The notes under the pieces were generated by a model. It was not told where the DNA came from, ran no database searches, and saw only the letters and a program-made list of their open reading frames with translations. A program made the translations under genes and the position numbers. This document shows, in pieces, positions 1-45,393 of a stretch of DNA of 45,393 nt (positions within the stretch are counted from its first letter, which is position 1; every line of letters starts with the position of its first letter). The DNA is from a virus, in IMG/VR virus record IMGVR_UViG_3300047440_000359, positions 1 through 45,393 of that record; one strand, 5' to 3'.

Positions 1-127
1 TGTCCTCGGCCAGCTCGAGGAAGCCGGAGCGGGCGATGTTGGCCGTGAGCTCCGACAGTGCCGCGATCACGATGGCACAGGACGCGATCATGGTGCGCAC
101 CACGGCGCCCGGCTTCCAGCTCGTCGT
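1..127. repeat. 127-bp terminal direct repeat (copy 1)
   Basis: Bases 1-127 are identical to bases 45267-45393. The repeat falls inside one reading frame (the baseplate J gene), which becomes complete when the two ends are joined. A repeat of exactly 127 bases is a common assembler k-mer length, so this is most simply the overlap of a closed circular contig and not a biological terminal repeat. The unit genome is then 45,266 bp. Confidence 0.95.
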
Positions 128-223
128 GGACACGCCGACCCCCGCGAGCGTCGTGTAGATCTTCGCCTTGACCTGGTCGGCCGTGAGCGGGGTCGTGAGC
201 TCGTCGAGCGACAGGAGTGTCAT
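1..223 (-). CDS. Baseplate J-like protein, N-terminal part (gene cut by the window ends)
   Basis: This is the start of the baseplate wedge protein J; the rest lies at 44305-45393. The ATG at 223-221 overlaps the TGA of the gp25-like gene by the usual ATGA. The translation begins MTLLSLDELTTPLTADQV and runs without a stop into the repeated 127 bases, continuing as KPGAVVRTMIASCAI in the other part. Joined across the circle, the gene is 1,185 nt and the protein 394 residues, close to the usual length for gpJ of P2 and gp47 of Mu. J proteins form the wedge arms that tie the tail hub to the fibres. Position between a gp25-like and a gpI-like gene supports the call. Confidence 0.9.
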   Translation of the reverse strand, partial: MTLLSLDELTTPLTADQVKAKIYTTLAGVGVSTTSWKPGAVVRTMIASCAIVIAALSELTANIARSGFLELAED

Positions 224-1638
224 GCGCCAATCGCCTCGACGGTGAGTTGTCCAGACACCACGGCGAACGTGAGGGAAAACGGCGTGAGGCCGACCACAGC
301 CGGCGTGATGCGCACGGCGAAGTCGAGTCTCCCGCCCGCTTGCGCCGTCACCGTCACCGTGGCCGACTCGATGCGATCGTCTTTGCTGATCTCGTTGCGC
401 ACCTGGCCAGCCAAGTCGCGCAGCTCCGAGAAGGGCACGCCGCGGCTACACATGCCGCGCACGTCGAGGCCATAGTCACGGTGATCGGGCAGCGAGCCGC
501 GCGCCGTGAGCAGGCGCCGTAGCGTCGCCTCCCCGATGGCCACCGGCGACAGCGGGTCGACCTCGGCGAGATCGTCCGTCAGGTCGAGGACGCATGACAG
601 GTCGCGGCCGTAGCCGAGCTCGCCAGAGGGCAGTGCCCCGAGCTCGAGCTTGATCGGAGCCAGGTCAAGCGCGCTGGGCTCGAGGACGATGGGCTCGGGT
701 TCGGGTGGTGGCTCAGGCTCGGGCGCTTCCGGACCAACAACCTCAGCCGTGTTGATGGCTAGGCGTTGGTAATTGGTGCTCCACAAACTACCGATGGTAA
801 GCGTCGTACGCTCCAACGAGCGCAGCGGAGGCGCTATGTGCAGCCATACAGTCCGATCGGTGACCTCATCTAACCCTGTTGTAGCCATGCCGTTTGAGAA
901 CTGGAAGCGGTCAGCAACAGGATGGGCTCCCCAGTCGGTCGGTATCGAGTTCGGGTCCAACTCGCTATGTGGCATAAACGGTGCAGTAAAACTCAGTACA
1001 AGCATATCCGACGCAGCGGCAAACAAGGACTCGATCTGAAATGCCGGTGGCGCCTCGGCTGGACTGTAGATCTTCAACTCGCTAATCACGATGGATGCGC
1101 CGCCCCAAGCCTCATCACCATCGCCTTGCAAACTCAACCGCACGCGCTGCGTGAAAACGCAGTGTTGGTTGGTCAAATGCGCATGCCACTCCAAGAAGTT
1201 GGCCGGGTGATCGCTATGGAACTCCGCGCCTACTCCATCCCAAATCGGAGTGGAACACGATTGGTGCATCCATTCGTCCGTAACCGGATCGAGATACACA
1301 AGCCGAAATGGACCGGGCCGCACGTTTTCCGTGCCGTCGTATCGGCCACCTTCCAGGTCGGTTCCCCACGGAATAGAACGCGGACTAGCATAATTGTACT
1401 GGCCCTCAACATACGCGAAGCCATCCACCCACTGTGGGGCTCCAAAATCGAACTCGAATGTGACAATGCCACCCGCACCGCCGGTGTTCGGAATGGCGTC
1501 GCCCGATGTCTTGACAGCTAACCAAGCATTAGTGTTGCCGTCCGTCACCCACGCCGGATCGCCAGTAATAGTCATGCCGGGTTTGGAGAACGTGACCGTA
1601 GGCACGATACCGAGCGCGATGTTGGCGCCGTGGGTCAT
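220..1638 (-). CDS. Baseplate gp25/W-like wedge protein with N-terminal discoidin-like domain
   Basis: The 472-residue protein has two unlike halves. About residues 349-472 look like a gp25/gpW wedge domain (start CVLDLTDDLAEVDPLS, then a DYGLDVRGM segment), which in T4 and P2 starts sheath assembly at the baseplate. About residues 1-195 resemble a galactose-binding/discoidin beta sandwich (VTFEFDFGAPQWVDGFAYVEG; closing SIVISELKIYS). An Ig-like stretch follows, then a Pro/Glu linker near residues 305-320. Family gp25 proteins are usually only 100-150 residues. The DNA for the extra part (about 760-1620) is visibly richer in A+T than its flanks, which suggests later acquisition. I infer a surface-exposed sugar-binding or structural add-on. 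The gp25 call is fairly firm, the discoidin call tentative. Confidence 0.78.
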   Translation of the reverse strand: MTHGANIALGIVPTVTFSKPGMTITGDPAWVTDGNTNAWLAVKTSGDAIPNTGGAGGIVTFEFDFGAPQWVDGFAYVEGQYNYASPRSIPWGTDLEGGRYDGTENVRPGPFRLVYLDPVTDEWMHQSCSTPIWDGVGAEFHSDHPANFLEWHAHLTNQHCVFTQRVRLSLQGDGDEAWGGASIVISELKIYSPAEAPPAFQIESLFAAASDMLVLSFTAPFMPHSELDPNSIPTDWGAHPVADRFQFSNGMATTGLDEVTDRTVWLHIAPPLRSLERTTLTIGSLWSTNYQRLAINTAEVVGPEAPEPEPPPEPEPIVLEPSALDLAPIKLELGALPSGELGYGRDLSCVLDLTDDLAEVDPLSPVAIGEATLRRLLTARGSLPDHRDYGLDVRGMCSRGVPFSELRDLAGQVRNEISKDDRIESATVTVTAQAGGRLDFAVRITPAVVGLTPFSLTFAVVSGQLTVEAIGA

Positions 1639-2165
1639 GACGGCAAAATCCCGCGCAAGGCATCGGCAGTGGCACCGATCGATGTCATGAGCACGAACCC
1701 GTCCACGTGCTCAGCAGCCCCACCGCCACCCGGTAAGCCCGTCGCAAGCGCACTACTGAGCTCGCCACCAAGGCCGCCTGCGTCGCCGGCATACGCAAAC
1801 ACGTGCACGCCCGCTGCGGCGAGCAGCGACTGAAAGTCGAGCACGACCGACAGCTGCGTGTGGATGCCGGCCACGGTCGCGATCAGCTCGGCCACAAGCG
1901 CCAGCACGGCGGCAATCTGCGCAGCGATGGACGGCTCCGGGATGCCGAGCGCGATGGACTGGCCGATCCCGGCCACGAGCTGGTTGGCGAGCGACAGCTG
2001 CGCCGTGAACGACACGGGCAACGGCGCGAAGGCCTGCAGTGCCGTCAGGCGCGCGAGGATGTCCGGCAGCGCGGCGTTGATGCCAGCGGCCCCAGCGAGC
2101 GCTGCAGCCTGCGCGCCGGGCAGCGCGCCGCCGATCGTGTACTCGCCGAGGTAGGACAGGCTCAC
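1635..2165 (-). CDS. Unknown baseplate-region protein, alanine-rich
   Basis: The 176-residue product is very rich in Ala, Leu and Gly, with long amphipathic or hydrophobic stretches (for example IAAQIAAVLALVAELIATVAG near residues 80-100) and a Gly-rich patch near residue 148. I do not recognise a family. Its stop overlaps the start of the gp25-like gene and its own ATG overlaps the stop of the hub/spike gene, so it is translationally coupled inside the baseplate operon. A structural or baseplate assembly role is inferred from position only. Confidence 0.7.
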   Translation of the reverse strand: MSLSYLGEYTIGGALPGAQAAALAGAAGINAALPDILARLTALQAFAPLPVSFTAQLSLANQLVAGIGQSIALGIPEPSIAAQIAAVLALVAELIATVAGIHTQLSVVLDFQSLLAAAGVHVFAYAGDAGGLGGELSSALATGLPGGGGAAEHVDGFVLMTSIGATADALRGILPS

Positions 2166-3358
2166 GCGATCCTCACTTTCGCCGAGCCGGCCGTGATGAC
2201 GCCGAGGGCCTTCACACCGGTGAACGTGAGCACGCCGGAGATGGGCGTCGGCCCGGGGCTGCCTGCCACGATGGCCGTCCCGGAGATGACCGCCGGCGGC
2301 AACAACACCTCGACGGCGTCGCCGAGCCGGGCCGCGTTGGCACCGTCGACACCGCCGAGGGTAAGACGCGTCGGCACAAACCCGGTGCCATCCTTGCCCG
2401 CGAAGTGCGTCACCACGGGCTGCGCCCTGTCGCCCTCGATGAACGTCACCAGCACCTCAGCACTCGGCGCGAGCTCGGCGTGGGCACCGGCGATGCCCGG
2501 CCACATCGACAGCGGCAGCAGGTCAGGAAGGCCCACGATGCGCTTGACGGCCTGGAGCTCCACCCGGTCGCCGGCCATGCGCGTCACCCGGTAGCGGTAG
2601 AGGCCGTGGAGCTGGCGGTCGGTGGCGCGCTGGGCGATGGAACGGAGCAGCCCCGTGACCTGGCCGTAGGCCGACTCGCCGCCGCCGCACCACGCCAGCA
2701 CCCGGAGCTCGCCGGCCGTGACGCGCAGCTCGAGCGAGCGGACCGTGACGGGAGCCTCGAGGCGCTCCGACAGCACGCTCCCAATCCCCACCGCGCCGGG
2801 GTCATCGACGCCGAGCGTCACGATGCGATCGCGTGGGTCGTAGGCGAGCACCTGGTAGCTCGAGGCCGCCACCGGAGCTGCTGGACGAGGCCCGGCCTGG
2901 GTGACGCCGGCGTAGTCCACCCACCACGCGACGCCGCCCAGCACGTCCTCGAGCGTCCTGGAGGCGGGCCCTTGCTGGCGCACGTAGGCTTTGCCCACCC
3001 GCTCATCGCGCGGCACGAAGTCGCCGATCGTCTCGCCCACGGCGCGCGCCACGTCCTCGGCCACCGTGCGCGCCTTGACGCCGGCGTCGTTGGCGTACGC
3101 CTTGGGGTCGACCGGCGCGCCCCAGCCGCCGGCGCCGCCCACCACCCGGACCCGACGCTGGAGGCCGTACGCGTCGCTCGTGCGCGGGTCGATGGTGCCC
3201 GAAAGCTTGAGCGTGCCGACGGCGAGCTCCACCCGGCCAGACAGATCGGGGTCGGACTCGAGGTCGCAGTCTGCATGCCACGGGCCGACGTTGCCGACGG
3301 TGAGCATCACCGACGTGCAGCGCTGGCCGTTGATCGCGGCGTAGGTGTCACTGCTCAT
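2162..3358 (-). CDS. Baseplate hub and spike (gp45/gpV-like) fusion protein
   Basis: The N-terminal half (residues 1 to about 250) resembles tail hub proteins, with beta-strand-rich sequence and a GPWHADCDLES start typical of that group. Residues about 280-330 carry an OB-fold segment like gpV/gp45 spikes (MWPGIAGAHAELAPSAEVLV, then FIEGDRAQPVV). The C-terminal 60 residues are Gly/Thr/Val-rich, as in spike tips. Mu and P2 usually make hub and spike as two proteins; here one 398-residue chain seems to hold both. It lies between the tape-measure side and the wedge genes, as expected. The hub assignment is family-level knowledge plus order; exact homology would need a profile search. Confidence 0.75.
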   Translation of the reverse strand: MSSDTYAAINGQRCTSVMLTVGNVGPWHADCDLESDPDLSGRVELAVGTLKLSGTIDPRTSDAYGLQRRVRVVGGAGGWGAPVDPKAYANDAGVKARTVAEDVARAVGETIGDFVPRDERVGKAYVRQQGPASRTLEDVLGGVAWWVDYAGVTQAGPRPAAPVAASSYQVLAYDPRDRIVTLGVDDPGAVGIGSVLSERLEAPVTVRSLELRVTAGELRVLAWCGGGESAYGQVTGLLRSIAQRATDRQLHGLYRYRVTRMAGDRVELQAVKRIVGLPDLLPLSMWPGIAGAHAELAPSAEVLVTFIEGDRAQPVVTHFAGKDGTGFVPTRLTLGGVDGANAARLGDAVEVLLPPAVISGTAIVAGSPGPTPISGVLTFTGVKALGVITAGSAKVRIA

Positions 3359-3881
3359 CGGACAGACTCTGCATTTGCTTGATCAGGGGCTTGATGATCT
3401 GCTCCTCGACGGGGTCCACGGGCGTGGCCGTCGCTGCGTCGGCCTTGGCAAGCGTTACTTTCGGATAGCGGAACTCGAGAAACTTGATCTCGATGGTCCA
3501 CTCGCCGCTGTCGGTCTGCTCGGGCTGCATCACCTCGGCCGCCGCGACGGCCTTGATGTCGAGCGACTCCAAAAGCGGGTGCCAGATGTCGAGCACGCCG
3601 GAGTCTTTGCCGTTGCCACCGCGTCGCGTCGGGAGCTTGTCGACGATGGGCTTGAACGCATACCAGCCCTCCCAGTCCTCGACGGAGTAGAGCCGCAGCT
3701 TGACCGAAAAGTGCGCGAGCCCGCGGCCCTTGAAGACACTGAACGCGCCCGAGATGCCAAACCCCTCGCGCTCGTCCCAGCGACGCACCGAGGACGCGCC
3801 CAACACGTCCGCCAGCCCAGGCGACTTGACGTCGGACAGCTTGATGTAGTCGCACGGCTCGTCGATCGGGTTCCAGGTCAT
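3348..3881 (-). CDS. Tail protein between tape measure and hub (gp53/LysM- or gpU-position protein)
   Basis: The start is the ATG at 3881-3879, which overlaps the TGA of the tape-measure gene; a longer open frame upstream is only a shadow of the tape-measure gene. The 177-residue product begins MTWNPIDEPCDYIKLSDVKS and has alternating strands with the segment GEWTIEIKFLEFRYPKVTLA near its C-terminal third. The slot between tape measure and hub is held by gpN in Mu and gpU/gpX in P2, which join the tail tube to the hub. I do not recognise a named family, so the role is inferred from synteny. Confidence 0.75.
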   Translation of the reverse strand: MTWNPIDEPCDYIKLSDVKSPGLADVLGASSVRRWDEREGFGISGAFSVFKGRGLAHFSVKLRLYSVEDWEGWYAFKPIVDKLPTRRGGNGKDSGVLDIWHPLLESLDIKAVAAAEVMQPEQTDSGEWTIEIKFLEFRYPKVTLAKADAATATPVDPVEEQIIKPLIKQMQSLSDEQ

Positions 3882-5782
3882 GCTGGCGACGCTCCGATCT
3901 CGATGGCGACGCCCTCGAGCACGCGCATCAGCTCGCGCTTGATGTCGGCGGCGATGGACTGGGCCTGCTGACCGTCCTGCGCCGTCACGTTCACGTCCCC
4001 GACGTTGATCGTGATCGTCTTCTGCGCGCTGTTCGCCGCAGGCGCACCAGCTGGCGAGCTCGGCACGGCCGGAATGCTCGGCGCATCGACAATATTGGCC
4101 ACAGCACGGCGCGCACCCGGTGTTCCAGCCTGGACGCCGGCCGTCACGCCTTGCGGCAGGCTCAGTCCGAGTTTGGCGAACACCTTGGAGGGCGACGAGA
4201 TGCCCAGCGTGCTCTTGAGCGCGTCCATGGCACTCGTGCCGAGGTCGGTCACGGCGTCCACAACCCACTGCGCGCCCGCTTTGAGGCCGTTGACGATGCC
4301 ATCGACGATGGCACTGCCGAGCGACTTCCAGTCGATCTCCTTCCACAGGCGATAGAGCTGGTAGCCCGCCGCGATCACGGCGCCGATGGCGACGGCGGCG
4401 AGGATGAACGGCGCGGCGAGGATGAGCCCCTCGATGGCCAGCGCTCCCACGGCCACGACAGCCGCCCAAATGAACGGCATCGCGGCCACGAGCGCGCCCA
4501 CGATGAGCGCTCCTGTCACAACGAACGCCGCGCCGATCAGTTTCACCGCGATCGTGCCGAGCTTCAGTGCGGCGTTTTGCTTGTCCATGTTGCTGAGGAC
4601 GTCGCTGTCCCCGAATGCCTCGCGCCACCACTTGCGCACCTTCAGCAGCACGATGCTCAGCTGGAGCGCGCCGATGATCAGGCCCTGAAAGAAGCGCTTC
4701 ACGAGCGGCCCCAGGTACTCCACGGTCGCGACCATCGGCTTGAACATGACGGTGACGATCGTCTTGAGGGCTTTGCCGCTGTACGTGCTCTGCGAGAACA
4801 GGTCCGTGATGCCTTTGAGGGCGCCCAGGACCGGCTCGAAGTCAATCCCGGTGAACAGCGCGGCATAGGACTCGTGCAGCTTCTGCGACTGCACGTCGAG
4901 GTCGAGCATCTGCCGCGCCGCGATGCCGCCGAGGCGCGCCTTGACGTCGTCCGCAAGCGCCTTGACCGACCGTCCGGCCAGGTTCGCGCCGGCCGCCCAG
5001 CCGACGAACGCACTGGCCGCCGCGTCGCCCTGAACGCTGGCCTTGATGCTCGCCGCCTCGAGCGCCACGGCGAGGTTTTCGCCGCGTAGGCCCGCCTTGT
5101 AGAGCTGCTCCGAGTACTGGCCGACCTTGTCCCGGCCCAGGGCGCTCGAGGCACTCACACGGTCGATGGCGCCTTGCATCTCGGTCGCGCTGCCCGCCGC
5201 GATGCCATACCAGTTGCGCATCTTGGTCAGGCCCTCGAGGCGCAGGAGCTCGGCCCGCGCCGCGTTCCCCTGCGCGAGTCCGTACTTGAACAGGCTTGCC
5301 ACGGCGGCGACCGTGGCGGCCGTGAGTGCGACGACGGCCAGCGCAATCGCAGCGACGCCGAGTGCGATGGCGCCCCCGGCGAGCATGCCTTTGAGCGCGG
5401 CGAACTGGGACGCGATGGCGCCGACGGGGCCGGGCAGCGCTTGCGCGTTCTTCTGCATCTCGGCGAACGCGTTCTTGGCCGCTTCGCTCTTACCCTTGAC
5501 GCCATTGAGCGAGCCACCGAGTGAGATGTACGAGGACTGCGCCGCGGCGATGGACTGCTTCTTGGCGTCGATCTGCTGCTTGAGCTTTTGGGCCTGGGCG
5601 ATGTTGACCACCGTGCCGCCTTGCAGGTTTTTCATCGCCGCTTGCATCGCGCGGAGCGCCGCCGTGTCGGCCTGGATGGACGCTTGCAGCTTCTTGAGCG
5701 CGCCGGCGGCGGACTCGGCCGTCTTGCTGGTGCCGTCCTCGAGGTTGACCTCGAATGTCGCCTGCGCGTCCGCCTTGCCCAT
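3878..5782 (-). CDS. Tail tape measure protein
   Basis: The 634-residue protein is the longest in the tail block and lies just downstream of a frameshifted chaperone pair, the conserved place for the tape measure. The first 130 residues are helical and Ala/Lys/Gln-rich (coiled coil). Hydrophobic segments occur near residues 135-170 and again near residues 405-475, where several membrane-type stretches follow one another. The C-terminal region (DALKSTLGISSPSKVFAKLG) is a motif seen often in tape measures. The protein sets tail tube length and probably helps DNA enter the cell. A length of 634 residues predicts a fairly short tail of about 95 nm at 1.5 angstrom per residue, an estimate from the general rule. 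Confidence 0.92.
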   Translation of the reverse strand: MGKADAQATFEVNLEDGTSKTAESAAGALKKLQASIQADTAALRAMQAAMKNLQGGTVVNIAQAQKLKQQIDAKKQSIAAAQSSYISLGGSLNGVKGKSEAAKNAFAEMQKNAQALPGPVGAIASQFAALKGMLAGGAIALGVAAIALAVVALTAATVAAVASLFKYGLAQGNAARAELLRLEGLTKMRNWYGIAAGSATEMQGAIDRVSASSALGRDKVGQYSEQLYKAGLRGENLAVALEAASIKASVQGDAAASAFVGWAAGANLAGRSVKALADDVKARLGGIAARQMLDLDVQSQKLHESYAALFTGIDFEPVLGALKGITDLFSQSTYSGKALKTIVTVMFKPMVATVEYLGPLVKRFFQGLIIGALQLSIVLLKVRKWWREAFGDSDVLSNMDKQNAALKLGTIAVKLIGAAFVVTGALIVGALVAAMPFIWAAVVAVGALAIEGLILAAPFILAAVAIGAVIAAGYQLYRLWKEIDWKSLGSAIVDGIVNGLKAGAQWVVDAVTDLGTSAMDALKSTLGISSPSKVFAKLGLSLPQGVTAGVQAGTPGARRAVANIVDAPSIPAVPSSPAGAPAANSAQKTITINVGDVNVTAQDGQQAQSIAADIKRELMRVLEGVAIEIGASPA

Positions 5783-5786
5783 CTGA

Positions 5787-6457
5787 CTAGCCTCCGCTCG
5801 ACAGTCCCTTGCGTATCAGACTCAAGTCGCGAATCGCCTCGGCCATCCACACGGCGCCCACGTACGCCCTGACATAAGACCCGTCGACTTCCTCCGGCTC
5901 GGTGCCGAGCGCTGCCAAGAGACACGAGGCGGCGACTCCGAGATCGTCGCGCGTGCTCGCCAGCAGCGCGCTTATTTTCCCGCGGCGGCCCCTACCTTCA
6001 CGCCCGCGAGCGCGCATGCGAGGTTGGCCAGCGGCACCAGGATGCCGGGCTGTTCCTGGATGTACCGGTCGAACTCGCTCTTGTCCGGGTGGACGAGGCA
6101 CGAGCGCACGAGCTTTTCACACTCCACCTGGTTGTACTCGCCGAGGTCCTGAAACTTCCGAAAGATCACGTGGTGGGGCTTCTTCAGGATCACCACGCCG
6201 AGCGTCGTGGGGAAGCTGTTGATCTTGCCGCCGAGTTCTCCGTACTCAGCGACAGCTTTCTCGATGGCCTGCTCGTCCCGGAGCGCGCGCTCCTCGGCCT
6301 CGACCTCGGCGACCAGCGCCGCCGCCGCTTCGCGCTTGTCGCGCTCCTCGGCAATGCGCGACCGCTCGAGGCGCGCGTTCTGCAGGCGCTCGCTGAGCGC
6401 GATCTCCGAGGGCGGCAGCACGGCGACGTTGTCTTTCCAGTTGGGCACGTTGCTCAT
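5787..6457 (-). CDS. Tail assembly chaperone, -1 frameshift product (G-T like)
   Basis: This 223-residue product is predicted by a -1 ribosomal shift at G GGA AAA (5981-5975), the last two sense codons of the 161-residue chaperone, just before its TAA. After the slip, translation continues ISALLASTRDDLGV and adds 62 residues to the stop at 5787. The second frame has no good start codon of its own near the overlap, which favours fusion. The arrangement (short chaperone, shift, extended chaperone, tape measure) matches lambda G/GT and P2 E/E+E'. The T-like extension is expected to bind tail tube subunits while the N-terminal part coats the tape measure. Confidence 0.85.
5972..6457 (-). CDS. Tail assembly chaperone (gpG-like)
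   Basis: The 161-residue protein carries a long charged helix (about residues 20-70, ERLQNARLERSRIAEE) and a conserved-looking C-terminal part (VECEKLVRSCLVHPDKSEFD) typical of tail chaperones of this class. It ends in GGA AAA TAA, where the slippery heptamer sits. It lies one gene upstream of the tape measure. The ATG at 6457 overlaps the end of the tube gene by four bases. It should keep the tape measure soluble during tail assembly and is not expected in the virion. Confidence 0.88.
   Translation of the reverse strand: MSNVPNWKDNVAVLPPSEIALSERLQNARLERSRIAEERDKREAAAALVAEVEAEERALRDEQAIEKAVAEYGELGGKINSFPTTLGVVILKKPHHVIFRKFQDLGEYNQVECEKLVRSCLVHPDKSEFDRYIQEQPGILVPLANLACALAGVKVGAAAGK
5975..5981 (-). 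promoter_or_regulatory. -1 ribosomal frameshift slippery site
   Basis: Read on the minus strand, the heptamer is G GGA AAA followed directly by the TAA stop, of the X XXY YYZ type. A slip by one base gives GGG AAA ATA and opens the second frame. I cannot fold the RNA by hand well enough to claim a downstream pseudoknot. Confidence 0.85.
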
Positions 6458-6933
6458 GGCAGTCCTTTGCTCGCGTCAAAGAGCGCGAGGCCGTTGCGTA
6501 GAACGTAGAAGTAGCTGAGCTCGAGCTCGCCTTTGAGCGGGTCGGGTCCCTCCTCGTGGGACGTCGTGTCGCCCACGATCGCGCAGCGAATCAGGTCGAC
6601 GTGGACCGGCGTCAAGTCGTTCTCCACGTACTGGACGGTGACCAGGAACTCGACGTTGCCATAGCTGATGCGGTCGGGCGCCAGACTCGCGAGCTTGGTG
6701 CGCAATGCGTGCACGGCGTCGAGCGCACCGCCGAGTTTGCCGGCCTCGGTGGTGTACTTGCCCGCCGAGCGTCCGCGCGGCGTGTGGTGACGCGCCATGC
6801 CGTAGCCCATGACGCGCTCGCGCTTGTCGCCGTAGGTGATCGAGGTGAACCCGCAAAACAGGTCGCCGTCGACCTTGCAGATGATCGACCCCCAGGAGAA
6901 CAGATTGCCGTTGACTCTGATCTGGTCGGACAT
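6454..6933 (-). CDS. Tail tube protein
   Basis: The 159-residue protein follows the sheath gene and precedes the chaperones, the standard place for the tube. It has the short beta-rich pattern of tube subunits, starting MSDQIRVNGNLFSWGS, with KVDGDLFCGFTSITYGD near residues 20-37 and an SYFYVLRNG strand near the C-terminus. The ATG at 6933 is three bases downstream of the sheath stop. Tube subunits stack as hexamers inside the sheath and carry DNA into the cell. Confidence 0.85.
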   Translation of the reverse strand: MSDQIRVNGNLFSWGSIICKVDGDLFCGFTSITYGDKRERVMGYGMARHHTPRGRSAGKYTTEAGKLGGALDAVHALRTKLASLAPDRISYGNVEFLVTVQYVENDLTPVHVDLIRCAIVGDTTSHEEGPDPLKGELELSYFYVLRNGLALFDASKGLP

Positions 6934-6936
6934 GGT

Positions 6937-8385
6937 TTAGACCGCCTGCACTTGGAGCGCCGGGTTGAGAAACCCGACAGTCAGGTTGATAAACTCGCTG
7001 TACGCCAGCGGGATGATCCGCGCGTCGCCGGTGAGCGTCTTGGTCGAGAGCAAGTTGTCGACCCGCGACAGCGCGAACGTCACGGCCGAAGCCTTGGGCT
7101 TGGCCATGATCAGCGCGCGCATGGCCTCGCGCGCACCGGCCTCGATCTCGAGCGCTTCCTCCTCGAGGATGAAGCCGGTTGCGGCACTCACCAGCACGGG
7201 CTTGTTGAGCCGGCGCCGGAAGTAAGACTGCAGGGCGACTTGACCGAGGTCCATCACCCGCCGATGGGCAAGCAGCTGGTAGTCCGACCCGCCCGGCGAA
7301 AAGATGCGCGGCCGGTTGATGTACACGCCGGACTCGCCCTCCCACGTACGCAGCACGGTGAACCGCGCATCATCGAGCCCAGGGTTGATCGACTCGTCGT
7401 GCTCGTCCGGGTTGCCGTTGACGTCGCGAATGGAGACGCCGATGAGCCCGCCGAGCGTGACGTCTGCGGCGTTGACTTCTTCACTCTGCGACGCCTCGAC
7501 AGCGGCGACCGACAGTGCGATTGGCCGCTTGTACTTTCGCCCGCTCACGCTCGAGGTGAGCTTGCAGGCCCCGGCGCAGAGCTGGCCGCGCACCGTGGCC
7601 TTACTGGCAAAGATCGTGGTCAGCGCCGTCAGGTAGGCGGCCTCCGACTCGCCCGTGTTCGGCACGCGCGTGTTGCCGATCCAGGCGCGCTCCTTGCCCG
7701 CTGCGTGAAGCGCCGCGAACTTGGTTTCGAGCAAGTCGAATGCCGTCGCATCGATGGCGCCGACGAGCTCGACGAGCTCCCAGTTGACGGCCGAGCTGGC
7801 GAGCGCGTCGAGCGCCAGGCCGAGGTCGGACGTGTTCCATTGCGGCGGCGTGGTGCGGCTGGTCGCGATGTCGCCGGCGACCAGCGTGCCGGCGCCGAAC
7901 GCGATGGCGAGCGAGCCCGCCCCCGGAATCGGGTACGACGCGGCGATCCCGAGTGCCGTCAACGGCGACCACGTCCGGCCGCCGTCGAGCGAGTAGACGA
8001 ACGTGATGCCAGCCGTGCCTTTCGTCCCGCCGTTGATGACCTTGAACACGAGCTCGTAGTCGTCGTCCGGGACGCCGGTCACCGTGATGACGCTCGTGCC
8101 GGTGACGCCGGTGATGACAGGCGTACCCGGTGCGCCCGCGGTGGTGTCGTTGGTCCGGACGAGCACGACCGGCCGGCCGTACACCTCGAGCGCGTGGCAC
8201 GCGCCCTCGACCAGAGGCCCGCTCCCGAACGTGGCGACCACGTCCCTCGTGCGCGCGAAGGTGGCCGGCTCATTTTTGGGGCCGCTCGAGGCGGACCCGA
8301 CGATGGCGAGCAGCTTGCCCGCGCTCGCGGGGAGCACGCCGAGCGCGCCGTCCAGCTCGGTGATCGTAACTGCAGGTTGGGACAT
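6937..8385 (-). CDS. Contractile tail sheath protein
   Basis: The ATG at 8385 is chosen because AGGAG lies about seven bases upstream; the open frame extends further up but without coding character. The 482-residue product begins MSQPAVTITELDGALGVLPA and has the sheath traits: an N-terminal strand that can be swapped between subunits, a variable Gly/Thr/Val-rich middle (residues about 100-170), and a conserved C-terminal half with GVYINRPRIFSPGGSDYQLL and ending LTVGFLNPALQVQAV. It resembles DUF2586-type sheaths. Its presence makes the phage a myovirus. Contraction of the sheath drives the tube through the cell envelope. Confidence 0.92.
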   Translation of the reverse strand: MSQPAVTITELDGALGVLPASAGKLLAIVGSASSGPKNEPATFARTRDVVATFGSGPLVEGACHALEVYGRPVVLVRTNDTTAGAPGTPVITGVTGTSVITVTGVPDDDYELVFKVINGGTKGTAGITFVYSLDGGRTWSPLTALGIAASYPIPGAGSLAIAFGAGTLVAGDIATSRTTPPQWNTSDLGLALDALASSAVNWELVELVGAIDATAFDLLETKFAALHAAGKERAWIGNTRVPNTGESEAAYLTALTTIFASKATVRGQLCAGACKLTSSVSGRKYKRPIALSVAAVEASQSEEVNAADVTLGGLIGVSIRDVNGNPDEHDESINPGLDDARFTVLRTWEGESGVYINRPRIFSPGGSDYQLLAHRRVMDLGQVALQSYFRRRLNKPVLVSAATGFILEEEALEIEAGAREAMRALIMAKPKASAVTFALSRVDNLLSTKTLTGDARIIPLAYSEFINLTVGFLNPALQVQAV

Positions 8386-8395
8386 GCGGGCTCCT

Positions 8396-8944
8396 TTAGG
8401 CGGGGTCGACTGACAGAGTCTCGGTGACGTCGAGGGCGGCGAGAGTGAGGTCCGCGCGTCCGGCGTTGGCGTCGATGCCGGCAAACGGCTGGTCGAACAC
8501 CACGCTCTGGATCGACGCGACGACGCGAATCGCAGCGCCAAAGCGGCGCGCGTTTTTGCCGATCAGCCACTCGCTCGACTCGATCGCATAGGTGCCGTGC
8601 GCCTCCAGGTGGACGGCGCGCAGCCACGCGCAGTACAGCTCGCGCGTCGCCTGGTACTGACTGCGCTCGTCCTCGGCCGCGGTCACATCGACGGCGCTCA
8701 GATCGCAGTAAAACGACTCGGCCAGATTGAGCAGCGGCCGAGGATTGCGCCCCGGGTACTTGGCCGGGAGCACGTCTCCCAGGTCGCCGTTCGGGCCACC
8801 GGGCACCCACACAATGCGGCGCACCGTCTCCACTTGCGCGAACGGCGTGCGCCACCCGAACGCCATGGCGACGTCGAAAGACTCGGCCGCAAAGCGCGCC
8901 GCGACGGCGTCGTAGAGGCGCGGGAGAGCGAGGACGATGGCCAC
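8396..8944 (-). CDS. Tail terminator/neck protein (gp37-like position)
   Basis: The 182-residue protein begins MAIVLALPRLYDAVAARFAAE and contains TPFAQVETVRRIVWVPGG near residues 32-50. It lies between the virion morphogenesis gene and the sheath, where Mu and P2 put the tail terminator or neck protein that caps the tube and meets the head. The overall size and helix-then-sheet pattern fit that group, but I see no decisive motif. It ends just before the AGGAG of the sheath gene. Confidence 0.72.
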   Translation of the reverse strand: MAIVLALPRLYDAVAARFAAESFDVAMAFGWRTPFAQVETVRRIVWVPGGPNGDLGDVLPAKYPGRNPRPLLNLAESFYCDLSAVDVTAAEDERSQYQATRELYCAWLRAVHLEAHGTYAIESSEWLIGKNARRFGAAIRVVASIQSVVFDQPFAGIDANAGRADLTLAALDVTETLSVDPA

Positions 8945-9340
8945 CTACGCCCCCCGCATGTGATCGGTGAAGTGGGCGCAGAGGACGCGCTTGATGCCGT
9001 CCGCCATGCGAGGCGGGAGGCCGCCGGTCGGAATCACGGGCCGATAGATGCCGCCTCGCGCGCGCCCCAGGTGGTGGCGGGCTACGTGGCCCTTGACGCG
9101 CACAAAGACCGTGTTGCCGATCGGCGCCACGAACACAGCGTGCTCCGCCGTGGCCAGCGGCTTGCCGCCGTCCTTACGCAGCTGCCACGGCTTGCCGTCA
9201 GGATCGGTGCCGGCCGCGATCGTGCGCTCGAGCTCGGCGCGCACCGCGTCGGCCGCGTCGGGCGCCGCCTCCACCACAAGCTGGGGCAGCGATTGCAGCC
9301 GCTCGATCATGGCCTCGATCTGTGTGTCGCCCTTAGACAC
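8945..9340 (-). CDS. Phage virion morphogenesis (gpG/gpS-like, tail completion) protein
   Basis: I place the start at the GTG of 9340-9338, one base after the TGA of the upstream gene (131 residues, start VSKGDTQIEAMIERL). An ATG at 9394 in the same frame would overlap the upstream gene by 53 bases and looks less natural. The pattern GTDPDGKPWQLRKDGGKPL near residues 50-68 is the hallmark of the virion morphogenesis family (P2 gpS, Mu gpG), which completes the head-tail joint. It ends directly next to the terminator-like gene. Confidence 0.85.
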   Translation of the reverse strand: MSKGDTQIEAMIERLQSLPQLVVEAAPDAADAVRAELERTIAAGTDPDGKPWQLRKDGGKPLATAEHAVFVAPIGNTVFVRVKGHVARHHLGRARGGIYRPVIPTGGLPPRMADGIKRVLCAHFTDHMRGA

Positions 9341-9341
9341 G

Positions 9342-9824
9342 TCACGTACCTCGACGGCTGCGATCCTCGTAGCGTCCGGCGTCGCGTTGCACATCGCCGC
9401 CCACGTAGGGCGACGCTTCGGAGTAGGCGAGCGGCGCGCTGAGCGCGATGGCCGACCCCGCTTGCGTGTCCGACAGCGGCAGGTCGATCAGCCCAAGCTG
9501 ACTGTCTGCGGCCGCCTTGACCTCGTCCTCGGCCGAGGTCTTGTCCTCGGCAAAGAGCGTCTGTTGCGCGTCGTCGGGATCGACGCCGAGCCTCAGGTAC
9601 GCGCGGTAGGTCGTGATCCGCGCCACCCACGCACGGACGGCCTCCGGGTAGGGCGCCGTGAAAGGCACCCGGTACCGCTTGGCCAGATACATATCGACCC
9701 ACCGCGACACCTGCTCGAGCTGCGACGCGACAAAGCCAGGCTGCACGGCTTCGAGCGCGTCGACCTTCACGCCCGCCATGAGCGAGCGCGCCCGGAACTC
9801 AGCAAGTGTCAGATAGGCAGACAT
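9342..9824 (-). CDS. Neck protein, DUF1320 (Mu gp36-like)
   Basis: The 160-residue protein begins MSAYLTLAEFRARSLMAG and contains QLEQVSRWVDMYLAKRYRVP, a motif of the DUF1320/gp36 group (a short helical head-completion protein of Mu-like phages). It lies directly downstream of the capsid gene, as gp36 does in Mu. It probably forms part of the connector ring between portal and tail. Confidence 0.85.
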   Translation of the reverse strand: MSAYLTLAEFRARSLMAGVKVDALEAVQPGFVASQLEQVSRWVDMYLAKRYRVPFTAPYPEAVRAWVARITTYRAYLRLGVDPDDAQQTLFAEDKTSAEDEVKAAADSQLGLIDLPLSDTQAGSAIALSAPLAYSEASPYVGGDVQRDAGRYEDRSRRGT

Positions 9825-9828
9825 GGCC

Positions 9829-10842
9829 TTAGGACGCCTTGACCTTGACGAGCAAGTACGGGTGACCCGGACTCACCACGTTGCGGCCCTTGCAGTGCCA
9901 CTCGAGCTCGTCGCGTCGATCGAGTTCGGCTTGCGTCTGCACGCCGTAGTAGTTGATGTGGAAGGGCTCGCGCTCGGTGTAGATGAGCGCGCCGAGGCGC
10001 GACGTTGCTGCCTGCTCGAGGACCACGAAATAGGTCGTGTCGTTCTCGAAACCGCCCAGCTCGTACGCTTGGATCGCCTGGCTGAAGCCAAGCGTGTTCA
10101 TGTACCCGTCCACGTCTGCCGCGCCGGCGCCCCCGCCCGCTGCGACAGGCAGATACTTGGCGGACAGCAAGAGCGACACGCGCGGGTACATGCGCGGCGA
10201 GCACAGGATCGCTTTCGGTCGCAAGAACCGCGGCGTAACGCCGTTGGGCATCTTGACCGATGCGATCTGCCCGTACAGCTTGCTCAGGTTTTGAAACGCC
10301 GCCTCGAACTGAACCGTGTCGTCGATCGCGTAGCCCGCTCCGGTGAGCAGGTTGCTGTACGTGCCGGCGCTGTCTTTGAACGGGTTGACCGGGTGGTTCG
10401 TCGCGAAGAAGGGCTTTTGATCGTACCCTGTGACGGCGGCCGTGTGCGCCGTCTTGAGGAGGTTGGCGACCTGCTCTTGCGGCCAATACGACATGTACGC
10501 GCCGATATCTGTCGACCACGCCGCCGCGAGATCGATCCCGCCGCCGTCCGTGTCCTCCAGCTGGAAGCGGCTGAGCTTGAGACCAGCGCCTGCCGCACGG
10601 ACCTCGAGCTCGGTGTAAGTGGACACGAGGTCGTCGAAGGCGATGTTCCCGCCCTTGCCCTGATCTTTGATCTGAGCGGTGGACAGCAGCCAGGTGATGA
10701 TGTCGCGTCGCGCGCCCGTGGTCCGCGTCCGCGTGATCGACTGCCACCACATCTCGGCGGTGAGCCGTGAGTATTCGGACTCGGTGAGGATTTCCATCCT
10801 CGACTCAAGGTCGAGCAGAAACGATGGTGTTAGAGCGCCCAT
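9829..10842 (-). CDS. Major capsid protein (Mu gpT-like)
   Basis: The 337-residue protein opens MGALTPSFLLDLESRMEILTE and has TDIGAYMSYWPQEQVANLL and KPFFATNHPVNPFKDSAGTY in its first half, all typical of Mu-like major head subunits (gpT, an HK97-fold protein). There is no obvious N-terminal scaffold segment, in line with a separate scaffold encoded at 11612-12304. Its gene is four bases upstream of the DUF1320 gene. The capsid protein forms the icosahedral shell. Confidence 0.93.
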   Translation of the reverse strand: MGALTPSFLLDLESRMEILTESEYSRLTAEMWWQSITRTRTTGARRDIITWLLSTAQIKDQGKGGNIAFDDLVSTYTELEVRAAGAGLKLSRFQLEDTDGGGIDLAAAWSTDIGAYMSYWPQEQVANLLKTAHTAAVTGYDQKPFFATNHPVNPFKDSAGTYSNLLTGAGYAIDDTVQFEAAFQNLSKLYGQIASVKMPNGVTPRFLRPKAILCSPRMYPRVSLLLSAKYLPVAAGGGAGAADVDGYMNTLGFSQAIQAYELGGFENDTTYFVVLEQAATSRLGALIYTEREPFHINYYGVQTQAELDRRDELEWHCKGRNVVSPGHPYLLVKVKAS

Positions 10843-10876
10843 TGTGCAGACCTACCCTTTCCAGCGGACGCCCTTG

Positions 10877-11611
10877 TCACGGGCTCACGTATGCGTTGGC
10901 GGACCACTTGCCGTTGAGAGACACGGCGATCACCAGGTGGCGCTTGCTCGCCGTAAGTGCCGTCGTGAGGTTCACGGCGCCGGCCGCGTCGCGGTACTGG
11001 ACCGTGTGGGCGTTCTTGACGCCGTCGGCCACGAAGTAGAGGCGGGTGCCATCCTTCGCAGCAGCGGGCAGCGTGACCGTGCTCGCGCCGGTGGTGGTCG
11101 GCACATCGAACACCTGATCGGATGGTTGGCCGGCCGGGATGATCAGGTCGCCGGACGCGTAGGCGGGAGACGTGCCGTTCGAGGCGCCGCCGAACACCTG
11201 GGCGAGCTTTTGGACAGCAACGCCCTTGACCGAGTCGACGTCCCACACGCGACCGGCGACAGCGAGGCCGGCGGCCGCAGACGTGACCGTCTGATCGTCG
11301 AGCAGGTAGCAGAGCTGTCCGCGCTGCGTGAGGAGCACGGGAGACGCCGTGTCGTTCTCGAGCCACTCGACTTCGATCTCGATTTCGAGGTTGACGTTGA
11401 CCGGCTTCTCGACGCTCGAAGCGTCGATGTCCTCGTCGAACTTGCCGATGTGCAGCAGACCTTGACCGGCCGCCGCGGGCCGGACCTTGCCCGTCGACAG
11501 GTCGATCACGGCGCGGCCATTCTTGAACGCCTTGGTCGTGGCCGTGAGCGGGAACAGGTGGTGCGTCCAGCGCTCGTGAGAGGACTGACGCGAGCGGACG
11601 AGGGCGGTCAT
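10877..11611 (-). CDS. Head decoration / capsid cement protein
   Basis: The 244-residue protein has KNGRAVIDLSTGKVRPAA near residues 30-48 and a Gly/Ala/Thr-rich beta pattern, like DUF2190-type cement proteins made just before the capsid gene. Residues 150-244 form a second beta-rich domain (TLPAAAKDGTRLYFVADG) like small surface domains of other decoration proteins. I infer that it binds the outside of the capsid. It starts immediately upstream of (one base apart from) the protease/scaffold gene's stop. Confidence 0.75.
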   Translation of the reverse strand: MTALVRSRQSSHERWTHHLFPLTATTKAFKNGRAVIDLSTGKVRPAAAGQGLLHIGKFDEDIDASSVEKPVNVNLEIEIEVEWLENDTASPVLLTQRGQLCYLLDDQTVTSAAAGLAVAGRVWDVDSVKGVAVQKLAQVFGGASNGTSPAYASGDLIIPAGQPSDQVFDVPTTTGASTVTLPAAAKDGTRLYFVADGVKNAHTVQYRDAAGAVNLTTALTASKRHLVIAVSLNGKWSANAYVSP

Positions 11612-12304
11612 TTACACAGCTCCTTTCGAGGCAGCGGCCGACTTGAGCACCGCAGCACGTGCCGCCTCAGGCGACAGCACGCCGAACGATTTCTTGTTGC
11701 CGGCCTTCGTGATCGCGCCGCCGACGCGACCGCTGAACGCTGCGTCCAGCTCAGCCGAGCGCTCGCTCGGGACGGGCTCACCGTCACCCTGCCCAGCACC
11801 GCGCACGGCACCCGGCGTCACGGACGCGCCGCGCGCGTTGGCCTTGCTCGGCTTGATCGCGCCGATGATCTTCTTCACCTTCGCGATCGGCGTGTCGGCG
11901 AGCGCCGTCACGAGCTCGGGCGCGAGGTCCGGCCGTGAGGCGAACAGCGCCTTGCGCTCCTCGGCCACCCGCTCGTTTTCATACTTGGACAGCTTGGCGG
12001 ACAGCGCCTGTACCTGCGCGGCGAGCGCTGTGTCCGTCGAGGCCGCGCGCGCAGCCTCGGGCTCGTCGCCCTTCTTCTTTTCGTCGTCCTCGTCGGGCTC
12101 CTCGTCCTCGGCCTTGTCGTCCCCGCTCTCCTCGTCGTCGTCACCGCCATCGGCGGCATCGAGCGCGGCGAGGGCCTTCTTGGCCTTGGCGGCGTCGTCC
12201 TTGTCGTCACTCCCGGCAGCCTTCTCCAGCGCAGCGCGCGCAGCGTCTAGATCCTCGCCAGCCTTGGGGGCCTCGGCGCTCGGTGTTTCTGCTCTCGCTC
12301 CCAT
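11612..12304 (-). CDS. Nested scaffold protein (internal in-frame start in the protease gene)
   Basis: An in-frame ATG at 12304-12302 (codon 253 of the protease gene) is preceded by GAGGAG with about six bases between, a far better ribosome site than chance. The 230-residue product would start MGARAETPSAEAPKAGEDL and comprise the acidic linker and helical scaffold only. The same nested design is known for lambda Nu3 and Mu gpZ. Free scaffold would fill the procapsid and be removed by the protease. Confidence 0.7.
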   Translation of the reverse strand: MGARAETPSAEAPKAGEDLDAARAALEKAAGSDDKDDAAKAKKALAALDAADGGDDDEESGDDKAEDEEPDEDDEKKKGDEPEAARAASTDTALAAQVQALSAKLSKYENERVAEERKALFASRPDLAPELVTALADTPIAKVKKIIGAIKPSKANARGASVTPGAVRGAGQGDGEPVPSERSAELDAAFSGRVGGAITKAGNKKSFGVLSPEAARAAVLKSAAASKGAV

Positions 12305-13060
12305 GGCTGGCTCCTCACCGCTCGCAAGTTGGGCGAGCAGATCATCAAAAGACATCACTTGATCCGCGAGGCCGGCGGCAATGGCCGCGTCCCCGTGAAA
12401 CACCTCGGCCTGTAGGCCCCGGATTGCCTCGGCCGTGGGCGGCCGGAACTCGGCGACGAGCTCGAAGAACACGGCGGCAAGCGAGTCGACGCGCTGCTGC
12501 GCGCTGGCCAGCTCGGCCTCGGTCAGCGGCTCGTGCGGGTGACGGTCTGCCTTGCGATCGCCGCTGGTCGTGAGCGCGTAGCTAATGCCGCTCGCTGCAT
12601 CCAAGCGCGTCGCATCAATGCGCGACTCGATGATACCGATCGAGCCCACGAAAGCAGACTGCGCCACCACGATGCGCGCGGCGACACACGCGAGCGCGTA
12701 TGCGGCGCTGCAAGCTTCGCCGTCCACGTATGCCGTGAGCGTCTTGCCGGCCGCCTCGACACGCTTGCGTATCGAACGCGCCGTGTCGAGCATTCCATAG
12801 ACCTCACCTCCGGGTGAGTCGATACGCAGCACCACGTGCTTGGCGGGCGACGCGCACGCGGCCTCGACGCGTTCGCGGATGCCCTCGTACGAGTCGCACC
12901 AAAAGCCGGCGCGTTGCTCGAGTGGTCCGCGCACCGTCACGATCGCGGCGTTGCCGATCACCTTCGCGGGGTCTTTGGGCGCCTCGCGAAACGTCACCGT
13001 GAACGCGCGCGGGTTGATCGCGAGCAAGCCGAGGCGCTCGTATTTGTGAAGCGCGCTCAT
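11612..13060 (-). CDS. Head maturation protease (S49/SppA family) with scaffold domain
   Basis: The ATG at 13060 overlaps the portal TGA. The 482-residue product has an S49 peptidase domain (about residues 35-245): RIDSPGGEVYGM at 79-90, the candidate catalytic Ser118 in GEACSAAYA, and Lys170 in SGDRKADR. From about residue 253 on comes an acidic, low-complexity linker (Asp/Glu runs near 310-345) followed by a helical scaffold-like region with KYENERVAEERKALF. This layout matches lambda C/Nu3 and Mu I/Z: the protease trims head proteins while the C-terminal part guides shell assembly and is then cut up. Confidence 0.93.
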   Translation of the reverse strand: MSALHKYERLGLLAINPRAFTVTFREAPKDPAKVIGNAAIVTVRGPLEQRAGFWCDSYEGIRERVEAACASPAKHVVLRIDSPGGEVYGMLDTARSIRKRVEAAGKTLTAYVDGEACSAAYALACVAARIVVAQSAFVGSIGIIESRIDATRLDAASGISYALTTSGDRKADRHPHEPLTEAELASAQQRVDSLAAVFFELVAEFRPPTAEAIRGLQAEVFHGDAAIAAGLADQVMSFDDLLAQLASGEEPAMGARAETPSAEAPKAGEDLDAARAALEKAAGSDDKDDAAKAKKALAALDAADGGDDDEESGDDKAEDEEPDEDDEKKKGDEPEAARAASTDTALAAQVQALSAKLSKYENERVAEERKALFASRPDLAPELVTALADTPIAKVKKIIGAIKPSKANARGASVTPGAVRGAGQGDGEPVPSERSAELDAAFSGRVGGAITKAGNKKSFGVLSPEAARAAVLKSAAASKGAV

Positions 13061-14436
13061 GCGGCCTCCCGCTCGATGTTGGCGGGCTGCGGTTCGACCA
13101 GCGCTACCTTGATGTCGGCCTGGCCGTCGCCGTTCTGGTCGCCCTCGACGGGGACGCCGAACTGCTGACAAACCTTCGCGATGTCCAGCTGGACGCCGTG
13201 GGCGGCGAGCGCCTCCGTGAGCTGCGTGATCGCCTGTGCCGCCGTGAGCAGCGACTGCGCGCCCGCGTTGCGATCTTTGGGTGGTGTGACGTCCCACTCC
13301 ACCACGGCGCACTCATCGAGCGCGGACTCGCCGAACGTGTCGAGCACCCAAGGCGGGATCCCCTGCGTGTTGATCGTGAACGCGAGGCCGTCCGCCGTGG
13401 CTTTGATCAGGTCGGCTCGAATGCTCTTGTGGATGTCCGAGTTCTGAAAGCCCGCGCCGCCGTCCGTGGTCACGGTCTGCCCCGCGACTGCAATGATCAT
13501 CTCCGAGTTCTGATCGGCGATCGTCTTACAGAACGAATCGTACCCTCGGCCGTTGGACTCGATCAGCTTGATGTCGTAGCCGGGGGTGAGACCAAAGACG
13601 GTGTTGATGCCCCACCGCAGCACGTTCTCGAAGTGGCCTTGCTTCTGCGCTTCACCCGCCCCTTGCGGCGAGATGGCCACGCGCGCCGGGTTGGCGAGCT
13701 TCGCCTCCCAGTTGTCTTTGTGCAGCGCCGCGTGCTCCTTGCGCACGAACGCGCGCCCAATGCAGCGCCACAGGCCGTGTTGCCACGGCGTCATGCGGCC
13801 GCCGGGCACGTGTAAGATCCAGCGGCCATCACCCGGCGTGATCGGGATGGGGCCGCCGACGCTGATGAAGTACCAGCGGTTCTCACTCCACCGGTACTGC
13901 AGGAACGCCGGATCGAGCCGGACGAGCACCGGGTGCGGCCGGCCCTCGACAGGCACAAGCTCGGCCACGCCGACGCCGAGAAGCTCCCCGTCCGCGGCAA
14001 GCAGCGCGAGCTCGGCAGGGGGGAACATCTCGTCAAACGCAGAGCGCACGTTGTCGTGGCCGAGCTCGAGCGCCGCAATCTGATCGGCTGGCCCGCGGAA
14101 GCTCTTCGGCAGACGCACCAGGCCGCCCGTGCGCGTCGACAGCACGCCAGCGAGCACGCCGTCCTTGCGCGCCGAGCGCATGATCTTGGCGGCCCAGCTC
14201 AAGTCCCCGTTGTCGGCGGCGAGCTCGGCCGTCTCGAGGTCGCTCATGTACCAGCGCGTGATCGACTGGGGCAACGGCTGCAGCTGCCCGCCGAGCGAGC
14301 GCCGGAGTCGGTCGACAATCGCCTCGCTCACGTGCCCGCCGGTAAAGTCGCCGCTTGGTCTCTCGTACGCCGAGATGCCGAGTAGCGCCGACGTCGCGCG
14401 CCTGAGTATGTCGCCCACTGCCACGGCGCCATTCAA
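13057..14436 (-). CDS. Portal protein (DUF935, Mu gp29-like)
   Basis: The 459-residue protein has the DUF935 pattern: ITRWYMSDLETAELAADNGD near residue 60, RPHPVLVRLDPAFLQYRW in the middle, GMTPWQHG-like RMTPWQHGLWRCIGRAFVRK, and the helical part with IIAVAGQTVTTDGGAG. Twelve copies form the ring through which DNA enters and leaves. It is the gene upstream of the protease and overlaps it by ATGA. The Mu gp30 (SPP1 gp7-like) minor head gene that often follows is absent here. The base at 14437-14460 is a short spacer after the small HTH gene. Confidence 0.9.
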   Translation of the reverse strand: MNGAVAVGDILRRATSALLGISAYERPSGDFTGGHVSEAIVDRLRRSLGGQLQPLPQSITRWYMSDLETAELAADNGDLSWAAKIMRSARKDGVLAGVLSTRTGGLVRLPKSFRGPADQIAALELGHDNVRSAFDEMFPPAELALLAADGELLGVGVAELVPVEGRPHPVLVRLDPAFLQYRWSENRWYFISVGGPIPITPGDGRWILHVPGGRMTPWQHGLWRCIGRAFVRKEHAALHKDNWEAKLANPARVAISPQGAGEAQKQGHFENVLRWGINTVFGLTPGYDIKLIESNGRGYDSFCKTIADQNSEMIIAVAGQTVTTDGGAGFQNSDIHKSIRADLIKATADGLAFTINTQGIPPWVLDTFGESALDECAVVEWDVTPPKDRNAGAQSLLTAAQAITQLTEALAAHGVQLDIAKVCQQFGVPVEGDQNGDGQADIKVALVEPQPANIEREAA

Positions 14437-14460
14437 GGCGTCCGCGTTTTGGACCGTGAG

Positions 14461-14688
14461 TTAGTGCCGCTCTGTGCGCATCGCTGGACGCTGGACGGCT
14501 TGCGTCCACAGCGCGGCGGGGATCCCGCAATGAAGCTCCAGCAGACGGCGCGCGCACGGGGACGGCACGAGCACCCCGGCACGCCAGCGGCTCACGGACA
14601 TCTCGCTCACGTGGCAGCGCAGCGCGACCTCGCGCGCCGGCATGATCTGCAGGATTGCGAGCAAGTAGCGCCGGCCTGCGCTGGTCAC
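14461..14688 (-). CDS. Small helix-turn-helix protein between terminase and portal
   Basis: I place the start at the GTG of 14688-14686, which overlaps the terminase TGA as GTGA; the open frame further upstream shadows the terminase gene. The 75-residue protein is a single HTH domain: REVALRCHVSEMSVSRWRAG then PCARRLLELHCGIPAALW. The same spacing of residues occurs in the N-terminal domain of the small terminase candidate (VVSNWRVGANIPSDTQRERL, ELYAIPVASW), so the two look related. It could bind the packaging site or regulate late genes; neither is shown. Confidence 0.75.
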   Translation of the reverse strand: MTSAGRRYLLAILQIMPAREVALRCHVSEMSVSRWRAGVLVPSPCARRLLELHCGIPAALWTQAVQRPAMRTERH

Positions 14689-16379
14689 CGCCGCTCCCAG
14701 GCCGCCGCGCCAGCGTACGGGTCGAGCCCGCCGGCGCGCGCGCTGTAGTAGTCGACGGCGGCGGCCTGCTGGCCGTTGTCGTTGTCGGCGTAGGTCTCCC
14801 GCAGACTCAGCGGCTCCCAGCAGCACAGGCAGATCGCGTCATAGCGATCGGGCGAGCGGCCGATCAGCTTGCGCACGGTGAGCTTGTCCGTGACCTTCTG
14901 CTTGCCGTCGGCCCGCTGCTTCCACTCCATCGTGTGCAGTTCCTTGGCGAGCTTGACGTCCGACGGAATGGCGCCCCCTGCCTCGAACCACGCGGCAAGC
15001 GATGCCGTGAGCGCGTCGCGCATGCGATCGTAGATCTCGGGCTGGCGCATGCTCTTGTCGGACGCTCGAACGCGCACGGCCTCGAACGCGCCGGGATGGT
15101 CCTCGGCATAGCCACGAATCGCGCTCCACACTTTGGCGCCGACGCTGCCCTCACTGTCGACCACCGCCACGGGCGTCTCGCGCGGGAGCTTGTGTTTGCT
15201 GATCAGCATGAGCAGCAGCGACAGATGCTGCGCCTCGTTCAACCCCTGCCGCGGCACGAGCTCGAGCACGCGTAGGCCGCGCCGGATCGCAAACACGGTG
15301 TCGTCGCCGGAGCCGGACTCGCCCGCGGGGTCGCAGCCGATGTAGAGGCGCCCCTCCGCCGGCGCATCCTGCCACCTGGCCTCGGCCTGGCCGATGGCGT
15401 GGACCGAGAAGATCTTGCCCTGCTCGTGCTCAGCGTGGAGGCCCTTGACGCGCACGACGTAAAGCGGGCTCTTCTCGCCCCACTCGTCTTTCTTCTCCTC
15501 GACCCACTCTCGCGTTGCGAGGCCAGGCACGAGCGCTTGCCCGCTCATGACGTTGGGCGTCTCCTCGGAGCTCACGGTGAGCGTCTTCCAGAAGCGGCTC
15601 TTGCTGTTGAACGCGTCGTAAAACGTGCCCTGGTTTTGCGTCGGGTTCGAGAACAGCACGAGCCGCGCGTTGCCGGCGCGGTTGCCCTCGATCGCGTTGA
15701 AAATGAGTTCTGCGATGCCGCTGGCCTCGTCGCCGAGGTAGAGCACGTGCGCGCCCGAGATGCCGGCGACCGCCTCGGCTTGCTTGGCCGTGAAGCCGAC
15801 GATCTCGCGAAAGTCGTCGCCCAGCGCCTTGAAGCCTGAGCGCGCCGTCTCGGCCAGGTCGCCGAGGATGAGCGTCGAGTGCGGGCAGGGGCGGGCGACG
15901 CGTAGGCCCCGGTCCTTGGCCTCGGCCGCCTTGCACGCCACGCACTTGCCCGACGTGGCGCGCATCATGCGGATCTCGCGCCACAGGATCTCGTCGACCT
16001 GCCGGCTGGTCGTGGAGGTCATCACCACGCGCGCGTTCTCCCACGAGCAGTAAAACCACAGGGCGAGGATGGCAGCACAGTTGCTCTTGCCGATCTTGTG
16101 GCCCGAGCGCACCGCGACGCGCATGTTGTCGCGCACCGCCTCGAGGATCTCGATCTGCTTACTCCACGGCTCGACGCCGAGGACCTCGCGGGCGAATGCC
16201 ACCGGGTCGTGCTGGTAGTGGGGCGAGGGGAACTGCAGACCACGCGCGGCGGCGAGCTCGGGCACCAGGTAGTGGTAGAGGTCGGACACGATGCTCAGGC
16301 GCTCGTTGGGGCTCACCGTGCCCTTGCGCGGCCGGCCCATGCGCTTCTGTGTCTCGTGCGCGTTCGAGGTCGTGGGCAT
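14685..16379 (-). CDS. Terminase large subunit
   Basis: The 564-residue protein has the packaging ATPase motifs: Walker A RSGHKIGKS (91-99), Walker B HVLYLGDEAS (211-220, Asp217 and Glu218), and coupling motif FSNPTQNQGT near 243-252. The nuclease half shows Asp350 in YIGCDPAG, Asp408/Glu410 in VVDSEGS, and a late Asp in SPDRYDAI. A Cys146/Cys149/Cys165/His167 cluster between Walker A and B could bind zinc and is unusual. TerL pumps DNA into the capsid and cuts it. It lies between the small terminase candidate and the portal. Confidence 0.95.
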   Translation of the reverse strand: MPTTSNAHETQKRMGRPRKGTVSPNERLSIVSDLYHYLVPELAAARGLQFPSPHYQHDPVAFAREVLGVEPWSKQIEILEAVRDNMRVAVRSGHKIGKSNCAAILALWFYCSWENARVVMTSTTSRQVDEILWREIRMMRATSGKCVACKAAEAKDRGLRVARPCPHSTLILGDLAETARSGFKALGDDFREIVGFTAKQAEAVAGISGAHVLYLGDEASGIAELIFNAIEGNRAGNARLVLFSNPTQNQGTFYDAFNSKSRFWKTLTVSSEETPNVMSGQALVPGLATREWVEEKKDEWGEKSPLYVVRVKGLHAEHEQGKIFSVHAIGQAEARWQDAPAEGRLYIGCDPAGESGSGDDTVFAIRRGLRVLELVPRQGLNEAQHLSLLLMLISKHKLPRETPVAVVDSEGSVGAKVWSAIRGYAEDHPGAFEAVRVRASDKSMRQPEIYDRMRDALTASLAAWFEAGGAIPSDVKLAKELHTMEWKQRADGKQKVTDKLTVRKLIGRSPDRYDAICLCCWEPLSLRETYADNDNGQQAAAVDYYSARAGGLDPYAGAAAWERR

Positions 16380-17006
16380 CTAGCGGCCATGCTCCTCGCC
16401 AAACAGGTCCGTGATCAGGTCGGCCACCTCGCGTGCCGCCTCCGGGTGACGGCGCAGGATGGCGAGCAGGCGCGACCTGAAGCGCTGCCAGGCCGGGTGG
16501 TTTCTCACCATGCGGTTCTCGCTGTTCTCGGCGTCGAGCTGGTAGCGGGCCTTGTCGCGTAGCGCCTTACGGAACGCGTCGTTGAGCTGGAGCTTTTCGC
16601 GGGCGAGGATGTCGTCCCGCTTCATCTGCGCCCTGAGCCAGGCGAGCTGTGTCAGGCAGTCGTCGAGCACCGAGGGCTCGCCGCCCGATGCGTTATCGTC
16701 GGGCTCAGGCTCGAGGCGGACCTGCTTACGCGACGTACGCTCCTCGGTGACCGGTGGGAGCGCACCGCGCGGCACACGCTCCCAGCTGGCGACGGGGATC
16801 GCGTACAGCTCGGCCAGGCGCTCGCGCTGCGTGTCGCTCGGGATGTTCGCGCCGACGCGCCAGTTGCTCACCACCTGCTTGATGACGCCGAGCTCGCGCG
16901 CGATCACGCCGGCCGCCGTCGCGTGCTCGCAAAGCAGCCGCTGTCCCTCGCTCCGGTACACGGGCGGCGCGGGCGGCGTTGCAGTGAGAACGGCTTTACT
17001 GCGCAT
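16380..17006 (-). CDS. Terminase small subunit candidate (HTH N-terminus)
   Basis: The 208-residue protein ends right where TerL begins. About residues 25-75 form an HTH domain (GVIARELGVIKQVVSNWRVG, then ELYAIPVASWE). The middle is a charged linker and the last 90 residues are helical (LQLNDAFRKALRDKARYQ), as expected for an oligomerisation region of TerS. TerS recognises the packaging site and loads TerL. No Shine-Dalgarno is seen near the ATG at 17006. The call rests on position and domain layout; some Mu-like phages carry similar gp27/gp26-like proteins here. Confidence 0.75.
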   Translation of the reverse strand: MRSKAVLTATPPAPPVYRSEGQRLLCEHATAAGVIARELGVIKQVVSNWRVGANIPSDTQRERLAELYAIPVASWERVPRGALPPVTEERTSRKQVRLEPEPDDNASGGEPSVLDDCLTQLAWLRAQMKRDDILAREKLQLNDAFRKALRDKARYQLDAENSENRMVRNHPAWQRFRSRLLAILRRHPEAAREVADLITDLFGEEHGR

Positions 17007-17121
17007 TGTTTAGTCCAGCGACGATTTTACTGTCAGAAAACCCTTGTCAGACTCTTGACGCCCCCCGGCCTTGGGACCCCCAGCACTGTTGGAGGGGGGA
17101 TCGCCTCTTGCTCGGGCGCTC
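17007..17121. promoter_or_regulatory. Spacer upstream of terminase: possible late promoter and repeats
   Basis: This 115-base gap is one of the longest non-coding stretches of the minus-strand block. On the minus strand it holds a TAAAAT -10-like hexamer (17029-17024) with CTGACA (17050-17045) 15 bases upstream. The heptamer TGTCAGA occurs twice on the plus strand (17031-17037 and 17045-17051). A G/C-rich imperfect hairpin (CCCCCA...TGGAGGGGG) lies at about 17079-17101 without a T-run. It may be a late promoter, a terminase-binding site, or both. Confidence 0.3.
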
Positions 17122-17334
17122 TCACGACGGGCCGACCTCCATCGCCACGGCAGCAGCGTCCAGCCCCAGAGCTACAGCCCGCCGTAGCTTGGCGAGGGCA
17201 TCGCCAACGGCTCGCAACTCATCGGCGCTCGCCCGTCCCGATCGCACACGCTCGATCATCTCCGACGTTGGCAAGGTCGCGTCCATGCGCTTGAGCACGT
17301 ACACGATGCTGCCGAGCAGTCTCACGGACGTCAT
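17122..17334 (-). CDS. Small hypothetical protein
   Basis: The 70-residue protein (start MTSVRLLGSIVYVLKRMD) overlaps the stop of the gene upstream by ATGA and shares the strand of the operon. Residues 20-70 are helical with Ala/Leu/Arg heptad-like spacing. I do not recognise it. Its place just before the terminase block suggests an early-to-late boundary gene. Confidence 0.6.
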   Translation of the reverse strand: MTSVRLLGSIVYVLKRMDATLPTSEMIERVRSGRASADELRAVGDALAKLRRAVALGLDAAAVAMEVGPS

Positions 17335-17828
17335 GGCTTGCCCAGCCTTTGGCTACGCTCGCGCTCGTGCCTAAACTTCTCCTGTGCGGCCTCCCTGTCG
17401 CAGCCGGGACACCAGGTATGAGGCGCGTGCCCGTGCCAGGCCTCGAAAGCTCGCCTGAAGGTTTGCATGACGAAAGGAACAACCTCGTTGGCCCACTGCA
17501 CTTGAACGAGCGGCGCTAGTGCGATGCGCAGCGCCATCAGGTCAGAGCGCGTTTTGACAGCGATCCACTCGCACCGGTTCACGCCCTCGAATTTGACGAT
17601 GGCGTACCAAACGCCCGGCGCTTTCTCTGAGCGATAGTGAATGACCACCTGCCCTTGGATTTGGGGACCGTCCTCTTCTTCTGCGAGTGTCGCCACTCCC
17701 AGCGCGGCAAGCCAGCTAGCCTCATACATGCCCTTTGCCCACTCCACACACGGGGCTTCTTCGAAGCCACCCGCCACGCTGTACTGCACGATCGTGTTGA
17801 ACTCGTCGCTTGTACTTTCATCAGACAT
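17331..17828 (-). CDS. Hypothetical protein with C-terminal Cys pair
   Basis: The 165-residue protein (start MSDESTSDEFNTIVQYSVAG) has mixed composition and a C-terminal HTWCPGCDREAAQEKF element, a CxxC knuckle preceded by His residues that might bind zinc. A central beta-type segment QIQGQVVIHYRSEKAPGVWY is followed by a helix. No family recognised. It is coupled to the next small gene by ATGA. Local G+C is a little lower than in neighbours. Confidence 0.7.
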   Translation of the reverse strand: MSDESTSDEFNTIVQYSVAGGFEEAPCVEWAKGMYEASWLAALGVATLAEEEDGPQIQGQVVIHYRSEKAPGVWYAIVKFEGVNRCEWIAVKTRSDLMALRIALAPLVQVQWANEVVPFVMQTFRRAFEAWHGHAPHTWCPGCDREAAQEKFRHERERSQRLGKP

Positions 17829-17844
17829 CAGCTGCCCCCCGGTT

Positions 17845-18486
17845 TCATTTCACAGCCCCCGGCATGCTGCGCAACCACGCCCTCCGCTCGACCGCGTCGT
17901 CGATCTGTTTGACTAGATCATCGATCTCGAGCGCGACGAGCGCGCGAGCGTCGTCGTACGTCTTGCGTGCGCGCACTAAATCAGCCTCGAGCTGTTCGAT
18001 CCGGCGGCGGCTCATGTTGCTGCATTCGTCGAGCTTCTCGTGCAACCCAGCGCTGCGCGCTTGTAGTGTTTGGATGTCGCGCTCGATGGCATCGAGCATG
18101 CTCTGCCCCATCTCGCTAAACGCTCGGTAGTCAACTTGCGACGGCGGCGCCGCGCTCGGCGCCACGAGGCTAACGTTGCTCGCCAACGCGATCGGTTTCG
18201 GCCGGCTCATCGGTTCGTCTTTCTTTTCCACCATGAGGGAAGCGAAACGCAGCACCCGAGGCCTCTCGGGTGGCCCGTCAGCGCGCGTGGCTTTCACGGT
18301 GCCACCATCAACTGAATGCACACGCAACTTGTTGTACTTCGTCGTCTCCGGCGACGGGTGGACGACCTCGTACACGAAGTCGCCGGATTCCAGCAGACTC
18401 CCCTCGTGCTGCGTCACCCTGATCAGTCGCGCAGAAAAGTCTTCGCCGCCTGATGCCATCGGCTGCCCTGATGATCGGCTTTGCAT
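17845..18486 (-). CDS. Hypothetical coiled-coil protein
   Basis: The ATG at 18486 is chosen because GGGAGG lies about seven bases upstream; an ATG 13 codons earlier lacks one. The 213-residue protein has a small beta-rich N-terminal part (LLESGDFVYEVVHPSPET) and a long coiled coil over about residues 120-205 (IERDIQTLQARSAGLHEKLD, MSRRRIEQLEADLVRARKTY). The function is unknown. The ribosome site suggests good expression within the early operon. Confidence 0.75.
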   Translation of the reverse strand: MQSRSSGQPMASGGEDFSARLIRVTQHEGSLLESGDFVYEVVHPSPETTKYNKLRVHSVDGGTVKATRADGPPERPRVLRFASLMVEKKDEPMSRPKPIALASNVSLVAPSAAPPSQVDYRAFSEMGQSMLDAIERDIQTLQARSAGLHEKLDECSNMSRRRIEQLEADLVRARKTYDDARALVALEIDDLVKQIDDAVERRAWLRSMPGAVK

Positions 18487-18506
18487 CGCTCGTACCTCCC
18501 TTATCC

Positions 18507-18884
18507 TCACCACTCCCCGAGCCACCCACGAACCACGTACGCCACCCGCACAAACAGCGACCGCCGCCTCAACTCATGCATCACCGGCGTATGCGGCTCT
18601 CCAAGTCGCCTCACCCCCGAGTCCTCAGGCGAGCGCACGCGCGCCACATGCCGCTCGAGCAGCCGCCCATGCGCCGGACAGCTCAGACACAAGACACCCA
18701 GCCAGCCCTCGAGCTGGTCGGGCTTCCACATGCGCCCACGCCTGCTCACGGCTGCGCGCGCTGCACAGGTGCACTGGTAGACAAGCCGCGCCTCGATGCT
18801 GCCGGGGATGGAGGCCGCGGCCACGAAGGCGAGGCTTTCGCGGGCGGTGGGCGACTCGATGCGGGGGCGGGCGGTCATGATCAA
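18507..18884 (-). CDS. Small Cys-containing hypothetical protein
   Basis: The 125-residue protein contains LVYQCTCAARAAV and GVLCLSCPAHGR, two CxC/CxxC pairs about 30 residues apart, a likely zinc-binding module. The C-terminus is Arg-rich and ends VRGWLGEW. Its first codons overlap the stop of the next gene upstream by ATGA. Role unknown; small zinc proteins are common in phage early operons. Confidence 0.6.
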   Translation of the reverse strand: MIMTARPRIESPTARESLAFVAAASIPGSIEARLVYQCTCAARAAVSRRGRMWKPDQLEGWLGVLCLSCPAHGRLLERHVARVRSPEDSGVRRLGEPHTPVMHELRRRSLFVRVAYVVRGWLGEW

Positions 18885-19084
18885 CCCGCGGGCTCAGTCG
18901 CCGGCGGGCTCTCGGGCGCGTCCTCGTCAGGCTCATCGCCGTCGTCGGCCTCCAGCACAAACTTCTCGAGCTCGCCTTCGATGCGCCGTGCCGCTTGGAG
19001 CAGAAAGCCCGGATCTCCCTTCGCCTCGTCGGTCGGGCCTGGCACGTTGTTGACCGGGTCGGTGTGATTGACAGCTTCTTTCAT
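18881..19084 (-). CDS. Small acidic hypothetical protein
   Basis: The 67-residue protein starts at the ATG of 19084, which overlaps the TGA of the gene before it. It has a helix (AARRIEGELEKFVLE) and then a strongly acidic, Pro-rich tail (DDGDEPDEDAPESPPATEP). No family recognised. Acidic small proteins can mimic DNA, but nothing here shows that. Confidence 0.6.
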   Translation of the reverse strand: MKEAVNHTDPVNNVPGPTDEAKGDPGFLLQAARRIEGELEKFVLEADDGDEPDEDAPESPPATEPAG

Positions 19085-19263
19085 GGCTCTTCCCCTCGCT
19101 TCCCGGTGAACTCGACGTGCAACACGACGAAGGGCACCGGGCAGACGTAGATGTGAAACGAGTCCCTTCCGCAAAAGCGGCGCTTGTCCCAGAACAACCC
19201 GACCCACGCATCACGCGGCTCGAGCTTGAGAGCAGCGCGCGTAAACTTCATCGGCCAGCTCAC
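19081..19263 (-). CDS. Small hypothetical protein
   Basis: The best start is the GTG at 19263-19261, overlapping the TGA of the membrane gene as GTGA (60 residues); an ATG at 19251 is also possible (56 residues). The core DAWVGLFWDKRRFCGRDSFH is followed by IYVCPVPFVVLHVEF, a short beta-hairpin-like unit with two Cys. I have only positional evidence for it being a phage accessory gene. Confidence 0.65.
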   Translation of the reverse strand: MSWPMKFTRAALKLEPRDAWVGLFWDKRRFCGRDSFHIYVCPVPFVVLHVEFTGKRGEEP

Positions 19264-19412
19264 AGCACCCCCAGCAGCACCAGCACCAACAGCACCAACA
19301 GCACGGTGCCGAGTGAGCCGCTGTACATCAGCGACAAGCCGCCCGCGAAGTGCGCGAGGACGACGAGCACCAGCAAGACGATCAGGATGTAGCGGGCGTT
19401 GGGGTTGGTCAT
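19260..19412 (-). CDS. Small two-helix membrane protein
   Basis: This 50-residue protein starts at the ATG of 19412 (ATGA overlap with the upstream stop) and ends in TGA at 19260. It has two hydrophobic segments, residues 8-22 (YILIVLLVLVVLAHF) and 36-50 (TVLLVLLVLVLLGVL), joined by a short Gly/Ser turn, and almost nothing else. It would insert in the inner membrane. It might be an early membrane protein, for example in superinfection exclusion, or an accessory holin; the place argues against a lysis role. Confidence 0.7.
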   Translation of the reverse strand: MTNPNARYILIVLLVLVVLAHFAGGLSLMYSGSLGTVLLVLLVLVLLGVL

Positions 19413-19807
19413 TCGGCCGCCTCCCGCTCCGCCCCACCACCCAGCCTCTGGATCTCGCCCCGCAGCCTGACGATCTCCCGCTCAACACGCCCAAGCTGCC
19501 TGACCTTGCGTGCAAGCGCTTCCTCGAACTCCGCCCGCTGCCGCTGCTCGCGCTCCTGAACCTGACTCGGCGCATGGATGTGACAGCGCCGGCCCTGGAT
19601 GTGCACCGGGTTTTGACAGTGCGGCGCGCCGTCCGAGCGCTGCCACCCGCAGACAAAGCGCCCGCTTGCGAGGCGACCCGGCAGCTCGTCGTGCTCCCGA
19701 CAGCGCCCGCCGTAGCGCAGATGGCCGCGCGAGTAGCAACGCACCGTCTGACTGAACCGGTCGACGTACAGCATTCCGCAGATCACTCCGTACGATGCTC
19801 CGCCCAT
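19409..19807 (-). CDS. Cys-rich protein with C-terminal coiled coil
   Basis: The 132-residue protein has six Cys residues in its first 75 residues (around 10, 24, 36, 53, 63 and 74) with nearby His, suggesting a zinc domain. Residues about 80-125 form a charged coiled coil (EREQRQRAEFEEALARKVRQ). It lies just downstream of the RuvC-like gene. No family recognised; a DNA-associated role is an inference from its position. Confidence 0.65.
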   Translation of the reverse strand: MGGASYGVICGMLYVDRFSQTVRCYSRGHLRYGGRCREHDELPGRLASGRFVCGWQRSDGAPHCQNPVHIQGRRCHIHAPSQVQEREQRQRAEFEEALARKVRQLGRVEREIVRLRGEIQRLGGGAEREAAE

Positions 19808-19810
19808 GGT

Positions 19811-20539
19811 CTAGACCCTCGCCTTCTTCCTGCCGCGCCCCTTGGGCAGCACCTTTTGCACCTCGCCGGCGTACACACCCCAGCGGCCGATGAGCACTGC
19901 CGGCGCGCTCTCGTCGCCGAGATCGGGCAGTTGCTGGGCGCCGAGCTGATCGAGCACGACCAGCTCGGCGACGAACCGCTCCTCGAGCCGCACCTTCTCG
20001 CGCTTGGCCGAGGCGAACCCCTTGGGCAGCTGCCGGGCGCGCCAGGTCGGTGGGTAGACGCGCACGGTCCGCCAACGTGGAACACGGAGCCTCTTGGCGA
20101 GCTCGCGCCACATCTTGTCGGCAGTGCCGATGCCCGTCTGGTTTTGGTACTTCACCCGGAACGGGCGCTCGACCACCAGCACGTGCGGGCCCTCAAGGGC
20201 GACGAAGCGCTCGAGCACGGCGGTCGGCGCGGTGCTGAAGACGTCGACCTCGCCGAACTCCACCAGCCGGCCGCGCTGCCAGATGGAGAACCCACTCAAC
20301 TCGCCGGGGTCGATGCCCAGCACCGCGCACTCGAGGGCGACGGGGGAGGGCGCCAGCTTCTCGCGCTTCTTCTTCTTGGCGCGCGTTGCAGGTGCTGCAA
20401 GCGTTGCAGCCGCTCCGAGCGTTGGAGGCGTTGCGGGTGTTGCAGCGATGCCCAGCTCGGTGCGCGGCTCGCAGAACGGCAGCCTCGAGGCGAAGCCCCA
20501 GTCGAACGTGACCTGCGCCGGGTTCGCGAAGCGCCTCAT
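19811..20539 (-). CDS. RuvC-like Holliday junction resolvase
   Basis: The ATG at 20539 overlaps the stop of the upstream gene. The 242-residue protein has an RNase H-like core: AVLGIDPGELSGFSIW with Asp77, VLVVERPF with Glu124, and DLGDESAPAVLIG with Asp209/Glu210. An Ala/Thr-rich basic linker (about residues 30-65, containing RAKKKKREK) precedes the core and is not usual in RuvC. Such phage enzymes cut branched DNA made during replication and recombination before packaging. It sits next to the primase-helicase and before the late genes, which fits. Confidence 0.82.
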   Translation of the reverse strand: MRRFANPAQVTFDWGFASRLPFCEPRTELGIAATPATPPTLGAAATLAAPATRAKKKKREKLAPSPVALECAVLGIDPGELSGFSIWQRGRLVEFGEVDVFSTAPTAVLERFVALEGPHVLVVERPFRVKYQNQTGIGTADKMWRELAKRLRVPRWRTVRVYPPTWRARQLPKGFASAKREKVRLEERFVAELVVLDQLGAQQLPDLGDESAPAVLIGRWGVYAGEVQKVLPKGRGRKKARV

Positions 20540-21159
20540 GCGGCCTCCGTCGCCGGCAGCTCGACGTCGGCGATCTCGGCGCCGAGCGCATCGAACAGGT
20601 CGCCGAAGGTGATCGCGGGTTGCAGGCCTGCTTGCACGGTGGGTGCCTCGAGTGCGCCCGCGAACTCGGGCGTGAGCCGCCAGTCGCCGCGCTGCTTGGC
20701 CAACAGCCACAGGTCGAGGTCGCGCGGGGAGGCTCGGCCCTGCTCGACCACCAGAGCGGCGACTTCGAGCTCGCGCAGCACGAAAGCGGGGTGCCCCTCC
20801 CGAACGGCACGCTGGTAACCCTCCCTCGAGGTCGAGCAGACGCAGCGCTGGTCGCCGCGCATGAACGTGACGATGAACGGGACGGGCAAGCCGACCACCT
20901 GCCCTACGGCGAGCGTCAGGAGCTCGCGTGCCGCCCTCGAGGGAGCGCGGACGATGTCTCGGAGCGCTCGGTACGTCAGCAGCCCCTCGCGGCCCTCGTG
21001 CACGCCACAGAACGCGCTCAGGCGGTCGCACAGCGCTTCGGGCACGTGTTCGGCGGTAACGAGCAGGCGACCACCGTCATGTAACGACAGCGTCACACCC
21101 TCGTCGGTGCACCAATCGAACAGCGCGAGAGCCTCGGCGTGGACACTCAGAGCAGCCAT
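20536..21159 (-). CDS. Hypothetical protein with TubC-N-like docking domain
   Basis: The 207-residue protein opens with ALALFDWCTDEGVTLSLHDG and EALCDRLSAFCGVHEG, resembling the small TubC N-terminal docking fold often placed at the start of phage primase/helicase-type proteins or next to them. The rest is mostly helical and unassigned. Its start overlaps the end of the primase-helicase gene by 13 bases, so I infer a partner of that enzyme. The domain call is from memory of the pattern. Confidence 0.65.
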   Translation of the reverse strand: MAALSVHAEALALFDWCTDEGVTLSLHDGGRLLVTAEHVPEALCDRLSAFCGVHEGREGLLTYRALRDIVRAPSRAARELLTLAVGQVVGLPVPFIVTFMRGDQRCVCSTSREGYQRAVREGHPAFVLRELEVAALVVEQGRASPRDLDLWLLAKQRGDWRLTPEFAGALEAPTVQAGLQPAITFGDLFDALGAEIADVELPATEAA

Positions 21160-23624
21160 TTGTGCCCCCGACCACCGCCATTTGGCTTGTTTTCCTCTTC
21201 TTTTTCTTCTTTCTCCCCACAGTCCCCACTAAAGTCCCCACAGTTAGATCGGTGATCTGACTGTTCATTGCCTGGTCTGTGGGGACCGTGGGGACTGTGG
21301 GGACTAGGGTAAATAGCGCTAGCGGGAGGACCATTGATCGTCGCGCCCGCACATGTGGGAAATACTTTGAAACTCCCCACGGCCCCCACGGTCCCCACAG
21401 CCGGCTCTCCATGTACCTTCGGCCGGCGCCCCCATGCTCGCTCCGCACGCTCCATCGAGCGCTCTAGGTCGGTCACCAGCCGGACGTAGCGCCAGCCGTC
21501 GACGAACCGGTGGTCGACTCGGATGTTGACCTCGAGGATCGTCTCGTCAAAGCCGAGCTCGCGCACCCGTTCGCGCAGCGCTGCCGAAAAGCGCCGGGCC
21601 CCGAGCGGTTGGTGCCCATCGTCCTTGCACCACTCCTCGTACGCCTTGCGCAGTTCCTTGCGAGCGCAGCGCGTATCTTCCTCAAAGACACAGTGTCGCT
21701 CGAAGAACTCGCCGGCCGGATCCATCTCGGCCCGATAGTCCGCGGTCGACTCGACCACCGAGAGGGGGATGCGCAGGCCGCCCTCGAGCCAGGCCCGCAC
21801 GCCGCGCACGGCCCAGGCCAGCACCGCCGTGCGGAGCTCGGGCTCGCTACTGAGCGCATCACGGAAGCCCTGCTCGGGGTTGTCGACAGGCCGGGTGAAC
21901 GGGACGCGCACCATGCGCCGCCACATGCCGGCGTCGTCGCTCCGGATGGTGGGCGGGTCGTTGGCGACGAGCCAGAGCTTGAAGGTCGGCCGGAGCTCGA
22001 GCGGCTTCGAGTGCAGGTCGCGCACCGTGATGACGTCGCCGCCGGTGATCGTCTTGACCAGCCCTTCGGCCAGCTTCGCGCCCGCGTCGATCTCCTTGCA
22101 GACACAGATGCGTGCGCCCGCCAGCCGCACGAGGTCAGGACGCGGCCGATCACCTCCGCCTTGGTGCGGGGACGCCATGAACGTAGACATGTCCGCCGAG
22201 CGTGCATACTCGCCGAGCGCGGCCTCGATGGCGCCCACGAAGGTGCTCTTGCCGCGACCTGGTGGCCCGAAGATGAAGAACAGTTTGTCCTCGCGTGTGT
22301 CGCCAGTGAGCGAGTAGCCGACTGCGCGAGCGAGAAAGTCCGCAACCTCGGCGCTGCCGTCGGTAACGTGCTCGAGAAACATGTCCCACCGCTCGTGTCG
22401 GGCCTCGGGGTCGAAGTGCACTGGCGCGAGCTTGGTGATGAAGCGGCTGCGCTCGTGCTCGAGCAACTGGCCCGTGCGCAAGTCGACCGTGCCGTTCTCG
22501 CAGTTGAGCAGCCACGGGTCTGCGTCGAAGCGCTCGAGGCTGACCGCGAGCGAGCGCAGCGCGCCGGCAAGCTTGACGATGGCGACGATGCGGCCCTGGC
22601 CTTCGGAACGTCGAGCGTGCGCCCGCATGGCGTTGCGCGCATCCTCGTCTCCCACGGCATCCGCCTCCCCGTAGATGCTGCGCACTGTCGCCATCGCCCG
22701 ACGCACGACGATCTGTGTGTGGTCACGCTCCCAGCGCTTGCCGGTCCACGCGTACCAGGTCGACGTCTGCTCGCAGTAGCGCAACTCTTCGCCGTGCTGG
22801 CGCGCGAGGCGCTCGGCGTTCGCAAGATCTGTCAGCTCCGTGGCCGGCGCAGGCGCACCGGAGACGCGCGTCTCCTTGGCGACCTCGCCATGCTTTTTGG
22901 CGTCCGCCACCAGCGCACCGAGCTCGGACAGCTCATGCCGAGCGAGAAAGTCGTCGAGCTTCGGCGCATCCTCGGGGAAGCGCACGACGAACACGCGTGC
23001 CCCGGCGCCCATCAGCGCACGGCCGAGAGCCAACTCCTGGTCACGCACCAGCCTGTTGGTAAGCGCATCGCGATCGAACGCGATCATGATGTCGCGTCCC
23101 TCGAGTGCGACATGCGCGAAGTCAGGATGGAGCGTCTTTTGACCCTTCTCGTGCCACTGGTTCACGCCACTGACTGCGAGGCACACAAGGCCGTGGCTCT
23201 CCGCTGAGAGACACTTCTTTTCGCCCTCGGTGAGCCAGAGCGGGATCGTGGTGTCTTTGAGCGCGCGTCCTTCAAGTAGGGACGGCCCAAAGTACAGGTG
23301 CACGGGCGAGCCCTTGGCTTCGACGTATTTCTGCAGCGCAACTGAGCCGTCCTCCCGCGCGTTCTCGAACGGCTTGAAGGGCTTGCCGCGGTACCGCACC
23401 GGATCGCGATGGAATGGGAGATAGTAAGGGTAGACGATAACGGGAAGGTGTCCCTCCCAGTACTTAGGGGCGCGTCCGAGGAGCTTTGCCGCCGCGCGAG
23501 CGTCATCTAGGCTGTAAAGCCGCGCAGACAGCAGCACGTGGGGCGAGATCGCAGAGCCTTTGGTGAGCTCCGCGACCTGCTCGCTGGTCAGTGCCAGCTC
23601 GTTGTCGGACGACGCTTCGGGCAC
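21147..23624 (-). CDS. Primase-helicase (Toprim/DUF3854 plus D5-type SF3 helicase)
   Basis: The 825-residue protein (GTG start directly after the upstream TGA) has a Toprim-like primase region (Glu133 in TEGEKKC; Asp184/Asp186 in IAFDRD), a D5-type N-terminal region (about 270-440) and an SF3 helicase: Walker A FGPPGRGKST (452-461), the acidic KEIDAG segment (510-515), sensor Asn555 in VANDPP, and MWRRMVRVPF. It should prime and unwind at the phage origin. Residues from about 743 to the end are odd: VGTVGAVGS, SPHSPHGPH and CGDFSGDCGE repeats coded by DNA units described under the repeat at 21215-21398. No DNA polymerase is encoded, so host polymerase is probably recruited. Confidence 0.9.
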   Translation of the reverse strand: MPEASSDNELALTSEQVAELTKGSAISPHVLLSARLYSLDDARAAAKLLGRAPKYWEGHLPVIVYPYYLPFHRDPVRYRGKPFKPFENAREDGSVALQKYVEAKGSPVHLYFGPSLLEGRALKDTTIPLWLTEGEKKCLSAESHGLVCLAVSGVNQWHEKGQKTLHPDFAHVALEGRDIMIAFDRDALTNRLVRDQELALGRALMGAGARVFVVRFPEDAPKLDDFLARHELSELGALVADAKKHGEVAKETRVSGAPAPATELTDLANAERLARQHGEELRYCEQTSTWYAWTGKRWERDHTQIVVRRAMATVRSIYGEADAVGDEDARNAMRAHARRSEGQGRIVAIVKLAGALRSLAVSLERFDADPWLLNCENGTVDLRTGQLLEHERSRFITKLAPVHFDPEARHERWDMFLEHVTDGSAEVADFLARAVGYSLTGDTREDKLFFIFGPPGRGKSTFVGAIEAALGEYARSADMSTFMASPHQGGGDRPRPDLVRLAGARICVCKEIDAGAKLAEGLVKTITGGDVITVRDLHSKPLELRPTFKLWLVANDPPTIRSDDAGMWRRMVRVPFTRPVDNPEQGFRDALSSEPELRTAVLAWAVRGVRAWLEGGLRIPLSVVESTADYRAEMDPAGEFFERHCVFEEDTRCARKELRKAYEEWCKDDGHQPLGARRFSAALRERVRELGFDETILEVNIRVDHRFVDGWRYVRLVTDLERSMERAERAWGRRPKVHGEPAVGTVGAVGSFKVFPTCAGATINGPPASAIYPSPHSPHGPHRPGNEQSDHRSNCGDFSGDCGEKEEKEEENKPNGGGRGHKWLL
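21215..21398. repeat. Iteron-like clusters of CCCCAC/GTGGGG units inside the primase-helicase gene
   Basis: Three clusters of three units each are seen: CCCCAC at 21215, 21224 and 21236; GTGGGGAC at 21279, 21288 and 21297; CCCCAC at 21375, 21384 and 21393. Within clusters, units start nine bases apart except for one 12-base step. The middle cluster is inverted relative to the outer two, so large hairpins are possible. A+T-richer DNA lies between the clusters. The same unit is translated in different registers, so the DNA is what is kept. Helicase-embedded origins of replication have this look; this is inference. Confidence 0.7.
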
Positions 23625-24083
23625 TCAGTGCGTCTCGTCGGCTGGTTCGCCTTCAGGCGGCGCTTTGATTTCGCGTACAAATCCGTGCGTGACCTTGGTC
23701 TTACTCCTGCGTGGCTGCGCCGACGTCGTACGTGGTGCATCGCCGAGCTCGAGCGCGGACTGGCGCTCCGCGGGGTGCATCGGGCGGTTGCTCACCACCG
23801 CGCCGGTGTCGAGGCGAACGAGGTCGACCATCATGTCTTGGTAGCGAGGCTTCTCGATGCACTCGACGGGTCGCAGCTCCTCGCCGGAGCGAATCTCCTC
23901 GGCAAGCTGTGTGACCTCGGTCTTCTTCTGCTTGATGCTCGCGTTGAAGCTCGAGGTCGTAGACTTTTTGGCCTCCTCGAGCTGTCCGATCTCGCCGTGC
24001 TTGGCGGCCATCTGATCGCACTTGAGCATCTTTTCGTGTGGACTGAGCCTGCACGGCAACTTCTCGACGCTGGTAGTCTGCAT
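23625..24083 (-). CDS. Hypothetical early protein
   Basis: The start is the ATG at 24083 with AAGGA upstream. The 152-residue protein has a helical N-terminal half (KCDQMAAKHGEIGQLEEAKK, then TEVTQLAEEIRSGEEL) that looks coiled-coil, followed by CIEKPRYQDMMVDLVRLDTG and a basic C-terminal region (QPRRSKTKV). Its TGA abuts the GTG of the primase-helicase. I recall similar unnamed proteins in other temperate phages but cannot name a family. Confidence 0.7.
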   Translation of the reverse strand: MQTTSVEKLPCRLSPHEKMLKCDQMAAKHGEIGQLEEAKKSTTSSFNASIKQKKTEVTQLAEEIRSGEELRPVECIEKPRYQDMMVDLVRLDTGAVVSNRPMHPAERQSALELGDAPRTTSAQPRRSKTKVTHGFVREIKAPPEGEPADETH

Positions 24084-24094
24084 GTCGTTGTTCC

Positions 24095-24388
24095 TTACAT
24101 AGCCGGTCGGTTGGGTTGGGTTTCTAGGAACCGGCCGGCTTCGCAGCCGGCTTCGATCCAGGGGTCGTCCAGACACACCAGCACCGTGGCCACATCGAGC
24201 TCGAGCACGTCCGCGATGAGCGCGATGGTGCGCAGGTCGGTCTGGTGCAGTCCTCGCTCGATGCGACTCATGATCGGGCGGTGGGTGTCAATCCGCTTAG
24301 CGAGCTGTCGCTGCGTCAACTCGGCGTCGAGGCGCAGCTCGCGAATGCGGGCGCCCACCCGAAGAGCCACGTCGGCGACGGGCGTCAT
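24095..24388 (-). CDS. XRE-family transcriptional regulator
   Basis: The 97-residue protein is one HTH_3 domain: ALRVGARIRELRLDAELTQR, QLAKRIDTHRPIMSRIERG, then LRTIALIADVLELDVATVL. This is a typical Cro/CI-type fold. It lies in the minus-strand early operon rather than beside the operators at 25293-25362, so it may be a second regulator, for example of middle or late genes. Its ATG overlaps the stop of the small gene upstream. Confidence 0.88.
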   Translation of the reverse strand: MTPVADVALRVGARIRELRLDAELTQRQLAKRIDTHRPIMSRIERGLHQTDLRTIALIADVLELDVATVLVCLDDPWIEAGCEAGRFLETQPNRPAM

Positions 24389-24627
24389 GCTGCCCCCGGA
24401 GCCAGCCGCACCGGCCGGCAGTAGGCGAGGGCGGGACAGCGGCGCAGATACCGCACGCTCCAGTGCGTCTGCTCGCCCAGGCGCGGCAGCGACACCAGCG
24501 CAACGCCCCAGTCGTCGATGGACAGGACCATGCCGCGCAGCACGCGCCCGCGACGGCGCAGCGGGCGGCGCGCGGCGTCAACCAGCACCACCGCGTCACC
24601 GAGGCTGATGGGGCGGGCGTCACGCAT
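24385..24627 (-). CDS. Small hypothetical protein (SH3-like pattern)
   Basis: The ATG at 24627 is used; the frame extends upstream only as a shadow. The 80-residue protein has a short-strand pattern (LGDAVVLVDAARRPLRRRGR, VLRGMVLSIDDWGVALVSLP) like small SH3/KOW-type barrels. It is coupled by ATGA to the XRE gene. Function unknown. Confidence 0.65.
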   Translation of the reverse strand: MRDARPISLGDAVVLVDAARRPLRRRGRVLRGMVLSIDDWGVALVSLPRLGEQTHWSVRYLRRCPALAYCRPVRLAPGAA

Positions 24628-24844
24628 CGCGATCCCTCGCCAGCATCCTGAGGATGTGGCTGCGCTGGCGGGCGTCCTTGTCGTCGTAGACGTGGAACAG
24701 GCGCCCGCGAACGCATCGGCGACAGCCGTTCTCTGCGGCGTCGACCCAGGAGCCATTCGTCGTGCTCGTCCCGAGGGCGACACCGACCGCGAATCCAACC
24801 ATCGCGATCAGGAGAGCGACGCCGAGCGAAATCTCAGTCGTCAT
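24620..24844 (-). CDS. Small single-pass membrane protein
   Basis: The 74-residue protein has an N-terminal membrane segment (residues 5-27, ISLGVALLIAMVGFAVGVAL) and a cytoplasmic or periplasmic tail with GCRRCVRGRLFHVYDDKDAR, including a CxxC pair. It overlaps both neighbours, as is usual in this operon. Function unknown; an early membrane role is possible. Confidence 0.65.
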   Translation of the reverse strand: MTTEISLGVALLIAMVGFAVGVALGTSTTNGSWVDAAENGCRRCVRGRLFHVYDDKDARQRSHILRMLARDRDA

Positions 24845-25041
24845 GGCTTGCGCCCAGCGTAAAGACAGCAGCTCGCAGACGGCGCGCTCCCGGGAGGTGA
24901 GACGCCACGCGCCTGCGAGCTGCTGACCACACGCGCGCAGTAAGCGGGCAAGCCCACTCTGGACGCGCGCAAACCTGAGTGTGAGACGGAGACGAGTGTC
25001 TGTGTCACGGTGTGCCCCCCGGCTTCCGTGGTTGTCGTCAC
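24841..25041 (-). CDS. Possible small protein
   Basis: A 66-residue frame (start MTTTTEAGGHTV) ends with a TGA that overlaps the next ATG, which fits operon style. It has no clear ribosome site, its composition (Ser, Ala, Cys) is weakly coding, and I recognise nothing in it. It may instead be untranslated leader DNA between the Cro-like gene and the membrane gene. Confidence 0.35.
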   Translation of the reverse strand: MTTTTEAGGHTVTQTLVSVSHSGLRASRVGLPAYCARVVSSSQARGVSPPGSAPSASCCLYAGRKP

Positions 25042-25061
25042 ATCAAGAAAAGAGGGCGCGA

Positions 25062-25280
25062 TCAGGCGACGCGGCGAGGCTCGCTATCGAGCGCATCGCA
25101 GTCCGTCAGCTCAGCGACAGAAACAGCGCCGCCCGTCGCGCGCGAAATCAGCACAGCGACCTTGAGGCCGACCTTGTGTCGCTTCGCGCGATTGACGCTG
25201 TGCCAGGAGACGCCGCTGTCTCGCCACACCCGCGTAAGTGCGCCGTGCGGTTGCTGTTTTAGCCACGTCGGAAAGTCCAT
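25062..25280 (-). CDS. Cro-like DNA-binding protein
   Basis: The ATG at 25280 gives a 72-residue protein (MDFPTWLKQQPHGALTRVWR, then GVSWHSVNRAKRHKVGLKVA), a small HTH protein of the YdaS/Cro type. It is the first gene of the minus-strand early operon and is divergent from the repressor. Its promoter region overlaps operator A. There is no Shine-Dalgarno, and the promoter layout matches that of the 26419 gene. I infer a Cro role: to turn off the repressor during lytic growth. Confidence 0.72.
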   Translation of the reverse strand: MDFPTWLKQQPHGALTRVWRDSGVSWHSVNRAKRHKVGLKVAVLISRATGGAVSVAELTDCDALDSEPRRVA

Positions 25281-25292
25281 CACGAAAAACGT

Positions 25293-25307
25293 ATGCGCTT
25301 TCCGTAT
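25293..25307. promoter_or_regulatory. Operator A, over the Cro-side early promoter
   Basis: The 15-base site is ATGCG-N5-CGTAT on the plus strand, that is ATACG-N5-CGCAT read toward the Cro-like gene. It overlaps a minus-strand promoter candidate: TTGC about 20 bases upstream and CATACG nine bases before the ATG. The same layout is found at operator C. Confidence 0.65.
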
Positions 25308-25347
25308 GAAAAGCAATCCGCGAACGCTCGACGGTCCCCGCCGTGAT

Positions 25348-25362
25348 ATGCGATAACCGTAT
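25348..25362. promoter_or_regulatory. Operator B, touching the repressor start codon
   Basis: The site is ATGCG-N5-CGTAT and ends at the base before the repressor ATG (25363). A -10-like GATAAC (25352-25357) lies within it, with TCGACG 18 bases further up. If this is the promoter, the repressor mRNA would begin at or near its ATG, like lambda cI from PRM, and repressor bound at B would shut its own gene. Confidence 0.6.
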
Positions 25363-25977
25363 ATGGACGTGGTGTATGTGCGGCCCGCAGACTACGCCGA
25401 GATGATTCTGACTCCGGGGCAATACCTCGAGGTCGAGCTCGACCGGTTGGGGCTCGATAAAGCAAAGCTCGCGCGCAAGATGGGCATCCGCCAGGCAACC
25501 GTCTCTGACTGGTGCAGCGGCAAGGGAGCCTTCAACGGAAAGACGGCCGTGGCGGCGCGCAATCGTCGCGAGGTCGAACGGGTGCTTGGACTGCCCAAAG
25601 GGCATCTCGACAAGCAGTCGGAGATGACGATCCATCGCGACCGATGCGCGGAGGCGCTCGAGGAGTTCCTGAACAGTCCCATTGCTCCCAAGGACATCAC
25701 CGAGCTGGAGATGACCAATCTCAGGGACACCTTGCCTCCCATCAATCTCGAGCCGGAGCCTGATTTTTACGAGACGTACCTGTTCCTGCTCCGCAATAAG
25801 CTCAAGCCGTCCAGGTATGCAGAGGAGCTTGCGGAGAACCGAGAGCTGGCCAAGCGCGTCGAGAAACAGCTCGAAAAAGCGTACGAACCAGTAGAAGCGA
25901 AGAGCGAAGAGTTCAAAAAGAAGCGTGCGAAGCCTCCGCACAAGCCCGCTCCACAGAGGCAGCCGCGCTACAGGTGA
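25363..25977 (+). CDS. Phage repressor (CI-like, XRE family)
   Basis: The 204-residue protein has an HTH at about residues 28-65 (LDRLGLDKAKLARKMGIRQA, VSDWCSGKGAFNGKTAVAA) and a C-terminal half rich in Glu/Lys helices (AEELAENRELAKRVEKQLEK). I see no Ser/Lys peptidase of LexA type, so induction may not be by self-cleavage. The ATG at 25363 has no ribosome site; a second ATG at 25402 (codon 14) is just before the HTH. It faces away from the Cro-like gene with operators A and B between. Base composition is more A+T-rich than its neighbours. Confidence 0.8.
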   Translation: MDVVYVRPADYAEMILTPGQYLEVELDRLGLDKAKLARKMGIRQATVSDWCSGKGAFNGKTAVAARNRREVERVLGLPKGHLDKQSEMTIHRDRCAEALEEFLNSPIAPKDITELEMTNLRDTLPPINLEPEPDFYETYLFLLRNKLKPSRYAEELAENRELAKRVEKQLEKAYEPVEAKSEEFKKKRAKPPHKPAPQRQPRYR

Positions 25978-26013
25978 CCCGCAAAGAATTTGGCGCCCTT
26001 GTCGCCACCTCAG

Positions 26014-26352
26014 ATGGGTCTGTACGGTGAGCACCTAACCCCCGGGGGGAATGTGGAGCTCACCGCGCTGGAGCTGGCGAAATTCGCGAGGCTGTGGGTG
26101 TCACGCTCAGACGAGTGCGGGCATCTTCGCCTAACACGACACGGACGGATCGTGATCGGGCCGGGGGTGAGCGACGACGCAATCGCGACCGCGGCCTGCC
26201 GAGCGATGGTGGGGCGCGAGCTCGGGCGGCAGCCAACTGAGGCAGCCGTCCGCTCGCGCGTCCGTTCCTACGGGTTTCGCTACGTCGGTGGCGTGAAGCC
26301 TCTGCATCGTGCGACGAGACCCCCTATGAGCTCACGCCGCCGGTCCGCCTAG
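26014..26352 (+). CDS. Small hypothetical protein after the repressor
   Basis: The frame is open from 25990, with candidate starts at the TTG of 25990, the ATG of 26014 (used, 112 residues) and a GTG after GGGGGG at about 26051. The product contains SRSDECGHLRLTRHGRIVIG and MVGRELGRQPTEAAVRSRVR, mixed strands and helices. It is in the repressor transcript. I do not recognise it; it could be a repressor partner or antirepressor. Confidence 0.5.
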   Translation: MGLYGEHLTPGGNVELTALELAKFARLWVSRSDECGHLRLTRHGRIVIGPGVSDDAIATAACRAMVGRELGRQPTEAAVRSRVRSYGFRYVGGVKPLHRATRPPMSSRRRSA

Positions 26353-26382
26353 AAGCGCACTCACAAAGCGCAAGCCTCTGCC

Positions 26383-26410
26383 TTGCACGCGCATACGGTT
26401 TACGTATACG
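26383..26410 (+). promoter_or_regulatory. Rightward early promoter with operator C
   Basis: TTGCAC (26383-26388) and TATACG (26405-26410) are separated by 16 bases. The operator ATACG-N5-CGTAT (26393-26407), a perfect palindrome in its arms, covers the spacer and the start of the -10. The -10 ends eight bases before the ATG at 26419 and no ribosome site is present, so the transcript should be leaderless or nearly so. The layout is almost the same as on the Cro side. Confidence 0.7.
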
Positions 26411-26418
26411 CTTGTCGC

Positions 26419-26682
26419 ATGGCTCACCTACTCACCTTCGCCGGTAGTTTCGGGCGCGCTGAAGTTTCATTCCGCAACGAGCTCTGGCACGTCGCGTACA
26501 ACGGGCGTGACGACCCGTATGCGCACCTCGACCAGGCGTGCTCGGTCGCGATCAGCCTCGCCCACCACGGTGTGCCGCCCGCCCAGGGCGCTGTCGCCCA
26601 CTGCATCGCCGAGCTCGACGCCGCCACCGATCCGGCCGTGTCCGACGGGCACTACTCTGAGTGTCTGGAGGCGTGCCGATGA
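26419..26682 (+). CDS. First gene of the rightward early operon, hypothetical
   Basis: The ATG at 26419 is used; an upstream TTG start would lie inside the promoter. The 87-residue protein (MAHLLTFAGSFGRAEVSF) has RNELWHVAYNGRDDPYAHLD and a helix ACSVAISLAHHGVPPAQG. It has no clear family. Its TGA overlaps the ATG of the nuclease gene. As the first product under operator C it is a candidate early regulator or host take-over protein. Confidence 0.7.
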   Translation: MAHLLTFAGSFGRAEVSFRNELWHVAYNGRDDPYAHLDQACSVAISLAHHGVPPAQGAVAHCIAELDAATDPAVSDGHYSECLEACR

Positions 26683-27965
26683 CGAGCCCCGCGCACAAGC
26701 TGCCGCTCGCGCCACAGGAGCGCGCCAAGACGCTCACGCCGCGTTGGGACCACCGCAAGTACGGCACGCTCGACGACCCGGCGCACAAGAGTCACATGAG
26801 CTCGCTCCTCGGCGAGTTCAGCTGCACCGAGCAGTTTCGGCGCGACCGCTTGCGCGAAGTCAGCGGCGAACAGCGCGACACGTTGTCGGGAAAGACCGAG
26901 TTCGGCACCGCGGGACACGAGACCATCGCGCGCGCACTGCGCAACCCCAACACGCTCAAGGCTGTGCTCGCCGGCACGGGTACACCGTCCATCGACCAGG
27001 TGCGGTCCGTGGTCCTGCAGGAGTTTGAGCGCGTGGTTCAAGGCAAGCAGGTTGCCTGGTACGGCAAGGCTGAGCAGGACGACGTGCACAGCAGCATTGC
27101 ATGGATGTGCGAGGGGCTGTTTCGCGAGCTCCACTGGCACGTGGCGGCGGTCGAGCTGGTCGAGTCGGGCTTTATCGCTCAGCTCGGCGATCTCTTCGTC
27201 GAGGGGCACACCGACCTCGTGTACCGCCCGACGCAGAACCCCGAGGCGCTCGCGCTGACCGACTGGAAAACCGGCGGGCACAAGCCAAACCAGATCGAGC
27301 TCGATCACGGCTACGAGGGCGGGTTCTACTCCCTGGCGCTCGAGCGCGGTCTATTCCTCCCGACTCACGTGCTGCAAGGGTGGCGCGACGCAAAAGACAA
27401 GACAGTGGTCCCGCTGGATGCCGAGGACATCGCGCTGCTGAGCCGAGCGCCGAGTGACCGCGAAGCCATGCACATCGCGCTGCGCGGCATTATGCGGCGC
27501 AACCTGCACGACGAGCCCATCCCCGAGGGCGTGCGCTTCTTCGGGCAATTCCCCGAGCTCATCTATCAGACGCATCTGGCGGACTACGTGCCGTACGAGC
27601 GCAAGGGCAATAAGACCATCGAGCGAGCGGAAGACCTCGAGCACTGGTCGCGCATCACCGGTGGCTCGCGCCAAGCCGGTGACAAGGTTTCGTACGAGAA
27701 GGGCATGACGCGGGGCGGCGCTTGGATGCGGGTGAAGCGCTCGGCCGAGGACATCACGCGGCTTGAAAAGATGCTGCGCACGGTGGTCGGCTGGGTGCGC
27801 TTCGGCAAGTTCGTGCCGGCGGTCAGCGAGAAGTGCAACCGCTGCTCCTATCGGGCCCCGTGTTTGACCGATGGGTACGAGTTACGCGGCGAGGCGGCCA
27901 AGGAGCTCAACGCGGCGCTTCGCGGGCTCGACCTCGACGACTCCGACCTGAGTACGGACGACTGA
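26679..27965 (+). CDS. RecB/Cas4-like PD-(D/E)XK nuclease with Fe-S cysteines
   Basis: The 428-residue protein shows the RecB nuclease motifs: His80 in FGTAGHE, Asp179 in VEGHTDLVYR, and Asp195/Lys197 in LTDWKTGG. A Cys at 49 (EFSCTEQF) together with Cys386, Cys389 and Cys395 (CNRCSYRAPC) makes the one-plus-three Cys pattern that holds a 4Fe-4S cluster in Cas4 and AddB. Such enzymes resect DNA ends. Next to the DNA-binding and RecD2-like genes it likely belongs to a phage recombination and replication module. The start overlaps the previous gene by ATGA. Confidence 0.88.
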   Translation: MTSPAHKLPLAPQERAKTLTPRWDHRKYGTLDDPAHKSHMSSLLGEFSCTEQFRRDRLREVSGEQRDTLSGKTEFGTAGHETIARALRNPNTLKAVLAGTGTPSIDQVRSVVLQEFERVVQGKQVAWYGKAEQDDVHSSIAWMCEGLFRELHWHVAAVELVESGFIAQLGDLFVEGHTDLVYRPTQNPEALALTDWKTGGHKPNQIELDHGYEGGFYSLALERGLFLPTHVLQGWRDAKDKTVVPLDAEDIALLSRAPSDREAMHIALRGIMRRNLHDEPIPEGVRFFGQFPELIYQTHLADYVPYERKGNKTIERAEDLEHWSRITGGSRQAGDKVSYEKGMTRGGAWMRVKRSAEDITRLEKMLRTVVGWVRFGKFVPAVSEKCNRCSYRAPCLTDGYELRGEAAKELNAALRGLDLDDSDLSTDD

Positions 27966-28009
27966 CATCGGCGAAGTGATCGAGCAGCGGGCTGCTCAGA
28001 AGGAGACAG

Positions 28010-28900
28010 ATGATGGCCAAGAGTAAGGAACAGGCAGCACTCGCGCTTGCACCGCAAGACGAGGCGGCCGCGCTCGCGGTGTTCGATGACTTCAACTTCG
28101 AGAACGACGGCCTCGAGGAGATCGACGCGGAGGACATTCGCTTTGCGGTCAAGGTCTGGAACATGCGCTCGAAAAAGCCCGAGGGTGGCCTGTTTCAGGT
28201 CGACGAATTCTTTGACACGCTCACCGAGAAGACGGCGCGCGAGCTGCGCTGCGTGTTCGTGAGCCTGCACAAGACGAACGACTACGCCTACTTCGACAAC
28301 AGCACGCAGGAGACGGTGCGCGTCTGCTCAAGCTACAACCGTATCGACGGCACCCTGCGCGTTGAGCATCCGCAGCTCCACCTGGCCGAAGGCACGGTCC
28401 GCAAGTGCGAGACGTGCCCTGATTCGGAATGGCACAAGGAGCGCGACAAGGACGGCCGTGAGCGCAACGTCCGCAACTGCGCGCCAGTCTACGGCGTGAT
28501 CGGCGTCGAACTCGACGACGCTGGCAACCTGCTCAGCCCGTTCATGATTCGCTTCAAAAAGACTTCGCTGCAGCCCTTCAAGAGCTACTTGCAGAAGCAC
28601 CACATCAAGCGTCGCCAGGACCCCAAGACACGCAAGATGGTCGACGTGCCGCTGTTCGGGTACGCCGTGCGCATCACTCTCGAGGCGGACAAGGGCGGTC
28701 AATACGCAGTGCCGCTCATCGAGCGTGGCGAAATCATGCCGCGCGAGCTGCTGATCTCACTCGCGGAGCAGGTGAAGCACTTCCGCGAGATGGCGGACGA
28801 CGTCACACGCGCGGCCGAAAAGAAAGAGACGCAGCACGGCGCCGAGGGCGTCGTCGAGACGCAGGGTGAGCCGCTGCGTTCGGACGACTTCGCAGGCTGA
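28010..28900 (+). CDS. Zinc-containing single-strand-binding candidate
   Basis: AGGAG precedes the ATG at 28010 (a second ATG is at 28013). The 296-residue protein has an acidic N-terminus, a middle with KCETCPDSEWHKERDKDGRE then CAPVYGVIG, giving C-x2-C, a His and a further Cys that could hold zinc, and beta strands such as FMIRFKKTSLQPFKSYLQKH. T4 gp32 and related phage SSBs also hold zinc in an OB fold. Being between an end-resection nuclease and a helicase fits an SSB or annealing role. The call is an inference, not a recognised family hit. Confidence 0.55.
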   Translation: MMAKSKEQAALALAPQDEAAALAVFDDFNFENDGLEEIDAEDIRFAVKVWNMRSKKPEGGLFQVDEFFDTLTEKTARELRCVFVSLHKTNDYAYFDNSTQETVRVCSSYNRIDGTLRVEHPQLHLAEGTVRKCETCPDSEWHKERDKDGRERNVRNCAPVYGVIGVELDDAGNLLSPFMIRFKKTSLQPFKSYLQKHHIKRRQDPKTRKMVDVPLFGYAVRITLEADKGGQYAVPLIERGEIMPRELLISLAEQVKHFREMADDVTRAAEKKETQHGAEGVVETQGEPLRSDDFAG

Positions 28901-28933
28901 GAGCACGGCTGACCGCCGGGAGTTGGTAAGTAC

Positions 28934-29839
28934 ATGGCTGACAAGATCAAAGGTGAGCTGCAGTCCTTCACGGTTCGCACGGCGGACTTCTGGGGCACAG
29001 GCGTGGTGCGCACGAAGCACGACGGCGGCAGCGTCGCGATCGTCGGCAAGCTGGTGGGCGCGCAGCCCGGCGACACGGTCGAGCTCGAAGGCGACCTCAC
29101 CCAGCATCCGAAGTACGGCCCGCAGTTCAAGGTCCGCTCGTGCACGGTGGTGTTGCCGAGCGATGTGAGTGGCGTCGTCGGCTGGTTGGCGTCGAAGCTG
29201 CCCCAGATCTCTCGCCGGCGGGCTGAGCAGTTGGTCGAGAAGTTCGGCGTCGATGAGCTCTGGAAGCTGCTCGACGCCGGCGACGTGGGCCAACTCTGCG
29301 TGGTCGATGGCGTCACGCCCGGTCGCGCGCTCGAGATTCTTGCCGCCTACAAGGAGCACAAGGGAGAGCGCGACCGGCTGGTACGCCTGAAAACTTGGGG
29401 GCTCACCGACAACCAGATCGCGCGCGTGATCAAGGAGTGGGGCGAGAACGCCGAAGAGCGCATGAGCCAGAACCCCTACGAGTTGATGGAGTGCGTCGAC
29501 GGCTTCGGCTGGAAGCGTGCCGATCAGGTCGCGCTGAAGATGGGTATGAAGATGGACTCGCCACCTCGCCTCTCTGCCGGGCTGCTCCACGCGATGGGCG
29601 AAGCGAAGGCCGCCGGGCATTGCTTCTGGTCGCAGGGGAAGCTCGTCTCTGTCGTCACGACGAAGATCTGCGGCATCACCGACGAGAGCCTGGTGCGGCG
29701 CGCGCTCGACAGCCTGCTCGAGCGCAAGAAGCTGGTCCGGCTCGACACAAAGATCTACCTGCCCGAACTCGCCGAGGCCGAGGGCCGACTTGCCAAGGTG
29801 TTTGCGACCCGCGCGCGCAGCGCAGGAAGGGCAGCGTAA
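28934..29839 (+). CDS. RecD2-like helicase, N-terminal part (OB and helix-hairpin-helix)
   Basis: The 301-residue protein matches the front of RecD2: an OB-like region (residues 1-75, VAIVGKLVGAQPGDTVELEG), helix-hairpin-helix repeats (KFGVDELWKLLDAGDVGQLC; MSQNPYELMECVDGFGWKRA) and a winged-helix-like end. It stops at a TAA (29837-29839) where RecD2 normally goes on into the ATPase, which here starts one base later in another frame. Either two polypeptides form the enzyme or one base is missing or extra. Expected role: DNA unwinding 5' to 3' in recombination. Confidence 0.85.
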   Translation: MADKIKGELQSFTVRTADFWGTGVVRTKHDGGSVAIVGKLVGAQPGDTVELEGDLTQHPKYGPQFKVRSCTVVLPSDVSGVVGWLASKLPQISRRRAEQLVEKFGVDELWKLLDAGDVGQLCVVDGVTPGRALEILAAYKEHKGERDRLVRLKTWGLTDNQIARVIKEWGENAEERMSQNPYELMECVDGFGWKRADQVALKMGMKMDSPPRLSAGLLHAMGEAKAAGHCFWSQGKLVSVVTTKICGITDESLVRRALDSLLERKKLVRLDTKIYLPELAEAEGRLAKVFATRARSAGRAA

Positions 29840-29840
29840 C

Positions 29841-31124
29841 TTGGAACTCGACCCCTCCCAGGAGCGAGCCGTCGACCTCGTCTGCACCGCGCCCTTTGCC
29901 ATCCTCACCGGCGGACCCGGCACGGGCAAGAGCACCTGCTTGCGCGTCGCCCTCGACCGTATGGACCAGGCCCGGCAGAGCTACGTGCTGGCCTCGCCCA
30001 CCGGCAAGGCAGCGAAGCGCATGACCGAGGCCACGGGGCGACCGGCGAGCACCATCCATCGGCTGCTCGGTTGGAACCGCAATGGCTGGGAGTACGACGC
30101 GACCAACCCGCTCCCCTACGACTGCATCATCATCGACGAAAGCTCAATGCTCGACCTCGAGCTCGCCGACGCGCTGGTCGAAGCCATCGCGCCCGACTCG
30201 CGCATCGTCTTTGTGGGCGACGCGAACCAGCTGCCGAGCGTGGGCCCCGGGCGCATCCTCGCCGACCTGGTCGAGGCGGGCCTCGTTCCGGTCGCGCGCC
30301 TGACGCAGGTGCACCGCGCCGCGGCCGAGAGTTGGATCTGCAGGAACGCGCCCAAGGTCCTCGCCGGCGAGCCGCTCGAGCTCGGTACCTGCCCCGACTT
30401 CCGCTTTTACGAGGCCGATGATGTCAATGAGGCTGCGCGGCTGGTCGCGCAGATCGTCACGATGGATGAGTACCGGAGCGCTCAGGTGCTCGCGCCCCAG
30501 CGCACCACCGCGTGCGGCGTCGAGGAGCTCAACATCCACCTGCAACAGGAGCTCAATCCGCGCCGTGGTCAGCACGATGAGTGGATCCTCGGCGACAAGA
30601 CCAAGTATGCCCGCACGCTGCGTAAGGGTGACCGGGTCATTCAGACCAAGAATGACTACAACCTGATCGGCACGAACGGCGCCCTCGGCGTGTTCAACGG
30701 GGAGGTCGGTGAGATCGTCCAGGTCGGACAGGTGCTGACCGTCAACTTCGGCGACCGGCACGTCGAGTACAACCGCGGCAACGTGCTCAGGCTTGATCTC
30801 GCGTACGCGCTCACCGTGCACAAGAGCCAGGGCAGCGAGTTCGCCTGGGTCGTCTGCGTCGTGCACAGCGCGCATACGTACATGCTCACTCGGCAGCTCT
30901 TCTACACGGGCATCACGCGCGCGAAGAAGGGCGTGATCCTCGTCGGCAATCGCAAGGGTCTCGCGGCAGCGACGAGCGCGAAGGAGCCGCCGAAGCGGAA
31001 CACCGCGCTGGTCGAACGCATGCGCACGCTCGTGCTCGAGGACGTCGACAACGAAATCGCCGGCGCGGATGCAGACAACGATTCATCTGCGCTGGGCAGG
31101 ACCGCGGACGACTTGCCGTGGTGA
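29841..31124 (+). CDS. RecD2-like helicase, C-terminal ATPase part
   Basis: The TTG at 29841 is one base after the upstream TAA and AGGAAGG lies ten bases before it. The 427-residue product has the SF1B motifs in order: Walker A LTGGPGTGKST (22-32), IIIDESSML, VGDANQLPSVGPG, RLTQVHRA, LTVHKSQGSEF and FYTGITRAKKGVILVG. It is therefore a complete motor that lacks only the N-terminal domain, which the gene upstream supplies. Both parts are well conserved, which argues against decay. The end of the gene is GTGGTGA, overlapping a possible start of the next. Confidence 0.9.
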   Translation: MELDPSQERAVDLVCTAPFAILTGGPGTGKSTCLRVALDRMDQARQSYVLASPTGKAAKRMTEATGRPASTIHRLLGWNRNGWEYDATNPLPYDCIIIDESSMLDLELADALVEAIAPDSRIVFVGDANQLPSVGPGRILADLVEAGLVPVARLTQVHRAAAESWICRNAPKVLAGEPLELGTCPDFRFYEADDVNEAARLVAQIVTMDEYRSAQVLAPQRTTACGVEELNIHLQQELNPRRGQHDEWILGDKTKYARTLRKGDRVIQTKNDYNLIGTNGALGVFNGEVGEIVQVGQVLTVNFGDRHVEYNRGNVLRLDLAYALTVHKSQGSEFAWVVCVVHSAHTYMLTRQLFYTGITRAKKGVILVGNRKGLAAATSAKEPPKRNTALVERMRTLVLEDVDNEIAGADADNDSSALGRTADDLPW

Positions 31125-31150
31125 GACGCGAAGAACCTGGGAGATGGAAC

Positions 31151-31924
31151 GTGAAGATCACCAACGACGTCCCGGAGCCTGTACCAGGCCCATTCACGCT
31201 CACCGAGCGCGAGCAAGAGGAGGTTTACCAGGCCCGCCTGGAGACCAACCCGGAGCTGTACCCGGACAGCCGCACGGCCATCCTGACAGGCGCCATCGAC
31301 CGCGCGGTGAGGACACTGGGCGGCAGTGAGTGGGCCGAGACGGTCGTGCGCCCACCGAGCGCGCCGGTCACGATGGCCGAAGCGAACGAAGTCTACGGAG
31401 CTGCCGGGCTCGACCACGCGTCCTCCACCGCGAAGAACGAGCACACACGGCTAGCGCTGGAAGCCTTCCTCGCTTCTCGCTGTGCTGCGCCGCTGGTCCT
31501 TGCGCCCGCCGAGCCCCAGCCCGACGCGCCGACCCACATCCCGAGCTTGCCGGACTATTGGGACGAGCGCCGCGCCAAGCAGCAGAAGCCCGACAAGTCC
31601 CGCTGCGCCGCCGAGCTGCGGATCGCGCTGGCGCACACGTCGGCGATTCGGATCCTGGCTGATCTGCCATCGGCGACCCATTACGCCGCGGTCGCCGGCA
31701 TCGCGCAGGGAACGATTGAGCGGATCGAGAAGGTCATCGGGCAGGCCGTCCGCGACGACCGCGTCTCGCCAGGGTTCGCCGCTGAGCTACTGGAGATCGC
31801 AAGCACAGCGGGTCAGCCCGCCGCTTCCGACAAGCCCGACGACGCCTACCGGCAAGGCTTCAGCGACGGCTTCGCGCGCGGCGTCGAGTATGGGCGGGCG
31901 CTTGCGCAGCTGGGGAAGCCATGA
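31151..31924 (+). CDS. Hypothetical protein
   Basis: The GTG at 31151 has GGGAG about eight bases upstream and gives 257 residues; a GTG at 31118 in the same frame is also possible (268 residues). The protein has EVYQARLETNPELYPDSRTA near the start, a Pro-rich middle, and a helical C-terminal half with PDDAYRQGFSDGFARGVEYG. I do not know the family. It ends with an ATGA overlap into the next gene and is co-transcribed with the helicase. Confidence 0.7.
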   Translation: MKITNDVPEPVPGPFTLTEREQEEVYQARLETNPELYPDSRTAILTGAIDRAVRTLGGSEWAETVVRPPSAPVTMAEANEVYGAAGLDHASSTAKNEHTRLALEAFLASRCAAPLVLAPAEPQPDAPTHIPSLPDYWDERRAKQQKPDKSRCAAELRIALAHTSAIRILADLPSATHYAAVAGIAQGTIERIEKVIGQAVRDDRVSPGFAAELLEIASTAGQPAASDKPDDAYRQGFSDGFARGVEYGRALAQLGKP

Positions 31925-32163
31925 TCGTCGTCAAAGTCGAGCTCTGGCCGAACGGCCTCGAGCACAAGCGCTACGAGATCGCCCGCATGGAGGTCGCCAA
32001 CGTCGGCGGCAGCCTGGCCAACGGCGACTACTCCGTGGATGTGCCGGGTGGGCGCGACTGGAACGAGCGCTCTGGGAGCGTGCTCGCGCATGACCGGTCG
32101 CTGCCCATCTGGCGGCTCGTCGCGAAGGCGCTGGCCGCTACGGGATTCGGTGGCGGCAAATGA
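31921..32163 (+). CDS. Small conserved-looking phage protein
   Basis: The 80-residue protein begins MIVVKVELWPNGLEHKRYEI and continues IARMEVANVGGSLANGDYSV, a compact beta pattern I have seen in unnamed proteins of many phages. The role is unknown. ATGA overlaps join it to both neighbours, so it is certainly translated with them. Confidence 0.8.
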   Translation: MIVVKVELWPNGLEHKRYEIARMEVANVGGSLANGDYSVDVPGGRDWNERSGSVLAHDRSLPIWRLVAKALAATGFGGGK

Positions 32164-32420
32164 GCGCCCCGAACGAGCGTGACCAAGCCGTGTTTCGTCA
32201 GGTCTGGCCGAGCTGGCTGGGCGTCCCCAACGACTGGGGCGCGCGCCGCGTCGCCGAGTACCGCGAGCACTGCGTGAAGGCGGAGCGCGAGCGGGTGCTG
32301 GCGGCCGTCCTGCACCAGCTGTCCCCGCACTGGGCGAAGTACAGCGACGACACGGTCATCGGACTGACGGTCGCGGACATCAAGCGCGAACTCAACGTTG
32401 TGCGGAGGGGCGAGCCATGA
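32160..32420 (+). CDS. Small hypothetical protein
   Basis: The 86-residue protein (MSAPNERDQAVFRQVWPSWL) is mainly helical, with ARRVAEYREHCVKAERERVL and VIGLTVADIKRELNVVRRGE. It has no motif I can name. It is coupled to both neighbours by overlapping start and stop codons. Confidence 0.7.
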   Translation: MSAPNERDQAVFRQVWPSWLGVPNDWGARRVAEYREHCVKAERERVLAAVLHQLSPHWAKYSDDTVIGLTVADIKRELNVVRRGEP

Positions 32421-32557
32421 CCTTCTGGACCCGCCACTACTGGCGCCTCACCCCGTTCGAGTGGCTCTTCCTGCTCGGCCTGGCTGCGCTCTTCGCCTCG
32501 TTCGAGGAGTGCGCACGTCGGCCCAGTCCGCCCGCGCTGACCGAGAGGGCGTCGTGA
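32417..32557 (+). CDS. Small single-pass membrane protein
   Basis: This 46-residue protein starts at the ATG of 32417 (ATGA overlap). Residues about 11-29 form one membrane helix (LTPFEWLFLLGLAALFASF), flanked by aromatic and charged residues; the tail is ECARRPSPPALTERAS. Function unknown. Overlap with the next gene is GTGA. Confidence 0.6.
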   Translation: MTFWTRHYWRLTPFEWLFLLGLAALFASFEECARRPSPPALTERAS

Positions 32558-32736
32558 AAGCCCCGCCCAAGGTCCACAAGCGCCACCACCGCTATGACAA
32601 AGCCGTGTGCGGCAACCCCGACGTGCTCCTCACCAACATCAACGCCGAGGTGACGTGTAAGGCGTGTCTCGGGTGGCTGCCGCTGCAAGCGCGCAAGGCG
32701 GCCGCCGAGGAGCGAAAGGCGGCTGACCGTGGATGA
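32554..32736 (+). CDS. Small zinc-finger-like protein
   Basis: The GTG at 32554 overlaps the previous TGA and gives 60 residues (VKAPPKVHKRHHRYDKAVCG). It has one Cys, then VTCKACLGW, a basic and His-rich start and a helical Ala/Lys/Glu end. The C-x15-C-x2-C spacing with the nearby His residues suggests zinc binding. Role unknown. Confidence 0.65.
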   Translation: MKAPPKVHKRHHRYDKAVCGNPDVLLTNINAEVTCKACLGWLPLQARKAAAEERKAADRG

Positions 32737-32746
32737 GGAGCGACAG

Positions 32747-32965
32747 ATGGGAGACGTGATCGACCGGATCATCGCGGGCGAGCGAGTGACCACGCTCAGT
32801 CGGCAGGACATCGCCGATGTGTGGGCCTGGCTCGACGACCCGCGCAACGGCGTCGCGCAGCCCATGCACCGGCTAATCACGCTGCTCGTCTACGAGCTGT
32901 GCAAAGGCCGCCCACCGCCTGGATACGCCTTCGACAACGACGGCGAGATGTACCGAGTAGGCTGA
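32747..32965 (+). CDS. Small hypothetical protein
   Basis: The ATG at 32747 is chosen for its GAGGAG at seven bases; a GTG at 32729 in frame is the alternative. The 72-residue protein contains VTTLSRQDIADVWAWLDDPR and HRLITLLVYELCKGRPPPGY, a small helical fold. No family recognised. Confidence 0.65.
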   Translation: MGDVIDRIIAGERVTTLSRQDIADVWAWLDDPRNGVAQPMHRLITLLVYELCKGRPPPGYAFDNDGEMYRVG

Positions 32966-32966
32966 C

Positions 32967-33143
32967 ATGCGCCCGCCGCCCCAGCCCACGCCGTACCACG
33001 ACGCCCGCCAGCTCAAGAGCGCCGCCAGCGTCTTGGCCAAGCACGGCTACCCGCACTTCGCAGCAGCCGTGCGGGACATTGGCGAGGCCATCGAGCGGCG
33101 GGCTGTGCAGAGCGAGAGCGAGCGGCAGGAACAGGAGCGATGA
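32967..33143 (+). CDS. Small helical hypothetical protein
   Basis: The 58-residue protein (MRPPPQPTPYHDARQLKSAA) starts one base after the upstream stop and ends in a TGA followed at once by the next ATG. Most of it is one or two helices (HFAAAVRDIGEAIERRAVQS). Unknown function. Confidence 0.6.
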   Translation: MRPPPQPTPYHDARQLKSAASVLAKHGYPHFAAAVRDIGEAIERRAVQSESERQEQER

Positions 33144-33341
33144 ATGTCAGCCGCAACCAAACAGACCCGGCCCCATCCACACACGTGCTGCCCGAACGCG
33201 CGATTGCTCCTGAGCACGTACAGCTTCGCCGGTTCGTGGTGCTGGAAGCTCTCGGAGAACGTTCCCGTGATCTTCTGTCCGTGGTGCGGCGTCGAGCTGC
33301 CCAAGACCGCGAAGCTCGAGATCGTCAAGGAGCGGTCGTGA
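33144..33341 (+). CDS. Zinc-ribbon protein
   Basis: This 65-residue frame starts right after the upstream stop and is preceded by CAGGAG. It contains HTCCPNARLLL and FCPWCGVELPKTAKLE; two Cys pairs of the ribbon type about 37 residues apart are strong signs of a small zinc ribbon. A competing frame that starts at 33140 lacks such pattern. Function unknown; similar ribbons are frequent in phage accessory runs. Confidence 0.75.
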   Translation: MSAATKQTRPHPHTCCPNARLLLSTYSFAGSWCWKLSENVPVIFCPWCGVELPKTAKLEIVKERS

Positions 33342-33619
33342 CCCGCTCCATCGTGACCAAGCCCGACGTGATGTTCGGCCAGCCCTGCATCGAGGGCACG
33401 CGCGTCCCGACGAGCATGCTCGGTGCGCGCTGGGCCGCCGGCGACACCATCGCCGAGCTCTCACTGGACTACGAGTTGACCGACGCCGAGATCGTCGAGG
33501 CACTGCGCTATGAGATGAGCCGGCTCCGTCAGCGCAACGAAGCGCTCGAGCGCATCGAGCAGCACCTGATCGAGATTCGCAACCGGGTCGGCGCACGGTG
33601 CGATCCCGGAGACGAGTGA
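33338..33619 (+). CDS. DUF433 protein (antitoxin-like)
   Basis: The GTG at 33338 overlaps the previous TGA. The 93-residue protein matches DUF433: SIVTKPDVMFGQPCIEGTRV, then AAGDTIAELSLDYELTDAEI and VEALRYE. Most DUF433 proteins are antitoxins coded beside a PIN-like toxin (DUF5615). No such toxin is coded next to it here. It may be an orphan that neutralises a host toxin or may act as a DNA-binding regulator. Confidence 0.85.
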   Translation: MTRSIVTKPDVMFGQPCIEGTRVPTSMLGARWAAGDTIAELSLDYELTDAEIVEALRYEMSRLRQRNEALERIEQHLIEIRNRVGARCDPGDE

Positions 33620-33672
33620 CACTCGCGCGGGGGATGCGCGCACAGGGTTTTGGATTGGGGGAGGGTGGAGTG

Positions 33673-34008
33673 ATGCGCAAGCCCGACAACGACAACGCGA
33701 AAGGCGGTGGCCCAATGGATGACGCGAAGCCGACGGGCTCCCTTTTGACAGTGCTGACGGCAGATCAGCTGCGCGCCATCGTCGCCGAGGCCGTGCGCGA
33801 CGCGCTGAACATCCAGCGCGGCAACGAGGGCTACCTTGACACTGAGCAGGCCGCCGCCTACCTCGGCACGACGACGCGCAGCCTCCAGCACGCCGTCACG
33901 CGCGGCCAGATTGTGCCGGACCACCGAGGCAGCCGACACGGCGGACTCAAGGGCAATCGCTTCACGCGCAAGACGCTCGACGCATTCATCACCCGGCGCG
34001 CCGGATAA
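33673..34008 (+). CDS. Excisionase-like / HTH_17 DNA-binding protein
   Basis: GGAG precedes the ATG at 33673. The 111-residue protein ends with a MerR/excisionase-type winged helix: YLDTEQAAAYLGTTTRSLQH, AVTRGQIVPDHRGSRHGG, and NRFTRKTLDAFITRR. The N-terminal 45 residues are linker-like, followed by a short helix. It lies 13 bases upstream of the integrase gene, the usual place for Xis or an integrase regulator. It may direct excision or activate int. Confidence 0.78.
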   Translation: MRKPDNDNAKGGGPMDDAKPTGSLLTVLTADQLRAIVAEAVRDALNIQRGNEGYLDTEQAAAYLGTTTRSLQHAVTRGQIVPDHRGSRHGGLKGNRFTRKTLDAFITRRAG

Positions 34009-34021
34009 GAAGTACCACTCG

Positions 34022-35296
34022 ATGGCCACACCGAAGAAGAAGACTCAGAAGGCCCGCAAGGACGGGCTACGTGCTGACGGCAAGTGCCCTCACACCGGCA
34101 AGCTCCGCTACGTCGCGGTGCTCCGCAAAAAGGCCGGCGGAAAGTTCATCGTCGACACCGAGCGCATCGTGCTTGCAGACAGTCGCGGCGAAGCGATGGT
34201 GGCTGCCGAGAAGCTGCTGGCTGAGCTGGTGGACGAGAAGCTTGGATTGCGCGCCAAGTCGCGCATCCGCATGGATACAGCGCTCGCCGCTTGGTTGCCC
34301 ACCCTGCGCAAGGGCACCCGTGACGCGTACGGGTCGCACACTCGCCGCATTGCCGCCGCACTCGGCGCGGACCGCTACCTTCACACGCTCGACGCGCAGG
34401 AGCTGCAGCGGGTGATCGCCACCGCCCAGGTCAGCGACAAGACGGCATCGCAGATTCGCGTCGCCGCGATTGCACTGCTCGAGTGGGCGAAGGGGCAAGG
34501 CTACGTCGCGTCGAACGTCGCGCGTGACACGACTAAGCGCCGCACCCGCAAGAGCGGCGAGCAGCAGCTTGCGGAGGCGCGCGCGCTGCCGGTGCGCAAG
34601 GCGATGACCATGGACGAGCTCGAGCGCTTCCTCCTTGAGCTTCAGAAAATCGACCCGGACGTCTACGCACTCGCCGGTACCCAGTTCTACTTGGGCTGCC
34701 GGTTCGGCGAGGTGAGCGCCCTCCGCTGGGAGAGCATCAACTTCCGAACCGGCGAGGTGCGGATCGAGCAGGCCCAGTACGAAGGCGAGATGGGGCCGCC
34801 CAAGAACGGCACCGCCCGCGTCGCCGGTCTCGGCCCCGACTGGCTGACCGTGCTCATGCAGCACAAGCAGCAGCTCACCCGGGAAGGCCGCGCCGGCTCC
34901 GACGTCTGGTGCTTCCCCGCCAAGCCGCACTACCAGCGCAAGCGGACGGACCCGCTGCTGGGCTACCAGCACGTGCACACGGCCTTCCGGCGCGCGATGC
35001 GCACGTGCGGCATCGATGTCGGCCCCGCCACCCACGCGCTGCGTCACACGATGATCACGCTCTCGCAGCTCGCCGCGCAGGACGGCTTCGCCCTGGTCGC
35101 TCAGCGCCTCGCCGGGGTGCACGGGGCCTCCAAGGAGCTGCAGGCCGCCGTGGGGCACGCCGACGCCCGGATGACCGCCCACTACACGGAGGTGCCCGCA
35201 GCTACCGTCGTGAACTTCGCGGCCCACCTGGAGGCCCGGCTTCAGTGGGGGGGAAGGTTGGGGGGGAAACCTTCCAAGGATGGCGAGAAAGCCTAG
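34022..35296 (+). CDS. int: Tyrosine integrase
   Basis: The 424-residue protein has the full set of tyrosine recombinase residues: Arg227 (GCRFGEVSALRW), Lys261 (PPKNGTARV), His338 and Arg341 (THALRHTMI), His379 (VGHADARM) and the nucleophile Tyr388 (HYTEV). A core-binding SAM-like domain lies at about 85-165 and a basic arm-binding N-terminus at 1-50. The C-terminus (QWGGRLGGKPSKDGEKA) is coded by a G-run that recurs 170 bases further on. The enzyme would join phage and host DNA at att sites. No tRNA-like core is seen nearby. Confidence 0.95.
   Translation: MATPKKKTQKARKDGLRADGKCPHTGKLRYVAVLRKKAGGKFIVDTERIVLADSRGEAMVAAEKLLAELVDEKLGLRAKSRIRMDTALAAWLPTLRKGTRDAYGSHTRRIAAALGADRYLHTLDAQELQRVIATAQVSDKTASQIRVAAIALLEWAKGQGYVASNVARDTTKRRTRKSGEQQLAEARALPVRKAMTMDELERFLLELQKIDPDVYALAGTQFYLGCRFGEVSALRWESINFRTGEVRIEQAQYEGEMGPPKNGTARVAGLGPDWLTVLMQHKQQLTREGRAGSDVWCFPAKPHYQRKRTDPLLGYQHVHTAFRRAMRTCGIDVGPATHALRHTMITLSQLAAQDGFALVAQRLAGVHGASKELQAAVGHADARMTAHYTEVPAATVVNFAAHLEARLQWGGRLGGKPSKDGEKA
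35243..35269. repeat. G-run direct repeat, copy 1
   Basis: A 27-base unit CAGT-G7-AAGGTT-G7-AAA at the end of the integrase gene. It recurs at 35439-35465 with one difference (26 of 27). Each copy has two runs of seven or eight G, enough for a G-quadruplex. It could be an integrase arm site or part of attP. Confidence 0.75.
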
Positions 35297-35403
35297 AAAA
35301 TAAGGCTGGTTTAGCGCTACCCGCATGAGTTATCACAACACCGGGGCGCGAATCTCAGGGCAAAGAGGGGCCACATTTGCCGCGAAAATCGCGATCGTCC
35401 AAC

Positions 35404-35423
35404 ACCGAGGGCACGCTCGGTTT
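35404..35423 (+). terminator. Possible integrase terminator
   Basis: ACCGAG (35404-35409) and CTCGGT (35416-35421) form a perfect six-base-pair stem with a six-base loop, followed by TTT and then a C run. It lies about 110 bases after the integrase stop. The short T-run makes it a modest candidate. Confidence 0.45.
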
Positions 35424-35438
35424 CCCCCCTACTCCCCC

Positions 35439-35465
35439 CAGTGGGGGGGAAGGTGGGGGGGGAAA
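35439..35465. repeat. G-run direct repeat, copy 2
   Basis: A 27-base unit CAGT-G7-AAGGT-G8-AAA, 26 of 27 identical to the copy at 35243-35269. Just upstream lies TTTCCCCCC-TACT-CCCCCC, which can pair with the G runs and form a large hairpin. Confidence 0.75.
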
Positions 35466-35524
35466 TTAAGTCGCCTACAGCGACCCCCATCAAGCTCCGC
35501 CGCCGGTCGTCCGATACCCTATGC

Positions 35525-36196
35525 ATGAAGACCATCGCCCTCGCCGCCGGCCTCGCCCTTGCGAGCGCCTTGACGGCCGCCTCGGCCAGCGCCGAGGAGC
35601 CTGCCGCACCTGCCCCAGCCGAGCCCGCTCCCGTCGCCGCTGAGGCTGTCCCTGCTCCCACTGAGCCCAGTGCTGAGCCGGCCGCTGAGCCCGCCCCAGC
35701 GCGACCCATGAGCCGTCGCGATGCCGAGTGCGCCGCCTCGTTCCCCGAGCGCCTGGCCGACGCCAAGGCGGCAGTGCGCGAGCACGTCCGGCAAGAGACT
35801 CGGATCAAGCCAGACGCGACGAGGGAGGCGAAGCTCGACTGGTTCGACGCCCACTGCCGGTTCCTCTCGCCACTCGAGATTGCGATCCGGAAGCTCGACG
35901 ATCCGAACTCGTTCGTCTGCGACACCAGCAAGGGTCGCCCGAAGGGTCTCACGACGCAGTCCGGCAGCGGACTCGGCTTCCTCGCGTCCGGCAAGAACGA
36001 ACGGCAGAAGCTCCGGGGCGACAGCGCGCTGTGTTCCGACAGCGACAAGGCAGCGCGGATCAATGTCTACCTCGGCGGCTTCGACGACTGGCCGGCGACC
36101 GACAAGCTCGAGATCCTCTGCTACGGCGACGAGCGCCCGAAGTTCGTGAAGGCCTGCGAGGACGTCGCCGCGGCGCGCGCGAAGGGCTACCGCTAA
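35525..36196 (+). CDS. Exported Cys-containing protein (possible lysogenic conversion gene)
   Basis: The 223-residue protein starts with a signal peptide (residues 1-23: MKTIALAAGLALASALTAAS, cut after ASA), then an Ala/Pro/Glu-rich linker (about 24-60), then a compact domain with several Cys residues (CAASFPERLADAK, HCRFLSP, FVCDTSKG, ALCSDSDKAA, EILCYGDE, KACEDVA). It should be secreted to the periplasm with disulfides. GATACC six bases before the ATG and the lack of a ribosome site suggest its own leaderless promoter. Position after int is typical of cargo genes expressed by the lysogen. I know no family. Confidence 0.75.
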   Translation: MKTIALAAGLALASALTAASASAEEPAAPAPAEPAPVAAEAVPAPTEPSAEPAAEPAPARPMSRRDAECAASFPERLADAKAAVREHVRQETRIKPDATREAKLDWFDAHCRFLSPLEIAIRKLDDPNSFVCDTSKGRPKGLTTQSGSGLGFLASGKNERQKLRGDSALCSDSDKAARINVYLGGFDDWPATDKLEILCYGDERPKFVKACEDVAAARAKGYR

Positions 36197-36311
36197 CCCC
36201 GCTGCTCCTCCCACCCGGCACCCGCGACCCCAAGCGCCTGCGCGACTGGGCGCCGCCGCCGCCAAAGGACGGACTTTGACGACAGGGCGCCACCCGTGCG
36301 AGACCTTGGAC

Positions 36312-36704
36312 ATGGCCGACCGCGAACACATCCATAATGTCGAGCGCAGCCGCCCCTGCGACCGGTGCGGCGTCGAAGGCTGCCCGCTGGCGTTCACCGG
36401 CGACGGCTGCGTGTGCGAGGGCTGCTGGCCAGACGCCGGGCTGGTGGTTCTGGAGGCGGGGCCGATCGACGGGCTGCGTCCGAACCAGGTGCCGACCCGC
36501 GAGCAAGTGCAGGCGCACTATGACGCGCGGCTCCGGGCGGACGCCATGCTCGACTTCGAGGTGGTCGTCGACAACCTGCGCGACGCCGCCGCAGCCGTCA
36601 GCGACGAGCAGCTCGCCACGCTGCCCGAGCTCCAGCGTCGGTTCGTCACCGAGGTCCGCGCGCACCTCGCGGAGTACGACCGCGCCAAGCAGGAGGAGGG
36701 CTGA
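36312..36704 (+). CDS. Zinc-knuckle hypothetical protein
   Basis: The ATG at 36312 gives 130 residues (MADREHIHNVERSRPCDRCG). The first 50 contain CDRCGVEGC and DGCVCEGCW, six or seven Cys in ribbon-like spacing, surely metal-binding. The rest is helical (AMLDFEVVVDNLRDAAAAVS; LPELQRRFVTEVRAHLAEYD). Function unknown. A TTG at 36276 in frame is less likely. Confidence 0.7.
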   Translation: MADREHIHNVERSRPCDRCGVEGCPLAFTGDGCVCEGCWPDAGLVVLEAGPIDGLRPNQVPTREQVQAHYDARLRADAMLDFEVVVDNLRDAAAAVSDEQLATLPELQRRFVTEVRAHLAEYDRAKQEEG

Positions 36705-36756
36705 TTTCGTGGCGGCGCTGTAGCAACCTCCTCGAGCGCGGCGCCGATACCCCGGC

Positions 36757-36948
36757 ATGCCCACCACCCACTGGACCCTCCGCCCCCTATCCCTCGGCCG
36801 CACCACCTGCGAGCTCGCCCCAGCGCCCCAAGGCGGCCCGCCGCGCCTGTGCCTCGAGGTCTACGACGGCGGCGGCTACGCGCCCTCGCACGGCGTGTGG
36901 CGCATCGCGGGGAGGGTGGTCTTGGTGGTGGAGGCGGGGACGAGCTAG
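36757..36948 (+). CDS. Small hypothetical protein
   Basis: The 63-residue protein (MPTTHWTLRPLSLGRTTCEL) is beta-rich with CLEVYDGGGYAPSHGVWRIA. GATACC lies five bases before its ATG and no ribosome site is present, the same arrangement as at 35525. Its end overlaps the end of the convergent membrane gene by four bases. Confidence 0.6.
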   Translation: MPTTHWTLRPLSLGRTTCELAPAPQGGPPRLCLEVYDGGGYAPSHGVWRIAGRVVLVVEAGTS

Positions 36949-37421
36949 TCGAGCGGGCGGGACTGCGCAGAAGGCGCCTCGTCGTACGTCCATCCGAGGT
37001 AGACCGCGAGCCCGGCATCCAAGAGCGCGTTGATCGCCAGCGCGATGATCATCAGCGTGACGACGCGAAAGCGCTCCTTCCGGGGCTTGCCGTGCAGCGC
37101 ACGTTGGCCGCCGGTGACCTCTGGCCCCTCGACCCCGACGCGATGCGCACAGGCGTCGAGCGTGTCGCGCGTCCGGCGGGTTCGCCCATGTGACCGTGCC
37201 ACCGTGAGAGCGCCGACGATCGAAAGGACCGTACCCACGCCCAGGGCGGCGACAGCGGCAAGGTGGAAGCGCGCAGCGATGCCGCCGGCCGTGATGAGGA
37301 TGGCCGGGTTCAGGCTGAGGAAAAACTTTTGACGCTCCCAGCCAAGGCTCACCTCGGCCCGATGATCAGCGTGGGCCAGCTCGTAAGCCTTCATCAGCGC
37401 GTCTCTCTCTGGGGCCTCCAT
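36945..37421 (-). CDS. Membrane protein at the end of the lysis side
   Basis: I use the ATG at 37421 (158 residues); a GTG at 37439 is possible. After a helical start (MKAYELAHADHRAEVSLGWE then RQKFFLSLNPAILITAGGIA) there are membrane segments near residues 40-75 and 125-150. The pattern of a short amphipathic helix followed by RQKFFLSLN resembles small multi-pass proteins I have seen as unnamed phage or bacterial membrane proteins. It is the last gene of the minus-strand late unit and converges with the plus-strand unit. An accessory lysis or exclusion role is possible. Confidence 0.65.
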   Translation of the reverse strand: MEAPERDALMKAYELAHADHRAEVSLGWERQKFFLSLNPAILITAGGIAARFHLAAVAALGVGTVLSIVGALTVARSHGRTRRTRDTLDACAHRVGVEGPEVTGGQRALHGKPRKERFRVVTLMIIALAINALLDAGLAVYLGWTYDEAPSAQSRPLD

Positions 37422-37468
37422 CGGGACAGAGGATCCCACGAAGGATCACGGGCGCCAACTTCCCTGGC

Positions 37469-37942
37469 TCAGGCCACCAGCGGCGCCTGCGTCTCCGCCG
37501 GCCACCGATACCCCAGCACGCGAAACACGGGGTACGCGCTCACACTGACGGCGTTGCCCTGGTTGCCGCCGAGCAAGAGCACGCGGTCCTTCTGCGCACC
37601 GACCCAGAACGCGACGTGCCCCTGAGACAGGTCGTTCCCCCGCTGCAGCACCACCACGCAGCCGAGGCGCGGCCGGGTGAGGGCCTTGCCCCAGCTGAGC
37701 CAGCTACGGGCGTTGGCGCGCGCTGGAGAGGGGATGCCGGCCTGCTCCATCACCCAGCAGGCGAAGGCCGAACACCACGGCGTTTCGTCGCCGGCCTGAG
37801 GCGCAAGTCTCGTCGCCGAGAAGTACTGCACGATGCGCGCGTTCGCAGCAGGCCCGGCGATCTCCTTTTGCCCGAGCTCGGCACGCGCGATGCGCAGCCA
37901 CGGCGGCGCGTTCTCCTCGCTGTTGTCGCTGGTCGGCTTCAC
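37469..37942 (-). CDS. Endolysin, NlpC/P60-CHAP-like
   Basis: The 157-residue protein matches the TIGR02594-type amidase/peptidase: PWLRIARAELGQKEIAGPA at 14-32, ETPWCSAFACWVMEQAG with Cys57 and GHVAFWVG with His109, a Cys/His pair of the papain-like fold. It would cut the peptide part of the cell wall. There is no signal peptide, so it depends on the holin. It is next to lysis-type genes in the same operon. Confidence 0.88.
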   Translation of the reverse strand: MKPTSDNSEENAPPWLRIARAELGQKEIAGPAANARIVQYFSATRLAPQAGDETPWCSAFACWVMEQAGIPSPARANARSWLSWGKALTRPRLGCVVVLQRGNDLSQGHVAFWVGAQKDRVLLLGGNQGNAVSVSAYPVFRVLGYRWPAETQAPLVA

Positions 37943-37944
37943 GG

Positions 37945-38160
37945 CTAGTGCTCCCCCGGCTTGTCACGCCGCAGCTGATCGAGCCTCGCGTCGATCTCCG
38001 CCTCCGCCGCACGGAGCCTCGCCCCGTGGTCGCGGATGGCCGTGAGCTCTTTGCGTGCCTCGGCCACGTTGCCCTGGTGCCGCTTCCACAGCTCGCGCCC
38101 GAGCGCGGACAGCTCGGGCAACATGATCGCAAAAAACTTCGCCCAGCTCAGCGCGCTCAC
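37945..38160 (-). CDS. Small lysis-region protein
   Basis: The 71-residue protein starts MSALSWAKFFAIMLPELSAL, a short hydrophobic stretch, followed by a charged coiled coil (VAEARKELTAIRDHGARLRA; IDARLDQLRRD). It lies between the endolysin and the lipoprotein-like gene. It could be a small spanin part or holin partner; the sequence alone does not decide. ATGA overlap couples it to the previous gene. Confidence 0.6.
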   Translation of the reverse strand: MSALSWAKFFAIMLPELSALGRELWKRHQGNVAEARKELTAIRDHGARLRAAEAEIDARLDQLRRDKPGEH

Positions 38161-38564
38161 GGTGCACCTCCGACGCGTAGGGCCGTCCAGTCCGCGCGAA
38201 TCTGCTCGAGCAGCAGCTGTGCCTGGTCGAGCTCGCCGGCGTCGGCGGACTTGACCGCCTGTTCGTGGTGGTAGCGAATCTGCTCAAAGCCCTCGCGCAC
38301 GGACTCGCAGCGGGCGCGCACGTGGTCGATCGTGGCCTGCGCATGCTCGAGGGTGACGAGGCCCGCCTCCGCCTGCGCGACGGCCACTTGCTGAGGCGCA
38401 ATGCAGCCGTCCATCGCCACGGAGTAGGCCGGGTCGATCACCTGCGCGAGCACGTCCAGCGCGGTGCGCACGCGGGTGTCCGCCGTGGCGTCGGCGGCAC
38501 AGGCGTAGGCGAAGAGCAGGAGCAGGACGATCGCCGTGTCGCGGACCATGGCCAGCCTCCTCAT
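38157..38564 (-). CDS. Probable lipoprotein (spanin-like)
   Basis: The 135-residue protein has a signal segment (residues 8-22, RDTAIVLLLLFAYACAADA) with a lipobox-like FAYAC, so Cys22 may be lipidated. The mature part is helical (ATIDHVRARCESVREGFEQI; LDQAQLLLEQIRADWTALRV). Outer-membrane spanin subunits of Gram-negative phages are small lipoproteins of this kind, though usually shorter and Pro-rich. A pairing with the coiled-coil protein at 39078 is inferred. Confidence 0.65.
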   Translation of the reverse strand: MRRLAMVRDTAIVLLLLFAYACAADATADTRVRTALDVLAQVIDPAYSVAMDGCIAPQQVAVAQAEAGLVTLEHAQATIDHVRARCESVREGFEQIRYHHEQAVKSADAGELDQAQLLLEQIRADWTALRVGGAP

Positions 38565-39067
38565 GGGTTACGCCTCGGCGGCATCGGCGTTGGCCTCGTC
38601 TCGAGCGTCGTGAACGTGGGTGGCGGCGGCATGCGCGGCACGAGCGACGAGCTGTCCGCGCCAGCAGGCGGCGGTAGCGACGGGCGCACGATCTGCAGCT
38701 CCGCCTCGGTGATGATCGTGAGCTGCTGATCGGTCGTGTTGGCAAGCGCGGCAGGGGCAAGCGATCGCGCCGCCGTCTTGGCGACCTCGAGCTTCTCGGC
38801 GCCTGAGCGCGGGCCTTCGTGGATCTTGCCCGCCGCGAACTTCTCGGCCTGCTCCTTGGCGTACGCGATGCTCCGCCGGACCGCGTCGACGATCTTCTCT
38901 TCGTTTTCAGCGCTGACCTTGATCCCGGTCAGCTCGGAAAGGTGTTTCAGTACCTTCTTGGCGTACACCACCGCGATCGACGTCGCGAGGGCGAACAGGC
39001 CGGCGCTTACCAGTAGCGTCGCCGCGAGCAGCTGCGCCGCCTCGTCCTGAGTCAGGTGCTCGAACAT
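38561..39067 (-). CDS. LLH-type holin candidate
   Basis: The ATG at 39067 has GGGAGG upstream. The 168-residue protein has one N-terminal membrane helix (about residues 11-34, LLAATLLVSAGLFALATSIA) and then a helix with ENEEKIVDAVRRSIAYAKEQ, the signature of LLH-type holins. The C-terminal 70 residues are Pro/Thr-rich and unlike the family. Holins make the membrane leak and let endolysin act. Its position in the lysis cassette supports this. Confidence 0.72.
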   Translation of the reverse strand: MFEHLTQDEAAQLLAATLLVSAGLFALATSIAVVYAKKVLKHLSELTGIKVSAENEEKIVDAVRRSIAYAKEQAEKFAAGKIHEGPRSGAEKLEVAKTAARSLAPAALANTTDQQLTIITEAELQIVRPSLPPPAGADSSSLVPRMPPPPTFTTLETRPTPMPPRRNP

Positions 39068-39077
39068 AAGTGCCTCC

Positions 39078-39518
39078 CTACCGTCGCATCTGTCGCCGAA
39101 GCTCCTCGAGCTCGCGGTGCAAATGCTCCTCTCGACTTCGCCCCTCGGTGACTGCGGCCGCACTGCGCCGGAGCTCCGTCTCGAGCTGGTCGATGGTCGC
39201 GCGCTGCCGGCGGATGTCCTCCTCGGCGGTCAACCGGACACGGCGCAAGGCAGCGTCGCGCTCGTCCAGCTCGAGCAGCGCACGCGAGAGCTGGATGCGC
39301 ACGGCCGACAGGTCGACCTCGCGGCTCATGCTCGGGCGCATGGGCAGGGCGGGCGGCGCGGGCAACACAGGCGGAGAGGGAGTGGGCGTCGAGCTCTCGT
39401 ACGCCTGCTTGATGCGCTTGGCGTTGCGCGCTTTGAGTGCCTCGCCGACGATCACGAGCAGCGCGATGAGGGCTCCGACAAAGCCTCCCCCCGCGACTCC
39501 TGGTGATACGTCGGTCAA
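39078..39518 (-). CDS. Inner-membrane coiled-coil protein (i-spanin-like)
   Basis: The 146-residue protein has one N-terminal membrane helix (residues 8-27, VAGGGFVGALIALLVIVGEA), a Pro-rich stretch and a long coiled coil (residues 65-146, LSRALLELDERDAALRRVRL; IDQLETELRRSAAAVTEGRS). This is the Rz-type layout: inner-membrane anchor and periplasmic coiled coil. It would pair with an outer-membrane lipoprotein, perhaps the 38157 gene, to fuse the membranes at lysis. Confidence 0.7.
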   Translation of the reverse strand: MTDVSPGVAGGGFVGALIALLVIVGEALKARNAKRIKQAYESSTPTPSPPVLPAPPALPMRPSMSREVDLSAVRIQLSRALLELDERDAALRRVRLTAEEDIRRQRATIDQLETELRRSAAAVTEGRSREEHLHRELEELRRQMRR

Positions 39519-39524
39519 CGGACA

Positions 39525-39674
39525 TCACTCTTTGCCGTGCTCGTCTTTGAGCACGCCCTTGTCGTGCAGGATCGCGCGCACCTTCTTTTGCTGGTCGTGC
39601 GGCAGGCGCTTGAGCGCGTCGCGCAGTGCGTCTTGGAGGCTGTGCGGCTTCTTCTCCTTCTTCTGATCGGTCAT
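39525..39674 (-). CDS. Small basic hypothetical protein
   Basis: The ATG at 39674 has GAGGTG upstream and gives 49 residues: MTDQKKEKKPHSLQDALRDA then LKRLPHDQQKKVRAILHDKG. It is a small charged helical protein at the start of the lysis cassette. Function unknown. Confidence 0.65.
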   Translation of the reverse strand: MTDQKKEKKPHSLQDALRDALKRLPHDQQKKVRAILHDKGVLKDEHGKE

Positions 39675-39889
39675 GACAGCACCTCGTTTCGCGGCTCTAT
39701 CCGTACCGTGTAGCCAGGATTCGCGCTCTCGGCGATCAGCAGCCATGACGCCTTGCAAGCGCCGCACGTGAGCTCTTGTTCACACGGAATACGTGTCAGC
39801 GTGAACTTGATGTCACGTCTGCATTCCTGACACTTCACGGTACTCACGTGCCATCCGAAGCCAAACGCGGAGAGATCGGGCGCGTTCAT
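39671..39889 (-). CDS. Small zinc-ribbon protein
   Basis: The ATG at 39889 overlaps the stop of the gene upstream. The 72-residue protein holds VKCQECRRDIKF, PCEQELTCGACKASW, two CxxC pairs about 20 residues apart, a clear zinc ribbon. Function unknown. Confidence 0.75.
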   Translation of the reverse strand: MNAPDLSAFGFGWHVSTVKCQECRRDIKFTLTRIPCEQELTCGACKASWLLIAESANPGYTVRIEPRNEVLS

Positions 39890-40212
39890 GGCGCACCTCC
39901 TTCGCCGCCCACGTCGGGCTCGTCGGGCGGATCGTAGATGGGCATCGTCTCGCCATTGGGGCCTGCTCGGTCGGTCACGTAGTGGACGAGATCGATCGCT
40001 AGAATCGCATCTCCCCACTCAGGCACGAGGCACGCAACACAGCCCCACTGCCCGGCGATGACTCTGACCTTCCAAGCGTTGTCGACCTGCAAGTCGTCGC
40101 CCTCGATGAGGTTCGAGCCCGCTGCAATGTCAGGGTCGAATGTGCTTGCCTGCTCGCTTTTGAAAGCGTCGATCAGCCCTTGCTGATCGGGTGAGATGTC
40201 TAATCTGTCCAT
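39886..40212 (-). CDS. Protein after the tail fibre gene
   Basis: The 108-residue protein (MDRLDISPDQQGLIDAFKSE) is beta-rich in the middle (DLQVDNAWKVRVIAGQWGCV) and Pro/Gly/Asp-rich at the end. Genes directly after a fibre gene often code fibre chaperones or attachment proteins; this one has no recognised motif. GGAG lies before its ATG. Confidence 0.6.
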   Translation of the reverse strand: MDRLDISPDQQGLIDAFKSEQASTFDPDIAAGSNLIEGDDLQVDNAWKVRVIAGQWGCVACLVPEWGDAILAIDLVHYVTDRAGPNGETMPIYDPPDEPDVGGEGGAP

Positions 40213-40226
40213 GAGTGACTCCTTTG

Positions 40227-42512
40227 CTACCAGGCAGCGGCACGCGCGAATATTGGCGCGAGCTGCGGATTGCCGATCTTCGTCAGTACGCCCGGCCCCT
40301 TGCGGTTCTTGAGTGTCGTCGGGATGACGCCGCCGTTGTCGAGCGTGTCGAGCTTGACGCTAACCAAGAAGTCAGTTTTGCCAGGCACCTCGACCAAGTC
40401 CTCTCTAGCCAGGAACGCGTCGTGGGCGGCACAGACCTCGGCAAACGAGATAGCGCCGACGCCGCCCATGCCGCCGAGAATGCGTATCCCCGTCGCAGAG
40501 TAGCCGGATAGGGTGCCGTGTCTTCCGAGCTTGAAGGAGTCAGTGGGCAAAGCCGGCCTGCAACCAGGCCCTGCATTGCCAGTGCCGGCCTCGGCGCGCT
40601 TTATCCATCCGTGCAGCTTTGATCCGTCCCAACCCAAAAAGAAGAGAAGCAACTTGCCAACGTCTGCCGCATTTAGAACCGCTGACGGACTAGACACATA
40701 GGCTCCCGCATCGCCGGTGATCATGAGACCACTGAGCGTCGAGTTGGTGCCATTGGTGCGGATGTCCCATCCCTGCAAAGGGGTTAGCTTGCCGACAAGG
40801 GTCCGCGCTACGGACGGCACCGACTGCGACTCGAGCACGAACGGCAACGCGTACCACCACCCGGCCGGATGTCCTGCCACGCCGTCAGTCGTCTCGTAAT
40901 AGTCCGCGTCCGTGAGCGCATTGACCCCATACAGGATCGGACTCGTCTCGTAGCTCCACAGCCGCTCGGTGCGCTGCGCGAGGGTGAGGCCACCGGCCGA
41001 CGACACGCCGCCCACCCGCGTCAGGTTGTCCGTCCCCACGCGGTCGAGCACGACAGCCGGCACTGCGTCGACGCCGCTGGCGAGCGTGTCGGTGGTGAGG
41101 TCGTAGCCACAGGCGGTAGCCCCTGCGATCGGCTGCACCCTGCCGGTTGTCGCGAAATCACTAAATGCCTGCGTGATTTGCGCGGGCGTTAGGCTGCTGA
41201 GCCCGCCCGCAAAACTACTGACCGAACCATTGCGAAACCCATTTGAATATCCGAGCCCTAGCTTCAAGCGCGACCCAGCGGCCGGCCCGTAACCCAGTGC
41301 AGTGTCGCTTCCAACCTGCACACCGCGCGCGTACAGGCGATGAACTGTGCCCGTGTACTGGACAAGCAACATCATGGGCACGCCGACGTCGCTCGCCGTG
41401 AGCGTGATGCCAGGCGTAAAGCCAGCGCCGCCGTGCATCATCCGCAAGATGGTTGTGCTTTGCCAGTTCAGCTCCCAACCGGCGTTGCCGGCCGCATTGG
41501 ATTGCGAAACGACTGCGTCGTTGGCAGTTGCCGTTAGGCTGTCCACGGTCAGCCCAATGGCGAACCAATACGGCTGCCCAGCCGCGCCAATCAAACCGCC
41601 GCCCACCGCACCCTGCAGATAGTTCGCCGCACTAAACCCCTGCGCCCCCAACGTCCTCCTGCCATCGATCGCCGGGTCAATCACGCGCACCACAGGCGAG
41701 CCCACGCGTGCCAGCGCATCGACAGGCGCGCGCGTGATCGTGTCCGCCAGCTGCGCCGGTGCGAGCTGCCCGTCGACCACGACGGTGCCGCGTAGCTCGT
41801 CGCGCAGCGAGTGGCGGTGACCCGGCGTTGTGCCGCCCATCGTTGCGGGCAGATCGCCGAGCGATCGGGCAGCATCGAAGTACGCCTGTACCTGAGCATC
41901 TGTCGGCCGTCCCCGATAGGACGCGACGGCGAGAATGTCGAGGTCCTTGGCTGTTTGCGCTGGGTCATGTAGCCAGCGTCCAACAGTCTGCGATGACACC
42001 GGGACTTGATACCCCGCGACGTTGACCGCTGCTGACGTCCGCTTGTTGCGATCGATCCATAGACCGATCGCAGAAGCGTCAAGATACAACAGGCAAAGAT
42101 GGAGCCGCCCCAGCTCGCTCGGAATGATCACGGCAGCCGCGCCCGCTGCTGCGGGAGATCCGTCAATACCTACGAGAAGAGTGATGGCGCCGCCCCCCCC
42201 ATCCATGCGCAGGTAATACCCCTGCGTGATTCCAGGAGCTGTGTTGGCCGTGATCACCTCGGTCGCTGACGGGGTATTCGCCAGTGCGCGAAACAATGCC
42301 GCGACGAGAAATCCGCTCGCCACCCCCGCCTCGCCGCCCCCCGCCGCCGTCTGCATGAAGTTGGCCGCCGAAAACCCGCTCAGCCCGACCAGCGCCTCCA
42401 CCCCCGACGACGCCTGCCCACCACCGCCCGTGCCGCCGCTACGCCCGCCCGGCATGCGGCGCATCGTCGCCGGAATGCGCCGGTAGCGAGCTCGCGTGCG
42501 TCGCATGCTCAC
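40227..42512 (-). CDS. Tail fibre / receptor-binding protein with three lectin-like modules
   Basis: The 761-residue protein (GTG at 42512 or ATG at 42506) has a basic, Gly-rich start and three similar modules. Each has a concanavalin/LamG-like beta sandwich (GFSAANFMQTAAGGG near 48; GFSAANYLQGAVGGG near 290; a diverged copy near 540) and then a short joiner ending in D-x-hydrophobic-x-RVG (ALARVGSPV, NLTRVGGVS, VLTKIGNPQ). It is the last large gene of the tail operon, in the usual fibre slot, and its DNA is A+T-richer than its surroundings. LamG-like folds bind sugars, so I infer host recognition. Confidence 0.8.
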   Translation of the reverse strand: MSMRRTRARYRRIPATMRRMPGGRSGGTGGGGQASSGVEALVGLSGFSAANFMQTAAGGGEAGVASGFLVAALFRALANTPSATEVITANTAPGITQGYYLRMDGGGGAITLLVGIDGSPAAAGAAAVIIPSELGRLHLCLLYLDASAIGLWIDRNKRTSAAVNVAGYQVPVSSQTVGRWLHDPAQTAKDLDILAVASYRGRPTDAQVQAYFDAARSLGDLPATMGGTTPGHRHSLRDELRGTVVVDGQLAPAQLADTITRAPVDALARVGSPVVRVIDPAIDGRRTLGAQGFSAANYLQGAVGGGLIGAAGQPYWFAIGLTVDSLTATANDAVVSQSNAAGNAGWELNWQSTTILRMMHGGAGFTPGITLTASDVGVPMMLLVQYTGTVHRLYARGVQVGSDTALGYGPAAGSRLKLGLGYSNGFRNGSVSSFAGGLSSLTPAQITQAFSDFATTGRVQPIAGATACGYDLTTDTLASGVDAVPAVVLDRVGTDNLTRVGGVSSAGGLTLAQRTERLWSYETSPILYGVNALTDADYYETTDGVAGHPAGWWYALPFVLESQSVPSVARTLVGKLTPLQGWDIRTNGTNSTLSGLMITGDAGAYVSSPSAVLNAADVGKLLLFFLGWDGSKLHGWIKRAEAGTGNAGPGCRPALPTDSFKLGRHGTLSGYSATGIRILGGMGGVGAISFAEVCAAHDAFLAREDLVEVPGKTDFLVSVKLDTLDNGGVIPTTLKNRKGPGVLTKIGNPQLAPIFARAAAW

Positions 42513-42515
42513 GGC

Positions 42516-42917
42516 TCAGGTCTCCGCCAGATGACAGCGCGCCACGCCCGCCACCGAGCCTTGCAGCGCGAACGTGGTCGCCGTCGCCGGGAACTTCACG
42601 TCCTGCCACTGTTTGTCGAAGATGCGCCCAGCCCCGCCCACGGGCGCCGTGAGCACGATGGGATTGCTTGCCTCGCCCGCCGCCACAGTCTTGTCCACGA
42701 CCGCCAGCGTCGCGTCCACGCTGATCACGTAGAAGACGTCGGTAGCCTCGGCCTGGATGCGGACCAGCGCGTCCTTCCACTCGGCGGGCACCACGAAGGT
42801 CTTGTTCGCGGTGGTCACGGTGATCGGGTAGGGCTCGCCTTTGAGGGCGCCGCGTAGGCTGGCGGCGGCGACCTGAGCCTTGTCGTAGGTGACAAAAACG
42901 TCTTTGTTGAGTGCCAT
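42516..42917 (-). CDS. Small beta-rich tail-end protein
   Basis: The 133-residue protein (MALNKDVFVTYDKAQVAAAS) is beta-rich (YPITVTTANKTFVVPAEWKD; VFYVISVDATLAVVDKTVAA). It lies between two putative adhesin or fibre genes, so it is probably a fibre or baseplate part, or a head/tail surface domain. No family recognised. Confidence 0.7.
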   Translation of the reverse strand: MALNKDVFVTYDKAQVAAASLRGALKGEPYPITVTTANKTFVVPAEWKDALVRIQAEATDVFYVISVDATLAVVDKTVAAGEASNPIVLTAPVGGAGRIFDKQWQDVKFPATATTFALQGSVAGVARCHLAET

Positions 42918-42936
42918 GGTTCTGGCTCCCTGACTG

Positions 42937-43632
42937 TTAGAAGTTGCGCGGGCCGGGATCGGTGAACATCACTTCGCACCATGTGCAGATCTGGCCCGTC
43001 ACCAGGCTCACCTCGACGCAGTACGTGTGCCACGCGCCGTTGGTGACGATGGGAGCCGGGACGTCGTGCGCCACCACGCCCGTGGTCGCGATGTTGTCGG
43101 TCGTGGCGCCGAGGTCGGTGGCGCCGCTCGAGCCCATCGCAATGCCGATCACCGCCGCCACGAACTGATACGCGTGCACCGTGACGTCCCGCGACTGGCC
43201 GTTGTAGATGCCCACGCGCACACGCTGCAGGGTCGATCCGTGGGGCAAGCGGCACCCGTAGATCAGCGTGCTCGAGGCGTTACATAGCCAGCCAAAGGGA
43301 CTGCCGAGGCCTGAGTCTCCGAGCGCGATATTTGCGCCCAGCTTGGGCCGCGCCGAGGTCTGGTCGAGGAGCATCGTACGCGTGCGTGGCAGGGGCTGAT
43401 AGGTGAGCTCGTTGTCCGGACCGGCGAGCCCAAGCGCGTCCTCGAACGCTTGCGGCGCTGACCACGTGTACGGTTGGTCCGGCACTGCATCGACACGACT
43501 GTTGAGCCGCACAGTGCGATTGGTCAGCGCCTGCAACGGGAGCTCGACACTCGCCGCGTCGTAGTCGTCGCCGTCCTCCGGCACCGTCACCGCCGCCGTC
43601 CACTCGTCCACCTCTACTAGATCAGTCGCCAT
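42937..43632 (-). CDS. Tail fibre-like structural protein
   Basis: The ATG at 43632 has AGGGG upstream; the frame above it is a shadow. The 231-residue protein has VEVDEWTAAVTVPEDGDDYD and SVELPLQALTNRTVRLNSRV near its start, a pattern of phage fibre N-terminal (attachment) regions, then a beta domain (LQRVRVGIYNGQSRDVTVHA) like small jelly-roll tips. It follows the gpI-like gene, where fibres normally are. It may link the baseplate to the larger fibre. Confidence 0.75.
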   Translation of the reverse strand: MATDLVEVDEWTAAVTVPEDGDDYDAASVELPLQALTNRTVRLNSRVDAVPDQPYTWSAPQAFEDALGLAGPDNELTYQPLPRTRTMLLDQTSARPKLGANIALGDSGLGSPFGWLCNASSTLIYGCRLPHGSTLQRVRVGIYNGQSRDVTVHAYQFVAAVIGIAMGSSGATDLGATTDNIATTGVVAHDVPAPIVTNGAWHTYCVEVSLVTGQICTWCEVMFTDPGPRNF

Positions 43633-43636
43633 GGGC

Positions 43637-44308
43637 TTACCCCTGTACAGACAGCTGGACGTCCTTGTCGGACGTGAGCAAGACAATCCATCCGATCGCG
43701 TGCGCGGCGTTCCACTCACGCGGCACGGCGCGCAGGTCGCGCACCTCGATCGGCGTCAGGTCCGATCCCCACACGCCGCCGTCGCCCCACTTGCCGCCGT
43801 CGCCCCACTTGCGCTTGCCGACTGGACTCGGCCACGTGTAGAAGAGCCACCACCGAGCCCAGCGCGTCGGGTTGCTGTCGGGCGCAAACGCGCCGTCAAG
43901 GTCCATCGTGATGGCGCCGGCCGTGTCCATCGTGAAGCGGCGGCCGGACCGGTACACGAGCTGGACCGGGAAGTTTGCCGGCGCGAAGTGCGCAAACAGC
44001 TGCCCGAGCAGCGCGTAGGGCCCCCCGCGACGCCGATGATCGTCGAGCCAGTGTGACAGGCGGACCGAGTAGGTCGTGTCCGTGTCGAGGCGCCCACGCA
44101 GGATGCGCCGCTCCCGGCCGAGAAGCGGCAGCGACTCCACGCCGTATACGCGCGGGAACCTGAGCTTCACGCCGGCCGCCGTGGCGTCCGACAGCGCGTC
44201 GAGCTGCGCTGCGATGGCGTACAGGATGCCGCCCGCGATCGGGCCACGGAGCCACACCGGCGAGATCTCGCGGATGGCATCGCGGAAGGTGCGCAGCGGC
44301 GTGGTCAT
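43637..44308 (-). CDS. Tail protein I-like baseplate protein
   Basis: The 223-residue protein overlaps the J gene stop by ATGA. It has LYAIAAQLDALSDATAAGVK and FPRVYGVESLPLLGRERRIL near its start and FAPANFPVQLVYRSGRRFTM in the middle, similar to P2 gpI and Mu gp48 types, which join wedge arms to fibres. A short tandem (KWGDGGKWGDGGVWG) near residue 170 is coded by an 18-base direct repeat. The J, I, fibre order is the standard one. Confidence 0.82.
   Translation of the reverse strand: MTTPLRTFRDAIREISPVWLRGPIAGGILYAIAAQLDALSDATAAGVKLRFPRVYGVESLPLLGRERRILRGRLDTDTTYSVRLSHWLDDHRRRGGPYALLGQLFAHFAPANFPVQLVYRSGRRFTMDTAGAITMDLDGAFAPDSNPTRWARWWLFYTWPSPVGKRKWGDGGKWGDGGVWGSDLTPIEVRDLRAVPREWNAAHAIGWIVLLTSDKDVQLSVQG
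43775..43810. repeat. 18-bp tandem repeat in the gpI-like gene
   Basis: Bases 43775-43792 and 43793-43810 are identical 18-base units. They code KWGDGG twice (minus strand). The DNA identity is exact, which suggests a recent duplication or slippage hot spot. Confidence 0.9.
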
Positions 44309-45393
44309 AGGAGCCCCTCACTCGGCGGCACCTGCGTCAGCGCCACGGCCGTCACGGCGCCCAGCACCGGCACCTGGCCGATCGTGAGCGGCACGTCGGC
44401 GGCAGGCAGCACGATCTCGACGTGGAAGATCTGCGGAAGCGCCGCGCCGATCACCGTGCGAATCGCGTCGAGGAAGACTTTGCCCGAGAGGCCGATCACG
44501 TTGCCGCCGATGGGCTGGCCGCTCATGAACGACACCAGGCGCAGGGCGATGGCGGCCTCGATCTGCGCCGGACTGAGCCCGCTCGTGTTGTAGAGCCAGA
44601 CCCGATAGGAGATCGCGACGGGCACCGGCGTGGCGCTGGCCGCCGTGGCCGTGACAGCGAGCGGCGCGGCCCGCTTTTGGATCGCGTCATCGACGGCGCC
44701 GAGGTCGGTCGCGAGGTCCGATGCCGTGCCCGACACGGCGCCCGTGGCCGTCGCCACGTAGATCGTGACGTGGCCGTACCCATCCCGCGACACACGCACG
44801 CGCATCACGCCAACGGGCGAGCCGTCGAGGCGCAGCGCATTGCGGGCGGCATAGGTGTACGCGTCCCACGGCCCGAACGGCGACAGCGCGCCGAGCTTTT
44901 CCGCGCACCGCACGCGTAGCGCCGGATCCGTCTCGGCGTCGAGCCCCACCACGGCCAGCGCGTTGACGACGGTGACACCAGACATGCTCGGCGACTGGAT
45001 CTCGGTGATGGCCCCAGCGGTCGACGTGCTCGCGCTCCCCGCCTCGACGGCGTAGACGGCGATGGTGAGCGTCGACAGCGCCTCGAGTGTGAACGAAGTG
45101 GTGTTGCGGTAGGTCTTGCCCGTGGTCGGGTTGATGACCGTCAGATCGTCGGCGTCCAGCTGGTAGGTGCCGCCGCCGGGGTTACGCAGTGTGACCTCGC
45201 CCGATGCGAACGTCGCATAGACCTTCTCGACGCCGTACACGTGGTGGGCGACGAGCGCGAGCCACTTGTCCTCGGCCAGCTCGAGGAAGCCGGAGCGGGC
45301 GATGTTGGCCGTGAGCTCCGACAGTGCCGCGATCACGATGGCACAGGACGCGATCATGGTGCGCACCACGGCGCCCGGCTTCCAGCTCGTCGT
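44305..45393 (-). CDS. Baseplate J-like protein, main part (gene continues at 1-223)
   Basis: This holds the C-terminal 320 or so residues of J, plus the 127 repeated bases. It has ITEIQSPSMSGVTVVNALAV, then LDAETDPALRVRCAEKLGAL, then ALRLDGSPVGVMRVRVSRDG, all characteristic of the J family, where a G-d-E-T/D-x-xLR-R motif is kept. It ends with VLGAVTAVALTQVPPSEGLL. The apparent start in this half is not real; the true ATG is at 223 in the other end. J is the wedge protein between the gp25-like wedge and gpI. Confidence 0.93.
   Translation of the reverse strand, partial: TTSWKPGAVVRTMIASCAIVIAALSELTANIARSGFLELAEDKWLALVAHHVYGVEKVYATFASGEVTLRNPGGGTYQLDADDLTVINPTTGKTYRNTTSFTLEALSTLTIAVYAVEAGSASTSTAGAITEIQSPSMSGVTVVNALAVVGLDAETDPALRVRCAEKLGALSPFGPWDAYTYAARNALRLDGSPVGVMRVRVSRDGYGHVTIYVATATGAVSGTASDLATDLGAVDDAIQKRAAPLAVTATAASATPVPVAISYRVWLYNTSGLSPAQIEAAIALRLVSFMSGQPIGGNVIGLSGKVFLDAIRTVIGAALPQIFHVEIVLPAADVPLTIGQVPVLGAVTAVALTQVPPSEGLL
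45267..45393. repeat. 127-bp terminal direct repeat (copy 2)
   Basis: These bases are identical to 1-127 and mark the closure of the circle within the J gene. Confidence 0.95.

Follow-up and report, generated by a model that had tools for sequence, protein, structure and literature searches.

In phage lambda, the repressor gene lies between two divergent early operons, and symmetric operators mark each early promoter as well as the start of the repressor gene. A Cro-like gene comes first in one of the operons, an extra gene lies behind the repressor and the integrase is encoded elsewhere. The operators are 17 bp long and lie some 20-24 bp apart, with three sites on one side and three on the other.

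Such plans have also been described outside lambda. The immB region of phiKO2 has operators between the repressor and cro genes and two more at the other early operon, all of them bound by the repressor (PMC4997575). In the PaaR2/YdaS region of the cryptic prophage CP-933P, a small second repressor lies opposite the main one, the repressor mRNA is leaderless and inverted repeats are found on both sides; YdaS is the Cro-type partner in this lambda-like region (PMC8630535).

Here, we analyse a locus of this kind in an uncultivated virus, IMG/VR record IMGVR_UViG_3300047440_000359 (45,393 bases, GC 67%; this whole stretch is called the window below). It has in common with lambda the placement of the repressor, symmetric operators, a candidate Cro-like first gene, an extra gene in the spot that the rex genes hold in lambda, and an integrase. 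It differs from lambda in having 15-bp operators at a 13-bp pitch and in their distribution (2+1 and 2 sites versus 3 and 3), an S24 autoprotease domain was not found, and the genome is unrelated. The window phage would work like lambda but is not a lambdoid phage. With phiKO2 it shares operators both between repressor and cro and at the other early operon. Yet the three OR sites of phiKO2 fit into a single stretch of 80 bp and its prophage is a plasmid, whereas the window encodes an integrase; and binding has been shown in phiKO2, whereas we infer it here. The likeness to CP-933P lies in a small second regulator opposite the repressor (here by a weak fold match) and in inverted repeats on both sides, but the repeats of CP-933P are 18 bp long and more numerous, and a toxin-antitoxin pair follows its repressor. 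The stoperators of cluster A mycobacteriophages are many asymmetric sites spread genome-wide, whereas those of the window are symmetric and lie in one region.

Results

The phage and the genes around the proposed switch

The record carries a direct terminal repeat of 127 bases (positions 1-127 and 45267-45393) and is thus circular, complete or terminally redundant. It encodes tail sheath, baseplate proteins, portal, head protease and terminase, together with a primase, a PD-(D/E)XK nuclease, a RecD-like helicase and a tyrosine integrase, a gene set that indicates a temperate myophage-like genome. The integrase (PF00589) is present in all four phages that we compared, i.e. the window and three relatives: L005 (IMG/VR 3300047440_000409), L007 (IMG/VR 3300026121_000002) and L015 (IMG/VR 3300005543_000001). 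Searches gave no match to a serine recombinase or an AAA_31 ParA-type protein, no Rfam match and no tRNA. Positions 24500-29000 had no DNA match in phage records, where tblastn with the repressor and with the PD-(D/E)XK protein also gave none, and relatives of the repressor and the nuclease were not found in the bacterial genomes searched.

Table 1. Regulatory sites and genes of the proposed switch in the window
Feature	Position	Strand	Sequence or basis
DNA primase, leftward operon	21147..23624	-	annotated match
Cro-like candidate, 72 aa, first gene of leftward early operon	25062..25280	-	weak fold match
Operator A' (degenerate)	25280..25294	-	ATACGTTTTTCGTGA; 2 mismatches; unchanged in L005
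Putative leftward early promoter	25290..25316	-	TTGCTT (25316-25311), 15 bp, CATACG (25295-25290)
Operator A	25293..25307	-	ATACGGAAAGCGCAT; exact; within leftward early promoter; conserved in L005
Operator B	25348..25362	-	ATACGGTTATCGCAT; exact; immediately before repressor ATG; unchanged in L005
Repressor, 204 aa, HTH_3 domain	25363..25977	+	PF01381, 27.3 bits, above curated cut-off
Small gene behind repressor, 99 aa from GTG	26053..26352	+	ORF; block kept in L005
Putative rightward early promoter	26383..26410	+	TTGCAC (26383-26388), 16 bp, TATACG (26405-26410); ATG at 26419
Operator C	26393..26407	+	ATACGGTTTACGTAT; exact; within rightward early promoter
Operator C'	26406..26420	+	ATACGCTTGTCGCAT; exact; one change in L005
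First gene of rightward early operon in window phage	26419..26682	+	ORF/alignment
PD-(D/E)XK nuclease, rightward early operon	26661..27965	+	PF12705
RecD-like helicase, rightward early operon	29790..31124	+	annotated matches
Tyrosine integrase	33836..35296	+	PF00589 (at 34601-35194 +)

A family search gave no match for the product of the small gene behind the repressor. Its preferred start is the GTG at 26053, preceded by a G-rich stretch; a TTG start at 25990 was rejected on account of a one-base insertion in L005 upstream of 26053. The gene that opens the rightward early operon aligns with genes located several positions further into the early operons of L005 and L007, and the window phage has therefore probably lost the initial genes of this operon.

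A palindrome confined to the repressor region

Within the 45 kb of the window, the motif ATACG-N5-CGYAT is matched exactly at four sites, which all fall in a 1.13-kb stretch surrounding the repressor gene. A previous reading made from the sequence alone (the sequence-only reading) had listed three of them, A, B and C, each of which was found where it had been placed, and had noticed no further copy. That count was too low: C' is a fourth exact site, and A' a further, degenerate one. The scan of the whole window that this reading had called for found exact copies in the repressor region and none elsewhere. Markov models of order 1-3 predict 0.025-0.045 unique exact sites against the four observed, and none of 600 simulations reached four. 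When all 5-N5-5 quasi-palindromes were scanned, the ATACG family had four of its four members in the region and zero elsewhere. The motif is real, and its count far exceeds chance. Looser matches behave otherwise: five further matches in the window have one mismatch, versus 2.0 expected for all matches with at most one, and the total with at most two mismatches (50 versus 43.7 expected) is that of chance. Copies with one or two mismatches elsewhere were discarded as operators, because their counts equal the chance background or come close to it. A' itself is a weak candidate, as is its contribution.

The sites form a simple layout. Two 15-bp units, 13 bp apart from centre to centre, lie at each early promoter, and a single unit, B, lies at the repressor start, its centre 55 bp from that of A. 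The A'/A pair mirrors the C/C' pair and both run into a start codon: A' overlaps the A of the ATG of the 25062 gene; C' shares 2 bp with C and also covers the first two bases of the ATG at 26419. Hence the same symmetric operator is present at both putative early promoters and at the presumed promoter of the repressor.

The alignment of the two early promoters proposed in the sequence-only reading is exact to the base. On the minus strand, the region of A reads TTGC-TTTT-CATACGG-AAAG-CGCATACG-TTTTTCGTG-ATG, and on the plus strand that of C reads TTGC-ACGCG-CATACGG-TTTA-CGTATACG-CTTGTCGC-ATG. A scan with the sigma-70 consensus found neither early promoter. Given the position of the putative leftward promoter and the ATG at 25280, its leader would be a few bases at most, and both early promoters would produce near-leaderless transcripts. 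As a query against the collection, the early-promoter pattern returned L005 alone.

The two regulators

The product of 25363 is an HTH protein that also matches PHROG transcriptional repressors. We found no S24 peptidase or CI-type autoprotease domain in it, Pfam and NCBIfam listing HTH families only, so that nothing points to induction via RecA-stimulated self-cleavage. Modelling gave structures of poor quality for both regulators (pLDDT 53-54), and the repressor model had no usable fold match. The 25062 product has no sequence family match, Pfam included. Its low-confidence model (pLDDT 53) has a five-helix layout for which YdaS of CP-933P provides the sole matches with Z of at least 2 (Z 3.0); the top three Foldseek matches are also YdaS, but with E 0.55. 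Thus, the repressor named in the sequence-only reading stands as an HTH repressor, whereas the Cro identity of the gene opposite comes down to a weak fold match to YdaS. A Cro role is plausible for this protein.

A relative with the same operators

L005 shares with the window a block matching positions 24178-26426 at 88% identity, in which the repressor is 97% identical. This block holds the repressor, the Cro-like gene and every operator, and it ends right after C'. The homology stops a few bases past the start codon behind C', and a different gene follows in L005. None of the 43 bases of A', A and B has changed between the two phages, and C plus C' differ at 2 of 28 bases, one change making C the perfect palindrome ATACGGTTTCCGTAT. 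Overall, the operators have 2 changes in 71 bp and the adjacent spacers 14 in 80 bp (Fisher p 0.003). Since all operators and both regulators lie in this one shared block, they look as if they had been swapped together as an immunity module.

The gene directly behind operator C in L005 (6059-6610) looks by eye like an HNH-type endonuclease. Either it was inserted or it was retained at this place, which another gene occupies in the window phage.

Relatives with another operator

L007 and L015 share early genes with the window at about 75-78% DNA identity, but their regulators differ, and their repressors give no confident alignment with that of the window. In L007, AGACA-N5-TGTCT is found at the left early promoter (two sites, 24 bp apart), at the repressor start and at the right early promoter; the 5-N5-5 scan places four of the four members of the AGACA family at those sites and none elsewhere in 18.5 kb. 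The pattern AGACANNNNNTGTNC occurs twice each in the whole records of L007 and L015, in both cases confined to the left and right early promoters, and is absent from the genomes of the window and L005. It was derived from the L007 and L015 early-promoter regions themselves, which makes the unbiased 5-N5-5 ranking the stronger test for L007. L015 fails this ranking because its sites are less symmetric; it has degenerate sites only, and at its repressor start no site stands out clearly. As a query, the Cro-like gene of L007 and L015 did not add any relative to this phage group.

Hence, these two phages resemble the window phage in their layout, their homologous early operons, their integrase and the 5-N5-5 palindromes at both early promoters, whereas the repressor, the Cro-like genes and the operator sequence (AGACA-N5-TGTCT type) differ. 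In all three, the operator seems either to lie directly upstream of a -10-like hexamer or to span it, a short distance from the start codon. From these differences, L007 and L015 are predicted to be heteroimmune to the window phage.

A conserved noncoding block

A noncoding block of about 170 bases (window 24860-25035, minus strand) separates the Cro-like gene from the replication genes and is kept in all four phages although their regulators differ. On the leftward transcript it folds into three hairpins, the last of which is a long near-perfect stem; with its flanks, the window copy reaches -59 kcal/mol. Six pairs have two-sided changes across the four sequences, and sliding the partners destroys most of the pairing. 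The shuffle control, based on four sequences, is no more than suggestive (the observed value was reached in 33 of 500 shuffles). The block holds the place of nutR/tR1 in lambda and could be an antitermination or put-like RNA, a terminator or a replication origin.

Discussion

We consider it very likely that this locus is a lambda-like switch in which the HTH repressor 25363 would bind the palindrome, block both early operons and regulate itself. The idea of one repressor holding both operons, put forward in the sequence-only reading, gains support from comparison: the operators are kept in L005 while their flanks change, the finding of another palindrome at the same two early promoters in L007 and L015 fits it as well, and all four phages encode an integrase. 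The likeness to lambda concerns this part; CI-style induction by self-cleavage is not indicated, given the lack of an S24 match. The immunity region of this temperate phage would then act like the lambda switch in mirror image. A dimer of 25363 would bind the 15-bp palindrome, and the A'+A and C+C' pairs would each extend across an early promoter, beginning in the -35/-10 spacer and reaching the start codon. In the lysogen, RNA polymerase would thereby be kept off both operons, the leftward one (Cro-like, replication) and the rightward one (nuclease, helicase). Site B, immediately ahead of the repressor ATG, would provide autoregulation, and it is there that the Cro-like protein would turn off the repressor. 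Dimers might also bind cooperatively, but the 13-bp pitch makes 15-bp neighbours overlap by 2 bp, unlike the separated operators of lambda, so simultaneous occupancy is not certain.

One might speculate that only the Cro-like protein uses the palindrome as its operator, or that the two proteins share out the sites, e.g. with 25062 only at B. By analogy, the telomere phages phiKO2 and PY54 might serve as precedent for such sharing: in phiKO2, CB occupies three OR and two OL sites and Cro only OR3 (PMC4997575). That B is single and stands apart from A would fit. But an operator for Cro only would not need remote right-promoter sites kept with the repressor gene, and the repressor block and the operators travel together. 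These points speak against a Cro-only operator; a division of the sites between the two proteins is conceivable. We regard the explanation as a whole as unlikely. The resemblance between A and C might instead arise from two promoters read by one sigma factor, as the sequence shared by both early promoters includes a -10-like hexamer (TATACG or CATACG). This is highly improbable, since the shared sequence is palindromic and is found again at B, ahead of the divergent repressor gene, L005 shifts C towards perfect symmetry, and in relatives with other repressors the two corresponding promoters have a palindrome of quite another sequence. Palindromes repeated in the vicinity of replication genes also call to mind replication iterons or partition sites. 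Yet the sites fall into two clusters separated by 1 kb and mark three start codons around the gene of an HTH repressor; the genome has an integrase, an AAA_31 ParA-type gene was not found, and such a role is hardly credible.

The lambda-like switch can be phrased in more specific terms. Operators overlapping by 2 bp would be chained into the start codons of near-leaderless genes, with dimers stacked at a 13-bp pitch, unlike in lambda, and the module would be exchanged whole with its remote operator, the crossover lying just behind C'. Taken jointly, these propositions are tentative and somewhat doubtful.

The design of the switch is already known, and the window is a clear further example of it, with no new mechanism. 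New are the details, i.e. the overlapping 13-bp pitch, the operators running into start codons and the existence of related uncultivated phages with swapped operators. The region, which has no DNA-level match among sequenced isolates, provides a complete and testable immunity region in uncultivated, high-GC, myophage-like temperate phages. The comparison shows the boundary of a module lying at an operator. Since the same plan occurs in related phages with two types of operator and repressor, immunity groups might be predicted among them from sequence alone.
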